From NCBI GenBank assembly GCA_026388255.1, contig JAPLKC010000059.1, positions 1 to 64,000 of the forward strand: 64,000 bases of DNA. The letters are read 5' to 3'. Shown here piece by piece: positions 1 to 64,000 of the stretch; the stretch's first letter is position 1, and each line of letters begins with the position of its first letter. The notes under the pieces are model-generated. The model was not told the DNA's origin. It ran no database searches and was given only the letters and a program-made list of their open reading frames with translations. The stretch is from Pseudomonadota bacterium. Lineage in GTDB: Bacteria; Desulfobacterota; Syntrophorhabdia; Syntrophorhabdales; Syntrophorhabdaceae. The translations under genes were made by a program, and so were the position numbers.

Positions 1-1248
1 ACCAAAGGGCTAATCCATTACCATACCGAAAAGCAGTATATGAACAAAACATTCGAGCAGCCAAAGAATGTCATTGACAAAACATACTCCATTAAACCCG
101 ATGGAGGAGATAGTGCAGGCATCTTACATATAGGCATCGAAAAGAAAATCATTAACAATAAAATAAACGCCTTTATATTCGGAGGAGTCTTGATCAGTGT
201 TTTTATACTTTGCCTGATTTTGCCATTGGTTTACCTTCTTGTTTCAAACAGAATAATGAAACCGCTAAAAAAGATTACGGTCATGCTGACGGACATAGCC
301 GAAGGAGATGGGGATCTCACGAAAAGGCTGGAAAGGGTTGAGACACAAGATGAATTTGAGGTACTTTCAAAGAAGTTCAATAAATTCGTTGATAAAATAC
401 ATGAAATTATTATGAAGGTAGGACAAAACACTTCAAATGTATCACGTTCTGCCAATGAGCTCTATGCAAAGACAGAAGAAATGAAAAATGTGATTGTCCT
501 GCAAACGAATCACACCATTGAAGTTGCAAGTGCTGTTGTAGAAATGACCTCAAACATCCTCGAAGTTGCGAGAAATGCTAACAACACAAAAGATGAAGCT
601 AGTAAATCATCGGATATTGCAAAGATGGGAGAAAAGAAGACTATTGAGAATATGGAGATCATGGATAGTCTTGTAAAGACTGTCGAAACATCTTCAAGCG
701 CAGTAAATGAGTTAGGAATGCTATCTGATTTAATTGATGAAATAATCAAGGTTATAGAAGACATTGCTGACCAGACCAACCTGCTCGCTTTAAATGCAGC
801 AATTGAGGCAGCCCGTGCAGGAGATGCGGGGAGAGGTTTTGCTGTTGTCGCAGACGAGGTCAGAAAGCTTGCCGAAAAGACAGCAACAGCAACAAAAGAT
901 ATTGGCAAAACGGTCGTCTCCATTAAAAACGGTACCATAAATGCGGTAAGTTCAATGGAAAAGAGCAAAGAGGAGGTTTTGGAAAGTAAAAACAAGATTT
1001 ATGAAGCAAAAAATGCATTAACAGAAATTGTCAACGGAGCTGATTTGGTAATGGCAATGGTTACACAAATAGCGAGTGCCTCATCCCAGCAGTCTACTGT
1101 CTCAGAAGAAATCGGCAAATCGGTCGATAATATTAAAGAATCTATTATACTAACTTCTTCTGCAACAGAGCATAATGTAAAACTGGCAGGCGAGTTACAG
1201 CAATCAGTAAAAGAGCTGAACAATGTAATTGGGATGTTTAGAGTATAA
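1..1248 (+). CDS. Methyl-accepting chemotaxis protein, 5' end outside window
   Basis: The frame is open from base 1, so the true start and most of the ligand-binding domain lie upstream. What remains is the tail of a periplasmic sensor domain, one transmembrane segment (about 166-255, ending in a hydrophobic stretch before NRIM), a HAMP linker (starting [20 protein letters not shown]), and a complete cytoplasmic signalling domain. The MCP hairpin tip is clear: [20 protein letters not shown] followed by [18 protein letters not shown]. It should sense a ligand outside the inner membrane and control the CheA kinase. No C-terminal CheR/CheB pentapeptide is visible (it ends IGMFRV). The ligand cannot be told. 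No che genes are nearby. Confidence 0.95.
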
Positions 1249-1281
1249 CCGGTTTGCTATTTTTTACCTGAACAGATGCTA

Positions 1282-1482
1282 TTACACCAGTATCAATCCG
1301 TATATATCCCTGTCCTGTGAATGGTCTTTTACCACTTTGATGGGAAGCCCATTTTGCTTCGCCGTCCTGAATACATCGATCCCGCATGACTCCATGGAAG
1401 GTCTTGCCTTGTCGGAATGGAGACAGGCGCCGGAAACATTGCATTCTTTGCATCTCGTGCAGGGGCAGCCCGACACCGATAA
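1282..1482 (-). pseudogene. DUF2284 metal-binding protein, C-terminal remnant
   Basis: A minus-strand frame of about 66 codons encodes CPCTRCKECNVSGACLHSDK followed by ARPSMESCGIDVF and a YGLILV end. This matches, as I recall the family, the C-terminus of DUF2284 proteins, a small cysteine-rich predicted metal-binding family of roughly 170-200 residues. An in-frame stop lies just upstream (1483-1485) and no plausible N-terminal half is visible, so only the last third survives. Its cysteines are intact, which suggests recent loss. It sits 30 bp downstream of the unknown gene at 1513-2088 on the same strand. Confidence 0.6.
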
Positions 1483-1512
1483 TTATCTTAATGGAAAATA
1501 TGTGTTTGATTT

Positions 1513-2088
1513 TTACAACTTGAAACCGAGTAACGGGTAGGTAGAATTTTCAATGCATTCCTTCATCCTTATGATGTAGTCAGGCCGTATCCCATCCATC
1601 CATTGAGGATAACCGCCAACCCACAAATATGTTAAAAGTTCCTTGAATCCCTGTTTATCAAAGGTGTAGTCGCCTATCTTAATGGTCTGAACTGTTAAAT
1701 CTGTGACAACTTTTATCTTTGTCGATGGAGCGTATCGCTTAACAATATCTTCCACAAGTTTCCTGTTTGTATAGCCTTCCGGGTGCTGCTTAAATTCCTC
1801 CGGTTTGTAAGGAAAAGGGAAATGCCCATAGACCTCGCCGATGAATCCCCATAGATCTACGCCTGTTATTGCACCCATCAGGTTGCCGATCCGGTTTTCT
1901 TCAAGGATATATACATCCCATTCCATTATGCAGGATTCATCTGGTGCCCGCGAGGTTATCTCCACAATGTAATTAGAGACATCAGCGGCAAAGAAAAAGT
2001 AATTGTCCAGCAATATCATGTCTGTTTCGATATTAAAAAAACCGAAAGCTACATCGCCATGGTTTAGCGATTTAAAAAGAAGTGGCAT
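1513..2088 (-). CDS. Hypothetical protein, 191 aa
   Basis: I do not recognise this family. The protein starts MPLLFKSLNHGDVAFGFFNI, has no signal peptide or membrane segment, and is rich in aromatic residues in a mixed alpha/beta composition. Its middle contains GHFPFPYKPEEFKQHPEGYT and its end YLWVGGYPQWMDGIRP. The N-terminal third speaks of beta strands. Protein-like composition over the whole length, a purine-rich stretch upstream of the ATG, and lack of overlap with other genes support it as real. It is followed on the same strand by the DUF2284 remnant. Confidence 0.6.
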   Translation of the reverse strand: MPLLFKSLNHGDVAFGFFNIETDMILLDNYFFFAADVSNYIVEITSRAPDESCIMEWDVYILEENRIGNLMGAITGVDLWGFIGEVYGHFPFPYKPEEFKQHPEGYTNRKLVEDIVKRYAPSTKIKVVTDLTVQTIKIGDYTFDKQGFKELLTYLWVGGYPQWMDGIRPDYIIRMKECIENSTYPLLGFKL

Positions 2089-2806
2089 AATCTCTCACGT
2101 TCCTCCAGATCCGGGCGGCAATTTCTGGGTCTATGGGGTGATGATGGGGATATCCATAAAATTATAAATATCCTTCCCCCGCTGAAAAGAAATTCTTCCC
2201 GTCATTCCGACCCTTTATTTATATTTCTCCTTAAACTGCATAAAAATGCAACTGTTTTCTTGCTGATTGCAACTGAACAAGCTGGTGCATTTGCGTATCA
2301 ATTGTCTTTGCCGGGCACCCGCGGTGCAAGTTATTCCATGAAGTAATAATTTTATTCGTGGGTGACTACCATCGAAAATAGCCTCTTTAATTGCATTGTC
2401 CTTTTCTTCAATCCTCATTGTTATCATCGTACAAATAATCCTTATGAGGTTTACAAAATTCCCTATTCCAGGTCATTCATTATTGCTTGAAAGATACTAT
2501 GAAGGTTAAAAGGCTGTCTGCATTTGTTTCATGAAGCAACAAACAAATTTTACTACAATAATTTTTTCAAAATGATCCTCTATTGAAAGTTGGTAAATCC
2601 AACGTACAAATTGTTACGCTTCGCGGTTTACAAGAAGTAAGGATTACCAGTTGCAATGGAGCGTAACGTTCAAGACCAGAAGAAGTGCAAGCACATTTGG
2701 ATGTTAATCTTTTGGCAGGTGTTATATGCTGATATGAGGGTCATCAAGATGGTTGATCTTGTTACATAATCTCCCTCATTTAGCTTGAATGACATTTCAA
2801 TAAATA
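2089..2806. other. Intergenic region without recognised gene
   Basis: About 700 bases between divergent genes. Short frames here (for example on the minus strand at 2215-2427) have no family resemblance. A short minus-strand frame at about 2085-2160 reads PHHHPIDPEIAARIWRN, which looks vaguely coding, but it is stopped on both sides. I see no terminator, RNA gene or repeat that I can defend. Confidence 0.4.
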
Positions 2807-2860
2807 TTCTTGACAAATAATTAAATCTTATTTAATAATTTAAAAAATACTTAAATATAA
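2807..2860 (+). promoter_or_regulatory. Promoter/operator shared with the TRAP operon
   Basis: TTGACA at 2810-2815 is followed after 17 bases by TAATAA (2833-2838). The segment from 2807 matches the one from 6249 without a gap: TTCTTGACAA is identical, and the block TATTTAATAATTTAA is identical, ending in ACTTAAA in both. Four TTAA cores are arranged 11, 8 and 11 bases apart, with outer and inner pairs in inverted order, as in a tandem dimer operator. It lies directly ahead of the XRE-cupin regulator, so autoregulation is the natural reading. Confidence 0.65.
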
Positions 2861-2877
2861 ATTATCAAGAGTTTTCA

Positions 2878-3420
2878 GTGGATATTGGAAAGAAGATAAA
2901 AGAACTGAGAGAAACCAGAAATTTTAACATCAAGAAGCTTTCCGGACTTGTGGAATGTACTCCTTCGCTAATCTCACAGCTTGAGCGTGGGAAAACAGAT
3001 CCCTCGATTTCCATGTTAAAAAGGATCGCCGATGCCCTGGGTGTCAACATTATTGACTTTTTTATGAAATCGATGAATGATGAAGATGTGGTAACGCATA
3101 AAGACGGCAGGGTGGATATACAGTTAAAAAGGTGGGACGCAAAGATACAATCACTCGTAAAGAATGTAACCAGCAAAAAGATGCAACCATTTTATACGGT
3201 GATCAAACCTGGTGGTGGTTCTCATGGCATGTATTCTCATGAGGGGGAGGAGTTCGGCTATGTTCTGCAAGGCGAATTAGAGATGACACTGAATGATAAA
3301 TTACATAAAGTGAAAAAAGACGAGAGTTTCTATTTTTCTTCGAAGATTCCCCACAATTGGGGTAATACCGGAAAAGAAGATGTAATTGTAATATGGGTGA
3401 TAACACCGCCAACATTTTAG
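2878..3420 (+). CDS. XRE-family regulator with C-terminal cupin domain
   Basis: 180 residues. Residues about 5-60 form a lambda-repressor-type helix-turn-helix (IKELRETRNFNIKKLSGLVE, then TPSLISQLERGKTDPSISML). Residues about 105-178 form a small cupin barrel (HEGEEFGYVLQGELEMTLND, SFYFSSKIPHNWGNTGKED) that probably binds a small effector. Start is GTG at 2878, with AAGAG six bases upstream. It heads the nicotinate island, and its promoter region recurs before the TRAP operon. The inference is that it senses nicotinate or a breakdown product and controls both promoters. XRE-cupin proteins can activate or repress; the sequence does not decide. Confidence 0.9.
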   Translation: MDIGKKIKELRETRNFNIKKLSGLVECTPSLISQLERGKTDPSISMLKRIADALGVNIIDFFMKSMNDEDVVTHKDGRVDIQLKRWDAKIQSLVKNVTSKKMQPFYTVIKPGGGSHGMYSHEGEEFGYVLQGELEMTLNDKLHKVKKDESFYFSSKIPHNWGNTGKEDVIVIWVITPPTF

Positions 3421-3464
3421 CAGGGCATCGTGACACGTGACGGGTTTTTGAATAGGGAGGGAAA

Positions 3465-4955
3465 ATGACTATTTTGCAGGAAGTAGCAGAACATTACGGA
3501 AAACTAAAACTTTATATTAACGGGCAGTGGATCGATACCGGATCGAACAAATATTTTGAAACCACGAACCCTGCTACCGGCGAAGTGATTGCAGAAGCGC
3601 CCGTTGCATCGAGAGAAGAGGTGGAGCAGGCTATAGCGACAGCACAGGAAGCATTCAAAAAATGGAGAAACGTTCCATTCAGGGACAGGGCAAAGCTCGT
3701 CTTTGACCTGAGAGATACCTTTGGCAAACACCATGAGGAGTTGGCAAGGATCCTTGTGCAGGATCACGGTTGCACAATCGACGAAGGCAGGGGTACTATT
3801 TCGAGATGTATGGAAAACATCGAAGCTGCAGGAAGCTCCATGTATAGCCTGTATAAAGGCGAGCACGTGGACCAGCTTGCCACGGGCATCGATTGCTACC
3901 TGCTCCGAGAACCGATGGGCGTTTTTATGATCATAACCCCCGGCAACATTCCCATGCACGCTTGGTCATCTTTTGTGCCCTACGCGCTGGCGTGCGGCTG
4001 TACAGTGATTGTCAAGCCGAGCCGGCAGTGTCCCGTATCGGCTGACGCCATGTTCAAGATGCTTGACGAGACAGGCTTTCCGCCTGGCGTGGCCAATCTT
4101 CTTCATATGGGGCCGGAGCGGGATTTGAATAAGCTGATTATTTCAGACCCCAGAGTAAAGGGGGTCGGTCTGATAGGGTCTTCCAGGGTGAGCAAAGAGT
4201 TGTTCGAGTTGTGTGGCAAATACGGCAAGCGGTCCTCGCTCAACGGGAACGGAAAGAATTTCATTGTTATCATGCCCGATGCAAATCCTGACAACGCAGT
4301 ACAGTATATCTTGCGCGGTTGCTTCGGTATGAGCGGTCAGCGATGCCTCGGATCGGACAATGTTGCCGTTATCGGGGGCAAAAAGATGTATGAGGAACTG
4401 AAGCAAAAACTGATTGTTGCGTCGAAAGCTATGAAGATGGGTTACGGTCTCGATGAAAGCACAGAACTGGGTCCCTTAACAACACAAAATGGCAAAAACC
4501 AGGTACTGTCATTCATCGATTCCGGCGTTAAAGCCGGTGCTAAACTACTTCTCGATGGGAGGCCGGAGACAGTAAAAGGGTATGAGAAGGGATACTTTCT
4601 TGCCCCAACGATATTAGAGGGCGTAACAATGGATATGTATGTTGCGCAGGAGGAGGCCTTTGGTCCCATATGCAACCTTCTCAGGGCCAAGGATCTTGAG
4701 CAGACGATCGAATGGATAAACGGAACGAACTATGGCCATTCGGCATGTATTGTCACAGAAAGTGGAAAAGCTGCCAGGAAGTTCATCAGGGAATGTGAAG
4801 TTGGAAACGTGGGAGTCAATGCCGGAATCCCTCAACCATATTCATTCTTCGGGCTTGGTTCTAAGAAGAATTCTTTCTATGGAAACTCGAAATCGAGGAT
4901 GGACTCGGTAAAGCTCTTTTTGGACGAGAAAACCGTTACGCTGAGGTGGGTGTAA
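3465..4955 (+). CDS. Aldehyde dehydrogenase, methylmalonate-semialdehyde (ALDH6) type; candidate 2-formylglutarate dehydrogenase
   Basis: 496 residues, full length for the ALDH superfamily, with AGGGAGGG before the ATG. The catalytic cysteine is C294 in FGMSGQRCLGSDN. The GQRC context, the NGNGKNFIVIMPDAN segment lacking the usual general-base glutamate, and the C-terminal VGVNAGIPQPYSFFGLGS region are hallmarks of methylmalonate-semialdehyde dehydrogenases. Known members convert a 2-substituted 3-oxopropanoate plus CoA and NAD+ to acyl-CoA and CO2. The gene lies 44 bp after the regulator and in the same island as enamidase, whose product 2-formylglutarate is a beta-aldehyde acid of that kind. 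I infer that it makes glutaryl-CoA. An ordinary NAD-dependent oxidation to a free acid is the alternative. Confidence 0.85.
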   Translation: MTILQEVAEHYGKLKLYINGQWIDTGSNKYFETTNPATGEVIAEAPVASREEVEQAIATAQEAFKKWRNVPFRDRAKLVFDLRDTFGKHHEELARILVQDHGCTIDEGRGTISRCMENIEAAGSSMYSLYKGEHVDQLATGIDCYLLREPMGVFMIITPGNIPMHAWSSFVPYALACGCTVIVKPSRQCPVSADAMFKMLDETGFPPGVANLLHMGPERDLNKLIISDPRVKGVGLIGSSRVSKELFELCGKYGKRSSLNGNGKNFIVIMPDANPDNAVQYILRGCFGMSGQRCLGSDNVAVIGGKKMYEELKQKLIVASKAMKMGYGLDESTELGPLTTQNGKNQVLSFIDSGVKAGAKLLLDGRPETVKGYEKGYFLAPTILEGVTMDMYVAQEEAFGPICNLLRAKDLEQTIEWINGTNYGHSACIVTESGKAARKFIRECEVGNVGVNAGIPQPYSFFGLGSKKNSFYGNSKSRMDSVKLFLDEKTVTLRWV

Positions 4956-4975
4956 CACAAAAAGGAGGGTTAGTT

Positions 4976-5695
4976 ATGAAATTAGTTATGAAAATGGGAT
5001 TTGTTTTTGCGCTGATGTTTTTTGTTATGATTTCTTTGTCAGCGGTTTTCGCCGCGGAGAAAACAGCCGTGATCGTCGTTGATATGCAAGGTGACTTTAC
5101 GACATGGAAGAAAGGGACTTTGGCGGTCAATGGGGCAGATGAGGCCTACGTAAAGAAGGTTGGGGACACCACGACCCTCTTGAAAAAGAACGGATTTGCC
5201 ATCTACGGCACCCAGGACTGGCACCCAGCCGACCATATTTCCTTCGCCATTAACCATGCAGGCAAGAAACCTTTCGAGGTTATCCAGGTAGATGGCAGGA
5301 CCCAGGTGCTGTGGCCTGCCCATTGCGTCCAGGGGACTGATGGTGCTAAGGTCCTTCTTGAGAGTAAAATGTTTCAGGCAATTGTTAAAAAGGGCCAGAA
5401 CCCAAAGTTCGACAGCTACTCGGGTTTTCAGGATGACGGCGGTGCTAAGACCGAGATGGACGCCATCCTCAAAGCTGCGGGCATTAAGAAGCTTGTGGTC
5501 TACGGGCTTGCTACCGATTACTGCGTCATGGCAACCGCCATCGATGCGGCGGCGAACGGGTACAAAGTCGTTGTGATCGAAGGCCTGAGCAGGGGCGTGG
5601 CACCTGACACGACAGCGAAGGCCCTCGATAATATGAGGACAAAAGGCATTCTTATTCTGAAAGAGGCCGACCTGCAAAAGATCAACGCTCTTTAG
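4976..5695 (+). CDS. pncA: Exported nicotinamidase (isochorismatase-like hydrolase)
   Basis: About 239 residues. The ATG at 4976 follows AAAGGAGGG; the in-frame start further upstream would overlap the ALDH gene. Residues 1-26 form a Sec signal peptide (MKLVMKMGFVFALMFFVMIS, then AVFA). The mature part has the nicotinamidase signature: VDMQGDF (catalytic Asp), TQDWHPADHISF (metal-binding Asp/His/His), WPAHCVQGT, and ATDYCV with the nucleophilic Cys. It should deaminate nicotinamide to nicotinate in the periplasm, which is unusual because most PncA enzymes are cytoplasmic. It sits 20 bp after the ALDH gene, and its product would feed the TRAP transporter and hydroxylase downstream. Confidence 0.88.
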   Translation: MKLVMKMGFVFALMFFVMISLSAVFAAEKTAVIVVDMQGDFTTWKKGTLAVNGADEAYVKKVGDTTTLLKKNGFAIYGTQDWHPADHISFAINHAGKKPFEVIQVDGRTQVLWPAHCVQGTDGAKVLLESKMFQAIVKKGQNPKFDSYSGFQDDGGAKTEMDAILKAAGIKKLVVYGLATDYCVMATAIDAAANGYKVVVIEGLSRGVAPDTTAKALDNMRTKGILILKEADLQKINAL

Positions 5696-5731
5696 GACGG
5701 TTTTATTTCATCATGAGGGACAGCCCGGTTG

Positions 5732-5836
5732 CATGTTGAGCAGGTTGTGAAGGGTGATCTGAAAAAGGCGGCAGGAATTCCTGCTGAAGACACGGCATAT
5801 CCACCGCTGGCTGATTACTCTAAAGAAGGTTTTTAG
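5732..5836 (+). pseudogene. Short coding-like remnant, family unknown
   Basis: An in-frame tail of about 34 codons (HVEQVVKGDLKKAAGIPAED, then YPPLADYSKEGF and a stop) has protein-like composition but no start codon of its own. It looks like the C-terminus of a lost gene between pncA and the TRAP operon. I cannot assign the family. Confidence 0.25.
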
Positions 5837-5871
5837 GAACAGCCGCCCTTTTAGATTGGAGGCACCCCGGT

Positions 5872-6243
5872 ATGCATGAATGGCTTACTACGGTTCTCTT
5901 TCTCTTTGTGAATGGCTTGATATGGGGGATTATCATAGCTCTTATAGCGCTTGGGCTCTCTCTGATGTCATCAAAGGAGGCAATTTCCGTTTTTCTGGCA
6001 TGTATCACTATGAGAACAATAAATACGACAGGTTTTCTCGGAGCAGCAGTGCTCCGGGTAGTTCTCGGCAAGGTTCTTTTTTTGGGATGGGCGGATATTG
6101 GACTCTGTCATGATATCCCCGGCAGAGGCGTACCGGGTAGCTTGCTTATCTGTCTGGGTGTGGCCTTCGCCGGGTTCATCGCGGCGTTGTTTATGAAGGA
6201 GACCTATTATCAGAGCAGGGTTCCGGATCAAGTATTATGGTGA
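5872..6243 (+). pseudogene. Degenerate membrane-transporter remnant
   Basis: The frame begins with a convincing start and hydrophobic helix (MHEWLTTVLFLFVNGLIWGI, then ALIALGLSLM) like the N-terminus of LivH-type branched-chain amino acid ABC permeases. It loses resemblance after about 35 codons. The last 35 codons (SLLICLGVAFAGFIAALFMK, then ET) form another helix resembling the end of a different transporter. An open but patchwork frame of 123 codons suggests fused remnants of transport genes replaced by the TRAP system. A short real membrane protein cannot be excluded. Confidence 0.4.
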
Positions 6244-6248
6244 AAATG

Positions 6249-6300
6249 TTCTTGACAATAAGTTAAGTAATATTTAATAATTTAAGAGTGACTTAAAAAT
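6249..6300 (+). promoter_or_regulatory. Promoter/operator of the TRAP-nicotinate operon
   Basis: TTGACA at 6252-6257 and TAATAA at 6275-6280 with a 17-base spacer. TTAAGT (6263-6268) and ACTTAA (6291-6296) are inverted, and a second inverted TTAA pair lies inside them (6274-6277, 6282-6285). The arrangement matches the copy at 2807-2860 base for base in the core. It lies about 155 bp before the dctP start, leaving a long leader. Confidence 0.65.
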
Positions 6301-6456
6301 GATCACTATCTACTACACAATTAAGCTTTCCCCGGATTTCCCAGTTTATGCATCGGATGACTCGAACTGTACAATTATTAACATTGTGAAACTTTCTATT
6401 AGTCTTAACGAGTTTAAAGCTTATTCATAACTGAAAACAAAAAAGGAGGAACAGTC

Positions 6457-7539
6457 GTGTGTGAAGAATGCAAGGGATTATCAAGAAGGGATTTTCTGAA
6501 AGGGGCGGTAATAGGAGGCACGGCGGTTGGAATGGGGCTTTTTGATCATAATTTGCTGATGGCACAGAGTGCAAACATAAAATTCAGTACATGGCATCCG
6601 CCTGTGAGCAGGGAAGTGAAGACTGTCTGGACACCCATGCTCGAAGAGGTGAAGAAGAAGAGCGGTGGCAAGATGGCCTACACGATGTATGCCGGCGCTG
6701 CTCTTGGAAAGGGACCGGAGCATTTTGACATCGTGGCAAAGGGGCTCTCCGACATGGGCTATTTTACGGCTACCTGGACCCCGGGGCGTTTCCCTCTGAC
6801 CGATGTTCTCTCTCTCGCCGTGTGGGTTGACGGAAAAGACGTTGCCGCTGATATCGGAAATGCCGTCTACAACCGTGCCCTGAAGGGTGAATTCAAGAAT
6901 GTAAAGGTGCTCGAATTGAACGGCTGCATCCAGTCTTTTATCTGGACGAAAAAGCCGGTGTCGAAAATGGCTGAACTCAAGGGAATGAAGCTGAGAACAC
7001 CGGGAGGTCATCAAACGAATTATATCAAATCCCTCGGTGCAGAACCGGTCTTTATGCCTCTGGGCGATGTGTATATGGCCATGGAAACCGGAACTGTTGA
7101 CGGTATCGTCACATGCCCGCCGCTGATACTTGCCTACAAGCTCCATGAAGTGGCCAAGAACGCAACGGTGCTTACCTTCGGTTGTGTATCGGAAGGCACC
7201 GTGATGAATATGAATGCCTGGAATAAGCTCCCCGCCGACCAGAAAAAGATCATCGAGGATGTCTGCACAAACCCTTTCAAGACAACAGGTGGTTTAAACA
7301 GAGATGATTATCAGGTAATTATGCAGGATATCCAGAAGGCAGGCGTAAAACTGATCGATCTGCCCAAGGGAGAAGCCGAACAATGGTATAAAAACTTTCA
7401 GGATGTAACCCGGAAATGGGTAGCCGATATGGAGGCGAAAGGCCTGCCTGCAAAGAAGGTGGTGGCCATCATGAACGAAGAGTGCGAGAAGAGGAACATC
7501 AGCCTCGTTGCCTGTCCGCCTGAATTTAAAAAAATATAG
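6457..7539 (+). CDS. dctP: TRAP transporter substrate-binding protein (DctP type)
   Basis: 360 residues. GTG start with AAAAGGAGGA seven bases upstream. The N-terminus has a twin-arginine signal (SRRDFLKG then a hydrophobic stretch), so the protein is probably exported folded. The remainder is a DctP/TAXI-type solute-binding fold: FSTWHPPVSREVKTVWTPML, the conserved arginine region LRTPGGHQTNYIKSLGAEPV, and TGTVDGIVTCPP. It is the first gene of dctPQM. Because hydroxylase, enamidase and reductase follow in the same direction, nicotinate is the likely ligand (inference). The conserved arginine fits a carboxylate. Confidence 0.9.
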   Translation: MCEECKGLSRRDFLKGAVIGGTAVGMGLFDHNLLMAQSANIKFSTWHPPVSREVKTVWTPMLEEVKKKSGGKMAYTMYAGAALGKGPEHFDIVAKGLSDMGYFTATWTPGRFPLTDVLSLAVWVDGKDVAADIGNAVYNRALKGEFKNVKVLELNGCIQSFIWTKKPVSKMAELKGMKLRTPGGHQTNYIKSLGAEPVFMPLGDVYMAMETGTVDGIVTCPPLILAYKLHEVAKNATVLTFGCVSEGTVMNMNAWNKLPADQKKIIEDVCTNPFKTTGGLNRDDYQVIMQDIQKAGVKLIDLPKGEAEQWYKNFQDVTRKWVADMEAKGLPAKKVVAIMNEECEKRNISLVACPPEFKKI

Positions 7540-7554
7540 AGAGGTTAGACGACC

Positions 7555-8058
7555 GTGAGTCTACTTGAAGGTTTTCGGAGAGGAGTTCACAAGGTAACCT
7601 ATGGAGTTTGCATATTCGGTATGTTTCTTGCGATACCGCTTATGCTTATCACGACTTTTGACGTACTCAGCAGGGGGTTTTTTAACAAACCTATCCCCGG
7701 TACCCTGGAACTTTCCGAGTATATGTTGGCCATTATAATCCTGCTGGGTGCCGCTTACACCCAGCAGGTACAAGGCCATGTGGCGGTCGATTTTCTTACA
7801 TCCAAATTCTCCTTAAGGGGCCAAAAAATATGCAAGATCATAACGGATTTTGCGTCCCTCTTTATTATTGCCGTCCTGACGATCTACGGTTACTCCGAAG
7901 GAATTCACGAGACGACGGTATCCGACCAGTTGAGGGTGCCCCAATGGCCGTTTAAACTGCTCGTAGCTGTAGGTGGATTTATGCTCTGGATGGAGATTCT
8001 TCTTGACCTGCTTACATCTATCGCCGCATTAACAAGGAGGGAAGAGTGGACCCGATAA
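7555..8058 (+). CDS. dctQ: TRAP transporter small membrane subunit (DctQ type)
   Basis: 167 residues with four predicted membrane helices. It begins MSLLEGFRRGVHKVTYGVCI and contains the DctQ-like second segment GTLELSEYMLAIIILLGAAY. It starts with GTG 15 bp after dctP and overlaps dctM by 13 bp, so translation is coupled. Its role is as the small integral subunit that pairs with DctM in sodium- or proton-driven uptake. Confidence 0.88.
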   Translation: MSLLEGFRRGVHKVTYGVCIFGMFLAIPLMLITTFDVLSRGFFNKPIPGTLELSEYMLAIIILLGAAYTQQVQGHVAVDFLTSKFSLRGQKICKIITDFASLFIIAVLTIYGYSEGIHETTVSDQLRVPQWPFKLLVAVGGFMLWMEILLDLLTSIAALTRREEWTR

Positions 8059-9353
8059 CAACCGGAATCATAGGCAGTGTGGTACTCATCGTGCTGCTTT
8101 TTCTCGGCATGCCCATTGCCTTTGTCATGATGTTCGTAGGTTTTCTCGGTCTCTGGTCACTCAGTTCACTCGATGCCGCCCTGCCGAAAGTGGCGGACAC
8201 CATCTATGGTGTTGCGGCAAATTACCCTTACACAATCATCCCTCTGTTTATCCTTATGGGGAGTTTCGCCGGGAGTGGGGGTATAACAAGGGAGCTTTAC
8301 AATACTTTTGATAAGTGGTTTAGAAGAATGCCCGGCGGATTGGGGATTGCCACAATCGCCGCCTGTGCCGGTTTTGCCGCAGTGAGCGGATCATCCGTTG
8401 CCGCGGCAGCAGCTATGGGTAACGTAGCACTCCCGGAAATGAGGAGGTTTGGTTACGCCCCGAAACTTGCCTGCGGTGTGGTTGCAGCCGGAGGAACACT
8501 CAGCTTCCTTATACCGCCCAGCCTGGGATTTGTGGTATTCGGGATGCTGACCGAGCAATCGATCGGTAAGCTTCTGATTTCCGGCATTTTTCCCGGTCTG
8601 CTTTTGTCAATTGCCTACATTGCTGTAGTTGTGGTCCTCGTAAAGATGGACCCTTCCATTGCGCCGCGTTCATCGGAGAAGGTGACCTTCAGGGAAAAGC
8701 TGATTGCCCTGAAAGGTGTCTGGGAGACCCTGCTTGTATTCTTTATCGTTATGGGAGGCATATACCTTGGTTTCATTAACCCTACCGAAGCCGGGGCAAT
8801 CGGGGCCTCGGCGCTGCTCATTATCGTACTCCTGAAAAGAAGACTGACCTGGAAAAATCTCTTCGATTCACTTCTCGAAATGGCGAGAATCTCCGTAATG
8901 GTGCTCTTTCTTGTGGCTGGGGCCACGGTATTCAGTTATTTCCTGGCCTTATCGACAATACCGACCTTTGTTTCGAGCTGGATAGCCGGACTGGGCGTTT
9001 CCAAATATGTTATCCTTACGATCATCATCGCCATTTACTTTGTTTTGGGTTGTTTTCTCGATTCCGTTTCCATGATGGTGCTCACGCTTCCCGTGATCTT
9101 CCCGGTGATTGTGGCAATAGGGTTCAATCCTATATGGTTCGGCGTTGTAGCAGTGCTTATGATGGAGGCGGGCTTGATTACCCCTCCCGTAGGACTGAAT
9201 GTATATACCATTGCCGGTATCGCGAAGGATGTGCCCATGGCCGATATTTTCAGGGGCTCCATGCCTTTCCTCCTGGCAATCATCATAACAACGATCATCC
9301 TTACCATATTCCCCATAATTGCGCTTTATCTGCCGAGCCTAATGGGAGGATAA
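8046..9353 (+). CDS. dctM: TRAP transporter large permease (DctM type)
   Basis: 435 residues, about 12 membrane helices. The GTG start has AAGGAGG just upstream inside dctQ. Family features include the N-terminal helix ending GMPIAFVMMFVGFLG, the serine/alanine-rich loop AAVSGSSVAAAAAMGNVALP, and the C-terminal GLITPPVGLNVYTIAGIA. It is the ion-coupled transport subunit of the system. The gene ends 38 bp before the hydroxylase genes, consistent with one operon. Confidence 0.93.
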   Translation: MDPITTGIIGSVVLIVLLFLGMPIAFVMMFVGFLGLWSLSSLDAALPKVADTIYGVAANYPYTIIPLFILMGSFAGSGGITRELYNTFDKWFRRMPGGLGIATIAACAGFAAVSGSSVAAAAAMGNVALPEMRRFGYAPKLACGVVAAGGTLSFLIPPSLGFVVFGMLTEQSIGKLLISGIFPGLLLSIAYIAVVVVLVKMDPSIAPRSSEKVTFREKLIALKGVWETLLVFFIVMGGIYLGFINPTEAGAIGASALLIIVLLKRRLTWKNLFDSLLEMARISVMVLFLVAGATVFSYFLALSTIPTFVSSWIAGLGVSKYVILTIIIAIYFVLGCFLDSVSMMVLTLPVIFPVIVAIGFNPIWFGVVAVLMMEAGLITPPVGLNVYTIAGIAKDVPMADIFRGSMPFLLAIIITTIILTIFPIIALYLPSLMGG

Positions 9354-9391
9354 GGGGGAGTGTTGAGTCTTAAGTTTTGAGTGCTGGGTTG

Positions 9392-10774
9392 ATGAAAGCC
9401 ATTAATTTTACATTAAACGGAAAAACGGTAACTTGTGAAGTGGTTGAAACGGAGCTTCTTCTCCGCACTCTTCGGGAGCGGTTTTTGTTAAAGAGCGTGA
9501 AAGAGGGATGCGGGATAGGCGAATGCGGAACCTGCACCGTTCTCATAGATGATGAACCCCATTATTCCTGTCTCACCCTCGCATCAAAAGTTGACGGACG
9601 TGACGTAAAGACGGTCGAATTTCTCGTTGATGCCGGCGTGCTCCATCCCTTACAGGAAGCGTTTATCAAGTACGGCGCCGTTCAGTGTGGCTATTGTACG
9701 CCCGGGATGCTCCTTTCAGCATACAGCCTGCTTTTAAAAAACAGAGAGCCGGACAGAAAGACAATAAAAGAGGCAATAAGCGGAAATCTCTGCAGGTGTA
9801 CCGGTTATATACAAATTGAAGAGGCGATCGGACACGCGGCAGACGCAGTTTCGAGTTCGGAATTTCGAGTTTCGGGTAAAAGCACAAACGGCTCATCTGT
9901 CCACGCCGGGCCTGAGGATAGTTTGTCACACATCACTCGTCACTCGTCACGGGGGATGACAACTTCAATATCAAAAGATGAAGTCCTTGTTTACCTCTCT
10001 GTTTACAAAGATGCAAAGGTGATCGCTGGCGGCACAGACCTTCTTGTCAAGGCAAAAAAAGACGATTCAGTCAAAACCCTTGTGGATATTACGGGTATAT
10101 CTGAGTTATCCGGTATATCAGATAGTGATGGATTATTGAGAATCGGTGCTGCTGAGACTCATGCAAGAATAAGCGCTAACACCGTAGTGAAAGATAAGGC
10201 ACAGAGCCTTGCCATTGCCTGCGGGTTAGTTGGTTCTCCTCAGATAAGGAATATGGGCACAATAGGAGGAAATCTGGTCAATGCCTCTCCTGCTGCCGAT
10301 TCTATATCCCCTTTACTGATTCATGATGCGATCCTCAGTATTGAGTCAAGACAGGGTGAACGAAAAGCAAGGCTTCAGGATTTTATTCTGGCGCCATATA
10401 AGACATCGATAAGACCTGATGAGATACTCACTTCGATCAGCCTGAAGAATCTATCCGGCTACCGTGAAGGATACAGGCGTGTCACCAAGAGGGCAACGTG
10501 GGCTATTGCAAGGCTGTCAGTTGCATGGGCGATTTTGGAGGAAGAGGGAATATATAAAAATGTGAGGATTGCCATCGGCTCATGCACCCCAATGCCTTTC
10601 AGGCCGGCAAAGGTGGAAGCGTTACTTGAGGGCAGAAAGAAAGAGAAGGGCATTATAGCCGAGGCGATAGAGCTGACACTACAGGAAATTAAGGAAATAA
10701 CAGGCATCAGGCCGTCTTTTGCATATAAAATTCCTGTTTTAGAAGGGATACTTGAAAGCGCATTGAGGGGTTAA
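9392..10774 (+). CDS. Molybdenum hydroxylase [2Fe-2S] + FAD subunit fusion (candidate nicotinate dehydrogenase)
   Basis: About 460 residues. ATG at 9392 is chosen because the family N-terminus MKAINFTLNGK starts there. Residues 1-152 carry two [2Fe-2S] sites: C40, C45, C48, C60 (plant type) and C99, C102, C134, C136. Residues about 193-455 are a CoxM-like FAD domain (KVIAGGTDLLVKAKKDDSVK, RNMGTIGGNLVNASPAAD). The order is xanthine-dehydrogenase-like, whereas E. barkeri nicotinate dehydrogenase has these as separate subunits. The linker at residues 154-190 is low-complexity and looks like translated intergenic repeat DNA. An ATG at 9956 could be the former start of a separate FAD subunit. Electrons from the Mo site leave through FAD, to NADP+ in the known enzyme. 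Confidence 0.88.
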   Translation: MKAINFTLNGKTVTCEVVETELLLRTLRERFLLKSVKEGCGIGECGTCTVLIDDEPHYSCLTLASKVDGRDVKTVEFLVDAGVLHPLQEAFIKYGAVQCGYCTPGMLLSAYSLLLKNREPDRKTIKEAISGNLCRCTGYIQIEEAIGHAADAVSSSEFRVSGKSTNGSSVHAGPEDSLSHITRHSSRGMTTSISKDEVLVYLSVYKDAKVIAGGTDLLVKAKKDDSVKTLVDITGISELSGISDSDGLLRIGAAETHARISANTVVKDKAQSLAIACGLVGSPQIRNMGTIGGNLVNASPAADSISPLLIHDAILSIESRQGERKARLQDFILAPYKTSIRPDEILTSISLKNLSGYREGYRRVTKRATWAIARLSVAWAILEEEGIYKNVRIAIGSCTPMPFRPAKVEALLEGRKKEKGIIAEAIELTLQEIKEITGIRPSFAYKIPVLEGILESALRG

Positions 10775-10780
10775 TAGAAG

Positions 10781-12934
10781 ATGTTTATCGGCCAGGATAT
10801 TGAAAGGATAGACGCACTCGACAAAGTATTGGGAAAGGGGATTTATTCCCATGATTTAAAGACCGATGACATGTTGTTCGGCTGCGTAGTCAGAAGCACG
10901 AGACCGCATGCATTGATACGGAGCATATCGACGAAGGATGCCCTTTCTTTGAATGGTATTGTTAAGGTCCTGACCAATCGGGATATACCTGGCGAAAATC
11001 TCTTCGGCGCAATCAAGAAAGACCAGTTTTATCTGGCAAAGGAAAGGGTCCGTTATGTAGGTGAGCCGATTCTCATAGTCCTTGGAGAAGATGAAGAGAT
11101 TGCCAGAAAGGCCGCAAAGCTCGTTAAGATAGAATATGAAGAAATGGAAGCGATCCTCGACCCGTTCGTTTCGATGAACTCATCTACGCTAATTCACGAG
11201 GCAGGAAATCTTCTGTGCCATAGAAAACTGAGAAAAGGCGACATCATCCGTGGCTTGAATGATGCCGATGTTGTTGTAGAGCATACATACAAGACAACAT
11301 GGATCGACCATGCCTATCTGGAAACAGAAGCCGGCATAGGCTATTTGGATAAGGAGGGAAGAATAGTAGTTGTGGCTTCTACCCAGAATATCCATTATAA
11401 AAGGAAAGAGATATCGCGCCTCCTTGCCATGCCTGAAGAGAAGATAAGGGTGATACAGGCGGAAACAGGGGGAGGGTTCGGCGGTAAGCTTGACGTCACT
11501 GTTGAGGGGTATATCGCGCTCTCCGTCTATCATACAAAGCGGCCTGTTTTGATACGTTACACAAGGGAGGAAAGTTTTCTTGCACAGACAAAGAGACATC
11601 CCCTTTACATTGAGTATAAAACAGGCGCAAACAAGGACGGGAGGATCACAGCCATCAAGGTGAATATTATCGGTGATACCGGGCCTTATATTTCCTATGG
11701 TGAGACCGTATGTTTAAGGGCTGCAGTCCATGCCGCAGGCCCTTATGAGATTCCCCATATCCAGACAGACAGCAGGATGTTCTACACGAATAACCCTGTT
11801 TCAGGCGCCATGAGGGGCTTCGGTATCCCCCAGTTAGCCTTTGCCCATGAGTCGCAATTGAATGAAGTGGCACTCAGGCTTTCCATAGACCCTCTCGATA
11901 TACGGATAAAGAACGGCCTGAAAAAGGGCTCTCTTACGTCAACATCTCAGGTTCTTGACCATAGCGCCGGCTTTATAGAAACGTTGAAAAAAGTCGAACC
12001 TTTCTGGAGAGAACGCAAAAAAAGACATGATAATACAGGCTTCGGCCTAGGTTGCATGTATTATGGAATTGGAAACACGGGGGTATCGAACCCGGGAAAT
12101 GCTTACTTCGCCATTAGTGAGGTCGGGAAGATTGTCTTGCATTCTGGTGCCTGTGAAATAGGGCAGGGTTCCGATACGGTTCATTTACAAATCCTTCAGG
12201 AAGTGCTGGGCGTAAAGGGCACAGATGTTATTCTTTTAAGGGGGGATACCGATACATCCCTCGATACAGGATCGACCTCTGCGAGCCGCCAAACCTATAT
12301 CACCGGGAAAGCAGTCTATAACGCTGCATTGAAATTGAGAGAATTTCTTGAAAACTCCGGATATTACAACGGGAGGACGCTCAAAGATGTTTACAGTGCA
12401 TCAAAAGATAAAGGGTTGCTCACCTTTGAGGGATTTTTTGACCCTCCGAATACCCCCCTTAATATTGAAACGTCTCAAGGCAGCCCTTATGCGACTTATG
12501 CCTTTGCGACCCATATGACGGAAGTGGAGGTGGACAAAACTACGGGTTTTTGTAGAGTTTTGAAAGTTTATGCTGCCCATGATGTGGGTAAGGCAATAAA
12601 CCCGAAAAACCTGAAGGGTCAGGTATACGGTGGTGTCGCAATGGGTATTGGTTTTGCCCTTATGGAGGAGTTTATACCCTCGAAGACTGATTCATTTGAC
12701 TCATACTATATCCCCACATCGATGGATATACCGGAAATTGAGGTATTTTTTGTGGAAGATGAGGAGCCTACTGGCCCCTTCGGGGCAAAGGGCGTGGGCG
12801 AGCCCGCGCTTATTCCTCAGGCAGCAAGTATCGCAAATGCCATCAATGATGCAACAGGCATACAGATATATGAGCTGCCATGTCATATAGAGAGGCTGAA
12901 AAAACTTATAGAAGATGAGAAACTAAGAAGATAG
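10781..12934 (+). CDS. Molybdopterin-binding large subunit of xanthine dehydrogenase family (candidate nicotinate dehydrogenase)
   Basis: 717 residues, 6 bp after the FeS/FAD subunit. Molybdopterin-domain motifs are present: AETGGGFGGKLDVTVEGYIA, GAMRGFGIPQ, GQGSDTVHLQ, and GAKGVGEPALIPQA with the conserved active-site Glu. Neighbouring enamidase and 6-hydroxynicotinate reductase identify the likely reaction as nicotinate + H2O to 6-hydroxynicotinate. In E. barkeri the Mo domain is split into two subunits (NdhL/NdhM); here it is a single chain. The sequence alone does not prove substrate, since xanthine, purine or quinoline enzymes share the fold. Confidence 0.88.
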   Translation: MFIGQDIERIDALDKVLGKGIYSHDLKTDDMLFGCVVRSTRPHALIRSISTKDALSLNGIVKVLTNRDIPGENLFGAIKKDQFYLAKERVRYVGEPILIVLGEDEEIARKAAKLVKIEYEEMEAILDPFVSMNSSTLIHEAGNLLCHRKLRKGDIIRGLNDADVVVEHTYKTTWIDHAYLETEAGIGYLDKEGRIVVVASTQNIHYKRKEISRLLAMPEEKIRVIQAETGGGFGGKLDVTVEGYIALSVYHTKRPVLIRYTREESFLAQTKRHPLYIEYKTGANKDGRITAIKVNIIGDTGPYISYGETVCLRAAVHAAGPYEIPHIQTDSRMFYTNNPVSGAMRGFGIPQLAFAHESQLNEVALRLSIDPLDIRIKNGLKKGSLTSTSQVLDHSAGFIETLKKVEPFWRERKKRHDNTGFGLGCMYYGIGNTGVSNPGNAYFAISEVGKIVLHSGACEIGQGSDTVHLQILQEVLGVKGTDVILLRGDTDTSLDTGSTSASRQTYITGKAVYNAALKLREFLENSGYYNGRTLKDVYSASKDKGLLTFEGFFDPPNTPLNIETSQGSPYATYAFATHMTEVEVDKTTGFCRVLKVYAAHDVGKAINPKNLKGQVYGGVAMGIGFALMEEFIPSKTDSFDSYYIPTSMDIPEIEVFFVEDEEPTGPFGAKGVGEPALIPQAASIANAINDATGIQIYELPCHIERLKKLIEDEKLRR

Positions 12935-12968
12935 GAGTAAATTTTTAACTCCTGAGCCTCTCATCTTC
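12911..12968 (+). promoter_or_regulatory. Nested inverted repeat between hydroxylase and enamidase genes
   Basis: GAAGATGAGA (12911-12920) pairs perfectly with TCTCATCTTC (12959-12968), and inside it AGGAGT (12933-12938) pairs with ACTCCT (12948-12953). In mRNA this would be a two-part stem spanning the stop codon of the large subunit, 31 bp ahead of the enamidase start. No U-run follows, so an mRNA-processing or stability element is more likely than a terminator. Confidence 0.5.
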
Positions 12969-12999
12969 TTATATTATCGCTTTAGGAAGGGAGGACTTG

Positions 13000-14145
13000 A
13001 TGAGCAATCTGATTATTAGGAACATTGGTGCAATATTTACTGGCGACATTTCCAATCCTCTTATCAACGGGCCGGTTTCGATATTTATAGAAGGGGGGAA
13101 GATTAAAGCTATTGAAAAGGGTAGCACCCTTGAGGGGATAACGATCGATGCGAATGGGATGACTGTCTGCCCAGGTTTTATTGATTCCCACTCGCATCCG
13201 GTGTTTGGTGATTTTACCCCCAGACAAAGCCAACTCAATTTTATTGACAGTAGCCTCCACGGCGGTGTAACAAGCATGATCTCCGCCGGCGAGGTTCATC
13301 TGCCGGGCAGACCTACAGACCCTAAAGGCACGAAGGCCCTTGCGCTTCTTGCACAAAGGTCCTTTGCAAAAGCGAGACCGTCAGGAGTCAAAGTGTATGG
13401 AGGGGCGCTGATACTCGAAAAAGGACTCGTAGAGGATGATTTTAAGGAACTTTCCGAGGATGGGGTATGGCTCGTGGGGGAAATCGGCCTGGGGAGCGTG
13501 AAAGCAGCGAACGATGCAAAAACTATGGTAGAGTGGGCAAAGAAATATGGCATGAAGGTGCTTATGCATGTGGGAGGCACATCTGTTCCCGGGAGCTCAA
13601 CGGTGACATGCGATGATGTACTGATTGCACAGCCTACGGTAGCATGTCATCTCAACGGCGGCCCAACAAGCATAACCGTGGGAGAGGCAAAGAAGGTCAT
13701 CGACAAGACAGCCTGTGCAATCGAGCTAGTGCATTGCGGGAATCCACTTTCTGCCCTTGAGATAGGAAATTATATGAAGGAGAAGGGGATATTGAACAGG
13801 CTCATCATTGGAAATGATGCGCCCTCGGGCACGGGTGTCATTCCTCTCGGTATGTGGAGAATGGTAAATTTTATCTCCGCGCTTTGCAATATCCCCGCTG
13901 AGGTGGCGGTTTGCTGTGCCACGGGAAACACTCAGCACGTCTTTTCCCTCCCTCATGGTACGATAAAGATAGGAGATGACGCCGATTTACAGATCATTGA
14001 TGCCCCTATGGGCTCGGCAGGCAGAGATGCGAAAGAGGCAATCGAGGCAGGAGACATACCGGGTATAGCAATGGTGATTATTGATGGTATAGTAAAGACG
14101 CAGGTGAGCAGGAATACACCGCCTCCGGTGAGAAAGACAGCTTAA
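13000..14145 (+). CDS. ena: Enamidase (1,4,5,6-tetrahydro-6-oxonicotinate amidohydrolase)
   Basis: 381 residues. ATG at 13000 has GGAAGGGAGGA upstream and is preferred over the adjacent TTG. It is an amidohydrolase-superfamily protein that I recognise as close to E. barkeri enamidase from the segments DFTPRQSQLNFIDSSLHGGV, TSMISAGEVHLPGRP, GNDAPSGTGVIPLG and the end SRNTPPPVRK. Metal ligands are visible in DSHSHP (HxH), the MHVGGTS segment and CHLNGG. It hydrolyses the cyclic enamide to 2-formylglutarate and ammonia in the cytoplasm. It lies between the hydroxylase and reductase genes, as expected for the pathway. Confidence 0.9.
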   Translation: MSNLIIRNIGAIFTGDISNPLINGPVSIFIEGGKIKAIEKGSTLEGITIDANGMTVCPGFIDSHSHPVFGDFTPRQSQLNFIDSSLHGGVTSMISAGEVHLPGRPTDPKGTKALALLAQRSFAKARPSGVKVYGGALILEKGLVEDDFKELSEDGVWLVGEIGLGSVKAANDAKTMVEWAKKYGMKVLMHVGGTSVPGSSTVTCDDVLIAQPTVACHLNGGPTSITVGEAKKVIDKTACAIELVHCGNPLSALEIGNYMKEKGILNRLIIGNDAPSGTGVIPLGMWRMVNFISALCNIPAEVAVCCATGNTQHVFSLPHGTIKIGDDADLQIIDAPMGSAGRDAKEAIEAGDIPGIAMVIIDGIVKTQVSRNTPPPVRKTA

Positions 14146-14191
14146 AGTCGTGACGCGTAAAGCGTAACGGGCGAAGAGAAGGACATTCGTT

Positions 14192-15709
14192 ATGAAGATT
14201 GATTTAGATAAGTGCAAGGGTTGTGGAATATGTGAGGAGGTTTGTCCTCTCGGTATCATAACGATAGAAGGCAGGAAGGTGCATATCGGGAACGATTGCG
14301 TCGAATGCAAGACATGTATGAAAGTCTGTCCGCAGAATGTCTTATCGCCTGAGATGGCCGATGATAAACCGGTATGTAGCGCCTGTCCGATCATGTGTAG
14401 GATTCCGGAAGGAGCTTTTGGTGCATGCATGAGGTACTTCAATGAAAAAGGCGCCATCATAAGGAAAGGAAGGGTGCATACCTACGAAGAAGTGGAGTTG
14501 TTGGTAGGGTCGACAGATGATTTAATTATCAATAAACCCCTGATAACAGGTATCGGATCAGGCACCACTTATCCTGATTTCAGACCGTCACCGTTCATTG
14601 TGAGCGGTATCAGGGAAGGTATAGACATCATAACGGTAGTCACCGAAGCTCCGTTAAGTTACAGCGGTATGAAGCTGAAAGCCGATACAGACCTCTTTAT
14701 GGGCCAGGAAGCCGGGAAGATATACGTCAAGAGAAAAGGGAAGAGACACGTGGGTCACCTGTGCACCGAGGAATATGGCTCAAAGATGCTTTCGCTCGGT
14801 GGAGTGAATATTCTGACATCAAAGGACGGTTTGTTTGCCGCAAAAGTGATATTTGAGTTATTGAAGGGCAAGAAGGTCAAATTCGAAATAGAAGACGGCG
14901 CTGTTGTCGAGATTGCGCTTGGAAAAGCACCAAAGGTAAACGGAGTATCGGAAGAAAGGATGAGGGTGGGTTGCGGAAGCGCTACATCCGGTCTGTTTGC
15001 CCCATATATGTCTGACGCAGCAGACGAAGTGATTGTTTTAGACGGCCATATAACAGCCCTTTTCAGTGAGCATCCATCAGGAAAATATTTGAAAAAGACT
15101 CGCTCCTGCATCTCGGTCAAGGGGATAAAAAGCACTGACGGTAGATATTTTCTGGATAAGGGAAGTGGATGGGGAGGAACGGATATTGAAAATCCCCTCG
15201 ATGTAATAAAGGAGATAGATAAGAGTAAATGTTTCGATGGAATGACACTCCTGATAACCGAAACTACAGGGCAAAGGGTTGCCTTTTACACGGTGAAAAA
15301 AGGCAAATTTGTGGAGGGAGATCTCGCACCCGAGGCGAGGAGATTTATAGAGGTGTTAAAGGATTCATGTCAACCATCCAGTGTAAGCGCCGTATTTGCT
15401 GCCGGTGTGGGCGGATCGGCGAGAGCGGGGGTTACAAAGAACCCGATAAAGCTTACGAGGGCGGTCCATGAAGGCAAGGTCACGATAACGATCGGCGGTG
15501 CAAAGCCTTTTATATTTCCCGGCGGCGGTATTAATTTTATGGTAGATGTGGCAAAGATAAAGTATGGAAGCATATATTTTTCTCCGACCCCGTCATTCGT
15601 CATACCTGTTGAATATACGATGACATTTGAAACATTTAAAGAGATCGGCGGGCATATAGAGGCGATTAAACCGGTGAAGGAAGTGCTAAAAGCCATTAAG
15701 AATGAGTAA
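14192..15709 (+). CDS. hnr: 6-hydroxynicotinate reductase, ferredoxin-dependent
   Basis: 505 residues with GAGAAGGA before the ATG. The N-terminus holds two 4Fe-4S motifs (CKGCGICEEVCPLGI; CVECKTCMKVCPQNV) and an extra cysteine set CSACPIMC. The rest (for example GIGSGTTYPDFRPSPFIVSG, ETTGQRVAFY, FAAGVGGSARAGVTKNPIKL) fits the Hnr family known from nicotinate fermentation. The reaction is 6-hydroxynicotinate + reduced ferredoxin to 1,4,5,6-tetrahydro-6-oxonicotinate. The low potential needed links it to the electron-bifurcating cluster next door. The preceding gap holds a GTGACGCGTAAAGCGTAACG-type intergenic repeat. Confidence 0.88.
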   Translation: MKIDLDKCKGCGICEEVCPLGIITIEGRKVHIGNDCVECKTCMKVCPQNVLSPEMADDKPVCSACPIMCRIPEGAFGACMRYFNEKGAIIRKGRVHTYEEVELLVGSTDDLIINKPLITGIGSGTTYPDFRPSPFIVSGIREGIDIITVVTEAPLSYSGMKLKADTDLFMGQEAGKIYVKRKGKRHVGHLCTEEYGSKMLSLGGVNILTSKDGLFAAKVIFELLKGKKVKFEIEDGAVVEIALGKAPKVNGVSEERMRVGCGSATSGLFAPYMSDAADEVIVLDGHITALFSEHPSGKYLKKTRSCISVKGIKSTDGRYFLDKGSGWGGTDIENPLDVIKEIDKSKCFDGMTLLITETTGQRVAFYTVKKGKFVEGDLAPEARRFIEVLKDSCQPSSVSAVFAAGVGGSARAGVTKNPIKLTRAVHEGKVTITIGGAKPFIFPGGGINFMVDVAKIKYGSIYFSPTPSFVIPVEYTMTFETFKEIGGHIEAIKPVKEVLKAIKNE

Positions 15710-15732
15710 TTAAGATTGAAGATTGAAGAATT

Positions 15733-16560
15733 ATGTACATAGAAATTGGTCCTGCTGGAATTACAGTGAGCGGCGAAAAGGATGGGCTGCCCTATAAGTT
15801 TGAAAAAGAGAAACTGGAGGAGACTGTAAAAGATATCCTTGATGGTATCAAAGAGTGCCTGCCGGTGCTGAAGCAAAAAGCTTATAAAATTAAAAGAACA
15901 GCACATCTTCCAGACGTTGCAAAAAATATGATACATGCCGTAAAAATGGTTGACGAGGCCACGTTGACACCCATGGCAGCTGTTGCAGGAGCGGTGGCGG
16001 ATGCAGTGAGGGAGCACTTTAAAGACATGGGTCTTGATTTTATTTCAATCAATAACGGTGGGGACATTTCGATATTTAACAGGTATGGAAGACTCCTCAA
16101 AATAGGTCTCGGAGACATTAGTAGGAATCGGACCACGCCCTATACTATACGGATTGAAGGATTAAAGAATCACGGAGTGGCATCAAGTGGCTTTGGCGGA
16201 CGGAGCTTTACACTGGGTCTGGCCGATATTGTAACCGTTATAAGCAGTACAGGGGCTTTGGCAGATGCCGCTGCCACATTTATCTGCAATCATACTGATG
16301 CTGAAACCGACAAAGTAACGAGAAGAGCGGCTTCCGAGATCGATCCATTGACGGATATACCTTATGAACTCGTTACTGTGAGTATAGGTGAAATAAATAA
16401 AGGAGTTATAGCAAAGGCATTAGAAAATGGGTTACGTACATCCAATCAACTGAAAAAATCGAACATTATTTACGATGCTGTCATAATACTCAGAGGGGAA
16501 GTTGTCACCACGATTAATGGTGATAAGCATATTACGCTGGAGGTGCAAAATGGAAATTAG
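15733..16560 (+). CDS. UPF0280 family protein
   Basis: 275 residues, soluble. Recognised from MAAVAGAVADAVREH, FISINNGGDISIFN, GVASSGFGGRSFTLGLADIV and GALADAAATFICN, the conserved core of UPF0280, an ApbE-like fold of unknown function. The gene lies 23 bp after hnr, separated by a GATTGAAGATTGAAGA repeat, and overlaps the DUF1185 gene by 11 bp. The tight coupling implies a common task, perhaps in metabolite repair or cofactor modification for this pathway; that is speculation. Confidence 0.8.
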   Translation: MYIEIGPAGITVSGEKDGLPYKFEKEKLEETVKDILDGIKECLPVLKQKAYKIKRTAHLPDVAKNMIHAVKMVDEATLTPMAAVAGAVADAVREHFKDMGLDFISINNGGDISIFNRYGRLLKIGLGDISRNRTTPYTIRIEGLKNHGVASSGFGGRSFTLGLADIVTVISSTGALADAAATFICNHTDAETDKVTRRAASEIDPLTDIPYELVTVSIGEINKGVIAKALENGLRTSNQLKKSNIIYDAVIILRGEVVTTINGDKHITLEVQNGN

Positions 16561-17125
16561 GAAGATTGTTGTTGTATCGGAGGAGATATTCGCTGACGGC
16601 GAAAAAAGAGTGGAAAAACCGATAAAAAAAGTGGCAGCAATAGCTGTTATAAAAAACCCTTTTGCCGGGGAATACCAGGAATCTCTCGATTCATTAGTCG
16701 ATATTGGGGATGAGTTGGGAAAAATACTTAGTGAAAAGGCGGTAGGGGCGTTGGGGAAGGAGAGTGCGGTCGAGAGTTACGGTAAGGCCGCTATTGTTGG
16801 GGAAAAGGGTGAGCTCGAACATGCAGCAGCAATCTTACACCCCAAACTCGGCACTCCGCTAAGAAATGCTGTGGGTGGTGGCAAGGCAATCATCCCATCC
16901 GTAAAAAAACTCGGTAGAATGGGTGATGAAATCGACATTCCACTGCATTTTAAGGATGCTGCATTTGTAAGGTCCCACTTTGACGGGATGACTGTTTCCG
17001 TCAACGATGCTCCGAAATCTGACGAAATCCTGGTGGCCATTGCCGTGACAGACGGAGGCAGGCCTCATCCGCGAGTGGGCGGGCTGAAGAAGGAAGAAGC
17101 AAAATGTGAGGACGGTTTGCGGTAG
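16550..17125 (+). CDS. DUF1185 'amino acid synthesis' family protein
   Basis: 191 residues. The start is ATG 16550 (MEIRKIVVV), with GGAGGT at 16539-16544 inside the previous gene; a longer in-frame start is unlikely. Family features are AVIKNPFAGEYQESLDSLVD, ESYGKAAIVGEKGELEHAAA, GGGKAIIPSVKKLG, and DAPKSDEILVAIAVTDGGRP followed by HPRVGGL. The biochemical role is unknown. It is translationally coupled to UPF0280 and is the last intact gene of the nicotinate operon. Confidence 0.82.
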   Translation: MEIRKIVVVSEEIFADGEKRVEKPIKKVAAIAVIKNPFAGEYQESLDSLVDIGDELGKILSEKAVGALGKESAVESYGKAAIVGEKGELEHAAAILHPKLGTPLRNAVGGGKAIIPSVKKLGRMGDEIDIPLHFKDAAFVRSHFDGMTVSVNDAPKSDEILVAIAVTDGGRPHPRVGGLKKEEAKCEDGLR

Positions 17126-17152
17126 AGAGAACAAGGGGGCGTTTGTGAATAG

Positions 17153-17272
17153 CAAAATGGCATAATTGCCAATGTAGTTGGCTTTTTGATTTTCCGTGAG
17201 GGGCTGACAGTCCGTTACATAGCCGGGATGCTCATTGTCTTCCTGGGTCTCTATTTGATTCTGACAAAGTAA
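17153..17272 (+). pseudogene. C-terminal remnant of a small drug/metabolite transporter
   Basis: An open stretch between two stops encodes NVVGFLIFREGLTVRYIAGM followed by LIVFLGLYLILTK. This resembles the last two helices of EamA/DMT or SMR transporters. There is no start codon or upstream half, so it is a relic at the island's right edge. Confidence 0.4.
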
Positions 17273-17315
17273 GGAGAAAAATCTCCGGGGGCGGGGGTCA
17301 TGGATGGAATTATTA

Positions 17316-18161
17316 TTAGATTTCTGCGCCTGACTCTTTTAACTGGACAAGGGAAAATATTGGGCCGTCCTTGCATATGTATTTCGAGCCGATATTACAC
17401 CGCCCGCAGATGCCGATACCGCATTTCATCCTTGCTTCCAGCGTTGTAATCACATGATCATCCTTAAAATTCAATTTGGCAAGATTCTGAAGGACAAACT
17501 TTATCATAATGGGCGGCCCGCATGTAATCGCGACTGTATTATCCGGGGATGGGGCAACTTCATTCAAGACGGTAGGGACAAATCCTGTCCTCTTGTGCCA
17601 GCCCGGATATTCGTTGTCCACTGTGAGGATTAAATTCACATCCGAACGGGATTCCCATTCCCTTAATTCATCCTTATAACATAGATCAAGAGGGGTTCTT
17701 GAGCCGTAGATAATAGTAATATCGTCATAATCTTTTCGGTTATCCAGCATGAAGAGTATCAACGTCCGAAGCGGTGCAAGGCCGATTCCTCCACCGATAA
17801 AGAGTATCTTCTTCCCCTTCATATCATCGTAAGGGAAACTGTTGCCAAGAGGCGCCCTTACACCGATCTGATCGCCTTCATGCAGATCATGTATTGCATT
17901 GGTTATTTCACCTGCCTTCATAACGCTGAACTGGAGATATTCCATTCTTGTAGGTGGTGAATTGATTACAAAGGTTGCTTCGCCAACTCCAAAAACATAT
18001 AGTTGTCCCACCTGACCGGGTTCAAAGGAAAATGTTTTCATCTTTTCGGGATCATCAAAGACCACCCGGTAGGATTTTATGTTAGGCGTCTCATCAATTA
18101 TTTTGATAACAGTGGCCAGTTCAGGAAGGTAAGGGTTAAAGCTTTGCTCCATGTCTTTCAC
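17316..18161 (-). CDS. flxA: FAD/NAD(P)-binding oxidoreductase subunit (FlxA-like)
   Basis: 281 residues. A ferredoxin-NADP reductase-like fold with FAD region FSFEPGQVGQLYVFG, NAD(P) region ILFIGGGIGLAPLR and a [2Fe-2S] motif CGIGICGRCNIGSKYIC near the C-terminus, as in dihydroorotate dehydrogenase electron-transfer subunits and sulfhydrogenase gamma subunits. Its 4-bp overlap with the preceding gene and position at the end of hdrCBA-flxDCBA identify it as the NADH-oxidising entry of the complex. Confidence 0.85.
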   Translation of the reverse strand: MKDMEQSFNPYLPELATVIKIIDETPNIKSYRVVFDDPEKMKTFSFEPGQVGQLYVFGVGEATFVINSPPTRMEYLQFSVMKAGEITNAIHDLHEGDQIGVRAPLGNSFPYDDMKGKKILFIGGGIGLAPLRTLILFMLDNRKDYDDITIIYGSRTPLDLCYKDELREWESRSDVNLILTVDNEYPGWHKRTGFVPTVLNEVAPSPDNTVAITCGPPIMIKFVLQNLAKLNFKDDHVITTLEARMKCGIGICGRCNIGSKYICKDGPIFSLVQLKESGAEI

Positions 18162-19201
18162 TCCGGGCTTCTAAGTTGGGAAACAATTTCACTGATATCT
18201 ACGGAAACGGGACAATACCTGATGCATCTTCCACAACCGCAACAGGCTATTACTCCGTTATATTTTTCAGGATAAAAGAGGAACTTGTGCCCTACCCTGT
18301 TTCTATACCTCAGGAACCTTGTCGCCCTTGGGTTATGCCCGCTTGCCTCGAGGGTAAAATGATAGAACATGCATGCATCCCAACTGCGGATTCTTTCCCC
18401 GCTTTCCAATGTCTGTTCGTCGGTAAAATTAAAACAGTAACATGTGGGGCAAAGGAATGTGCAGGCGCCGCAACTTACACACTTGCTTACTGCCTTGTGC
18501 CAGAATTCATCAAGGTCAAAACGTTTTCGCGATATTTCGGTATGGCTGATGGACGGAAATGGTTTTTTTACTGCATTATATGCATCCTGTTGTTTCTTTT
18601 GGGCTTCCTGCAGGTGTTGGCTTCCGCCTTCTATCCCCGGCATTGCAAGGATAGCCTTGCCCTTTTCGCTGACAGGTTCGAAGAGAAATCCATTTTCAAG
18701 GCCGGTCATCAGTACATCGGACCCTTCCTTGTTTGCAGGACCGCTACCCAAGGCAGTGCAGAAACAACCTGCAGAGGGGGCAGGACAACTGAGCGTTATT
18801 ATTATTGTCTCGTCGCGGCGTCCCTGATAGTATGTATCAGGACCGTTTGATTCTATAAAGACCCGGTCATACACCGTAAACCCCATTGCATCGCAGGGGC
18901 GGCAACCAAAGATTATTGCCTTCGGGTAATCCATATGAGTTTCAATCTCAATTGAAACCTTTTTCGGGTCATCGGTTTCTTTTTTATAGTTATATGAAAA
19001 CAAAACATCGCTCTGCGGGTAGATAACAGATTTTGGCGGGCTGTTGGCAGGTCTGTCCAGACAGAGTGTATTTCCAGGTTTAAAAGGCCTAAATATTATT
19101 ACATCACCTTCAAGGACAGGCATATACACAAGGGCATCTTTACTGAGTGCCTCTAAAAATCCATCAATTTTTTCCTTTGGAAGAAAACCTGTTTCCGCCA
19201 T
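18158..19201 (-). CDS. flxB: 4Fe-4S dicluster protein (FlxB-like, sulfhydrogenase beta type)
   Basis: 347 residues. The C-terminal third has two 4Fe-4S motifs, CVSCGACTFLCPTCYCFN and CCGCGRCIRYCPVSVD. The N-terminal part (FGCRPCDAMGFTVYDRVF, CPAPSAGCFCTALG) matches sulfhydrogenase subunit B proteins. It should pass electrons from the flavin subunit to the rest of the complex. Its start codon overlaps the stop of the upstream gene by one base, so translation is coupled. Confidence 0.83.
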   Translation of the reverse strand: MAETGFLPKEKIDGFLEALSKDALVYMPVLEGDVIIFRPFKPGNTLCLDRPANSPPKSVIYPQSDVLFSYNYKKETDDPKKVSIEIETHMDYPKAIIFGCRPCDAMGFTVYDRVFIESNGPDTYYQGRRDETIIITLSCPAPSAGCFCTALGSGPANKEGSDVLMTGLENGFLFEPVSEKGKAILAMPGIEGGSQHLQEAQKKQQDAYNAVKKPFPSISHTEISRKRFDLDEFWHKAVSKCVSCGACTFLCPTCYCFNFTDEQTLESGERIRSWDACMFYHFTLEASGHNPRATRFLRYRNRVGHKFLFYPEKYNGVIACCGCGRCIRYCPVSVDISEIVSQLRSPE

Positions 19202-20163
19202 TAAATTTTGTGCTCCTTTATCTTTAACTCATCCACGTTAAACATAAACATAGGTGGTTTGTCGTCAAGACTGACTCCAGGTTCATAATCGAAGAGTTCT
19301 TTCATGTCCCGGTTAATTTTTCTTTTCAGCTTGTTTACCGGTATACCCATCGGGCAGGCACGCTCGCACTCTCCACATTCAACACATCTGCCTGCCAGAT
19401 GCAGGGCATGGATCATATGGAACATAAATTTCTCGGTGAGCGTAATTTTTTGCGTCATCCAGTGAGGATCACGGCTTTCTGCAATACAATTGTCCTGGCA
19501 GATACACATGGGACATGCATTCCGGCATGCATAACATCTGATGCAGTGGTCGAACTCCTGCTCCCAGTATTGCATACGCTCTTCAAGTGTTTTGCTTTCA
19601 AACTCTTTTATATCCGCATAAACACCCTCAGGCGCTTTATCCGATTTAATGGGGTCTCCAACCAAATGGTCATATACAAGAGGTGTGGGATATTGACATG
19701 TCCTGCACTTATCAGAAGAGAAATCGGCTACAGGTAATGTCTTTTGGCCTTTTCCGGTTTTTACTACAACATTTCCGTTATTATCAAAGACAACTTCTTC
19801 TATAGACTCCCGGTTTGTTTCTCTTAATATCCTTTTTACACTTATTACACCTGCACAGGGTATACCGATAATAACCAGATTCTCCCGTGTTATCAACCCT
19901 TCCTGAATAAATTGAACTATAGTACGACTGTCGCACCCCTTAACAATAACACCTATCTTTTTCTTTTTCAGAGTCGGGAGGTATGTTGTCAAATTATGAA
20001 CGCAAAGAGGATTCCAGATTAGTTCATCAATCTGCTGGGCTGAAGTAATAAAATGCGGTGTTGCATGTATTGCATCAAAACCCTGTTTATAGCCGATCAC
20101 CAGATCAACATCGCTTAATACTTTTGCAACAACCTCTTTAAGTTCTTTAACCTTATCTGTCAA
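19201..20163 (-). CDS. flxC: 4Fe-4S protein of the Flx complex (FlxC-like)
   Basis: 320 residues. The N-terminal half resembles F420-hydrogenase beta-like proteins (KIGVIVKGCDSRTIVQFIQE, IGIPCAGVISV). The C-terminal half carries cysteine clusters CIRCYACRNACPMCICQDNC and CVECGECERACPMGIPVN. It is a soluble electron-transfer subunit. It overlaps both neighbouring genes by a few bases. Confidence 0.82.
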   Translation of the reverse strand: MTDKVKELKEVVAKVLSDVDLVIGYKQGFDAIHATPHFITSAQQIDELIWNPLCVHNLTTYLPTLKKKKIGVIVKGCDSRTIVQFIQEGLITRENLVIIGIPCAGVISVKRILRETNRESIEEVVFDNNGNVVVKTGKGQKTLPVADFSSDKCRTCQYPTPLVYDHLVGDPIKSDKAPEGVYADIKEFESKTLEERMQYWEQEFDHCIRCYACRNACPMCICQDNCIAESRDPHWMTQKITLTEKFMFHMIHALHLAGRCVECGECERACPMGIPVNKLKRKINRDMKELFDYEPGVSLDDKPPMFMFNVDELKIKEHKI

Positions 20164-20591
20164 GGGGTTTCCTCCTTTTTAATATGGAGAGGACCCAATT
20201 CATGAATTCTATTTGTAAACTCAGTTACCGTTTGCTGCCATCTTGCCCCTTCTGAAGCTGAGACCCAGGTATAGTAAAATCTTCTTTCATCAATGCCCAG
20301 AAACGGGAGCAGCTTCCTCAACATTTCAAGCCTTCTTCTTGCATAGAAATTCCCGTCTGAATAATGGCAGTCCCTTGGATGGCAGCCCGAGACGAGTACC
20401 CCATCTGCTCCGTTAAGAAGGGCCTTTACTACAAAAAGCGGGTCAACCCTTCCTGAACATGGCACTCTGATAATCCTGAGGTCTGTAGGCTGTTTAAAAC
20501 GACTCACACCGGCAGTATCAGCGCCGCCATAGGAGCACCAGTTACATAAGAAGCCGACAACCCTGAGTTCCTGAGTGGCTACTTCAGGCAT
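20160..20591 (-). CDS. flxD: MvhD/FlxD-type iron-sulfur subunit
   Basis: 143 residues. Matches the MvhD family: VVGFLCNWCSYGGADTAG, IRVPCSGRVDPLFV and SGCHPRDCHY, with cysteines for one [2Fe-2S] cluster. In methanogens and sulfate reducers this subunit bridges the dehydrogenase part and HdrA. It overlaps hdrA by 13 bp. Confidence 0.9.
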   Translation of the reverse strand: MPEVATQELRVVGFLCNWCSYGGADTAGVSRFKQPTDLRIIRVPCSGRVDPLFVVKALLNGADGVLVSGCHPRDCHYSDGNFYARRRLEMLRKLLPFLGIDERRFYYTWVSASEGARWQQTVTEFTNRIHELGPLHIKKEETP

Positions 20592-22540
20592 ATGGCATTA
20601 ACCTCCGCTAAGAGCTGATTATCTGTAAAATGTTGTAATTGTATGGCGCCGCATGGACAGGTGGCAGTACAGACCCCGCAACCGGCACAGACAGTCTCAA
20701 TAACCTCAGCCACAACATTCCCGTCGCGAAGCTCCTTTTCTTTGATAGCGCCAAAGGGGCATGTTTTCAAGCATTTAAGACACCCGACACAGGTATTCAT
20801 ATTGACCTTCGCAACAGCAGGGTCGGATTCAAGCATATCCTTTGAGAAGAGTGCCTGCACCTTACTGGCAGCAGCACTTCCCTGACCAACGGAAGCTGGT
20901 ATGTCCTTTGGTCCCTGACACGCCCCTGCAAGGAATACACCCGATGTATTTGTCTCAACAGGCCTTAATTTAGGATGGCTTTCTACATAAAACCCGAAGG
21001 TATCATAAGAGATATGGAGTTTCTCCGCCATGTGCGCTGCATCAGGTGTAGAAATTACCGCAGTGGCGAGGACAACAAGGTCTGCTTCAACCTCTACCTG
21101 AGCCCCGAGCAATGTATCTGCGCCTCTTACAACTATTTTGTTCCCTTTCGGGTAAATCTTCGATACGCGTCCCCTTATATATTTTGCCCCATACTCTTCC
21201 TGAGCCCGTCTGGTAAACTCATCATAGCCCTTCCCGGGGGAACGGATGTCCATGTAGAATACATATGATTGAGAATCAGGAATATGGTCCTTTGTAAGAA
21301 TTGCCTGCTTTGCAATATACATACAACAGAAGTTTGAGCAATAAGGTATACCAATGGATTTGTCACGTGAGCCGGCACAGGAGACAAAGACTATCGTCTT
21401 CGGTTCCTCATGGTCAGAAGGCCTCACAATATGGCCTGACGTGGGGCCCGATGCATTGAGCAATCTCTCATATTGAATACCCGATATCACATCTGGATAA
21501 CGGCCGCCGCCATACTCCGGAAGCTTATCCACATCTATTAGGCTGTATCCGGTGGCCACAATAATCGCGCCTATGTCCTCTGTTATGATCTCGTCCTGCA
21601 TTTCATAATCAATAGCCTTTGTCGGGCATATCTTGGCGCATACACCGCATTTTCCTTTTACAAACTGACGGCAGAATTTCGGATCAATCTTTGCCTTTTT
21701 CGGTATGGCCTGAGGAAAGGGAATATTGATTGCCCTTGTCGGCGCAACTCCATAATTAAATGTATCATAGGCATTCCTGGAAGGACATTTCTCCATACAG
21801 GTACCGCAGCCCGTACATTTTGACCAGTCAACGTATGTGGCCTTTTTTCTAATCTTAATCTGGTAGTTTCCAACATATCCCTTGATCTCTTCGACCTCGG
21901 AATAAGCATGGAGCGTTATCTTATCGTGCTGGGCCACATCCACCATTTTAGGACCCAATATACAAATAGAGCAATCTATTGTTGGAAATGTCTTATCGAG
22001 GCGGGCCATCATGCCGCCTACACTCGGGCTTTTTTCGACGAGCAGTACTTCCAGGCCGCCGTCGGCACAATCAAGGGCTGCCTGCATACCGGCAACTCCG
22101 CCGCCGATGACCAGCACTCTCTTATTTACTTTAAAGGATGTTGAATAGAGCGGTTTGTCCTGCATGACCTTTGCCACTGCCATCCTTACTGCCTCTACAG
22201 CTTTTCCGGTATTCAGGTCTTTGTTTTCGCCAATCCATGATATGTGCTCTCTGATATTTGCCATCTCAAAGAAGTAGCGGTTAAGCCCGGCCTTTTCTAC
22301 GGTACGCCTGAAGGTCAGCTCATGCATTCTCGGGGAGCATGCCGCAACAACAACCCTATCAAGGCCCTCTCTCTCTATAGCTTCTTTTATTTCATTCTGG
22401 CCCGGTTCAGAGCAGGTATACATATAGGTCGTTGCATAGGCAACACCTGGAATCTTTCGTGTTTCTTCCGCTACCTTGGCCACATCTATTGTGCCGGCAA
22501 TATTATTCCCGCAGTGGCAGATAAATACGCCAACCCGCAT
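20579..22540 (-). CDS. hdrA: Heterodisulfide reductase subunit A (bifurcating flavoprotein)
   Basis: 653 residues, usual length for HdrA. It begins MRVGVFICHCGNNIAGTIDV; a Rossmann FAD site reads VLVIGGGVAGMQAALDCADG; four Fe-S motifs include CTGCGTCMEKCPS, CGVCAKICPTKA, CVGCLKCLKTCPFGA and CAGCGVCTATCPCGA. HdrA FAD is the bifurcation centre in related complexes. In this setting NADH electrons would be split to ferredoxin and to the HdrB thiol/disulfide site. Confidence 0.95.
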   Translation of the reverse strand: MRVGVFICHCGNNIAGTIDVAKVAEETRKIPGVAYATTYMYTCSEPGQNEIKEAIEREGLDRVVVAACSPRMHELTFRRTVEKAGLNRYFFEMANIREHISWIGENKDLNTGKAVEAVRMAVAKVMQDKPLYSTSFKVNKRVLVIGGGVAGMQAALDCADGGLEVLLVEKSPSVGGMMARLDKTFPTIDCSICILGPKMVDVAQHDKITLHAYSEVEEIKGYVGNYQIKIRKKATYVDWSKCTGCGTCMEKCPSRNAYDTFNYGVAPTRAINIPFPQAIPKKAKIDPKFCRQFVKGKCGVCAKICPTKAIDYEMQDEIITEDIGAIIVATGYSLIDVDKLPEYGGGRYPDVISGIQYERLLNASGPTSGHIVRPSDHEEPKTIVFVSCAGSRDKSIGIPYCSNFCCMYIAKQAILTKDHIPDSQSYVFYMDIRSPGKGYDEFTRRAQEEYGAKYIRGRVSKIYPKGNKIVVRGADTLLGAQVEVEADLVVLATAVISTPDAAHMAEKLHISYDTFGFYVESHPKLRPVETNTSGVFLAGACQGPKDIPASVGQGSAAASKVQALFSKDMLESDPAVAKVNMNTCVGCLKCLKTCPFGAIKEKELRDGNVVAEVIETVCAGCGVCTATCPCGAIQLQHFTDNQLLAEVNAICLK

Positions 22541-23521
22541 TTATTCTATCTCCTCTGGTTTAGTTTCTTCTTTGCTTTCTGCTGCCTTTGTGCTTTTTAC
22601 TTTAGCCTTTGCCTGTTTTTCCAGGTTCTCCCTCGCCTCCCCGGCAGTTATACGGGAACATACAAAGCGTTCTGCACTTACAATCAGCTTATCCAGGGCA
22701 AGTGCTTCAGGGCTGTAGCCATAGGCAAGACCCATAATCTGAGAAAAATAGAGAATGGGTATGTCAAATGAAGAACCCATCACGCTATTTACCTGTCCCT
22801 GGCGTAAATCAAGGTTCTGCTGGCACAGAGGACATGCAACGGCAATACAGTTGGCACCTGCATCAATAGCCATGGAAAGCACTTTATAAGTGAGCCGGTT
22901 TACCATGTCTCTTTTAGGTACCCCGAATGCTGCACCGCAGCACTCCACTTTAAATGCAAAATCACAAACATCAACCCCGGCAGCAGCAAGGATTCTATCC
23001 ATTGACACAGGATTTTCCGGGTCATCAAATTGTGCAATCTCCGGCGGTCTATTGAGTATGCACCCGTAATATGATGCAACCTTCAAATCGGGCATTACGT
23101 GGGTGACCTTTGAGGCTATTGCATCAAGCCCGACATCTTCATAAATTACCTGTAAGGCAGATTTAGCAAATACTCCGCATTCATAGGGTTCATCAAGAAG
23201 CTCATTGACCTCTTGTTTAAATGAATCGCTTTTCGTCATCCCGTGCTGCGCCTTTTTAAAGGCTGTCATACAGGACGGACAAGGAGTAATAAGCGTCTTC
23301 AAACCTGTTTTTTCAACAATTGCAAGATTTCTGGCTGCCAGGGCAGCGGCAAAAACATGATCTACCGTATGTGCCGGTGTTGAGCCGCAGCAACTCCAGT
23401 CATCAGGTTCTCTGAAATCCACATCAAGCGCTTTCAGCACAACTTTCAGGGATGTATCGTATTCGCTTGCCGTGCCTTCAAGTGAACAGCCGGCATAGTA
23501 ACCGTATGTTGTTTCAACCAT
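22541..23521 (-). CDS. hdrB: Heterodisulfide reductase subunit B
   Basis: 326 residues. Two CCG domains (DWSCCGSTPAHT and VECCGAAFGVPK with the partner AVACPLCQQN) form the noncubane 4Fe-4S sites that reduce a disulfide. In non-methanogens the partner is likely DsrC-like rather than CoM-S-S-CoB. The last 35 residues are a lysine/glutamate-rich tail (KAKVKSTKAAESKEETKPEE) absent from typical HdrB. It overlaps hdrC by 8 bp. Confidence 0.93.
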   Translation of the reverse strand: MVETTYGYYAGCSLEGTASEYDTSLKVVLKALDVDFREPDDWSCCGSTPAHTVDHVFAAALAARNLAIVEKTGLKTLITPCPSCMTAFKKAQHGMTKSDSFKQEVNELLDEPYECGVFAKSALQVIYEDVGLDAIASKVTHVMPDLKVASYYGCILNRPPEIAQFDDPENPVSMDRILAAAGVDVCDFAFKVECCGAAFGVPKRDMVNRLTYKVLSMAIDAGANCIAVACPLCQQNLDLRQGQVNSVMGSSFDIPILYFSQIMGLAYGYSPEALALDKLIVSAERFVCSRITAGEARENLEKQAKAKVKSTKAAESKEETKPEEIE

Positions 23522-24080
23522 GTTTCTTTGCCTTTTCCTGGAATCTATTGAAAATTTGAGCTACCTTATCGGCGCCCTTAATCTTCCTGGGCAAAAAATG
23601 GATCTTTCCGTGTCCCATAACCTTTGGTCCCAGCTCTGCATCGGCCAATAAATGACCTGATTTAAGGTTATACAAAAGGAGAATTCCCACTTCATATATC
23701 CTGCCGAATTGTTTCATTGAGCTAAGGAACGTGTCGTAAAATAGTTTTATATCTTTCTCGGATACCCTGTTCTCACGACGTGCAATAATCCGGAGGGTAT
23801 CCATAATCCCGGCAACATCTATTTCGCAAGGGCACCTTGTCGTACATGTTTCGCAGGAAGCGCAGAGCCATATGGCTTTCGAGTTGAGGATCGTGTCTTT
23901 CTGACCTGTCTGAAGAAGCCTCATGACCTGGCTTACAGGGTAGTCAAAATAATGTGAATAAGGGCATCCTGCGGTACAGTTACCGCATTGATAACAAAGT
24001 GAGGGGTTTTCTCCGCTTTCTTTGAAAACCTGTTTGATAAAATCTAAATCGACATCATTGCTGAGATTAATAGTTTCCAT
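23514..24080 (-). CDS. hdrC: Heterodisulfide reductase subunit C
   Basis: 188 residues with two 4Fe-4S motifs, CYQCGNCTAGCPYSHYFD and CASCETCTTRCPCEID, typical of HdrC. It is the first gene of the seven-gene minus-strand operon and follows a clear sigma-70 promoter. It relays electrons from HdrA to HdrB. Confidence 0.93.
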   Translation of the reverse strand: METINLSNDVDLDFIKQVFKESGENPSLCYQCGNCTAGCPYSHYFDYPVSQVMRLLQTGQKDTILNSKAIWLCASCETCTTRCPCEIDVAGIMDTLRIIARRENRVSEKDIKLFYDTFLSSMKQFGRIYEVGILLLYNLKSGHLLADAELGPKVMGHGKIHFLPRKIKGADKVAQIFNRFQEKAKKHG

Positions 24081-24118
24081 AAGTTTGTTACCTATAACCA
24101 GGATGCTAAATGATTTTT

Positions 24119-24148
24119 AATATAGCATATTATAAAAAAAATTGTCAA
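24119..24148 (-). promoter_or_regulatory. Sigma-70-type promoter of hdrCBA-flxDCBA
   Basis: On the minus strand TTGACA (24143-24148) and TATATT (24119-24124) are 18 bases apart, about 40 bp before the hdrC start. The gap between this operon and carB (24081-24397) holds no gene; short frames there are not convincing. Confidence 0.6.
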
Positions 24149-24333
24149 CAAGTTGAGTAATTTTTCAGCAATTATCGGTGAACACATAGTCGATAACCAA
24201 GCAATTTTAAAAGGTTGTCCTGCTTTTATCCTCAATCTGGCAATCAAAGCTAAGACAAACCTTATCAAAACCAACCGGGGCAGGCCCTGGAGAAAGAGAA
24301 GAACTAATTGATATTGTTGTGATTCTAAACTTC

Positions 24334-24362
24334 TTGACTCCTTATTGCGGCTCTGTTAGGAT
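24334..24362 (+). promoter_or_regulatory. Sigma-70-type promoter of carB
   Basis: TTGACT (24334-24339), 17-base spacer, TAGGAT (24357-24362), 36 bp before the ATG. AAAGGAA precedes the start codon as SD. No pyrimidine box or attenuator was recognised. Confidence 0.6.
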
Positions 24363-24397
24363 GCTAATAAATTCCAATCGAAAGGAATACTCAAAAC

Positions 24398-27300
24398 ATG
24401 AAAATATCAAAAATAGAAGGTATAAACAAGGTTCTAATTATAGGTTCCGGCCCTATTATCATCGGTCAGGCCTGTGAATTCGATTACTCAGGTACACAGG
24501 CATGCAAAGCATTGAGAGCTGCGGGATACAAAATTGTCCTTGTTAATTCAAACCCTGCAACTATTATGACAGACCCTGGTATGGCTGATGCGACATACAT
24601 TGAGCCGCTCACAGTTGAGGTACTCGAAAAGATAATTGAAAAAGAAAAACCTCAAGGATTGCTGCCTAACCTTGGGGGTCAGACAGGCCTGAATCTCGCC
24701 GCAGAACTCTCGAGAAAGGGCATACTCCAGAAACATAGCGTGCAAATCATAGGCGTCCAGGTAGATGCGATTGAGAGAGGGGAAGACAGGAACGAATTCA
24801 AAAAGACAATGAACAAACTCAATATCCCCATGCCCGAGTCCGCTCTTGCATACTCTATTGAAGAGGCGCTGGAAATTGCGGACAAACTCGGTTATCCGGT
24901 TGTTATACGGCCGGCCTATACCATGGGCGGTACAGGCGGCGGCATTGCATATAATAAAGAAGAGCTCAAGACTATTGCAAGCAGGGGTATTTCAGCAAGC
25001 CTTATCGGTCAGATACTCATAGAAGAGGCAGTTATCGGTTGGGAAGAACTGGAGCTTGAAGTTGTAAGGGATGCCGAAAACAATATGATCACCGTTTGTT
25101 TTATTGAAAATATAGACCCCATGGGCGTCCACACAGGAGATTCCTTCTGTTCTGCTCCCATGTTAACCATTTCGGAAGATGTCCAGCAAAAACTGCAAGT
25201 ATATTCGTACCGGATTGTCGAAGCCATTCAGGTCATCGGCGGCACAAATATCCAGTTTGCCCATAACCCGGATGACGGGAGGATTGTGGTTATTGAGATC
25301 AACCCGAGGACGTCGCGTTCATCCGCCCTTGCTTCCAAAGCCACCGGCTTTCCCATAGCCCTTGTTTCTGCCAAACTTGCAGGTGGATATACATTGAAGG
25401 ATATACCCTATTATAGAAGCGGGACTCTTGATAAATATGTGCCTTCCGGGGAGTATGTTGTTATAAAGTTTGCCCGGTGGGCATTTGAAAAGTTCAGGGA
25501 GGCAGAAGACAAGCTGGGTACTCAGATGAAAGCAGTTGGCGAAACAATGAGCATCGGCAAGAATTACAAAGAAGCATTCCAGAAAGCTATCCGTTCTCTT
25601 GAGATTAAACGGTATGGTTTGGGTTTTGCGAGCAATTTTAATGACCTACCCCTTGACGATCTGTTGAGGCTGCTTAATGAACCGTCGTCAGAAAGACAAT
25701 TTATTATGTATGAAGCAATAAGGAAAGGGGCAACAGTAGATGAACTATTTGAAAAGACAAAGATAAAACACTGGTTTATCGGGCAAATGAAGGAGTTGGT
25801 CGAGCTTGAAGAAGAAATCCTGCAATATAAAGGCAAGGTCCTTCCCGACAGGCTCCTTATTAAAGCCAAGGAAGATGGTTTCTCAGATAAATACCTTGCC
25901 AAAATCCTTGATCTGAAAGAAGAAGATATCAGGAACAGAAGGATTGCGCTGGGTAAAGTTGAAGCATGGTGTACGGTCCCGGTAAGCGGTGCTGATGCTG
26001 CGTATTATTACTCTACATACAATGCCCCTAATGAAGTCAAAATAAGTGACAGGCCCAAGGTGATGATCCTCGGCGGCGGTCCGAACAGGATCGGCCAGGG
26101 TATAGAATTTGATTACACATGTGTACATGCTGCATTTACATTACGCGACGAAGGTTATGAATCAATAATGGTCAATTGTAACCCGGAGACGGTTTCTACC
26201 GATTATGACACCTCCGATAAGCTTTATTTCGAGCCGCTTACTGTTGAGGATGTTCTAAGTATATACAACAAGGAAAAACCGATCGGTGCAATAGTCCAGT
26301 TTGGTGGACAGACGCCGCTTAATATTGCAAAGGAACTTGAAGAGGCAGGTGTAAAAATACTGGGGACATCCCCTGAAAGCATAGATCTTGCAGAGGACAG
26401 AAAACGCTTTAAACAGGTAATGCACAAGCTTGAGATACCGCAACCTGAGAGCGGAACCGCAACAACGCTTGTTGAGGCAATGAAGGTGGCAGGCGAAATA
26501 GGTTATCCCCTTATGGTAAGACCATCTTATGTACTTGGCGGACGCGGGATGGAAATTGTCTATGACGATGCAACCCTCACATCCTATGTTAGTGCAGCCG
26601 TTGATATAACTCCAGGCAGACCCATCCTGATTGATAAGTTTCTCGAAAATGCAATTGAAGTGGAGGCGGATGCCATGGCAGATGGCGAAGATGCCTTTGT
26701 GCCCTCCATCATGGAACATATTGAGCTTGCCGGCATCCATTCCGGCGACAGCGCCTGTGCAATCCCACCCCGGACTCTATCGGAACAGCATATCAAGACT
26801 ATAAATGAATATACGAAGAGGATTGCCATAGAGCTGAATGTTGTGGGACTCATGAACATCCAGTATGCAATCGCTAATGACATAGTCTATATCCTCGAAG
26901 CAAACCCCAGAGCAAGCAGGACTGTGCCTCTTGTATCAAAGGTAACGGGGGTTCAGATGGCGCGTATTGCCACACAGTTTATGCTTGGTAAAAAATTGAA
27001 AAATATGAACCTGAAACACAAAAAATATTCACACGTAGGCGTAAAAGAGGCTGTGTTTCCCTTCAATATGTTCCCCGAGGTTGACCCGACCTTAGGACCG
27101 GAAATGAGATCAACAGGGGAAGTTCTTGGTATGGCTGACTCATTTGGTCTTGCCTTTTTCAAGTCTCAGGAGGCAGCAGGACAAAAATTGCCCGAAAAGG
27201 GTACTGTGCTTATAACAATATCACCGAAGGACAGGAACGATATCCTCGGGGCGGCAAAATATCTGAAAGAGGCAGGTTTCAACATTCTTGCTACGGAAGG

Positions 27301-27607
27301 AACACATAAATTCCTTGCAATAAATGATATAGCATCAACACAGATAAAAAAGGTTCATGAGGGAAGACCCAATATTCTCGATGCGCTGCACAATAAGGAG
27401 ATTCAGCTCATTATCAATACGCCGATAGGTAAGAACAGTATGCATGACGATTCTTATATAAGGAAAACGGCTATAAAATACAAAATACCTTATATTACAA
27501 CAACAGCGGCAGCCAAGGCGGCAGCAGAGGGTATCAGGGCATATATAGAAAAAAAGGAAGGGACGGTTATCAAGTCGCTCCAGGCTTACCACGCGGATAT
27601 AGAATAG
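24398..27607 (+). CDS. carB: Carbamoyl-phosphate synthase large subunit
   Basis: 1069 residues, full length. Two homologous ATP-grasp halves are present: the first starts KVLIIGSGPIIIGQACEFDY, with RPAYTMGGTGGGIAYN; the second has MILGGGPNRIGQGIEFDYTC and RPSYVLGGRGMEIVYD. The C-terminal allosteric (MGS-like) domain covers about 940-1069. It makes carbamoyl phosphate for pyrimidines and arginine with CarA, which is not in the window. It stands alone, divergent from the hdr operon. Confidence 0.97.
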   Translation: MKISKIEGINKVLIIGSGPIIIGQACEFDYSGTQACKALRAAGYKIVLVNSNPATIMTDPGMADATYIEPLTVEVLEKIIEKEKPQGLLPNLGGQTGLNLAAELSRKGILQKHSVQIIGVQVDAIERGEDRNEFKKTMNKLNIPMPESALAYSIEEALEIADKLGYPVVIRPAYTMGGTGGGIAYNKEELKTIASRGISASLIGQILIEEAVIGWEELELEVVRDAENNMITVCFIENIDPMGVHTGDSFCSAPMLTISEDVQQKLQVYSYRIVEAIQVIGGTNIQFAHNPDDGRIVVIEINPRTSRSSALASKATGFPIALVSAKLAGGYTLKDIPYYRSGTLDKYVPSGEYVVIKFARWAFEKFREAEDKLGTQMKAVGETMSIGKNYKEAFQKAIRSLEIKRYGLGFASNFNDLPLDDLLRLLNEPSSERQFIMYEAIRKGATVDELFEKTKIKHWFIGQMKELVELEEEILQYKGKVLPDRLLIKAKEDGFSDKYLAKILDLKEEDIRNRRIALGKVEAWCTVPVSGADAAYYYSTYNAPNEVKISDRPKVMILGGGPNRIGQGIEFDYTCVHAAFTLRDEGYESIMVNCNPETVSTDYDTSDKLYFEPLTVEDVLSIYNKEKPIGAIVQFGGQTPLNIAKELEEAGVKILGTSPESIDLAEDRKRFKQVMHKLEIPQPESGTATTLVEAMKVAGEIGYPLMVRPSYVLGGRGMEIVYDDATLTSYVSAAVDITPGRPILIDKFLENAIEVEADAMADGEDAFVPSIMEHIELAGIHSGDSACAIPPRTLSEQHIKTINEYTKRIAIELNVVGLMNIQYAIANDIVYILEANPRASRTVPLVSKVTGVQMARIATQFMLGKKLKNMNLKHKKYSHVGVKEAVFPFNMFPEVDPTLGPEMRSTGEVLGMADSFGLAFFKSQEAAGQKLPEKGTVLITISPKDRNDILGAAKYLKEAGFNILATEGTHKFLAINDIASTQIKKVHEGRPNILDALHNKEIQLIINTPIGKNSMHDDSYIRKTAIKYKIPYITTTAAAKAAAEGIRAYIEKKEGTVIKSLQAYHADIE

Positions 27608-27726
27608 ATTTATTCCAATTTCAAATCAAAACGCTATCATCGTTGGCTTTGTCATCAGCTCCAAGTTTAGTACGTCGAGGAATGTAACAACGAGTTAACG
27701 AAGTTATATGAATGAAGGCAAATCGG

Positions 27727-28695
27727 TTATGTTTTTCTCTTGTGCATATACTCAGGAAGCCAAAGAAGCGCATCTTTAAAAGGTGAAGGTTCGAAGACCT
27801 TCAAACAGTCTTTTGCTGCATTTGTGTATTCCATTGCCTTATCGGATGTATACTTTATTCCGTCATATTTTTTAATAATAGCACTTACCCTTTCAAAATC
27901 TCTCAATGTAATGCTCGATTTATCAACCACTTTCCTGACAACGGTTTTTTCTTTCTCTGTTGCAGCTATTATGGCACTGATAAGGGGAAGTGTTATTTTT
28001 CCTTCTTTAAGATCTGTCCCTACTTTTTTTCCAAGAACCTCATCGTATGAGTTGTAGTCAAGCATATCATCAGTCAATTGAAAGGCCATGCCGAGATTTT
28101 TTCCATATTCTTTTAATGAAAATCTTTTCTCTTCATCAACATTCCCCAGTATCGCACCTATTTCGCATGCTACTGAAAAAAGAACCGCCGTTTTATTCCT
28201 GATGATTTCAAAATAGTCTTCTTCACTGGTATTAATATCCGATGTCTTCAAAAGCTCTAATATTTCACCTTCAGACAACTGTTTTGTTGTATGCGCCATG
28301 GTTTTTATAATTTCAAGGTTGTCTCCGTCTGCCATAAGCTCAAAAGACTTTGTATATAGAAAATCACCGACAAGGACACTTGCTTCATTCCCCCATATTG
28401 TATTTGCTGTTGAAGCACCCCTTCTTGTTTTTGCATTATCTACCACGTCATCATGTAAAAGCGTTGATGTATGAATGAACTCAATAATTGCCGAGTATGT
28501 TATATGTTTTTCTCCGTTATATCCGCAGAGTTTTGAGCTGAGCATAACGAGGATCGGCCTGATTCTTTTTCCGCCTGATTTTACTATATAATTTACAATC
28601 TCTCTTATGAAACCGACTTTTGTTGAAACTAATTGTTCTATCGATATTTCGAGTTTTTTCAGGTCATTTTCTATCAGCTTTAAAATCTGTTCCAT
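27727..28695 (-). CDS. Polyprenyl (octaprenyl/heptaprenyl-type) diphosphate synthase
   Basis: 322 residues. Trans-isoprenyl synthase motifs: first Asp-rich LLHDDVVDNAKTRRG and second FQLTDDMLDYNSYDEVLGKK, plus GGKRIRPILVML near the N-terminus. It elongates isoprenyl diphosphates, probably for the menaquinone/ubiquinone side chain; chain length cannot be read reliably. It is the downstream partner of the methyltransferase gene (4-bp gap). Confidence 0.92.
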   Translation of the reverse strand: MEQILKLIENDLKKLEISIEQLVSTKVGFIREIVNYIVKSGGKRIRPILVMLSSKLCGYNGEKHITYSAIIEFIHTSTLLHDDVVDNAKTRRGASTANTIWGNEASVLVGDFLYTKSFELMADGDNLEIIKTMAHTTKQLSEGEILELLKTSDINTSEEDYFEIIRNKTAVLFSVACEIGAILGNVDEEKRFSLKEYGKNLGMAFQLTDDMLDYNSYDEVLGKKVGTDLKEGKITLPLISAIIAATEKEKTVVRKVVDKSSITLRDFERVSAIIKKYDGIKYTSDKAMEYTNAAKDCLKVFEPSPFKDALLWLPEYMHKRKT

Positions 28696-28699
28696 CTCC

Positions 28700-29431
28700 C
28701 TACCCCTTCAGACAGTAATAACTTTCAATTTCTTCCGTATATTGCTCATTATCGTATATATAAAGAGGTTTTTCAATAGTTACTTCCATGCCGCCTTCTT
28801 TTGTAAATTCAGCAAGAAAAAGGTTGGCGCTCTTCTCTTTTTTCGGATAAATTAATCTGAGCCTTTTCGGTTCAAGCTTATTGGCTTTGGCAGTGTATAT
28901 GAGTTCGCCCAGTCTTTTTGAAGGATAAATAATATAAAAACGTCCTTTTTTGTTCAATAAAGCCGCTGAAGCTGAAAGTAATATTGAAAGATCAATATAC
29001 GATTCATATCTTGCTATAAACCTTGAATGTTTTGGACTCTTTCTTCCCGTATGTTCTTTTGTATAGGGAGGGTTGGACACGATTACATGAAAAGGTGTCT
29101 TTTTTAAGCTTTCAACAAAAAGTTTAATATCGCCGTGGATAAACTGTATGTTTTCACAATTGTTGAGGTCTTTATTCTTTTGGGCCGCATGGAATAATTC
29201 TTCCTGTATCTCTATGCCCGTCATAAAGTTCTTATTGCCTTTCTTTGACATGTAGACAGGTATAATGCCACAGCCGGTACCAATATCCAATAATCTTTCA
29301 TGCTTTTTCAAGGTTATAAAGTTTGACAGGAGAATGGCGTCAATAGAGAACCTGTAGCCATCCTTTTTCTGGATTATTTTTATTTCATCATCACACAGAA
29401 TATCAAGTGTTTCATCATCCGCTATATACAT
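28700..29431 (-). CDS. SAM-dependent methyltransferase, TrmN6/YfiC-like
   Basis: 243 residues. SAM motif LLDIGTGCGIIPVYMSKKG and the N6-adenine/glutamine-type motif NPPYTKEHTG mark the tRNA1(Val) (adenine-37-N6)-methyltransferase family. The N-terminus IIQKKDGYRFSIDAILLSNF is also typical. It is slightly divergent at the C-terminus, so the exact tRNA target is uncertain. It forms an operon with the prenyl synthase. Confidence 0.82.
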   Translation of the reverse strand: MYIADDETLDILCDDEIKIIQKKDGYRFSIDAILLSNFITLKKHERLLDIGTGCGIIPVYMSKKGNKNFMTGIEIQEELFHAAQKNKDLNNCENIQFIHGDIKLFVESLKKTPFHVIVSNPPYTKEHTGRKSPKHSRFIARYESYIDLSILLSASAALLNKKGRFYIIYPSKRLGELIYTAKANKLEPKRLRLIYPKKEKSANLFLAEFTKEGGMEVTIEKPLYIYDNEQYTEEIESYYCLKG

Positions 29432-29520
29432 TTTTATGATTTTCCAATCATGGTTTCAACCATCGGTTGCAAGAAGGTCTGCCACGGGCTTGCCCATAGG
29501 AATCTTCATGCCGGCGGCAT

Positions 29521-30741
29521 TTATTCATACTTGTAGAAAATCAAACCTGTGAGTATTTTAGGATAAAAGAAAGTTGATTTTGGCGGCATATATAGACTAT
29601 GATCGGCAATATCCTTTACTTCCTCAACCGTTGTAGGGGGGAGGAAAAGTGCCAGGTCAAAATCGCCTTTTTTTACAATGCTTATCGATTCATATGATTC
29701 TTGTGTAAAGGAAATCTCATCGTCAGATATATTCAGGAGCCCCTTTAGTATGCCATTATGCAATATGTTTACCTTCAGTCTTTTCAGGCTATCATGCATT
29801 TTATCGTCCATTGGAATGGAATTGCTTATTCTAAGCATATAAAGAGCATTGGGTGCATCTTTCGAGTATAAAAGATAGGCCGGCCCGACAGAGTGAGCAA
29901 TATACTCCAGTGCGATGCTGAGTGAACTGTCGTTTTCCAGCGGGATTTTTTCAATCTCAGCATATTGTTTTACGGAATCCAAAATTTGATTAATGTTTTT
30001 GATATGTTTGTATTTTACCAACCGGTGGTAAGGGAGGATCACAACACCATCAGAATACATATTCGTTAAATAGATTGGTATATACGAAAGTCCCAGCCTG
30101 TATGAAACATCCAGCCTGTGATGACCATCGGCAATATATATGCTTTTTTTATCCATTTCCTTAGAGAGGACATTTATTGCATCCCTGTCTGTCATCTTAT
30201 AGAATCTGTTTGTAACAGACTGTTCGTCAATAAAGTCGTAGACGATCTCTTTTGCGGCTGCTGTAAGAATGTTTTCAATATCCTGCATATTGTCTTCATA
30301 AAGACCGAAAACAAAGCTTGTGCAGGTTTTCAAAGATGAGATCAACCTTTCCCTGTCTTCTTTTGCCTTTTTCCGTGTTTCTTCGTGCGTGAGCATGCGG
30401 TTTTTTTCAATCTTGTTGAGGGCAATAAAACCTCTTCTGAGAAAGGATTTATGCTCGACTTCGAATTCTTGTTCATATATGTAGACAGTATCTTTGTTAT
30501 CGAAGGTCAGTATACCCTGTTGCAGCCAATTTTCGAGTGTTTCTTTTGCAGTATTGTATTTGTCCAGAGGGGGATGTTGTTCAGGTAATTCCAGTCTGAT
30601 TGCGTTGAACCTGTTTCTTTCATAATATGTCCCGGCATTTGAGATAACATCGTAGGGCGGGCAGACGCAAGAGGCTATATCGCCGGTTTTTTTCTTGTTA
30701 AAAAGCATCCCTTTAAAGGGTTTTATGTTTGTTTCCGACAT
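29521..30741 (-). CDS. DUF1015 family protein
   Basis: 406 residues from the ATG at 30741 (MSETNIKPFKGMLFNKKKTG); an upstream start would add 12 residues of unlike composition. Family marks: VCPPYDVISN near the N-terminus, YIADGHHRLDVSYRL in the middle, and LHNGILKGLL later. DUF1015 proteins are soluble and widespread in anaerobes; function is unknown, though the HHR motif suggests an active site. It stands 90 bp from, and divergent to, the TetR gene. Confidence 0.88.
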   Translation of the reverse strand: MSETNIKPFKGMLFNKKKTGDIASCVCPPYDVISNAGTYYERNRFNAIRLELPEQHPPLDKYNTAKETLENWLQQGILTFDNKDTVYIYEQEFEVEHKSFLRRGFIALNKIEKNRMLTHEETRKKAKEDRERLISSLKTCTSFVFGLYEDNMQDIENILTAAAKEIVYDFIDEQSVTNRFYKMTDRDAINVLSKEMDKKSIYIADGHHRLDVSYRLGLSYIPIYLTNMYSDGVVILPYHRLVKYKHIKNINQILDSVKQYAEIEKIPLENDSSLSIALEYIAHSVGPAYLLYSKDAPNALYMLRISNSIPMDDKMHDSLKRLKVNILHNGILKGLLNISDDEISFTQESYESISIVKKGDFDLALFLPPTTVEEVKDIADHSLYMPPKSTFFYPKILTGLIFYKYE

Positions 30742-30788
30742 GCTGAATTTGTTAACACAGGCAAGGCATAATGTCAAAAGGTTTTAGC

Positions 30789-30846
30789 TTGACACAATAT
30801 ACCCGTTTCTATAAACTGAACATGTGTTCACATGAACAGACGTTCA
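30789..30846 (+). promoter_or_regulatory. Promoter with tandem palindromic operators over the tetR start
   Basis: TTGACA at 30789-30794 and TATAAA at 30810-30815 (15-base spacer). Two palindromes follow 16 bp apart: TGAACATGTGTTCA (30817-30830, 6-bp arms) and TGAACAGACGTTCA (30833-30846, 5-bp arms). The ATG of the regulator (30832) is at the second one, and no SD is visible, so the transcript may be leaderless or nearly so. Confidence 0.6.
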
Positions 30847-31431
30847 GGAAAAGATTCAAAGGAAAAAATACTCGACGCTGCTTTAAAAGTATTCTCTGAA
30901 TACGGGTACAAAGGCGCAAGCATCAGAATGATAGCCAATAATGCCCAAATCAGTATAGGTGGGCTTTATCTTTATTTCAGGAATAAAGAAGACTTATACA
31001 TGACGCTTATGAAGAAAAGGTTTAAGTATCTTGTGGATATGATAAGAGAGGCAATCCAGGATATCAATGACCCGGTGGAAGCAATCACAACATTTATAAA
31101 GGTGCATCTTGAATATGTAAAGAGCCATAAAGAGTTAATAATTACCCATGGCAGGGAGCATGGATTCACCTTCGGCATTGAGATGAAGAGGAAATTTTTT
31201 GAAGAGCAGAGAAGCATTCTCGAGCATATAATCCATAAAGGCATAGATTCCGGTAGTTTTGATCAATGTAATGCACAGGAAACGGCAAGAATAATTATCG
31301 GAACAATAAGAGGTTTTTTTCTTTCCATAGTTGTAGATCCGGATAACCTCTTTTCGCCTGAAGAATGCAGCAAATTTATACTTTCAGGTTTGTTGCGAAG
31401 GGGTCAAAAAAACGGAATAATAAATAATTAA
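30832..31431 (+). CDS. TetR/AcrR-family repressor of the efflux operon
   Basis: 199 residues. The N-terminal HTH (KEKILDAALKVFSEYGYKGA, then IGGLYLYFRNKEDLYMTLM) is standard for TetR. The C-terminal ligand domain has the TetR_C_6-like look of AcrR. It is 30 bp ahead of the tolC-like gene in the same direction. The repeated TGAAC/GTTCA palindromes at its own start are its likely operator. Probable inducers are hydrophobic compounds exported by the pump. Confidence 0.92.
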   Translation: MNRRSGKDSKEKILDAALKVFSEYGYKGASIRMIANNAQISIGGLYLYFRNKEDLYMTLMKKRFKYLVDMIREAIQDINDPVEAITTFIKVHLEYVKSHKELIITHGREHGFTFGIEMKRKFFEEQRSILEHIIHKGIDSGSFDQCNAQETARIIIGTIRGFFLSIVVDPDNLFSPEECSKFILSGLLRRGQKNGIINN

Positions 31432-31461
31432 AGTTGAACATAGCAACCAAAAGAGGCTGAA

Positions 31462-32877
31462 ATGAAGAAATATTTTTTTATATGTCTGATTGCATTGTGT
31501 TTGTGCTCCCGGGCAGGTGCAGCAACAGAATATACCCTTGATGCTCTTTACAGGATAGCCCTTGAAAGGTCGGAAAAGATAAAAATCTCCGCTGAAGATC
31601 TTTATATAGCAATAACAGGTAAAGAGAAGGCCATGTCGTTTTTGCTGCCTCAGCTCTCAGCGGTTGGAGGATATACAAGGTACAGAGATTCCAAAACATC
31701 AGATTCGGGCATGCTGATTCAGCCGGATGAAGCAGCATCCTATGGGCTAAGACTTGACCAGTCAATGTCGTTGTCTGGCAGGGAAATTACCGCTTTTAAA
31801 ATCTCAAAGGATAATATCGAAAAGAGTAAATTCGACCTGTTTGCAGTTAAAGAAGCATATATGTTTATTGTCTCAAATGCTTATTACGACTATCTGAAGA
31901 CAAAGAAGATCGTTGATATTTCAAAGGCTAATGTGGAAAGATTGACTAAGCATAAAAATGCTGCCGCGACAAGGCTTAAGGTTGGAGAGGTTACAAAAAC
32001 AGCCCTGTTGAGGGCAGAGGCGGAATTATCCGGGGCGCAATCGGATTTGATAAAAACAGGCAATTTTATGAAGCTGAGAAAGGCTGTTATTGCAAGGATT
32101 GTAGGAATAAATGAGGATTTTGAAGTGAAAGAGGACAGCGAGTCAGGGAACGCAGGTAATAGTTCGGAAGAAATCATTGAAGGATGCCAACTTTTGGCTG
32201 TTGAATGTTTAAAAGAGAAGGCTGATAGCGAGCGCGCTGAGCTGAAGTCAGCCAGCCTTCAAAAAAAGATAGCCGATGATACTGTCAGGGTTGTCCATGG
32301 GACCTACTGGCCGACAGTCTCCGTTGAAGGGGTGTATCAAAAAAGGAAAGAGACCCCTGAAACAACGAGCATTGTTCGGGATAACATTTATGGCGGGTTA
32401 AAATTCAATTTCCCTTTTTTTGAGGGTGGGTTACGGGATGCTCAGGTAAAAGAAGCGGGTGCAAAAAAGAGACAAACAGCACTTGCCTATGAAGATCTTA
32501 AAAAAAGTGTCGGCATTGAGGTTGAGAGCGCTTACCTCGATTTTATCACACAAAAAGGGGTATTACAATCTCTCGAAGATCAGTATGCATTTGCAAAAGA
32601 CAATTATAACGCTGTTGCAAGACAATTTGAATACGGGCTTGCCAACAGCATAGATGTTATGGATGCCAACACCTTGCTTGTTACTGCAGAAAGACAGCTT
32701 GCGGATGCAACCTATAATTACCGGCTATCCATTCTGATGATAAAACGTACAACAGGTGTGCTTTTGAAGTCGGTGATGGATTCGGAACCTGCCGGTTTGC
32801 TTGACCAACAGGGCATTTGCAGTAAAACCGAAAAAACTTCGATATCTAATAAACTTATAGGAGCAGTTGATAAATGA
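31462..32877 (+). CDS. TolC-family outer membrane efflux protein
   Basis: 471 residues. Signal peptide MKKYFFICLIALCLCSRAGA. Two internally similar OEP repeats with long coiled-coil helices follow (residues about 40-215 and 240-430; note GEVTKTALLRAEAELSGAQ and YGLANSIDVMDANTLLVTA). It forms the outer membrane channel of the RND pump. Its stop overlaps the adaptor start by 4 bp. Confidence 0.92.
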   Translation: MKKYFFICLIALCLCSRAGAATEYTLDALYRIALERSEKIKISAEDLYIAITGKEKAMSFLLPQLSAVGGYTRYRDSKTSDSGMLIQPDEAASYGLRLDQSMSLSGREITAFKISKDNIEKSKFDLFAVKEAYMFIVSNAYYDYLKTKKIVDISKANVERLTKHKNAAATRLKVGEVTKTALLRAEAELSGAQSDLIKTGNFMKLRKAVIARIVGINEDFEVKEDSESGNAGNSSEEIIEGCQLLAVECLKEKADSERAELKSASLQKKIADDTVRVVHGTYWPTVSVEGVYQKRKETPETTSIVRDNIYGGLKFNFPFFEGGLRDAQVKEAGAKKRQTALAYEDLKKSVGIEVESAYLDFITQKGVLQSLEDQYAFAKDNYNAVARQFEYGLANSIDVMDANTLLVTAERQLADATYNYRLSILMIKRTTGVLLKSVMDSEPAGLLDQQGICSKTEKTSISNKLIGAVDK

Positions 32878-34064
32878 AAAAATTAAAATTTATTGTCATA
32901 CTTGGCTGCTTGTGGCTTACCGTTTACTCCGTGTTGTCATTAACCGGGTGCAGTAAAAAGGAAACAAAGACAACGGAGAAAACGTTTAATGTACAGATTC
33001 AGACTGTAGAAAAAAGGCAACTCAGGCCATTTATCGAGGCAACCGGCACATTGACCCCTTTTGAAGAAGTGTTTATCAGTGCAGAAGTCGAAGGGGTTTT
33101 GAAGAGTGTGAAGGTTGATGAAGGTACGGCAGTTTCAAAAGGCATGCTTCTTGCGGTAATTGACGATACAGATTATAGCCATGAAGTGAAAAAGGATGAA
33201 GCGCTACTGAAACAGGTTGAAGCAACCCTTGCCAATACAAAACTCGAGTTTAAGCGAAAAGAAGCCCTCTTTAAAGAAGAGCTTGTTACACAGCAGCAGT
33301 TTGACGACGTATCTACGAGGCTTTCCCTCGCAGATGCAGAGATTGACAGGGCAAAGGCGTCTTTATCCCTTGCAAGGCAGAAGCTCAATAAAACGAAAAT
33401 ATATTCCCCGCTGGCGTGTGTAGTAAAAGAGAAAAAGGTCTCAGTGGGCGATTTTGTTAAGAACGGCACCCAGCTTTTTGTAATTATCCAGTCAAATCCC
33501 TTAAAATTACACTTTGCAGTGCCTGAGAAGGATGTGAGCAGGCTCAAGACAGGTCAGGATGTAATGCTAAAGGTAGACGCCTTTCCTGATAGGGATTTCA
33601 AAGGAAAGGTGAATATTGTTTATCCGAGCCTCGAGGAAAAAACAAGAACGCTCCAGATAGAGGCATTGGTTCCGAACTCTGATGGAATCTTGAAGCCGGG
33701 TTTTTTTGCAAAGGTTATACTGTACACCGGAGGAGAAAAGGCTACGGTCGTTGTCCCGGTGACCTCTTTGTTGTATGAAGCGGAAAAGGTAAGGGTATTT
33801 GTAGTTGAAGGTGATGACAGGGCAAAAGAAAGATTAGTAAAGATCGGCAGTAAATACGGAGAAACCATGGAAATCATTGAGGGGGTGAAAGAAGGAGAAA
33901 GTGTTGTCGTTGCAGGGCAGCAGGCCTTATCAGAAGGCGCAAGGGTTGCCGTGTTGGCTGCGCCTGCAAGTTCAGAATCTGCCCCTATTCCGTCTGTGAC
34001 AAAAGACAGGAATCAGCAGATAGAAACGAAGAGCAAGGACAACCCGACCGGCGGCAGAAAGTGA
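32874..34064 (+). CDS. RND efflux periplasmic adaptor (membrane fusion protein), lipoprotein
   Basis: 396 residues. A lipoprotein signal ending LSLTGC puts it at the periplasmic face of the inner membrane. The HlyD/AcrA layout is seen: a barrel-sandwich lipoyl half (VEGVLKSVKVDEGTAVSKGM), a coiled coil (about 105-170), the second half (KIYSPLACVVKEKKVSVGD), and a beta barrel. The last 35 residues are a Ser/Pro/Lys-rich tail. The 120-bp gap to the pump gene contains CAAAACTCAAC-type intergenic repeats. Confidence 0.92.
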   Translation: MKKLKFIVILGCLWLTVYSVLSLTGCSKKETKTTEKTFNVQIQTVEKRQLRPFIEATGTLTPFEEVFISAEVEGVLKSVKVDEGTAVSKGMLLAVIDDTDYSHEVKKDEALLKQVEATLANTKLEFKRKEALFKEELVTQQQFDDVSTRLSLADAEIDRAKASLSLARQKLNKTKIYSPLACVVKEKKVSVGDFVKNGTQLFVIIQSNPLKLHFAVPEKDVSRLKTGQDVMLKVDAFPDRDFKGKVNIVYPSLEEKTRTLQIEALVPNSDGILKPGFFAKVILYTGGEKATVVVPVTSLLYEAEKVRVFVVEGDDRAKERLVKIGSKYGETMEIIEGVKEGESVVVAGQQALSEGARVAVLAAPASSESAPIPSVTKDRNQQIETKSKDNPTGGRK

Positions 34065-34184
34065 GGCACAACTGATGAGAATAAAGATATATCTGTTGTG
34101 TTGTGTCCCCATGCTTCGAGTTTCATGTAGTTCCAAACTCAAAACTCAACATTCAACATTCAAAATTATCAGCAGGGGGCTGAT

Positions 34185-37100
34185 ATGTGGTTAGCCGATA
34201 CATCCGTAAAACGCCCGGTTTTTGCAACAATGCTCGTTATGGCTCTTGTGGTGTTCGGCATTGTGAGTTATCCGAGTATCGGCGTTGACCTCTTCCCGAA
34301 GATTGATTTGCCTATTGTGAACGTGAGAACAGAGCTCAAAGGGGCAAGCTCCGAGATCATGGACATTGACGTCACGGACAAAATCGAAGAATCGATTAAT
34401 ACTATAAATGGCGTTAAAACAATTACATCTACAAGCACAGAAGGTATGTCTGTTGTAACTGTGGAGTTTGTTCTGGAAAGGAATATTGACCTTGCTGTCC
34501 AGGATGTACGTGAGAAGGTATCGATTATCAGAAAAAAACTCCCCACGGACATTGAAGAACCGGTAATAGAAAAAGTTGACCCCGATGCCACGCCTGTTTT
34601 GTGGTTTGCCTTGTCCGGCGAAAAGTCACCGCGGGAACTCTCCACTTATGCAGACGAAGTGTTGAAGGAACAGCTTCAGAGAATCAACGGTGTCGGGGCT
34701 ATCAGGATGTATGGTTTACGTCTCAGACAGGCCAGGGTATGGCTTGACAATGATAAGCTCCGGTCCTATGGAATCACCGCGCAGGATATAATGGGGGCAT
34801 TAAAGAGGGAAAATGTCGAGTTGCCTGGCGGAAGGATTGAAAGCAATACAAAAGAGTATACGATAAAGATAAAAGGCGAGTTCCCGACGATACAACAGTT
34901 CAATGATCTTGTAGTGGGCTATTCCAAGGGGGTGGCTGTTAAGATCAAGGATGTGGGGCATGCAGAAGACGGCATGGAGGAAAAAAGAAGTTTTGCCCGG
35001 TTTAACGGCATAAATTCCGTAAATTTAGGCATTCAGAAACAGTCTGGAACCAATACGGTTGAGGTTGTAGAAAGAGTAAAAAAAGAATTAAAGGTTATAA
35101 AAAAAACGCTACCTGCAGGGATGAACCTTAACATAGGGTTTGATCAGTCTGATTTCATCAAACGTTCTATTAATGAAGTGCAACACCATCTCATATACGG
35201 AGGTTTTTTCGCAGTTCTGGCAGTTCTTTTGTTTCTACGTAACATAAGAACAACCATTATCAGCGCCCTGGCTATACCTGCATCTGTAATCTCGACATTT
35301 GCTTTTATGAACGCCTTTGACTTTACCTTCAACAATATGTCGATGCTTGCCCTTTCCCTGTCCATAGGCATCCTCATCGATGATGCAATCATTGTTATAG
35401 AAAATATACAGAGGCATATAGAAGAAGGCATGTCGCCCCGGGAAGCCTCATTTTTTGCTACATCGGAGATAGGGCTTGCCGTATCTGCAACAACACTGGC
35501 AATTATCGTCATCTTTATCCCTGTGGCCTTTATGAAAGGGATAATCGGAAGATTTTTTTTTCAGTTCGGTATGACCGTTGTATTTGCCGTTATAGTTTCA
35601 TGGTTTATTTCCTTCACTCTTACGCCGATGATGGCTTCATTATTCTTAAAACACAGCAAAAAACATTCACAGCAGCCCCTAAGGGAGGGCACTCGTGGAT
35701 CATTATACGGCAGGATACTTAATGGGCATGTTTTCAGGCATATTTCCGATCAGCTCGAGAAGGCATATAAAAAGCTTGAGGAGCAATACAAAAAGCTCCT
35801 TGCCGTTGCACTGGGCCGAAGGAAGATAGTTTTAATTATTGCAATTGCCATATTTTTCGGAAGCCTTTTTTTCACAAAATTTATAGGCAAAGAGATGATC
35901 CCTTCAGAAGACCAGAGCAGATTTATTATCAGGTTACAGATGCCCGTTGATTATTCTGTTGATGAGGTTGACCATATGGCAAAACATGCCGAAAATATCG
36001 TAAAACAATTTCCTGAAGTAAGTGCAATCCTGTATTCGCAGGGTGGAGGCTTAACCAGGGAAGCAAATAAGGCCAATATGATGATCAACCTGAAGCCAAA
36101 ATCTCAGAGAAAGAAAAGCCAGAACCAGATCAAGGCAGAAGTTAGGAAGGCCTTTAAAGCCGTACCGGGACTCAGGGCTTCTGTTGAAGACGTATCGATG
36201 ATTGGTGGAGGACAGAGGCAGGTAGCGATTCAGTATAGTATAAGAGGCAGAGACCTTGAAAACCTTCAGACATATACAAAAGATATTCTGGGTCAGTTTT
36301 CCAAACTCCCTGGTATCGTTGATGCCGATTCATCCCTTGAAACCGGGAAGCCGGAGATTCGGGTGATCATTGACAGGGATAAGGCAGCCGATCTTGGTAT
36401 CGATGTTGCGACTGTGGCGGAGGCAATTAATTTCCTTATCAGTGGGGAGGTAGATATTACGAAATTTAAGGATGAAGCCAAGGGAAGACGCTATGATGTA
36501 AGGGCAAGATTGTTACAGAAAGACAGGGAAAACCCTGATGACATAGGGAAAATGTATGTCAGGGCAAAAGACGGGCGCCTTGTGCAACTCTCAAATATTG
36601 CCATGTTCCAGGAAGCAGGCGGTTCGAGTGTTATCAACAGGGTTGATAGACAGAGGGCTATTACGATCTTCGCAAACCTTGAAACAAAACCTCTCGGTCA
36701 GGCTGTTAAAGAACTTGACAGTATATCTGCAAAGGTGCTTACAACTGAATATTCAGGGAAATATAAAGGGGAGGCTGATATAATGTCAGAATCCTTCGGT
36801 TATTTGATGTTCGCCATGATGCTTGGTATTGTCATGGCATATATGGTACTCGCTGCTCAGTTTGAAAGTTTTGTCCACCCCTTTACGGTATTGCTTTCCA
36901 TGCCTTTTTCTTTTATCGGCGCCTTCGGCGCCCTCCTGATCTTCGACAAAACGCTGAATATTTTCAGTTTTATCGGGCTTATTCTACTCATGGGGCTTGT
37001 GAAGAAGAATGCTATTTTACTTGTTGATTATACAAATGTTCTGAGAGAAAGGGGTTTCTCAAGGAGGGATGCATTGCTGCAGGCAGGGCCTGTAAGACTC

Positions 37101-37319
37101 CGCCCGATTCTTATGACAACATTTGCCATGATATTCGGCATGATGCCAATCGCGATAGGAATCGGCGAGGGCGCTGAAACACGTTCCCCTATGGCGCTTG
37201 CAACAATCGGTGGCTTACTGACTTCTTTACTCCTTACACTTATTGTAGTGCCGGCAGCATATGATCTTTTCGATGAGTTGAAGGATAAGGTTTTCATAAA
37301 ACGAATTAAGAATAATTAA
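34185..37319 (+). CDS. RND-family efflux pump (HAE1/AcrB type)
   Basis: 1044 residues, about 12 membrane helices and two large periplasmic loops. It starts MWLADTSVKRPVFATMLVMA. The proton-relay pair of aspartates is in TM4 (LSIGILIDDAIIVIENIQRH), and the TM10 lysine in LMGLVKKNAILLVDYTN. It exports hydrophobic compounds in exchange for protons together with the adaptor and TolC-like protein. Substrates are unknown. Confidence 0.95.
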   Translation: MWLADTSVKRPVFATMLVMALVVFGIVSYPSIGVDLFPKIDLPIVNVRTELKGASSEIMDIDVTDKIEESINTINGVKTITSTSTEGMSVVTVEFVLERNIDLAVQDVREKVSIIRKKLPTDIEEPVIEKVDPDATPVLWFALSGEKSPRELSTYADEVLKEQLQRINGVGAIRMYGLRLRQARVWLDNDKLRSYGITAQDIMGALKRENVELPGGRIESNTKEYTIKIKGEFPTIQQFNDLVVGYSKGVAVKIKDVGHAEDGMEEKRSFARFNGINSVNLGIQKQSGTNTVEVVERVKKELKVIKKTLPAGMNLNIGFDQSDFIKRSINEVQHHLIYGGFFAVLAVLLFLRNIRTTIISALAIPASVISTFAFMNAFDFTFNNMSMLALSLSIGILIDDAIIVIENIQRHIEEGMSPREASFFATSEIGLAVSATTLAIIVIFIPVAFMKGIIGRFFFQFGMTVVFAVIVSWFISFTLTPMMASLFLKHSKKHSQQPLREGTRGSLYGRILNGHVFRHISDQLEKAYKKLEEQYKKLLAVALGRRKIVLIIAIAIFFGSLFFTKFIGKEMIPSEDQSRFIIRLQMPVDYSVDEVDHMAKHAENIVKQFPEVSAILYSQGGGLTREANKANMMINLKPKSQRKKSQNQIKAEVRKAFKAVPGLRASVEDVSMIGGGQRQVAIQYSIRGRDLENLQTYTKDILGQFSKLPGIVDADSSLETGKPEIRVIIDRDKAADLGIDVATVAEAINFLISGEVDITKFKDEAKGRRYDVRARLLQKDRENPDDIGKMYVRAKDGRLVQLSNIAMFQEAGGSSVINRVDRQRAITIFANLETKPLGQAVKELDSISAKVLTTEYSGKYKGEADIMSESFGYLMFAMMLGIVMAYMVLAAQFESFVHPFTVLLSMPFSFIGAFGALLIFDKTLNIFSFIGLILLMGLVKKNAILLVDYTNVLRERGFSRRDALLQAGPVRLRPILMTTFAMIFGMMPIAIGIGEGAETRSPMALATIGGLLTSLLLTLIVVPAAYDLFDELKDKVFIKRIKNN

Positions 37320-37357
37320 TTTGAAAATGGATTTTCGAATTTCAGGAGGCATTTGAT

Positions 37358-37648
37358 ATGAAAATGCTTATTACGGTATACAACGATGTAATTGATGAGG
37401 TTGTGATCGCTGCTTTGAAAAAACATAATATTAAGGGCTACACCAAATGGAAACAGACATACGGAGAGGGTACAGAAACTGAGCCGAAGCTTGGCACGCA
37501 CTGCTGGCCTGGCAAGAACTATGTGCTCGCCGTGGTGGTTGAGGACGAAATGATACCCGTATTATCTGATATGATTAAACAATTAAAGCAGGAACATCCG
37601 AAAGCCGGATTAAAAACATTTATTTTGCAGGTAGAAGATATTATATAA
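37358..37648 (+). CDS. PG0541-family transporter-associated protein, P-II-like
   Basis: 96 residues (MKMLITVYNDVIDEVVIAAL, EPKLGTHCWPGKNYVLAVVV). Resembles the small P-II-like proteins annotated as PG0541 family, which accompany RND pumps in several phyla. It has an AGGAGG-type SD and lies 38 bp after the pump gene. It may modulate the pump through a trimeric ferredoxin-like fold; this is inferred from fold and context. Confidence 0.75.
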   Translation: MKMLITVYNDVIDEVVIAALKKHNIKGYTKWKQTYGEGTETEPKLGTHCWPGKNYVLAVVVEDEMIPVLSDMIKQLKQEHPKAGLKTFILQVEDII

Positions 37649-37654
37649 CGCTTG

Positions 37655-39589
37655 TCAATATTTATCCGGAAACACCGGATTTTTGCCCCTGAATTTGTCG
37701 GCCATGTTTTCAAGCTCATCCCAGCGGTGATAGGCTTCATCAAGTTCTTTTTCCACTGCACCCAACCTATCGTTAGCCTCGTATATTTTGCCCAAATCGC
37801 GGTTTGCATAGAATTCAGCGGAATTAAGGGTTGCTGTGAGGCGCTTTTTTTCTTCCTCTAAGGTTTCGATGATCTGTGGCAGTGATTCAAGCTCCCGTGT
37901 CTCTTTAAAAGAGAGTTTACCCTTCTCAGTCTGGGCCTTTTCCCTCTTTTGTTTCTGTTCCTTTGGGGCTGTCGATTTCAATTGCTCTGTTGTTACATTC
38001 CTCTGCCTCAGCCAATCGTCGTAACCACCGACATACTCCACTAACCGTCCATCACCCTCAAGGACAATTGTCGAGGTCACCACATTGTTGAGAAACTCGC
38101 GATCGTGACTGACCAGCATAATCGTACCATTATAATCAAGGAGCCTGTCTTCGAGCAATTCCAGTGTTTCCGCATCAAGGTCATTTGTGGGCTCATCAAG
38201 GACAAGCACATTAGATGGAATGACGAAGAGTTTCGCCAGAAGTAAGCGGTTGCGCTCACCGCCGGACAGAGAGCTGACGGGCGACATAATCCGCTCAGGC
38301 GAAAAAAGAAAATCCTGAAGATACCCTACCACATGCCGCGGAATGCCGCCGATAATGACCGTGTCGTTGCCGTCACCGATATTCTCCCTGAGGGTCTTAT
38401 TTTCATCGAGTTGTGCACGGAGCTGATCAAAGTAAGCAACACTGACACCGGTACCCAGTCGAACCGTTCCCTGTTGCGGTGTGAGGTCATTGAGGAGTAT
38501 CTTGAGAAGAGTGGTTTTGCCGGAACCGTTCGGTCCGATAACACCCACTTTATCACCCCGGATGACAGTGGTGGAGAATTCATCGACGATTTTTGTATCA
38601 CCCCAGGCAAATGAAATTGCCTTTGCATCCACAACTATCCGCCCGCTCCGCTCCGCTTCCTGGATCACCAGTCGGGAGACACCCGCCTGTTCCTGTCTGC
38701 GAGCTCGCTCCTGGCGCATCTGCATCAACGCCCGTACCCTGCCTTCATTACGGGTGCGACGCGCCTTGACCCCCTGCCTGATCCAGGTCTCCTCTTTGGA
38801 CAATTTTCTATCAAATTCATGCCACTGCCTTTCTTCTGCGTCCAGCAAAGCCTGTCGTTGTTCAAGGTAGGTCCTGTAGTTGGAGGCGAAAGATATCAGA
38901 TGACCCCTGTCTATTTCCACTATCCGTGTTGCCAAACGTTGGAGAAATGCCCGGTCATGGGTCACGAACATGAGCGTCTTTTCATATTTCAGCAGGAAGT
39001 CCTCAAGCCAGAGGATGGTGCTGACATCAAGATGGTTTGTAGGCTCGTCGAGAAGCAGGAGATCCGGATCATTTACCAGTGCCCTGGCCAGAAAAACCCG
39101 TCGTTTCATGCCCGCAGACAAAACCCGGAATCGGGCATTTTCATCCAGTTCAGCCCTTGCTATCACACCTTCAACCCGCTGATGATAGTGCCATGCACCG
39201 GACGCCTCTATCCTGTGCTGGATACCTTCGAGCTTTCTGATGAGGCCATCATGACTGCTTCCCGCAATCTGCATGGTAAGGTCGTGGTATTCCCTGAGGA
39301 GCTCCACGTGTTCCTGTCCACCAGCCGCTACCACGTCATAAACCGTTCCCGGCAAGTCATCGGGGACGTCCTGTGCCAGCAGGGCAATCTTTACATTGCT
39401 GTTTCGAATAATCCCGCCTGAATCCGGGGTTATATGACCGGCCAGCAACTTCATGAGGGTGGATTTGCCCGAGCCGTTACGGCCCAGCAGGCCGATCCGT
39501 TCGCCGACCTCGATCTGAAGCGTAACACCATCCAACAGTTGTGGACCGCCGAAATTCAGCGAAACATCATTGATGAGTAGAAGTCCCAT
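37655..39589 (-). CDS. uup: ABC-F ATPase, Uup type
   Basis: 644 residues without membrane helices. Two ABC domains: Walker A GLLGRNGSGKST and GVIGPNGSGKTT; signatures LSAGMKRRVFLARAL and LSGGERNRLLLAKLF; Walker B DLLLLDEPTNHLD and VLVLDEPTNDLD. The C-terminal region (about 550-630) is a charged coiled coil, which favours Uup over EttA or Msr-type factors. It acts on ribosomes or branched DNA. It is convergent with the RND operon, only 6 bp apart. Confidence 0.92.
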   Translation of the reverse strand: MGLLLINDVSLNFGGPQLLDGVTLQIEVGERIGLLGRNGSGKSTLMKLLAGHITPDSGGIIRNSNVKIALLAQDVPDDLPGTVYDVVAAGGQEHVELLREYHDLTMQIAGSSHDGLIRKLEGIQHRIEASGAWHYHQRVEGVIARAELDENARFRVLSAGMKRRVFLARALVNDPDLLLLDEPTNHLDVSTILWLEDFLLKYEKTLMFVTHDRAFLQRLATRIVEIDRGHLISFASNYRTYLEQRQALLDAEERQWHEFDRKLSKEETWIRQGVKARRTRNEGRVRALMQMRQERARRQEQAGVSRLVIQEAERSGRIVVDAKAISFAWGDTKIVDEFSTTVIRGDKVGVIGPNGSGKTTLLKILLNDLTPQQGTVRLGTGVSVAYFDQLRAQLDENKTLRENIGDGNDTVIIGGIPRHVVGYLQDFLFSPERIMSPVSSLSGGERNRLLLAKLFVIPSNVLVLDEPTNDLDAETLELLEDRLLDYNGTIMLVSHDREFLNNVVTSTIVLEGDGRLVEYVGGYDDWLRQRNVTTEQLKSTAPKEQKQKREKAQTEKGKLSFKETRELESLPQIIETLEEEKKRLTATLNSAEFYANRDLGKIYEANDRLGAVEKELDEAYHRWDELENMADKFRGKNPVFPDKY

Positions 39590-40003
39590 ATCATCTCACG
39601 GGTCTTAGTATAACCGACAAAACCGGAATTTACCACCCCTGCTCTTTATTGGTTTCAGGATTTGTGGCCTGTGTGTCTCGCTGGGCGTGGCGATTAGACA
39701 ATGTTTGCATTTTTGAGAAGTTATTCGACGGCCTGCCCGGGATTGAGGCACAAAAGCTACTTCAAATCTTTGGCCGTAATACCCTGAAGCCAAAAAATCG
39801 GAAGGATTCACAAAGGCTCATCTGCTGCAAATCTCAAGTGAATAAAATAATTATCAGATTCACAGAAAAGGCTATATGCTTGACTCGTAGATATTATATA
39901 AATAATTTATTCCATCGGAGAGGGTTTATATCATTTGCTGCTGTGCAATGCGCTGTGTTGGCAACACGATCCCGGCAAAAATAGGGAAGGCATTAATTAC
40001 TTA
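39590..40003. other. Intergenic region without recognised gene
   Basis: About 410 bases. Open frames here show no protein-family resemblance. No tRNA-like fold or terminator was recognised by eye. Confidence 0.4.
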
Positions 40004-40032
40004 TTGACAAAAAATACCTACGGGGATAAGAT
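40004..40032 (+). promoter_or_regulatory. Sigma-70-type promoter before the lysine-rich microprotein
   Basis: TTGACA (40004-40009), 17-base spacer, TAAGAT (40027-40032), 47 bp before the ATG. Confidence 0.6.
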
Positions 40033-40079
40033 TGGTTGCGGTATGGTTGTTGTTTCTATAGAGAAAAAAGGAGCATTCA

Positions 40080-40190
40080 ATGAGAGACAAGAGCAAGAAA
40101 GATAAGAATAAGGGTCAGAAACAGAACAACGAAAAACAACAGCAAAAGGCAAAAAAGAAACTGGAGAAACAACCGAAAAAAACCATTTGA
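40080..40190 (+). CDS. Lysine/glutamine-rich microprotein, 36 aa
   Basis: MRDKSKKDKNKGQKQNNEKQ followed by a run of K/Q/A/E to the stop. Over a third of residues are lysine and there are no hydrophobic core residues, so it is probably disordered and may bind nucleic acid or ribosomes. AAAAAAGGAG sits seven bases upstream and a consensus promoter precedes it, which supports it as a real gene. As I recall, comparable small lysine-rich proteins occur in other deltaproteobacteria; function is unknown. Confidence 0.6.
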   Translation: MRDKSKKDKNKGQKQNNEKQQQKAKKKLEKQPKKTI

Positions 40191-40368
40191 CAGAGAAGCC
40201 TGATACACTGTTCAGGCCCAAATCGTTAACCCGCTGACTTTACCCTGCCCTTAGCAGATTTTCCTACACATATTTATGTTCACTGCTTAGCCTTTTTCCC
40301 TACCGGCCGAGCACTATGCCTCGTATAGTCAGTTACCAGGCGATCATATTTACCATCTATTAGGGGAT

Positions 40369-40551
40369 TTGTGGCGCCAAGAACTTTTTCAGTATACCTA
40401 TCTGACCGAAATAGCTAAACTATTGGCTACCGTTAAAGATCAGTTTGACTCACACGAGCAGGAGGCGGGAATAATGCCATCTCGCGCGCAGAAAAGGCAT
40501 GCCGAAGAACTGATCCAGACGGTCTTGCGTGAGGTGTTCGAGGGGAAATGA
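40369..40551 (+). CDS. Possible small hypothetical protein, 60 aa
   Basis: A TTG start with TAGGGGA close upstream opens a frame with amphipathic composition (YLTEIAKLLATVKDQFDSHE, then RAQKRHAEELIQTVLREVFE). It is convergent with the large gene that follows. The helix-like pattern is protein-like, but there is no family match and the start is weak. The preceding 40191-40368 holds nothing I can name. Confidence 0.25.
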   Translation: MWRQELFQYTYLTEIAKLLATVKDQFDSHEQEAGIMPSRAQKRHAEELIQTVLREVFEGK

Positions 40552-40582
40552 TACCAATCCGAATTCATGCCGGCAACAAATT

Positions 40583-43174
40583 CTAATTAACAAAACAGAC
40601 CAGCTTCTGTGACAACATATCTGACATAATATGCAAATTGATATTCCCCGTAACGTCATACACCTTTGTGATTTCATGGTATTTACTACTCTCGGGGATC
40701 AGTGTCTCCGTGACATCACTGAATAAACCGAATATCTCCCTGTTGAATATCACGCCGGGATTGTCGGGGAATATGGCGATGTAAAAGATATCCGTTTCAA
40801 TAAGGTCCTGAAAAAAGTGACTTCCATAGGAAAGTTCAGGCATGAGGTTGCCGTCGTAATAAGCGATCTCACCCATAAACGTAATGTTATTGATCTCCGA
40901 GAACCGTACGGGTACGCCAAGCGAAGGCGTTGTGGTACCCCACCTGCCGGGGCCGAGAAGCAGTGTCGGCATTTCGTCCCTGTTTTTGATCGTTTTATTG
41001 AATTTCCCGGTAAGACGGGCTATATCGTATTTTTCAGACTGTGTCAGAGCGCTGTATCCTGCAGGATCAACATAAATAATTCTTTTCACCTGCTTTGAAA
41101 CACTGCCGCCCATAAAGTTTCCCTCTGTCCGCAGGAGAACTTTGTTTTCCGGCAGACCGGCAGGAATCTTTATTTTTCCCATCTGCCCTTTTGCCTGAAC
41201 AGGCCTGCACTGTAAGAGATTGATCCTGTAATCATTGTATTGGGTAAAATTAACGGTAAATTCTATCTCTACAGGATAATCGTAAATACTTTCCAGTTTT
41301 TTGAGCATCCTGTGCATAACACCTGCGAAAGATGTCTTAGAAAGGAAATTATCAAAGGTGAGTATCCATGCTTCCCGGTCTTTTATGCCAAGTTCGCTCA
41401 TCCGCTGGGTGGTTTCATGATCCCTCGTGCCGACAAGATCAAGTTTGATATTAAGCCCCTCGTTTATCTTATCCATGAAAGAGACTGTTTCCAGGGTATT
41501 GCTGTTGGTATCGAGGACATCCATATCGTGCTGCGAAAATCTCCTTGTATCCTCCATGCCTGCATGGGGACGGAATAGAGGACTGTCAAGGGCAACAATG
41601 CGGGGATAGTCGTTTTCAACACGGTTGACAGCCCGTGTCCCGAGACCGAGGACAAGCCGGAGCATTCCTGCCTTGGGGTCCACGCCTTCTTTCCATGCAA
41701 AGGCATTATAGGAGACACCCACACCGGCAAGATCCGGGAAAAAGTACTGTTTCCGGTGTGAACCGGACACCCTCTGAACAAGCAAGGCCATCTGTTCATC
41801 GTGTTGGTCAAGCCCTCGCTGCAAACGGTAAGTCAGGGCATCTTCATTCATGGTGCTGGCAAATACCTCTCTCACAGACTCGACAAAGTCGGCGTAACGT
41901 TTTTCAGGAGAACCCTGATTGACGGAGAAAACGCTCTCATATTTACCGGCAAAGGCATTTCCGAAAGCGTCCTCCAGAAGGCTGCTTGAACGGATGATGA
42001 TGGGAGACTGGCCGTAATATTCTATAACCCGCTGGAACTGCTCTTTAATTTCATCAGGGAAAACACCCTTTAACATCTTTTCGCGGAGCTTGTCTCCTGC
42101 CTCGAAATATCCTTCTGCTGTCTTCTGCTCCATCCGCAATTTCCATAATCCGTTCTGAACGATGTAGGTATAATAAATGTCTGAACCGATATAAAAGGAA
42201 TCGTGCTGTTCAAGATAATCCTCCCAGCTTATCAATTCCTCTTTATCGAGAATTTTTCTCGCAATAAGCATCCCCACGGTTTTACCGCCGATAAAACCGG
42301 TCCCTACCATGCGTGACTTTATGTTGAGGAGGTCTTCCAGAGAAAAAACCTCCTTTGCAAGCGCGAGAATTCTTTCTTCCCTGCCTATCATGATCCGGCA
42401 GAGTTCATCAACCATCTCCTGTCTTTCCTCAGAATTACCCGGTTTATTGAGTATCCCTTCTGCCTTTAAAAAGAGTCTGTCCCAGTAGTCCAGTTGACGG
42501 CGCGCACTGCTCTGCTCCCGTCTTGAGATATCTGAAAACATTTTCGCGGCATCAAAACTGTCGACAACAGGCGCAAATCCTTCCTCTTCTTCAGTATGAG
42601 GGAGAAACATTGTCGGGGAATACCGGTTCCATACCTTTAAAGGATGAATGCAATAATTCCCTTCATGATGATAGGCTTCAAGCAGTATCTGTGTGGTTTC
42701 ACGGATACGGGCCACTGTCTTGAATGAATGGCTGTAGCGCAGGATAGAGAAATATGCAACGGTGTTCAGTTCAAAAAGGTAGGGGCAGGTAATAACAAAA
42801 AAGTTCCCGATCATTAGATCAGTTGCCCAGGCTGACAAAAGATAGGAAAGACAGTCAAATACATAAAAAACGTCCCTCCCTTCTGTGGAGGCGATGTTGT
42901 ATACCTGAGTCGTGAAAGATTCAAAACCGCTTTTGGCATCCAGATTATATATTTTGATATTGCCAGTCTGTTTTACAAGTGGCTCATGTTCGGCAAATCT
43001 CATGTAAATGACCTTGTTGCCGTCCTGCAACATCCTGTCAACGTAGGGAGTTACATAATGTTCATATTCCTTTATATCGTCAATCTGCCAGACGACATTG
43101 TCGCCCATTTGCAGCCCGCCTAATACTTCATCGAGACTGTTTAAGCCTGTGCTTGCCCGGACAGATGTATTCAT
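40583..43174 (-). CDS. KaiC-like domain fused to PEP/pyruvate-dikinase-like ATP-grasp domain (paralogue A)
   Basis: About 863 residues; the ATG at 43174 is preferred because it aligns with the start of the paralogue at 54994 (other in-frame starts at 43192 and 43198). Residues about 1-230 look like a RecA/KaiC fold (GLNSLDEVLGGLQMGDNVVW and Walker B-like FYVFDCLSYLL) but have QIDDIKEYE where the P-loop should be. Residues about 290-860 resemble the nucleotide-binding half of PPDK/PEP synthase: GTGFIGGKTVGMLIARKIL, SPIIIRSSSLLEDAFGNAFA, and LLQCRP. No phosphohistidine or PEP-binding domain is present. Function is unknown. Confidence 0.8.
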   Translation of the reverse strand: MNTSVRASTGLNSLDEVLGGLQMGDNVVWQIDDIKEYEHYVTPYVDRMLQDGNKVIYMRFAEHEPLVKQTGNIKIYNLDAKSGFESFTTQVYNIASTEGRDVFYVFDCLSYLLSAWATDLMIGNFFVITCPYLFELNTVAYFSILRYSHSFKTVARIRETTQILLEAYHHEGNYCIHPLKVWNRYSPTMFLPHTEEEEGFAPVVDSFDAAKMFSDISRREQSSARRQLDYWDRLFLKAEGILNKPGNSEERQEMVDELCRIMIGREERILALAKEVFSLEDLLNIKSRMVGTGFIGGKTVGMLIARKILDKEELISWEDYLEQHDSFYIGSDIYYTYIVQNGLWKLRMEQKTAEGYFEAGDKLREKMLKGVFPDEIKEQFQRVIEYYGQSPIIIRSSSLLEDAFGNAFAGKYESVFSVNQGSPEKRYADFVESVREVFASTMNEDALTYRLQRGLDQHDEQMALLVQRVSGSHRKQYFFPDLAGVGVSYNAFAWKEGVDPKAGMLRLVLGLGTRAVNRVENDYPRIVALDSPLFRPHAGMEDTRRFSQHDMDVLDTNSNTLETVSFMDKINEGLNIKLDLVGTRDHETTQRMSELGIKDREAWILTFDNFLSKTSFAGVMHRMLKKLESIYDYPVEIEFTVNFTQYNDYRINLLQCRPVQAKGQMGKIKIPAGLPENKVLLRTEGNFMGGSVSKQVKRIIYVDPAGYSALTQSEKYDIARLTGKFNKTIKNRDEMPTLLLGPGRWGTTTPSLGVPVRFSEINNITFMGEIAYYDGNLMPELSYGSHFFQDLIETDIFYIAIFPDNPGVIFNREIFGLFSDVTETLIPESSKYHEITKVYDVTGNINLHIMSDMLSQKLVCFVN

Positions 43175-43307
43175 GCTGTTGTCATCTCCCATATTCACCC
43201 ACTAATGCAAATTGTTGTGACATTATAACAATTCACGTTTATTAGTCCAATTAATATTGGTGGAATTATGGCTTATAACAATTATATTGTTTGATTTATA
43301 CAAACTC

Positions 43308-43336
43308 TTGACTTTTAAGATGAATGTAATTACAAT
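43308..43336 (+). promoter_or_regulatory. Sigma-70-type promoter of mazEF
   Basis: TTGACT (43308-43313), 17-base spacer, TACAAT (43331-43336), about 30 bp before the mazE ATG. GAGGAGGT provides the SD. Confidence 0.65.
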
Positions 43337-43367
43337 GTGAACACCATTCAGTCGAGGAGGTAAAATA

Positions 43368-43622
43368 ATGAGGGCACACATTGTAAAAATAGGCAATTCT
43401 CAAGGAATTCGTATTCCGAAACCATTACTTGACCAAACTGGTATTGTGGATGATGTTGAGCTTGAGGTGGAGAAAACCCAGATCATCATTCGCCCGATCT
43501 CGAGTCCAAGGACTGGTTGGGATAACGCATTCAGAACAATGGCCCAAAACGGCCATGACATATTGATAGATGGAAATGAAAATATTTCCCATTCCTGGGA
43601 TGAAGAGGAATGGCAATGGTAA
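43368..43622 (+). CDS. mazE: MazE/AbrB-type antitoxin
   Basis: 84 residues. N-terminal swapped-hairpin DNA-binding domain: MRAHIVKIGNSQGIRIPKPL followed by VELEVEKTQIIIRP. The acidic C-terminus (NISHSWDEEEWQW) would wrap the toxin. It overlaps mazF by 13 bp and should autoregulate the operon with MazF. Confidence 0.9.
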   Translation: MRAHIVKIGNSQGIRIPKPLLDQTGIVDDVELEVEKTQIIIRPISSPRTGWDNAFRTMAQNGHDILIDGNENISHSWDEEEWQW

Positions 43623-43936
43623 ACCGATTCGATGTGTATCTGACAAATCTTGATCCCACAGTTGGTTCTGAAATTCAGAAAACAAGACCTTGTTTGATTA
43701 TTTCACCGGACGAAATGAACAGACACATCCGCACAGTAATAGTTGCCCCGATGACTACAGCAGGGAAAGACTATCCTACACGAATAGCATGCCAATTTAA
43801 GAAGAAAAAGGCGCATATCGTTTTAGATCAAATACGAACAATAGACAAAACGCGACTTATAAAAAATCTTGGCACTCTTGATACAGAAACACAGTTAAAG
43901 GTTATTTCCATTTTGCAGAGGCTGTTTGCATTTTGA
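43610..43936 (+). CDS. mazF: MazF/PemK-type endoribonuclease toxin
   Basis: 108 residues. Features: RFDVYLTNLDPTVGSEIQKT (N-terminal strand and catalytic-loop region), RPCLIISPDEMN, VIVAPMTTAG, and LDQIRTIDKTRL. MazF proteins cut single-stranded RNA at short specific sites. Full length with catalytic Arg and Thr regions intact, so likely active and held by MazE. Confidence 0.92.
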   Translation: MAMVNRFDVYLTNLDPTVGSEIQKTRPCLIISPDEMNRHIRTVIVAPMTTAGKDYPTRIACQFKKKKAHIVLDQIRTIDKTRLIKNLGTLDTETQLKVISILQRLFAF

Positions 43937-44072
43937 AATTGCCCGGTCTGCCAGTTTTCTGACCGTTGTTTTGCAGTGTTTCACACCGGCAGCACTGCCT
44001 TCTATAAGCAATAGTTTTGAGTACAACATTAAGAAAACTATTAGCCGAAAGATCCATATGGGAGGTGTACCA

Positions 44073-44375
44073 ATGAGTGAAATTCTTGACATAGCACACG
44101 AGATGGCCCACGATCTGTTTAAGGTCGGCGCCATGGACGAGATCACCATGCGCCGGATTGAGGCCCTTTGTCTGCCAAAAAAACGGCCATTCAATCCTGA
44201 GGACATAAGGCGCATCAGGATGACAAACCACGTTAGCCAAGCCGTATTTGCCGCAATTCTTGGTATTGGCAAAACTACGGTGCAACAGTGGGAACAGGGT
44301 CAAAAAAAACCGAGCGGGACAGCACAACGACTTCTCGATCTTATTGACCGTAAGGGGTTGGAAGTGCTTGGGTAA
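44073..44375 (+). CDS. Orphan HTH antitoxin, HigA/NadS-like
   Basis: 100 residues; GGGAGGTG precedes the ATG. The C-terminal HTH reads VSQAVFAAILGIGKTTVQQW followed by EQGQKKPSGTAQRLLDLI, typical of NadS/HigA-2 antitoxins. A RelE-type toxin gene normally sits directly upstream, but 43937-44072 has no such frame, so the partner is lost. It may act as a free regulator or anti-addiction gene. Confidence 0.8.
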   Translation: MSEILDIAHEMAHDLFKVGAMDEITMRRIEALCLPKKRPFNPEDIRRIRMTNHVSQAVFAAILGIGKTTVQQWEQGQKKPSGTAQRLLDLIDRKGLEVLG

Positions 44376-44499
44376 AATAAATACTGTAAGTTTCACCATA
44401 AAAGACTAATTGGAGCAAGGGAGCGCAAAGTAACAAGGTCAAACATAATGCTGCAATAAGTACAATTGAGAGGGCTTATTGAATGCCGGATGAAACGTG

Positions 44500-44690
44500 C
44501 AAATACTTTGCAGCTTGCTCTCTGTTCCTGCAAAATAAGGCCGTCTTCCTCCTAACACACTTCGTGGTTGTTGCCTGAAGTTGATACTGCGTGGCTTTTG
44601 CCAAAAGCACTGCTTTCTTCCCGAAATGCACACTGCGTGGTTTTTTCCTGAGGCACGTATAGCTTCCTGAAATCGCGCCTTCGGCCATCA
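44500..44690 (-). repeat. Imperfect ~48-bp tandem repeats
   Basis: On the minus strand, units of the form TTTC(A/G)GGAAG-N6-GTGC-TCAGG/TTTGG-CCACGCAGT recur about two and a half times (CCACGCAGT at two places, CCACGAAGT at a third). A related CCACGAAGTGCGCGA occurs on the plus strand near 47100. The rest of 44376-44820 holds no recognised gene; a short frame NGTTEKFLLEALRELERN ending near 44775 looks like another gene tail. Confidence 0.45.
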
Positions 44691-44820
44691 TCAGTAGCAT
44701 ACTATGTTTTAGCGGTATTCAATGGCACCACCGAAAAGTTTTTGCTTGAAGCTTTAAGGGAATTGGAACGCAATTGATTTTATATGGAGGCGATGAACAC
44801 GCGCTTAGGTTTGAGGTGCC

Positions 44821-44842
44821 TGCAAAAAACAAGACCTGACCC
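44821..44842 (+). repeat. Left arm of 22-bp inverted repeat (AAGACCTGACCC family)
   Basis: The 22 bases at 44821-44842 are the exact reverse complement of 46947-46968. The core CAAGACCTGACCC recurs at 62527-62540. It abuts the open frame of a metallo-beta-lactamase fragment. Confidence 0.7.
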
Positions 44843-45511
44843 TATAAAGCTTTTGCAACCATTAAAGCACAGGAAAATATTACGTTTCTCATTTCATCTT
44901 CCCAGAACATTGATCGGATCGTGTCGGCTTACCGGGCCTGCAAGCAGGCGCACAAGACTTTGGTTATCGACATCTACACGGCTTGGGTACTTGAGCAGCT
45001 CAAGCTCGTATCCAACAGTGTGCCGAATATGGAATGGGAACCGGTGAAGGTTTATGCCTCCTATAGCCAAGACAATACGCTGAAAGAACATCCCGACTTT
45101 TTCGGCGATTTCCGCAAGCGGCTCTACAAGCATCGGGTCCATAAAGAAGAGCTTCATGCCAACTCGAACGATTATCTGTTTTTGGGCAAGATGTCCCATT
45201 TCCCGATCATTGACTTGTACAAAGCCATAAAGCCGGTTAATGTCATTTACTCCCAGTGGCTCGGCTATCTTTCGTATTCAAACAAAGATTATTCTGGCGC
45301 TGAAGCCATAGCCGGCTACCGGAACGATCCACAGGTCAACTTCGTCTATGCCCATACCAGCGGGCACGCGGCGGTTGGAGATTTACGGACGTTTGCCGGG
45401 GCGCTGAAGCCGAAAATGCTGGTGCCCGTGCATACGATGGCCCCAAATGATTTTCAGAAGTATTTCCAGAATGTAATCAATCTGGTTGATGGCCAGACAT
45501 TAAACCTATAG
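44840..45511 (+). pseudogene. Beta-CASP metallo-beta-lactamase nuclease, 5'-truncated
   Basis: The frame is open from the repeat arm, without a family start. It reads ITFLISSSQNIDRIVSAYRA, then KTLVIDIYTAWVLEQLK, and ends with HTSGHAAVGDLRTF and PVHTMAPNDF, the motif B and C histidines of beta-CASP (RNase J-like) hydrolases. The N-terminal half with the HxHxDH zinc site is gone, so the fragment should be inactive as a nuclease. A GTG at 44921 could start a short protein. The nuclease-like gene 9 bp downstream suggests the two formed one unit. Confidence 0.75.
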
Positions 45512-45520
45512 GAGGGAAGA

Positions 45521-46450
45521 ATGGGAAAAAACAGAGATAAAGATTTCACCAGGCTCAAGAAGAACCACCCACTCGTTGACAGGCTGATATCTGAGGTATG
45601 GTGGCATGAGATCGTAAGACTTTCTCATGTCGATCCAGATATCAACATACAACTCCGGTCGGATTCTATTAATGTTTACTCGAAAATGGGAAATCTATTG
45701 AGGATAAGCTTGCACGGGAATAAAGTCTTTTGCCAGATTCATTATAAATACCTAATTGCCGAGGAGAAATCTCCTTATGTGCCGATAATCTCATCGGACG
45801 GACAACGCTTGGTGGTATCTGGCAATGTATGCCCCAATATCCAAGACATTTTTGATACAAAAAACTTCAAGACAATCAAGCAGAACATCGCCATCTACGC
45901 CGGAGAAGAAAAAGCGATCCAATCCCGGTTAGTCGAGAAAAACAAAGAGACAATCGTCGATGTTGAGGTAGCATTTTCAGGAAAGTCCGGGCCGATTGAT
46001 GCCGAGGAAGACAATGCTCGCATCGATTTTGTCAATTTTGATAAAAACCTCCGGAAGCTTGTTTTCGTAGAGTTGAAACAAGCTTTTGATGCAAGACTGT
46101 ACAGCAAAGAGATTAACGACCAGATAAAAAAATACTACGAATTCGCTTTGAAAAACGGGAGCCAGATCATCAAGGCATACAATGATGCCATAAACACCAA
46201 AAAGAAGCTCGGCATTATAAGGGATGCTTCATTCCTTGCTGATGTCAAAATAGAGGCAATAGAGCCGCGCCCGATTCTTGTCGTTGCAGGATTCAATCAA
46301 AATGTCATAGATGGACTAAGTAATAATATTAGCTGTAATCTTAATAAGTTTAGTACCACCAAGTATCTTTCAGGATTATACTTTTTCGGAAAAGACGTGG
46401 ACCTGAATATACAGAAGCGTAAACAGAAAAACAAAGAAATATTTCTGTAA
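45521..46450 (+). CDS. Predicted PD-(D/E)xK-type nuclease, 309 aa
   Basis: Strong AGGAGGGA SD. No family recognised with certainty, but the segment ARIDFVNFDKNLRKLVFVELKQ region has the D...ExK pattern (D at IDFV, E and K at VELK) of restriction-endonuclease-like folds, preceded by helices and a predicted Glu. The C-terminus is basic (QKRKQKNKEIFL). It pairs with the beta-CASP gene in the repeat-bounded block, which suggests a nucleic-acid defence or processing role. The nuclease call is pattern-based. Confidence 0.55.
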   Translation: MGKNRDKDFTRLKKNHPLVDRLISEVWWHEIVRLSHVDPDINIQLRSDSINVYSKMGNLLRISLHGNKVFCQIHYKYLIAEEKSPYVPIISSDGQRLVVSGNVCPNIQDIFDTKNFKTIKQNIAIYAGEEKAIQSRLVEKNKETIVDVEVAFSGKSGPIDAEEDNARIDFVNFDKNLRKLVFVELKQAFDARLYSKEINDQIKKYYEFALKNGSQIIKAYNDAINTKKKLGIIRDASFLADVKIEAIEPRPILVVAGFNQNVIDGLSNNISCNLNKFSTTKYLSGLYFFGKDVDLNIQKRKQKNKEIFL

Positions 46451-46504
46451 AGGTGGCCATTCTTTTAAGTTTCTATTCGAGGCTGATAGCGGAGACAATA
46501 TTTT

Positions 46505-46849
46505 ATGAGCGAGACCGGAATCTGGACAGGTGTTGACCTTGACGGCACTCTGGCCGAATATCACGGCTGGATAGGAATCGATCACATCGGTAAGGCAATT
46601 ACGCCGATGATTGAACGTGTTCAGCGCTGGATAGGCGAAGGAAAGACAGTCAAGATTTTTACCGCACGGGCTTCTGAAGGACCGGCGGCAATAGAATTCA
46701 TTCATACATGGCTCGAAAAACAAGGGCTCCCAAAACTCGAAGTCACCAATGTCAAAGACGCCGGTATGATAGAATTGTGGGACGATCGCTGCGTTTCTAC
46801 AGGTACGAATACGGGGCAGATAAAAAATCACGCTTATTCGGGGAGATAG
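46505..46849 (+). CDS. HAD-like hydrolase of phage/accessory type
   Basis: 114 residues. HAD motif I is GVDLDGTLAEYHGW, motif II TVKIFTARASEGP, and the acidic motif GMIELWDDRCVSTGTNTG. Such short HAD proteins, as far as I recall, occur widely in phages and accessory DNA. The last codons lie six bases before the dnaE fragment start, so the two were once co-translated. Confidence 0.75.
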   Translation: MSETGIWTGVDLDGTLAEYHGWIGIDHIGKAITPMIERVQRWIGEGKTVKIFTARASEGPAAIEFIHTWLEKQGLPKLEVTNVKDAGMIELWDDRCVSTGTNTGQIKNHAYSGR

Positions 46850-46854
46850 TAATT

Positions 46855-47052
46855 ATGACGAGTCCAAAGGCCGATTTTGTCCACCTTCACGTCCATACAT
46901 CATGCAGCCTGCTTGACAGCACCCTGCGACTTAGGAGAAAGGCTGGGGGTCAGGTCTTGTTTTTTGCACCAACGGCACTTTTTATAAAACCAACATTTCA
47001 CTCCGTAATCCACGATCAAGGTCAAAAGGCCCTATACTTGCTTTGTAGGTAA
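46855..47052 (+). pseudogene. dnaE (DNA polymerase III alpha) 5' fragment cut by repeat
   Basis: ATG at 46855 with GGGAGAT upstream. The first 26 codons, ADFVHLHVHTSCSLLDSTLR, are the unmistakable PHP-domain start of DnaE. From about 46940 the sequence becomes the inverted repeat and non-homologous DNA, and the frame ends at 47052. The gene keeps its start but has lost over 97 percent of its length. Confidence 0.8.
46947..46968 (-). repeat. Right arm of 22-bp inverted repeat (AAGACCTGACCC family)
   Basis: Exact reverse complement of 44821-44842. It lies precisely where dnaE homology ends. With the left arm it bounds a 2,148-bp block. Confidence 0.7.
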
Positions 47053-47450
47053 AAGAAAAATCGTCCCGGCAATAACAAAAGAGGCACGTTTCTCACTGTA
47101 ACCCTTGCCTCTGCGAAACCACGAAGTGCGCGACCTTGTGAAAGAAAAACCATACCTGCAATGATGTAACAGACATATTTCTATTGATAGTCTTTGCCTT
47201 TGGGAAACTGCGAAGCTCACGCCTTATGTTGATTAATAATTTTTATAAGGGGCAAGTTGAAACAAATCGCCCCAAAGGGGTGTGTCTCGCTAAATGGAAC
47301 AATTTTGTATCATCAATGTCTGCAAAACAACAATATGCAACCTTATTGTAATAATGGGTTTTGGATTCTCCCACCGGATCTTAATTTATATATAATATTA
47401 TCCCCTTTGTTGTTCAATATTTAGACTCAACTTTATTATAAATCGGTCGT
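47053..47450. other. Intergenic region upstream of the glutamate-synthase-like operon
   Basis: About 400 bases without a gene. It holds a TGT-N10-ACA motif at 47317-47332 (TGT 47317-47319, ACA 47330-47332), the pattern of a NifA upstream activator site, about 120 bp before the first -24 element. That pattern has only six fixed bases, so chance is possible. CGCCCCAAAGGGG near 47270 could form a short hairpin. Confidence 0.35.
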
Positions 47451-47495
47451 TGGCATTAATTTTGCTTTAATAAGCTGGCATTAATTTTGCTTTAA
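47451..47495 (+). promoter_or_regulatory. Tandem sigma-54-type promoters
   Basis: A 20-bp sequence, TGGCATTAATTTTGCTTTAA, occurs twice: 47451-47470 and 47476-47495. Each contains TGGCAT-N5-TTGCT with the GG and GC dinucleotides spaced as in -24/-12 promoters (consensus TGGCAC-N5-TTGCA/T). A NifA-like sigma-54 activator is encoded at the far end of the operon. Confidence 0.6.
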
Positions 47496-47496
47496 A

Positions 47497-47543
47497 TAGT
47501 AATTTGCAATATAATACATATAGTAATTTTCAATATAATACAT
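47497..47543 (+). repeat. Direct 23-bp repeat in the leader
   Basis: TAGTAATTTGCAATATAATA followed by CAT at 47497-47519 recurs at 47521-47543 with one change (G to T). Each contains TATAAT and TTGC/TTTC. The copies lie between the sigma-54-type promoters and the ATG at 47569. Confidence 0.7.
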
Positions 47544-47568
47544 TACATGAGGAAGAGATAAATAAAAC

Positions 47569-49419
47569 ATGAAACTGGCAGAAGAATTTAAAAAAATTGC
47601 AGGCGATATTAAAATTATCGATATGGACGAGGAAAAAGAAATATACAGCCATGACATAGGGGATGTTCCCACAATCATGACTGGAACTTTTTTTGAAATA
47701 CAACCGGATTTTGTAGTTCAGCCTAAAAGCGTTGACGAGATCAAGCAGGTTCTGGCATTCGCCAATGCCAGAAAAGTGCCGGTAATACCGAGAGGCGCTG
47801 CATCATGGGGATTTGGCGGAGTAATTCCGACCAAAGCAGGCATTGTCATTGATCTATCTCCTTTTAGAAATATAATTTATTTGAATAAGGCGCAAAAGAC
47901 TATAACTGTTGAAGCAGGAGCCAGATGGAGCGATATTGACATTTTGGCCAAAAAAGAGGGCTTATGTCTGATGACCTATCCGTCGAGCAAATTTTCCACG
48001 GTTGCCGGTTGGATTTCGACAGGTGGCTATGGCATTAACAGTTTTAGATATGGTCATTTAATCCAGCAGATCGTGTCCATGACAGTTGTAACAGCGTCTG
48101 GTGAAACCAGAAAAATTACACCTAATGATCCTGATTTTATGTACTTTGTTTCCACTGAAGGGGAGTTTGGAATCATTGTTGAGGTAAACCTTAAATTACG
48201 CGACGTTCCCCAGGCCTCATACCCGCATCTGTTTTATTTTCCCGGTGACAACGCTGCTTTCGAATTTATTGAAAAATTTGTTAAAAACAAAGATGCGCAA
48301 AGCGCTAATCCTGATGTAATCCGCTTTCTGGATGAAAATCACTTAAGTGACGTCAACGAACTCATGCATTCCAGCGTATTTAAAAAAAGCGCAGGAGTGC
48401 TGGTAGAGTTAAGCAGCTCTGAGGATGATGAAATATTTTTAAAGGCTATTGCCCAAATGGGTAATCTTGATGAGGCGCCTCGCTATGTGGCGAGTTATTT
48501 ATGGAATGAACGTCTGTTCGGTATGAAAACAAAGCGCCTTGGCCCGACAATCCTGGCCAGTGAAAGTATTATTCCAATAGCTTCAGCGGCAGGCTTTATT
48601 GAAAAAGCAAAGAAATTGGGTGCGAATTTTGGCGTGGAAATATTTATTGATTCTTATATTATTGATGAAAAGATGGCCCTCATCATGACCAATTTTCTCT
48701 GTGATTCCAGAAAGAAGAGATATTACATCGACTTACCGCTGCAGACAATGCTTACCCAAACAGCAATTTCCATGGGAGCTGAGCCTTATGGGTTGGGTAT
48801 CTGGAATGCAGCCTTCATAGATAATCTATACAACACCGAAAAGAAACAGGACCTGCTGAATTACAAAGCAAAGGTTGACCAGAACAATATCATGAATCCA
48901 GGGAAGTTTTTCGGAATTCAATCAAAATTCTGCAATATTCCGGCGCTCATCTTTCGACCGGGTATTTTCAGCTTTTCCATAAAGATGCTGATTTTGCTAT
49001 CACCCATTATTGGGAGAATTGCGACACTGCTGATGGGCAAGGACGAGAAAATTGATAGTCTTGATTTTGAGTTGACCACTCACGCCTGTGCAAAATGTGG
49101 TAACTGTATTGCAGTGTGTCCCTCATACCTTGTCACAAAAAATGAAGAAGTCACGGCAAAAGGTAAAATTGCTCTGGCGAAAAAACTCATTCAAGGCCGC
49201 CCGGTTACCAAAAAAGAAGCTGAAAACGTGTTTATGTGTATGCATTGCAAGTCCTGTGAAGAAATATGCCAAACCAATCTGGAGCTGATGAGGCTCTGGG
49301 ATGCACTGGAAAAGAGGGTGGAAAATAATTTTGGCCGACCCGAGGATAAAATCAGTGAATTTCTTAAAAAGGTTGACGACAGCAAGGAATACTGGGAAAT
49401 GGTGGATCGGAATAACTGA
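47569..49419 (+). CDS. FAD-linked oxidase with C-terminal 4Fe-4S dicluster domain (GlcD/HdrD-like)
   Basis: 616 residues. Residues about 45-220 are a FAD-binding PCMH domain (VVQPKSVDEIKQVLAFANAR, IPRGAASWGFGGVIP); 220-450 is the FAD-oxidase C-terminal domain. Residues about 505-585 have two clusters, CAKCGNCIAVCPSYL and CMHCKSCEEICQTNLE. Related proteins oxidise hydroxy acids such as lactate or glycolate. It is the first gene of the glutamate-synthase-like operon and may be its electron donor or acceptor module. Substrate unknown. Confidence 0.85.
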   Translation: MKLAEEFKKIAGDIKIIDMDEEKEIYSHDIGDVPTIMTGTFFEIQPDFVVQPKSVDEIKQVLAFANARKVPVIPRGAASWGFGGVIPTKAGIVIDLSPFRNIIYLNKAQKTITVEAGARWSDIDILAKKEGLCLMTYPSSKFSTVAGWISTGGYGINSFRYGHLIQQIVSMTVVTASGETRKITPNDPDFMYFVSTEGEFGIIVEVNLKLRDVPQASYPHLFYFPGDNAAFEFIEKFVKNKDAQSANPDVIRFLDENHLSDVNELMHSSVFKKSAGVLVELSSSEDDEIFLKAIAQMGNLDEAPRYVASYLWNERLFGMKTKRLGPTILASESIIPIASAAGFIEKAKKLGANFGVEIFIDSYIIDEKMALIMTNFLCDSRKKRYYIDLPLQTMLTQTAISMGAEPYGLGIWNAAFIDNLYNTEKKQDLLNYKAKVDQNNIMNPGKFFGIQSKFCNIPALIFRPGIFSFSIKMLILLSPIIGRIATLLMGKDEKIDSLDFELTTHACAKCGNCIAVCPSYLVTKNEEVTAKGKIALAKKLIQGRPVTKKEAENVFMCMHCKSCEEICQTNLELMRLWDALEKRVENNFGRPEDKISEFLKKVDDSKEYWEMVDRNN

Positions 49420-49449
49420 ACAACTTATTGAGAGGATGAATTAAAGACT

Positions 49450-50859
49450 ATGCCAAAGAAATATCATATTCACACAAAGGTAACGCCGCTTAATCTGGAT
49501 TATGTGTATAAATTCAGGATTGAACGGGGAGAAAACTGCATCAATTGCGGTCGATGCACCAAGGTGTGCATTTATGAGGCGCATAAACGTGGAAAGGGTG
49601 ATCCTCGAAAAATGGCTGACCCGAACACAGTTGTTTGCAGAAACTGTTTTCGTTGTATTCAGGAATGCCCACGGGGAGCTCTCGAAAAATCTCTGGATAA
49701 AGATTTTTTAAATATTGGCGGATCGTACTGGAAGCCCGATATTTTTATAACTTTATGGAAGCAGGCCGAGGACGGCAAGGTGCCGGTTACAGGCGCCGGG
49801 TATCGGGGGCCCTTTACCGGACAGGGGTTTGACAGTATGTGGACAGACATGTCGGAAATCGTTCGTCCGACACGCGACGGGATCCACGGCCGCGAATACA
49901 TCAGTACTTCTGTCGAACTGGGCCGGAAACTCAATCACCTGACATTTGATGAAAATGGCAAACTATTGTCGAAAATACATGATACTGTTGATATTCCGAT
50001 TCCCATCATTTTTGATGTTCCGGTAGATAATTTAAGCCCGAATATTGAGATTGCTTTAATCAGAGCGGCTGCGCAGCTCAACACATGCATAGTATTACCG
50101 GCCAATAACATTGCAGCAGATATCAAAAAATACATCAAAAACATCATTCCCTTAATTTCTTCTGAGGAAATTGATAAATATCAAGGCTTGATTAAAAACG
50201 CAAGAATTGTGGCTTTTGAGTATGCCGAAGACATGATAAGCACTTTCCCTGCGCTGAAAGAAAAAATTAAAAAGATAAGTAATGCCCTTACGATCGTCCG
50301 TGTTCCGGCAACGAAGTCTGTGGAAACCATCGTTTCGAAACTGGCCCACAATGGCGCGGAAATTATCCATGTCGTTGCAGATTACCGTAGCATGGAGTTA
50401 AATGGATCAGTTAATGAAAATAAACGTCTGGGCAAGGATATTATCCGTGCTGTCCATCTGAAACTGGTGGAGGACAGGATCCGTGATGAAGTTACAATTA
50501 TTTTTTCCGGCGGTATCGCTATGGCCGAGCATGTTCCCAAGGCCATGCTTTGCGGTGCGGATTTAACGGCAGTTGATCTGCCGCTACTGATTGCTTTTGG
50601 CGTCAGATTGTATGAAAACCCGGAGAAGATCATTGTTTTTCCCGAAGGACTGGAGAAAATTTCAACTCGAACAATAATGCAGAGGATAATCAACCTTATG
50701 GGTGCATGGCACTCGCAGCTTCTGGAAGTCATGGGCGCCATGGGAATCCGGGAAGCACGACGTCTGCGCGGTGAAACCGGAAGAGCTATATTTTTTGAAG
50801 AAATTGATAATGAAACTTTTGGAAAAATATTTAAAGAAAGAGAAAAAGCAACCATATGA
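49450..50859 (+). CDS. 4Fe-4S protein with degenerate glutamate-synthase FMN domain
   Basis: 469 residues. Two 4Fe-4S motifs lie near the N-terminus (CINCGRCTKVCIYEAHKRG; CRNCFRCIQECPRGALE). The remainder parallels the next gene's FMN domain: FSGGIAMAEHVPKAMLCGAD and the end LMGAWHSQLLEVMGAMGIRE match ASGGIRTAHDLVKAICLGAD and the same tail there. The hallmark loops GGMSFGS and GGYGGTG of the active enzyme are missing. It therefore looks like a non-catalytic paralogue that pairs with the next subunit. It overlaps that gene by 4 bp. Confidence 0.75.
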   Translation: MPKKYHIHTKVTPLNLDYVYKFRIERGENCINCGRCTKVCIYEAHKRGKGDPRKMADPNTVVCRNCFRCIQECPRGALEKSLDKDFLNIGGSYWKPDIFITLWKQAEDGKVPVTGAGYRGPFTGQGFDSMWTDMSEIVRPTRDGIHGREYISTSVELGRKLNHLTFDENGKLLSKIHDTVDIPIPIIFDVPVDNLSPNIEIALIRAAAQLNTCIVLPANNIAADIKKYIKNIIPLISSEEIDKYQGLIKNARIVAFEYAEDMISTFPALKEKIKKISNALTIVRVPATKSVETIVSKLAHNGAEIIHVVADYRSMELNGSVNENKRLGKDIIRAVHLKLVEDRIRDEVTIIFSGGIAMAEHVPKAMLCGADLTAVDLPLLIAFGVRLYENPEKIIVFPEGLEKISTRTIMQRIINLMGAWHSQLLEVMGAMGIREARRLRGETGRAIFFEEIDNETFGKIFKEREKATI

Positions 50860-52337
50860 AACCATCAACCGTACAAATTAAAAAAATGCCGTCGCGATTC
50901 AGACACCAGGTGCCTAAGTATAAGGTCACAAGGTCAAACGCATGCATCAATTGTGGAACTTGCGCCAAATCATGCCCCTACGGAGTTCATGAAAGGCAGG
51001 AAGGGCACAATAAAATGAGCGTGCCCATAGACTATAAGTGTATCGGCTTTGAATGCGAAAATAACGATTTTTATTGCGTTAACAAATGTCCGCGTAGCGC
51101 ACTGAGCTTATCGCTCAATCCGATGTATGAAACGTTGGGTGACTATCGATGGACAGCCGATATGATTACCGGTACCTGGATCATGGCCGAAACCGGTTAC
51201 CCGCCTGAGCGAAAAGATCTTGAATATAATACGGGCAATTCCGGAGGCGGCTTCGACAAGTTGCGCTTAAAGTTCCCTTCAGGGCGCCCAAAAATTGATA
51301 AGTTTGAGATATCTACTGAAATTCCTCTGAACCGGAGAAATGACGGCCGGGCCAATGTTGTAATTTCCACGCCTGTCTATGGCGGAGGCATGTCCTTTGG
51401 ATCGGTCAGTCTGCCTACTATGGTTTCCAAGGCTCGCAACGCAACCATATGGAATACTTTTACCTGTACCGGAGAAGGCGGATATCCGGAACTCCTTATA
51501 CCCTATGATGATCACGTCATTACTCAGGTGGCGACCGGTTTGTTTGGAGTACGTGAAGAAACAATTCAGCGGGTAAAAATAATAGAATTCAAATACGCGC
51601 AGGGGGCAAAGCCCGGTCTGGGCGGACATCTCCTTGGAGAAAAAAACACGGAAAGCGTTGCCCGTATGAGGGAAGCTGTTAAAGGATCGTCTTTGTTTTC
51701 ACCTTTTCCGTTTCACTCGGTTTACTCCATTGAAGATCATAAGAAACACATTGACTGGATTAAAGCAATCAATCCTGATGCCTTAGTTTCGGTTAAAGTA
51801 TCAACACCCAATGATGTTGATATGGTTGCCGTCGGTTCGTATTATGCCGGCGCTCATATCATTCATATCGACGGCGGATATGGCGGTACCGGCGCTGCAC
51901 CTGATATTGCAAAAAAGAACATCGCAATGCCGATAGAATATGCCATAACGAAAGTACATAATTTTTTAAAAGATGAGGGAGCACGGGATGCCGTAACGCT
52001 CATTGCCTCAGGTGGTATCAGGACGGCTCACGATCTGGTTAAAGCCATTTGCCTGGGTGCAGACGGCGCGGTCATCGGTACAGCGGAAATGGTTTCCCTG
52101 GAATGTGTCAGATGCGGAAACTGTGAATCAGGGCGCGGTTGTGCCCGGGGCATAGCTTCCACCGATTCGGAACTTGCCGATTTGTTTAATGAAGAATGGG
52201 CAACACAACGCCTGACAAATATGTACCATGCCTGGAATGTCCAACTGATCGAAATATTGCAAAAGTTCGGCATGAGGAGTGTGCAGGAGCTTGTAGGCCG
52301 TACGGATTTGCTTGAACACATAGATTACAGTAAATAA
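50856..52337 (+). CDS. Glutamate synthase-like FMN/Fe-S subunit (archaeal type)
   Basis: 493 residues. N-terminal Fe-S region CINCGTCAKSCPYGVHER plus CPRSALSLSL; then the GltB FMN/synthase core with GGGMSFGSVSLPTM, AKPGLGGHLLGEKN, HIDGGYGGTGAAPDI, and ASGGIRTAHDLVKA. The 3Fe-4S-type motif CVRCGNCESGRGCARG lies near the end. In archaeal-type GltS this chain makes glutamate from 2-oxoglutarate and ammonia channelled from the amidotransferase. The separate amidotransferase follows immediately, so the enzyme is probably complete. Confidence 0.88.
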   Translation: MKPSTVQIKKMPSRFRHQVPKYKVTRSNACINCGTCAKSCPYGVHERQEGHNKMSVPIDYKCIGFECENNDFYCVNKCPRSALSLSLNPMYETLGDYRWTADMITGTWIMAETGYPPERKDLEYNTGNSGGGFDKLRLKFPSGRPKIDKFEISTEIPLNRRNDGRANVVISTPVYGGGMSFGSVSLPTMVSKARNATIWNTFTCTGEGGYPELLIPYDDHVITQVATGLFGVREETIQRVKIIEFKYAQGAKPGLGGHLLGEKNTESVARMREAVKGSSLFSPFPFHSVYSIEDHKKHIDWIKAINPDALVSVKVSTPNDVDMVAVGSYYAGAHIIHIDGGYGGTGAAPDIAKKNIAMPIEYAITKVHNFLKDEGARDAVTLIASGGIRTAHDLVKAICLGADGAVIGTAEMVSLECVRCGNCESGRGCARGIASTDSELADLFNEEWATQRLTNMYHAWNVQLIEILQKFGMRSVQELVGRTDLLEHIDYSK

Positions 52338-52352
52338 AACGGAGTCTGTTAT

Positions 52353-54971
52353 ATGGATAATGTTGAAAAAATAACACAGTCACGAAATGAAATTTGCAGC
52401 CGGGTCCCGGTTTTAAGTCCGAACACGGAAGAAGAAGGCGGCTGCGGTGTAACCGGTTTTATCTGCTCGATTCCTGTAACCGGAAAAAACATCTTTGAAC
52501 CCTCCGTCCAGATGCATAACAGAGGCAATGGCAAAGGCGGCGGAATCGGCGCAGTAGGATTCATTCCCGAGGCAATGGGTGTTTCTAAAGAGGTGTTGCA
52601 GGATGATTACATGCTGCACATTGCCCTCCTGGATGCGAGCGTTTGTACGGAAATTGAAGATACATTCATCAAACCGTTCTTTAAAATTGATAAATCGGAA
52701 AAACTGGCCACGATTGATGATTATCGCAGTATCGGTCTTGATGTCCGGCCTCCGGATGTCATGCGTTATTTTGTCCGCGTCAGGGATGACGTCCTGGATA
52801 AATTCATTGCGGATAATCAATTCACATCCATGGATAGACGGGATGCCGAAGATGAGTTTGTTTATCAGAACAGCTTCAGGATTAATACGCACTATTATGC
52901 GTCCCTTGGTGATAAAAAGGCTTTTGTCATGTCTCACGGCAGGAATATGATGATCCTGAAAATCGTGGGTTATGCGGAAAATGTTGTCAAATACTACAAA
53001 CTGGATGATTTCAAGGCCCATGCCTGGCTGGCACATCAGCGTTATCCGACCCGGGGACGTGTCTGGCATCCGGGTGGTTGCCATCCCTTTAGCGCGCTCA
53101 ATGAAGCGCTGGTTCATAACGGTGACTTTGCGAATTATCAGGCTGTAAATGAATATTTGAAACAGCGTAACTATTTTCCTCTATTTTTGACGGATACGGA
53201 AGAAGCGGCGCTTTTGCTCGATCTCTGGAGCAGAGTATATAAATACCCGCTGGAGTACCTCATTGAGGCCATGGCGCCTACCTCGGAAATGGATTTTGAC
53301 ATGCTGCCTGTTGAAAAGCAGGAATTGTACAAAATAATTCAAACCCATCACGTGAATGCATCTCCTGACGGGCCGTGGTTCTTTATTATTGCCCGAAATG
53401 ATGTCAAAAATGATCAATTCCAACTTATCGGTATTACGGATACCGCCATGCTCCGCCCGCAGGTTTTTGCTCTACAGGATGGGGAAGTTCAAGTCGGGTT
53501 AATTTGTTCGGAAAAGCAGGCTATTGATGCAACTCTGATCTCTCTGGAGCGGGAAGATCCGCGTTTCGGCCCCATCGCCGACAAATACTGGAATGCGCGC
53601 GGCGGCAGTTATACCGATGGCGGCTCCTTTATCTTCAGCCTGAAAAATACTGTGGATGGTAAAGATCTTATCTGTACGGACAAATTCGGGAATGTGATCA
53701 AAACTCCCAAAGACAAGGTTGCCTGTGATATTGCAAAAAAGATAACGGTTACACCGGAATTCAAGCCCATTGAAGAAAAACTTGCCGCTTTGTTTGTTGA
53801 GAATGATTATTCAGCCACTGCCGATAAATTATATGCCTATGTAAAGGGCAGCATCATTGGTTTCAGTCCGGATAAATTCCGCTTCTGCATAGAGACAATT
53901 AAAAGTTATGCCAATATAAATGATGACTGTAAGCAGGCAGTTATCAATGCCTTGACGCTTTTAAATGACCGTCGATACAATACCGGCTTCATAAAGAGAA
54001 GCTCGCTGCAGCATGTTCTGAAAATCAATATAGATGAGATTCTGGACCAATCTCCCGCGATCACGGAAATGACCAATTCACGGTTCAGCCGGATTAATTT
54101 TGCAACACATGAGCAACTACGCGCGCCAAAAAACAATGAAAAAATTCTGATTATTGATGCCGAACATTTTGAACCGGAAGGAGATAAATGCGATGCGGTA
54201 ATGATTGTGAAGGCATTTAAGCTCGGCTGGAAGAATTTCATTGTTTACAAATATCGTGGTCAGCGATTTACCGGTTGCGGCTTCGGTCCAGCCACAAAAG
54301 ATGTGAGGATTGACGTTTACGGGGCTTCCGGCGATTATCTGGCATCAGGCATTGACGGCATGGAAATTTATGTTCATGGTAATGCTCAGGATCAACTCTG
54401 CCAGGTTATAAAAGAAGGCAAATTAGTGGTATACGGCGATGTTGGCCAGACATTCATGTACGGCGCCAAAGGCGGCAGTGCTTATATCATGGGCAACGCA
54501 GCGGGAAGGCCTTTGATCAATGCCGTCGGCAAGCCGCGGGTCGTTATTAACGGAACAGCGCTGGATTATCTTGCCGAATCTTTCATGGCCGGTGATCCGC
54601 TCAAGGGCGGCGGTTTTGTCATTTTGAATGGTATTGGCTTTGACGATGCAGACGGGTCGATTTACGAGTACGATTCACCATATCCCGGTTCGAATATTTT
54701 TTCTCTGGCTTCCGGTGGTGCGATTTACATCCGGGATCCACACAAGAAACTGGTTGATGAGCAGCTCAACGGTGGAGAGTTTGTTGAGATTATTGATGCA
54801 GACTGGAATCTGATCGAGCCATATCTTGAGGAGAATGAAAAACTTTTTGATATTACCATAGAAAGACTTCTAACCGTTGACGGAAATAAGAAAACGCCGG
54901 AGGAAGTATATAGAAAGATCAGACCTCTTGCTGCTGCTGTTAAAAAAGATGATGATGGCCTAGAAGAGTAA
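52353..54971 (+). CDS. Class II glutamine amidotransferase + GXGXG domain protein
   Basis: 872 residues. Residues about 31-400 are a class II amidotransferase: C31 in GGCGVTGFICSIP would become the N-terminal nucleophile after a 30-residue propeptide is removed, with QMHNRGNGKGGG and HQRYPTRGRVWHPGGCHPF following. Residues about 600-800 are the GXGXG beta-helix (GIDGMEIYVHGNAQDQ, GDVGQTFMYGAKGGSAYIMG). Together with the FMN chain it reconstructs glutamate synthase in split form. It hydrolyses glutamine to give ammonia. Confidence 0.87.
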   Translation: MDNVEKITQSRNEICSRVPVLSPNTEEEGGCGVTGFICSIPVTGKNIFEPSVQMHNRGNGKGGGIGAVGFIPEAMGVSKEVLQDDYMLHIALLDASVCTEIEDTFIKPFFKIDKSEKLATIDDYRSIGLDVRPPDVMRYFVRVRDDVLDKFIADNQFTSMDRRDAEDEFVYQNSFRINTHYYASLGDKKAFVMSHGRNMMILKIVGYAENVVKYYKLDDFKAHAWLAHQRYPTRGRVWHPGGCHPFSALNEALVHNGDFANYQAVNEYLKQRNYFPLFLTDTEEAALLLDLWSRVYKYPLEYLIEAMAPTSEMDFDMLPVEKQELYKIIQTHHVNASPDGPWFFIIARNDVKNDQFQLIGITDTAMLRPQVFALQDGEVQVGLICSEKQAIDATLISLEREDPRFGPIADKYWNARGGSYTDGGSFIFSLKNTVDGKDLICTDKFGNVIKTPKDKVACDIAKKITVTPEFKPIEEKLAALFVENDYSATADKLYAYVKGSIIGFSPDKFRFCIETIKSYANINDDCKQAVINALTLLNDRRYNTGFIKRSSLQHVLKINIDEILDQSPAITEMTNSRFSRINFATHEQLRAPKNNEKILIIDAEHFEPEGDKCDAVMIVKAFKLGWKNFIVYKYRGQRFTGCGFGPATKDVRIDVYGASGDYLASGIDGMEIYVHGNAQDQLCQVIKEGKLVVYGDVGQTFMYGAKGGSAYIMGNAAGRPLINAVGKPRVVINGTALDYLAESFMAGDPLKGGGFVILNGIGFDDADGSIYEYDSPYPGSNIFSLASGGAIYIRDPHKKLVDEQLNGGEFVEIIDADWNLIEPYLEENEKLFDITIERLLTVDGNKKTPEEVYRKIRPLAAAVKKDDDGLEE

Positions 54972-54993
54972 ATCTAATACAAAAGGTGCTTTT

Positions 54994-57579
54994 ATGATTT
55001 CCATATCCAGTGTCAGCACCGGCATTAAAGGATTGGACAAAACTCTTAATTACCTGCAAATGGGCGATAATGTAGTCTTTCAGGTCGAAGACATTGAAGA
55101 TTACAAAAAATTCGTCAATCCTTACATAGAAAACGCCTTGGAAAAAGGGCGGCGCATTGTTTACATGCGCTTTGCTAAACACCCGCCTATTATAGAATCC
55201 ACCGGCAAAGTCACGATTTATAAACTTAACGCCGATATAGGCTTTGAATCCTTCTCAACGCAGGTTCATTATATCATCCGGCAGGAAGGACGTGATGTTT
55301 TTTATGTGTTCGATTGCCTGTCGGATCTGCTTCTTACCTGGGCTACCGATCTGATGATCGGCAACTTTTTTGTGATTACCTGCCCCTATCTTTTCGAGTT
55401 AAATACTGTCGCTTATTTTGCAATCCTGCGCAACCGGCATTCATATAAAACTATTGCCCGCATCAGAGAAACCACTCAGGTACTGCTGGATGTTTATAAT
55501 TATCAGGGTAAATTTTGCGTGCACCCCATTAAAGCCTGGCAGCGCTATTCCCCGACAATGTTTCTTCCGCACATTATGGAGAAAGACGAATTTATCCCTA
55601 TCCTGAACAGCGTTGATGCCTCAAATTTATTTTCCTGTCTTAATCAGGCAAGCGCATCCGGCGCAGAAAGAAATCTGGACTATTGGGATCGCATATTCAT
55701 ACAAGCAAAGGATATGCTGGAAAACACAGAGGGCGTGCCGGAAAAACAGAAAATGGTGGAACAGCTTTCCCGTGTTTTGATCGGCAGGGAAAAAAGAATG
55801 CTCTCCTTGATAAAAGAATATTTTACCCTTGAAGATCTTATTGAAATTAAAGAACGGCTTATCGGAACCGGTTTCATCGGCGGGAAATCCACAGGCATGT
55901 TGTTGGCGCGCAGCATTTTACGCAAAGACCCTTCTGTAAAATGGTCGGAACACTTAGAGATGCACGACTCTTTTTATATAGGTTCTGATATCTTTTATTC
56001 CTTCATCGTTCAAAACGGCTTGTGGAGAACACTAATGTCCCACAAAACAAAAGAAAACTATTTTGAAAGCGCCCTGGAATTAAAAAACAAAATGTTGAAA
56101 GGAATATTTCCGGAAGAAATCCGTGAACAATTTCAGCTAATGCTGGAATATTACGGACAGTCGCCTATCATCGTACGCTCCAGCAGTCTTCTGGAAGACG
56201 CTTTCGGCAATGCCTTTGCCGGAAAATACGAAAGTTATTTTTGCGCCAATCAGGGAACACCGGAGGAACGTTATGAGAAGTTTGTGGAGGCAGTAAGGAA
56301 AATCTTCGCAAGCACGATGAATATAGAAGCCCTCGCTTACCGTCTGAAAAGAGGACTGGACCAGCAGGATGAACAGATGGCTCTGCTGGTGCAAAGAGTG
56401 TCCGGTTCTTACCGCAAATATTATTTTTTCCCCGAGTTGGCCGGCGTCGGTCTGTCTTATAACGCCTTTGTCTGGAAAAAAGGCATGGATCCCAAGGCGG
56501 GCATGCTCAGGCTTGTTTTCGGACTGGGAACAAGGGCTGTAAACCGCATGGGAAATGACTATCCGCGCATTGTCGCTCTGGATAATCCCCTGGTTAAACC
56601 CTACGCCAAACCGGAAGATGCGGGACGTTTTTCCCAGCATTCTGTTGATGCTTTAAATCTGGAGGAAAATCTTTTTCAATCCTTATCATTTGTTGAGGTG
56701 CTCAATAAAGATCTGGAAGGGCGCTTGGACCTTATAGGTACCCGCGATATTGATGCTACTGAGCGGATGAAAGCTTTAGGCAAAAACACGGATGTGTGGA
56801 TACTTACCTTTGACGAACTGCTTTCCAGAACGGAATTCCCCGATCTTATGTCCAGGATGCTCAAACGGTTGGAATCAATCTATAACTATCCGGTGGATAT
56901 TGAATTTACAGCGAACTTCAACACGGATGGGAAAATTCAAATCAATCTGCTGCAATGCCGGCCTTTTCAGACGAAAGGTCACCATAGCCGCGTGAAAATT
57001 CCCCATAAGATCAAGAAAAATAAAATATTGCTGAAGCAGGAAGGCAATTTCATGGGTGGCAGTGTTTATGAAAATATTTCGCAGATCATTTACATCGATC
57101 CCAAAGGATACTCTGATCTCCCGCTTTCTGGAAAATATAATGTTGCCAGATTGGTGGGTAAAATAAATAAGACTATTGATAATCGGGATGAGACACCGAC
57201 GATTCTTTTCGGACCGGGCCGCTGGGGCACAACAACGCCGGCAATGGGCGTGCCGGTTACTTTTTCCGAAATCAACAATATCGCGGCTATCGCGGAAATA
57301 GCATACAAGGAAGGAAGCTTGATCCCCGATCTGTCTTTCGGCACCCATTTTTTTCAGGATATGGTGGAGATGAATATCTTTTATATGGCTATTTATCCGG
57401 AACAGGAAAAAGTTATTTTCAATACGTCCATAATGGAATCGATGCACAATATGATGGAAGAAATTGCTCCTGAGGACCGCCAATACGCCCATGTCGTTCG
57501 CTTCTATGATGTCCGGGAAAAGAAATTAATATTGCTTTCCGATATTGTAGCGCAGGAGATGGTCTGCTTCTTCGAATAA
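54994..57579 (+). CDS. KaiC-like domain fused to PEP/pyruvate-dikinase-like ATP-grasp domain (paralogue B)
   Basis: 861 residues, collinear with paralogue A (40583-43174). The N-terminus has GIKGLDKTLNYLQMGDNVVF and a Walker B-like FYVFDCLSDLL, while QVEDIEDYK replaces the P-loop. The C-terminal part has GTGFIGGKSTGMLLARSIL, SPIIVRSSSLLEDAFGNAFA and LLQCRPFQ. It follows the amidotransferase gene by 22 bp, so it belongs to the glutamate-synthase-like operon. This ties the family to nitrogen or central carbon metabolism. The reaction, if any, is unknown. Confidence 0.82.
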   Translation: MISISSVSTGIKGLDKTLNYLQMGDNVVFQVEDIEDYKKFVNPYIENALEKGRRIVYMRFAKHPPIIESTGKVTIYKLNADIGFESFSTQVHYIIRQEGRDVFYVFDCLSDLLLTWATDLMIGNFFVITCPYLFELNTVAYFAILRNRHSYKTIARIRETTQVLLDVYNYQGKFCVHPIKAWQRYSPTMFLPHIMEKDEFIPILNSVDASNLFSCLNQASASGAERNLDYWDRIFIQAKDMLENTEGVPEKQKMVEQLSRVLIGREKRMLSLIKEYFTLEDLIEIKERLIGTGFIGGKSTGMLLARSILRKDPSVKWSEHLEMHDSFYIGSDIFYSFIVQNGLWRTLMSHKTKENYFESALELKNKMLKGIFPEEIREQFQLMLEYYGQSPIIVRSSSLLEDAFGNAFAGKYESYFCANQGTPEERYEKFVEAVRKIFASTMNIEALAYRLKRGLDQQDEQMALLVQRVSGSYRKYYFFPELAGVGLSYNAFVWKKGMDPKAGMLRLVFGLGTRAVNRMGNDYPRIVALDNPLVKPYAKPEDAGRFSQHSVDALNLEENLFQSLSFVEVLNKDLEGRLDLIGTRDIDATERMKALGKNTDVWILTFDELLSRTEFPDLMSRMLKRLESIYNYPVDIEFTANFNTDGKIQINLLQCRPFQTKGHHSRVKIPHKIKKNKILLKQEGNFMGGSVYENISQIIYIDPKGYSDLPLSGKYNVARLVGKINKTIDNRDETPTILFGPGRWGTTTPAMGVPVTFSEINNIAAIAEIAYKEGSLIPDLSFGTHFFQDMVEMNIFYMAIYPEQEKVIFNTSIMESMHNMMEEIAPEDRQYAHVVRFYDVREKKLILLSDIVAQEMVCFFE

Positions 57580-57605
57580 AAATTTAATCAGCTTTTTTGA
57601 CGTCT

Positions 57606-59141
57606 TTATTCTTTTTTGCGGAATAATTTTGGATCAATTCCCAGTTTAGCAATTTTATATTGAACGATTCTTTTGGTAGTTCCCAGGATTTTCGCGGCTT
57701 TGGTTTGATTTCCCCCTGTAATATACAGAGTATCAACAATCAGAGATCTTTCCTGCGCTTCAACAAGAGAAGACAGCTTGCCGCGTTCTTTTCTCTCCAC
57801 TTTGCTTTCCCTGACATGCAAAGAGGGCGGCAGATATGAACTTTCAATGGTATCGGTATTGGATAAGAGAACCGCCCGTTCAATACAGTTTTCCAGCTCC
57901 CGCACATTACCCGGCCATTTATGGGATAAGAATGCTTCTATCGCCGCAGTGGATATTTTTTTAACATGTTTACCCATCTCCGCGCTGTACTTCAAAACAA
58001 AATGATCAGCTAAAAGTATGATATCGCTGCCTCTTTCGCGCAAAGGGGGCAGATATACGGGAAAAACATTCAGGCGGTAAAATAAATCAGCGCGAAAACG
58101 TTCCGCCAGAATGTCCTGTTCCAGGTTTCTGTTTGTCGCCGCGATAATGCGGACATCAACATTAACAACTCTTGAAGAACCAAGCGGCTGAAATCTTTTT
58201 TCCTGCAAAACGCGCAAAAGCTTTACCTGAGCGGCAGCGGAAAGTTCTCCTACTTCATCTAAGAAAATAGTACCCCCGTTGGCTTCTTCAAAACGCCCGC
58301 GACGCTGTTGCAGTGCGCCGGTAAATGCTCCTCTTTCATGACCGAAAAGTTCGCTTTCAATCAGTGTGTCAGGAATTGCCGTGCAATTAACCTGCACCAG
58401 AGGCCCGGCCTTACGCGGAGAGTTCATATGAATTGCATTAGCGATCAATTCCTTGCCCGTTCCAGTCTCTCCTGTTATTAAAACAGTTGTTCTGGAATCG
58501 GCTACCTGGGCGATTAAACCGAATACTTCCTGCATGGGTTTGGAATGGCCTATAATATCTATCGAAGGCGCTCGTGAGCTACCGACAATTTTTCTCAACC
58601 GCCTGTTTTCTTCTTCTAAAGCTCTGACATGGACAAATTTGGCCATTAATTCCGATACAGCGGAAAGCATCGCCAGTTCCTTGTCCAGATTTTTCACTTC
58701 GCGGGCGACCTTATCGGCAGATAAAACACCAACAACATGGTCATCATACATAATGGGAACACAAAGAAATGCCAGTTCCGACCTGTTTAAGTGACGCCGT
58801 GCACCGGTACGGTCTAAAAAGTGAGTGGCGTGCCCCAGATTAGCCACAGCCATTGGTCTTCCTGTCTGGGCGACTTCGCCGGTAATGCCTTCTCCGGGTT
58901 TGTATGTCACATCCATTCCTTCGATATTTACATCATGGGCAATATCCAGCCAGACCTCATTTTTTTCGCGGTCAAACAGAGAGATCATCCCTCTCTGCAT
59001 TCCCAGACGTAAACTCATTTCCTGCAGAACCTGCTCCAGTCCGTCACGCAAGTCTGCAGGCCGGGCTAATATTTTAGCTATTGCGTGCAAAGCGGCCAGT
59101 TCTTCATAACTATGAATACTCAATTTGCGCTCTTTCTCCAA
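57606..59141 (-). CDS. nifA: NifA-like sigma-54-dependent activator
   Basis: 511 residues. GAF domain about 20-170 ([40 protein letters not shown] as in NifA); AAA+ domain about 195-430 with [15 protein letters not shown], the sigma-54 contact ERGAFTGA and FLDEVGEL; C-terminal Fis-like [23 protein letters not shown]. It activates RNA polymerase-sigma-54 from upstream sites. No nif genes are in the window, so its target may be the operon with tandem -24/-12 elements that ends 26 bp away. Whether it senses nitrogen or oxygen is not visible. Confidence 0.87.
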
Positions 59142-59194
59142 AATAATTTTTTGTACTTTTGTTCATAGCAGGTTCAGCTATTCTTGAAAATATT

Positions 59195-59214
59195 TTGGAA
59201 CAAAATTGTTCCAA
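59195..59214. promoter_or_regulatory. Perfect palindrome upstream of the NifA-like gene
   Basis: TTGGAACAA and TTGTTCCAA are perfect 9-bp arms around AA, 54 bp before the start codon. This is the size and symmetry of a dimeric repressor or activator operator. No other copy was found in the window. Confidence 0.5.
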
Positions 59215-59340
59215 TAGCAATAGTTTTTCGCCTTTTTTAAATAAATTCGAATGAAAAGCCCTTGCTGTTTTTGCTTACCCGTTGTTACAGCCTATCTTAT
59301 CGATTTTCAGAGGAGGTTAAAGTCCATGAATTGAACATCA

Positions 59341-59425
59341 AAGACCGGCAACAGTTTACAAGGATTAATGGGCTTTCTAAAGCTATCCGTATTCCCCCAA
59401 TGTCAAGAATAAAGATTTGACCCCC
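59341..59425. repeat. Interspersed repeat A, copy 1
   Basis: About 85 bp similar to 63817-63904; the last 27 bases (59398-59424) are identical in both. It ends AAAGATTTGACCCC, reminiscent of the CAAGACCTGACCCC element. Confidence 0.65.
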
Positions 59426-59442
59426 ATGATTCTATTGACTTT

Positions 59443-59515
59443 TCCTTGCATTTTTATAAAGTTTGGAGCAAAATGGAAAGAAAAAAGGGGCGGCAGGGCA
59501 GGAAGATTTTCTTGG
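59443..59515. repeat. Interspersed repeat B, copy 1 (3' part only)
   Basis: TCCTTGCATTTTTAT, AAGTTTGGAG and AAAATGGAAAGAAAAAAGGG match the 3' halves of the copies at 61211 and 62281. The 5' half with the palindrome is missing here. The gap 59142-59556 holds these repeats and the palindrome but no gene. Confidence 0.65.
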
Positions 59516-59556
59516 AACGTTCCCACATCTAACCCTAAATGTCAAATGGAGAAAAT

Positions 59557-60048
59557 ATGAGTAAACTTCCGGGGTACAGAAAATGTTTTTTCTGCAGCAA
59601 AGAGGAGCCGACAGGCGTAAAACTTATATTACGATATCAGGAAGGGACGGTAATATGTGACTTTACACTTGAGAGAAGATTCCAGGGATTCAACGGGATT
59701 GCGCACGGAGGTATTGTAGCTGGGATACTTGACGAACTTATGTGGTGGACTATTGCTGTTGAAACAAGGAAGGCGTCTATGACCAGGAAAATGGAGGTTG
59801 AACTCCTGCAGCCGGTCAGATGCGATAAACATTATACAGCAAAGGGAAAACTGCTGAAACACGGACATGATACCTTCTGGGTTTCATGCACAATAGAAGA
59901 TGATACGGGAAAGGCAACAGCTAAGGGAACGGCTGTTTTTAAACTCGCAAAAGACGTTGAATTGCATGATATGATAGATGATCTCGATTTTACGCGTGTT
60001 GCACCGGAAATAAGAGAAATTTTTACCGATATATCCACACACATATAA
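59557..60048 (+). CDS. PaaI-type hotdog thioesterase
   Basis: 163 residues from the ATG at 59557, which follows ATGGAGAAA. Hotdog-fold active-site helix GIAHGGIVAGILDELMWWTI, with strands LQPVRCDKHYTAKGKLLK and DTGKATAKGTAVFKL after it. An N-terminal CFFCSKEEPTG pair of cysteines may bind zinc. It probably hydrolyses acyl-CoA thioesters in the cytoplasm. Stand-alone gene between repeat copies. Confidence 0.85.
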   Translation: MSKLPGYRKCFFCSKEEPTGVKLILRYQEGTVICDFTLERRFQGFNGIAHGGIVAGILDELMWWTIAVETRKASMTRKMEVELLQPVRCDKHYTAKGKLLKHGHDTFWVSCTIEDDTGKATAKGTAVFKLAKDVELHDMIDDLDFTRVAPEIREIFTDISTHI

Positions 60049-60127
60049 CGCATATGTTAAAGAAGGGTTAAATTCCGTCCGCGCAAAACCTGATTTTAGG
60101 AGGATTCGGCAAATAGGCAGTATTAAC

Positions 60128-61126
60128 ATGAATTTACTAAAACAATACTCTTTAAGGTTGCATTGTATTACCTGTATATTTATCATGTCGTTTCTTCCAA
60201 TAACTCATCATGCTGTCATGGCAGCCGAAATAAACGCACTCACCCCTTTGACGGAACATTTTTCGTTAGGCATAAAGACACGACATTTCTTTAACAGCCA
60301 TACCTCATACGAATTCGGCAACCCATTTCCTCCATATCAGGCTCCTCTCAGCAGACTGGAATTCCCCTTGGATTCGTGGTGGGGCGGGGTAGAACTGAGG
60401 TTGAGCTACCCCAGATTCTCTATAGGCGGTGAAGTGCTCAGCAATGCGCTTGGGGATGCTAAAGGACGTTTCGTAGACTCGGATTGGGATGATGATGCTG
60501 CGCCTGCTCTTAAGACCATCTACAGTGAATCCAGTTGTCGTATGGAGCCCAGCTATATGGTCAGGGCCGATATAGATATGGAAGTCTCAGACTGGCTGGG
60601 GTTGCCTCAATGGTTCAGCCTGCGCCCGGTTGTGGGATTCCGTTATCAGAATTTTCACATGGTTACCCATGACGGGACACAGTACACACCCTTCGATGGG
60701 AAACCTCCTGTTGCCCTGCCGGGAAACGGGATTCGTTTTAAACAGACATACTGGCAATATTTTACTGGGATACGTTCAAATATCGATATAGGACAATTAA
60801 CGAATATATCCTCCCTGAAGCTCCTTCTGCAACTCGACTGGGCTTACGTGGAAGGCAGCAACGAAGACCATCATCTATTCAGAGCAGGCAACAGGTTCAC
60901 ATATGAAAATACGTACGGATATGCATGGCATGCCTCTGTCGGTATTAAAAAAGGTTTGACAAACAACCTTACCCTGGGTCTTGAACTGGACTATCTCCGG
61001 ATATCAACAACCGGCTCTCACCGTTTGGTCAACGATCCCCTTGGCATTGATTTCGGCTTTTCGCACGGGGTCAAGGTCTGGTCGGATCAATCAAACATTT
61101 CACTGTCTTTGGAATATAGATTTTAA
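60128..61126 (+). CDS. Omptin-family outer membrane protein (protease/adhesin)
   Basis: 332 residues; N-terminal export signal and terminal aromatic residue (LEYRF) fit a ten-strand outer membrane barrel. FVDSDWDDDAAP matches the DSDW motif of OmpT (metal/catalytic aspartates), and VEGSNEDHHLFRAGNRFTYE matches the segment bearing the Asp-His pair. Both catalytic elements seem kept, so protease activity is possible. The N-terminal leader is longer than in OmpT. Omptins cleave between basic residues and need LPS. Unexpected outside gammaproteobacteria. Confidence 0.72.
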   Translation: MNLLKQYSLRLHCITCIFIMSFLPITHHAVMAAEINALTPLTEHFSLGIKTRHFFNSHTSYEFGNPFPPYQAPLSRLEFPLDSWWGGVELRLSYPRFSIGGEVLSNALGDAKGRFVDSDWDDDAAPALKTIYSESSCRMEPSYMVRADIDMEVSDWLGLPQWFSLRPVVGFRYQNFHMVTHDGTQYTPFDGKPPVALPGNGIRFKQTYWQYFTGIRSNIDIGQLTNISSLKLLLQLDWAYVEGSNEDHHLFRAGNRFTYENTYGYAWHASVGIKKGLTNNLTLGLELDYLRISTTGSHRLVNDPLGIDFGFSHGVKVWSDQSNISLSLEYRF

Positions 61127-61210
61127 ATGTGTGTGGATACAGGAGGGACATCCTTAACGATTTCACTTTTTGTTTTGCTTTTGACCGAGGCGTTTTTTTT
61201 GATGAATAAC

Positions 61211-61425
61211 AAGACAGGGCAAGCCTTTCCGGGGAGTTTAAATTTTGCTATCACTGTGATAGCAAAATTAAAAAGGCCTCGCGCCTTTACGAACAATCCC
61301 ACCTTTTCCGATAAAAATATCCTTGCATTTTTATGAAGTTTGGAGGCAAACGTTTAAATTTGCCGAAGGCAAACAAATGGAAAGAAAAAGGGGCGGCATG
61401 GCAGGAAGAATTTCTTTGGCGGGGG
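61211..61425. repeat. Interspersed repeat B, copy 2, with perfect palindrome
   Basis: Full copy: AAGCCTTTCCGGGGAGTTTA, a palindrome at 61241-61269 (14-bp arms AATTTTGCTATCAC / GTGATAGCAAAATT around T), then CCTTGCATTTTTATGAAGTT, TGGAGG and AAATGGAAAGAAAAAGGGGC. No gene is seen in 61127-61645; frames there run through the repeat. Confidence 0.7.
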
Positions 61426-61645
61426 AAGGATATTTACTTATTTGTGGGCATCCATTTTGCGAACATTCACACCCCGTCCCACAACTAGCTTCTGCTCCGA
61501 TGATTTTGTGCATTTTGAGCAGTGAAGTGCACAAAATGCAGATTTTATGTGCAGTAGCTGTTGACTGTTTTGGCTGGGTCAAAACTCTCCGCTCTTTTCC
61601 GGCCAATACGATTTTTGATGGATAAAAAGGCGTGGGGAATTTTAA

Positions 61646-61900
61646 CTATCTTTTATAAAGCTCTCTTCTGTGGCCTACTCGCAAGACCACAATATCTTTA
61701 TCTTCCATATCAAAAATAATTCTGTAATCTCCTACTCTAAACCTGTAGCTGCCAAGGCTCGAATCCGTAAGGCTTTCAGCATAACTCAACGGATCATCCA
61801 AATAACGCATAAGCGCCTTGCCGATCCTTTTCTTTTCATTATCATCAAGTTTCTTAATATCTCTTTGGGCTCTTTGTGTATATACAAACCTGTATTTCAC
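61646..61900 (-). CDS. RelE/ParE-family toxin
   Basis: 84 residues: FVYTQRAQRDIKKLDDNEKK, then GSYRFRVGDYRIIFDMEDKD and VLRVGHRRELY. The conserved YR(F)RVGDYRIIF core and basic C-terminal motif are those of RelE mRNA interferases. Its start overlaps the antitoxin stop by 4 bp. Confidence 0.88.
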   Translation of the reverse strand: MKYRFVYTQRAQRDIKKLDDNEKKRIGKALMRYLDDPLSYAESLTDSSLGSYRFRVGDYRIIFDMEDKDIVVLRVGHRRELYKR

Positions 61901-62097
61901 TCCCCGAAAACCTCTTTGTGGGTTTTAATTCTCCCTGTTTTGTAATCTGCCCTTGCCTCTCTGATACTTTCCAGATACTCAGGAGAAGTTGCCGCAAGAA
62001 GATCCTCCAGAAAGGAATCTCTTTCTTTTTTCTTCATTGTCTTTATTGCTTTTATAAGTTCTTCCCGGCTTAAATCTACTTTTACGGTATTGAGCAT
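61897..62097 (-). CDS. Antitoxin partner of RelE
   Basis: 66 residues. MLNTVKVDLSREELIKAIKT then an acidic-basic amphipathic part with ESIREARADYKTG. Position, size and 4-bp overlap with the relE-type gene make it the cognate antitoxin; its own family is not obvious (DUF-type helical antitoxin). Confidence 0.75.
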   Translation of the reverse strand: MLNTVKVDLSREELIKAIKTMKKKERDSFLEDLLAATSPEYLESIREARADYKTGRIKTHKEVFGE

Positions 62098-62280
62098 ATG
62101 GAAACCTCGCTATTTAAACTTTCCTAAGTATATCATTTTATGCAAAATGTGGAAATTATTAAATTGTTCCATGCTTCTCCTTGCCGAAGTATTTTTTAAT
62201 GGATAAAAAACCGACAAGAGAGATTACACCGGAGACGTATCATAAATACGTTCAATCCATCAATTTTAAACGTGGAGCGA

Positions 62281-62480
62281 GGCCGGATAAGGCTTGATGG
62301 GGAGTTTGTATTTTGCTCCAACAGTTGGAGCAAAATTAAAGAGGTCTCCCGTCTGCTTAAAAATACCTTCGCCGATAAAATTTCCTTGCATTTTTATGAA
62401 GTTTGGAGGAAAATGGAAAGAAAAAAAGGGGTGGTACCACGGGGATGAATCAGCAAAAGGATTTTTCTTTTTGGCGGGGA
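62281..62480. repeat. Interspersed repeat B, copy 3, with perfect palindrome
   Basis: GATAAGGCTTGATGGGGAGTTT leads to a palindrome at 62310-62336 (13-bp arms ATTTTGCTCCAAC / GTTGGAGCAAAAT around A). Then come TTCCTTGCATTTTTATGAAG, TTTGGAGGAAAATGGAAAGA and TTGGCGGGG. The interval 62098-62608 has no gene. Confidence 0.7.
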
Positions 62481-62526
62481 GAATATATACCTCACTGGGG
62501 GTTGCCAAACGAAAAAAGTGATATTT

Positions 62527-62540
62527 CAAGACCTGACCCC
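62527..62540 (+). repeat. CAAGACCTGACCCC element
   Basis: Third occurrence of the core found at the ends of the 2.1-kb block (44830 and 46959). Similar elements are known to me as terminal parts of REP sequences linked to Y1 (RAYT) transposases; no such transposase is in the window. Confidence 0.55.
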
Positions 62541-62608
62541 ACTTGTTCTCAAAAACAAATCGGCATAGCCTGCTTAAATCAGATAAATCAAATAATTTTT
62601 GGAATGCC

Positions 62609-63670
62609 ATGAAGGCTCAAACGTTCATGGCCATACCTCCGGGGGCCATCATACCGGGGAGCCTGCCCAGGTTTAAGATCTACATACCCTCGCCGAATGG
62701 AACCAATATACTATGGGCGAAGGATGGCAACCAGGTGACCCCTGATCAGATCAGAAGGCTTGCAGACACAGGGATAAGGGAAGTTTTTATTGACCTTGAG
62801 GAAGCAGTTCTTTACGAGGAATACCTTGAAAATCATCTTGGAGACATTCTTTCCAGTGAGTCCCCATCGGAAGATCAAAAAGCAGCAGTATTCAGCAAGG
62901 TGTCCACTAAAGTAGTCAGGAACGCTCTCGAAACATCTTTCAAATCGGGCAAAATAGACACTAAAACCGTGGAAAGGACAGAGCGAATGATCAGGAACAC
63001 TCTCGAATTTATCACAGAATCCAGGTCGCTTCAAGCTCTTGCAAAAATGATCGGCCATGACTACCAGACCTATGAACATGCAACCAAGGTTTTATGGTTT
63101 ACAATTGCTTTTCTAAATGAAAATCCTGATATCATAGAGCAAATCCAACCCGACTGTAATACCTTTGATAAGGAACAAAGAAAGGAAATACTCAGGCAAT
63201 GCGGTGTAGGCGCATTACTCCATGATATCGGTAAAGCATATATAGAACCCGAAATAATCAATAAGGGCAGTTCGCTCTCGGAAATAGAATGGGGAATTAT
63301 GAAGTGCCATCCTCTCTACGGTTTGGCAATGCTGCTCGATACCGAACTCCCGATTTTCGTGAAGAAAGCTGTTCTTGAACATCACGAGGATTTTCAGGGC
63401 GGCGGTTATCCTATGATGATTGATGGAACAAATATAAGTGTGCTGGCCAGAGTATTGAGAATTATAGATGTTTTCGACGCTATGACATCCCGGCGTCCTT
63501 ACAAAGAGGCCATGCCTCCCCTTAATGCGGTGAAGATAATGGTAGGAACTCCTATAGACGATAATAGCCCCGAAGTTGATCCCAGAGATCAGAAAATGAA
63601 ACGGTGTTTCGACGAAAAGTTTCTGCGAAAATTCATTGTTTTGCTGGGCGCTGCGAGGATAGGTTCTTAA
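62609..63670 (+). CDS. HD-GYP domain protein, probable cyclic-di-GMP phosphodiesterase
   Basis: 353 residues from ATG 62609; the in-frame extension upstream lies in repeat-derived sequence. Residues about 1-60 resemble the DUF3391 N-terminal domain (GTNILWAKDGNQVTPDQIRR). HD motif GALLHDIGKAYIEPE and GYP motif HHEDFQGGGYPMMI are intact, with VLRIIDVFDAMTSRRPYKEA after. It should hydrolyse c-di-GMP with a bi-metal centre. No GGDEF partner nearby. Confidence 0.9.
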   Translation: MKAQTFMAIPPGAIIPGSLPRFKIYIPSPNGTNILWAKDGNQVTPDQIRRLADTGIREVFIDLEEAVLYEEYLENHLGDILSSESPSEDQKAAVFSKVSTKVVRNALETSFKSGKIDTKTVERTERMIRNTLEFITESRSLQALAKMIGHDYQTYEHATKVLWFTIAFLNENPDIIEQIQPDCNTFDKEQRKEILRQCGVGALLHDIGKAYIEPEIINKGSSLSEIEWGIMKCHPLYGLAMLLDTELPIFVKKAVLEHHEDFQGGGYPMMIDGTNISVLARVLRIIDVFDAMTSRRPYKEAMPPLNAVKIMVGTPIDDNSPEVDPRDQKMKRCFDEKFLRKFIVLLGAARIGS

Positions 63671-63782
63671 AGGGCACTTATGTTGGGTGGGGACATCCTT
63701 CAATATTTCAACAACCTTTTCGACATTATATTTCACATATTCTTTTGGTCGGAATGATTTCCTGTTCATATCGTTGGAGGTG

Positions 63783-63807
63783 ATTCTCCGACACTGTGGC
63801 GGAGAAT
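63783..63807. repeat. Palindrome ATTCTCCGACAC-T-GTGGCGGAGAAT
   Basis: 12-bp arms with one mismatch around a single T, 63783-63807. It has the same AC-T-GT centre as the palindromes of repeat B and lies just before repeat A copy 2. Confidence 0.6.
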
Positions 63808-63816
63808 TTGTAATTC

Positions 63817-63904
63817 AAGGACTGGCAACAGTTTATAAGTATTTAAGGGCTTTTTTTAAACTCTGTCCCGATTTCCACAATGTCAAGAATAAAGATTTGA
63901 CCCC
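63817..63904. repeat. Interspersed repeat A, copy 2
   Basis: Matches 59341-59425, with the last 27 bases identical (63878-63904). It follows the palindrome at 63783. Confidence 0.65.
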
Positions 63905-63945
63905 AAGTTGTTTTGTTTTAAGACTTGTGGGAAATAGAACAAGGC

Positions 63946-64000
63946 AGGATAAGGCTTTCCGTGGCGTTTACCTTTTTCTGTAACTGTTACAGAAAAAGGT
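63946..64000. repeat. Interspersed repeat B, copy 4, cut by window end
   Basis: GGATAAGGCTTTCCGTGGCGTTT leads into a palindrome at 63970-64000: 15-bp perfect arms ACCTTTTTCTGTAAC / GTTACAGAAAAAGGT around T. The window ends at its last base. Confidence 0.65.

Follow-up and report, generated by a model that had tools for sequence, protein, structure and literature searches.

Palindromes with covarying arms as predicted parS-like sites of an amplified orphan ParB-like protein family in Syntrophia-like bacteria

Introduction

Rickettsia palindromic elements are dispersed palindromes that are found within reading frames, and REP/BIME elements, with their RAYT transposases, form many dispersed intergenic palindromes. 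Chromosomal ParABS systems, such as those of Spo0J and C. crescentus ParB, combine a ParB_N domain carrying GERR and ENLQR motifs and an HTH_ParB domain with a palindromic site, the 16-bp parS. Noc, with its site NBS, is an orphan ParB paralogue with an altered, single DNA specificity. How can a DNA-binding protein and its site evolve in step and stay matched? The palindromes described here bear on this open question.

From sequence comparison, we propose that they are very probably parS-like binding sites of much-amplified orphan ParB-like proteins, each intact gene carrying its own site, and that non-coding copies of these sites lie in the window, i.e., the whole 64,000-nucleotide stretch of DNA under analysis. 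The family shares both domains, both motifs and the palindromic site with the chromosomal systems, and its predicted contact residues occupy helix positions equivalent to those of C. crescentus ParB. It differs in having no ParA neighbour at the nine loci viewed, tens of paralogues with many predicted specificities per genome, and an odd-length 21-bp site, centred on ACWGT, that lies within the gene between the specificity codons. Like Noc, these proteins would be orphan ParB paralogues with altered DNA specificity, but with dozens of specificities and self-carried sites. Unlike the Rickettsia elements, the palindromes occupy a single gene position and have hypervariable, paired arms coupled to the encoded helix. 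Unlike REP/BIME elements, their arms are not conserved in sequence, Y1 transposases are few (the linkage of Y1 genes to palindromes was viewed on one contig, C53) and the likely partner is a ParB-like protein. A search of the open literature found no earlier report of such self-carried sites.

Results

Palindromes of the window and their genome-wide family

The initial annotation had described four palindromes with arms around a single central base, and all four were recovered at its coordinates. The features are as follows.

61241..61269, no strand: site 1, AATTTTGCTATCACTGTGATAGCAAAATT, 14-bp arms, centre T at 61255
62310..62336, no strand: site 2, ATTTTGCTCCAACAGTTGGAGCAAAAT, 13-bp arms, centre at 62323
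63783..63807, no strand: site 3, ATTCTCCGACACTGTGGCGGAGAAT, A/G mismatch at pair 4 counted from the centre
63970..64000, no strand: site 4, ACCTTTTTCTGTAACTGTTACAGAAAAAGGT, 15-bp arms inside the window
61207..61416, minus strand: element 1 (site 1), non-coding; ParB sense ..TVIAKFKLPGKAC.., read as a decayed ParB HTH cassette
62275..62430, minus strand: element 2 (site 2), non-coding, of the element 1 family; reads ..TVGAKYKLPIKPYPASLHV..
63937..64000, minus strand: element 4 (site 4), non-coding, ends at the window edge
59441..59513, no strand: partial copy of a window element, CCTTGCATTTTTATAAAG...GGCGGCAGGGCAGGAAG, repeat families D2 and D8, without palindrome

The arms are perfect at three sites (14, 13 and 15 bp), whereas site 3 has one mismatch. 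Site 4 runs beyond the window end on its contig, C59, with full arms of 18 bp. All four centres are ACTGT or ACAGT, the common centre already described. First-order Markov sequences of the window's length held on average 0.6 palindromes with arms of at least 10 bp and spacers of 0–8, compared with three in the window with arms of 13–15 bp and a 1-base spacer. The window palindromes are thus real and far above chance expectation.

Comparison of the elements also bore out that three of the palindromes are equally placed within a repeat with kept flanks. Two window elements carry the flank GGGGAGTTT without change and the third has it as GTGGCGTTT, and CCTTGCATTTTTATGAAG is exact downstream of two palindromes; the flanks of site 3 are unlike those of the other three. 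When 14 elements were aligned (three from the window, relatives from elsewhere and window site 3), the flanks were mostly common and the sites differed.

We read 422 kb of the same genome, a non-random sample, and observed the centre ACWGT in 15 of the 16 single-base-centre palindromes with a pairing score of at least 10; three further palindromes, with a 3-base loop, carry AATGT. The pattern TTTGC-N{2,6}-ACWGT-N{2,6}-GCAAA, which leaves the inner bases free and does not require pairing, occurs 10 times in this genome and 18 times in a congeneric relative; with a single exception, these sites are perfect palindromes. Pairing, for which a covariation test on further copies had been suggested, is thus kept beyond the four copies of the window. 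The window palindromes are members of a genome-wide family: its centre is ACWGT, and its arms are hypervariable yet stay paired.

An amplified family of orphan ParB-like genes

The statement that the palindrome family has no gene of its own here holds for the window, but genes of the family are abundant elsewhere in the same genome. Longer element copies include a stretch homologous to part of a 309-residue protein frame, L050:7421-8347, the coding sequence of which contains a perfect 31-bp palindrome. Furthermore, the core of site 1, TATCACTGTGATA, equals that in two ParB-like genes of the genome, L050:7421-8347 and L151; the 4-bp core of site 2, TCCA, had no match among the gene-borne sites read, a repertoire that is incomplete.

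The genes are ~310 codons long. The protein of L050:7421-8347 contains ParB_N (PF02195, E = 1.6e-13) and HTH_ParB (PF17762, E = 1.7e-6), and its structure matches are ParB, Noc and KorB (6t1f, 7nfu and 7bnk for the N-terminal CTPase-fold domain), with 7nfu (Noc) as the best Foldseek match; the HTH domain matches 6y93 (Z 11.2, rmsd 2.0, 104 aligned). The motifs GERR and ENLQREDLNP, almost invariant in the family, point to putative CTP binding.

We searched 60 genomes, and a second search scored 50 candidates per genome, so that the counts are lower bounds. At least about 40 matching places each were found in this genome, in a congeneric one and in two others from the same family. Two more genomes gave a few matches and the rest mostly single weak ones, as for ordinary ParB; named records place the family in Syntrophia-like deltaproteobacteria. 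The assemblies are drafts, several of them named as metagenome-assembled. Many gene copies sit at the ends of contigs, each genome's repertoire is incomplete, and many copies are broken. No ParA was seen in the ten neighbouring genes scanned at nine ParB-like loci, and none of the genome's six ParA-like ATPases is encoded close to the copies compared. Phages and plasmids yielded generic ParBs only, at <60% identity. Runs of the short repeats AGTGAATAGTGAATAG and 'GGTTTAATCCCGCTTTATGCGGGACAT' flank many ParB-like copies (e.g., L050:7300-7420, L170 and L171).

A paired site inside every gene cassette

We sampled 64 gene copies with 48–100% identity to the query, and then located 122 cassettes in six genomes. 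In all 122, the centre of the palindrome is the third base of Thr codon 159, in an x-T-V-x motif where the ParB helix-turn-helix begins, immediately ahead of the DNA-reading helix. Pairs 2–9 are all Watson-Crick in 111 of the 122 cassettes, and at least seven of these eight pairs are in 121. The centre ACWGT and the register are constant, and the gene-borne sites take the form NNNNNMAC-W-GTKNNNNN, of odd length and many sequences, which does not fit the canonical parS TGTTNCACGTGNAACA.

All four pair types are used at positions 5–8, G.T pairs occur in only 4 of 576 cells (pairs 2–10), and mismatches are tolerated at the central pair 1. The near absence of G.T and the relaxed pair 1 fit a dimer that reads duplex DNA, and not a folded strand. 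It had been said that the proposed covariation would fall if other copies lacked pairing or if the arms were identical through recent duplication: other copies do pair, and 113 distinct gene cassettes hold 74 distinct left arms.

Two relatives from another organism, at 41–43% identity, have the palindrome equally placed, and both follow the rule that R176 goes with C (see below). We also compared 74 relatives from other lineages and from viruses. Palindromes with a single-base centre and arms of at least 9 were confined to L302, L303 and L356, in each case at the HTH start. The ParB-like gene of L356, at ~30% identity, has a 21-bp palindrome (1943-1963, AAACAGGCAAATTGCCTGTTT) of near-identical placement and different centre. 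A ParB-like gene on a viral contig, L403, contains TATTTCACGTGAAATA, near the classical parS, within its coding sequence.

A residue-base code

The covariation proposed at the DNA level proved correct and much stronger than could be read from the window: the arms track residues of the ParB recognition helix. Residue 176 goes with pair 3 in 107 of 109 cassettes (R with C, 54/55; N with A, 53/54). At residue 172, P goes with T (17/17), M with A (9/9), Q with C (7/7) and R/K with G (56/59), and at residue 171, Y goes with T (23/23). The coupling peaks are 176 with pair 3, 172/171 with pairs 4–5, 146 with pair 6, 144 with pair 7 and 151/148 with pair 8; the rest of the protein shows no comparable coupling to the arm bases. 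Coupling lies mainly, and peaks, at non-synonymous codon positions, and residues 176 and 171/172 are encoded outside the palindrome, with the helix residues 33–52 bases away. For pairs 6–8, the coupling is weaker and linkage may contribute, because residues 144–151 adjoin the palindrome.

With a table learned on 62 cassettes, predictions for held-out ones were correct in 48 of 50 at pair 3 (baseline 25), 45 of 49 at pair 5 (baseline 25) and 39 of 49 at pair 4 (baseline 19). Phylogeny was controlled with 25 independent nearest pairs by backbone, i.e., by the remainder of the protein: in 15 of them residue 176 and pair 3 both differed, in 10 both were the same, and never did one change singly. 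On the backbone tree, label changes were about as frequent as for shuffled labels. These joint changes (15:0) and scattered labels mean that common descent of the genes cannot explain the code. In C. crescentus ParB, R173 and N178 contact parS, and 179 is one of the ParB/Noc specificity positions (PMC7383237); residues 171, 176 and 177 of the family align with its R173, N178 and T179.

Mosaic genes

Pairwise distances correlate inside each terminal part (N-terminal, r = 0.61; C-terminal, 0.67), hardly at all between the two (0.10–0.19), and likewise little between the cassette of codons 143–180 and either part (0.06–0.13). By these distances, the cassette varies independently of the remaining gene. 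Fragments holding only about codons 113–215 recur. The simplest reading would be that frequent recombination moves the site and its readers as one piece. Free-standing fragments of this kind (~codons 113–215) are found on G007 contigs C37, C89, C115 and C270, G016 contig C55 and G001 contigs C9, C10 and C30, and several begin with CCATGGATCAGGC.

Non-coding copies

The gene-cassette profile matches element 1 at 61268-61222 (E = 3.5e-4) and gives weak matches to elements 2 and 4 (E = 1.2 for element 4). The window cassette ..TVGAKYKLPIKPYPASLHV compares with the gene-type ..TVNAIIEISAKSYPTLFRT on the minus strand. As judged from these comparisons, the window elements are decayed non-coding ParB cassettes, with stops in their flanks, whose sites are intact. 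Other repeats in the window, at 59374-59424, 63854-63904 and 62503-62541, end with ..TTGACCCC / ..CTGACCCC and are unrelated to the ParB cassette.

Of the non-coding sites, 81 were located via the palindrome and 39 via the flank alone, and since the former were picked by their palindrome, the claim of intactness rests on the latter. In this flank-found group, a different one from that of the window elements, 34 of the 39 copies keep at least seven of eight pairs at site B, and 26 keep all eight, at a mean pairwise flank identity of 68%; the elements bear two or three palindromes at fixed spacing. Matches in the pooled gene repertoire existed for 35 of 38 and for 32 of 32 non-coding cores, against null means of 14.4 and 12.2. 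Because pairing outlasts flank drift and the cores match the gene repertoire, the non-coding sites seem to be kept intact, the simplest reading being that they are additional binding sites; some copies could be mere debris.

Discussion

In the mechanism that we propose, a dimer would bind the two half-sites of the palindrome, with residue 176 reading pair 3 (R for C:G, N for A:T), residues 171/172 reading pairs 4–5 and residues 144–151 reading pairs 6–8. A DNA stretch of ~110 bp would then carry the specificity of the protein and the matching site together and, because the site lies among its own specificity codons, recombination moving this stretch would keep the match. Physical binding, loading as a CTP clamp and the cellular role (spreading, autorepression or nucleoid organisation) are inferred: clamps of the ParB type might start at the site and extend across their own gene, repressing it, or could organise the nucleoid as in Noc or aid the spread of the family. 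The decayed window cassettes retain an intact site and are therefore probably extra loading sites or a recombination reservoir.

Could the palindromes instead be hairpins, formed either by a structured RNA or by single-stranded DNA that a Y1 transposase recognises, as for REP elements, with pairing alone under selection? Perfect pairing despite varied sequence, the fixed spacing of the two or three palindromes in non-coding elements and the relaxed pair 1, which would fit a 3-base loop, speak for this reading. On the other hand, the arms covary with helix residues encoded 33–52 bases off, at non-synonymous positions, and G.T pairs are nearly missing; Rfam and tRNA searches found nothing in the window, and the genome has only two Y1 matches against at least about 40 ParB-like loci, a Y1 transposase having been the suggested partner. 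We consider hairpins very improbable. The causes first proposed, i.e., a structured mobile element, a recombination site or a structured RNA, are not what these data indicate, as a hairpin would need none of the agreement between the arms and the encoded ParB-like helix. Because the arms covary with residues outside the palindrome, we read it as a predicted cognate protein-binding site. Equally slight is the chance that the palindromes arose by mutation (hairpin-templated correction or strand switching) or hitch-hiked with the helix by linkage, without any binding. Templated events do produce perfect palindromes, and since the cassettes recombine, linked changes would travel together; however, linkage would couple all neighbours, whereas the observed coupling is residue- and pair-specific and fits known ParB contacts, and the ACWGT centre and the register are constant over 122 cassettes.

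A reading that accepts binding at the gene-borne sites but takes the non-coding window copies as inert debris of gene decay deserves more weight, although we still regard it as unlikely. Their flanks are decayed cassettes with stops, and many ParB-like genes are broken; against this stand the pairing kept by most flank-found copies despite flank drift and the agreement of non-coding cores with the gene repertoire. Returning to parS-like sites of orphan ParB-like proteins, we suggest, with a little less than even confidence, that the cassette is self-matching in its specificity: the codons of the base-reading residues surround their own site, and recombination among copies, including the non-coding cassettes, would yield protein-site pairs that are already matched. 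Protein and site would then be locked in one short DNA stretch, with more than 100 natural matched pairs, through which a ParB-type recognition code could be read directly and tested, and one bacterial genome could hold many parallel ParB-like specificities.

Two further ideas were dropped. A pseudoknot in the mid-segment of the longer elements (CTGTAAAGCCAATACAGGCTTTGGTTTG) was abandoned once homology between this segment and the ParB reading frame (ISGKSIMTL..) had emerged. An integron seems unlikely since the elements are homologous to the ParB cassette, despite toxin-antitoxin neighbours and two broken integron-integrase genes, with stops or frame changes, on G000 contigs C45 (2251-3193) and C53 (12258-13195). 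Toxin-antitoxin pairs (ParE/RelE, MazF/PemK, or TumE and its HTH partner) are situated between adjacent palindromic elements at window positions 61646-62097 and at L038:11814-12382, L046:15689-16347 and L114:864-1324.
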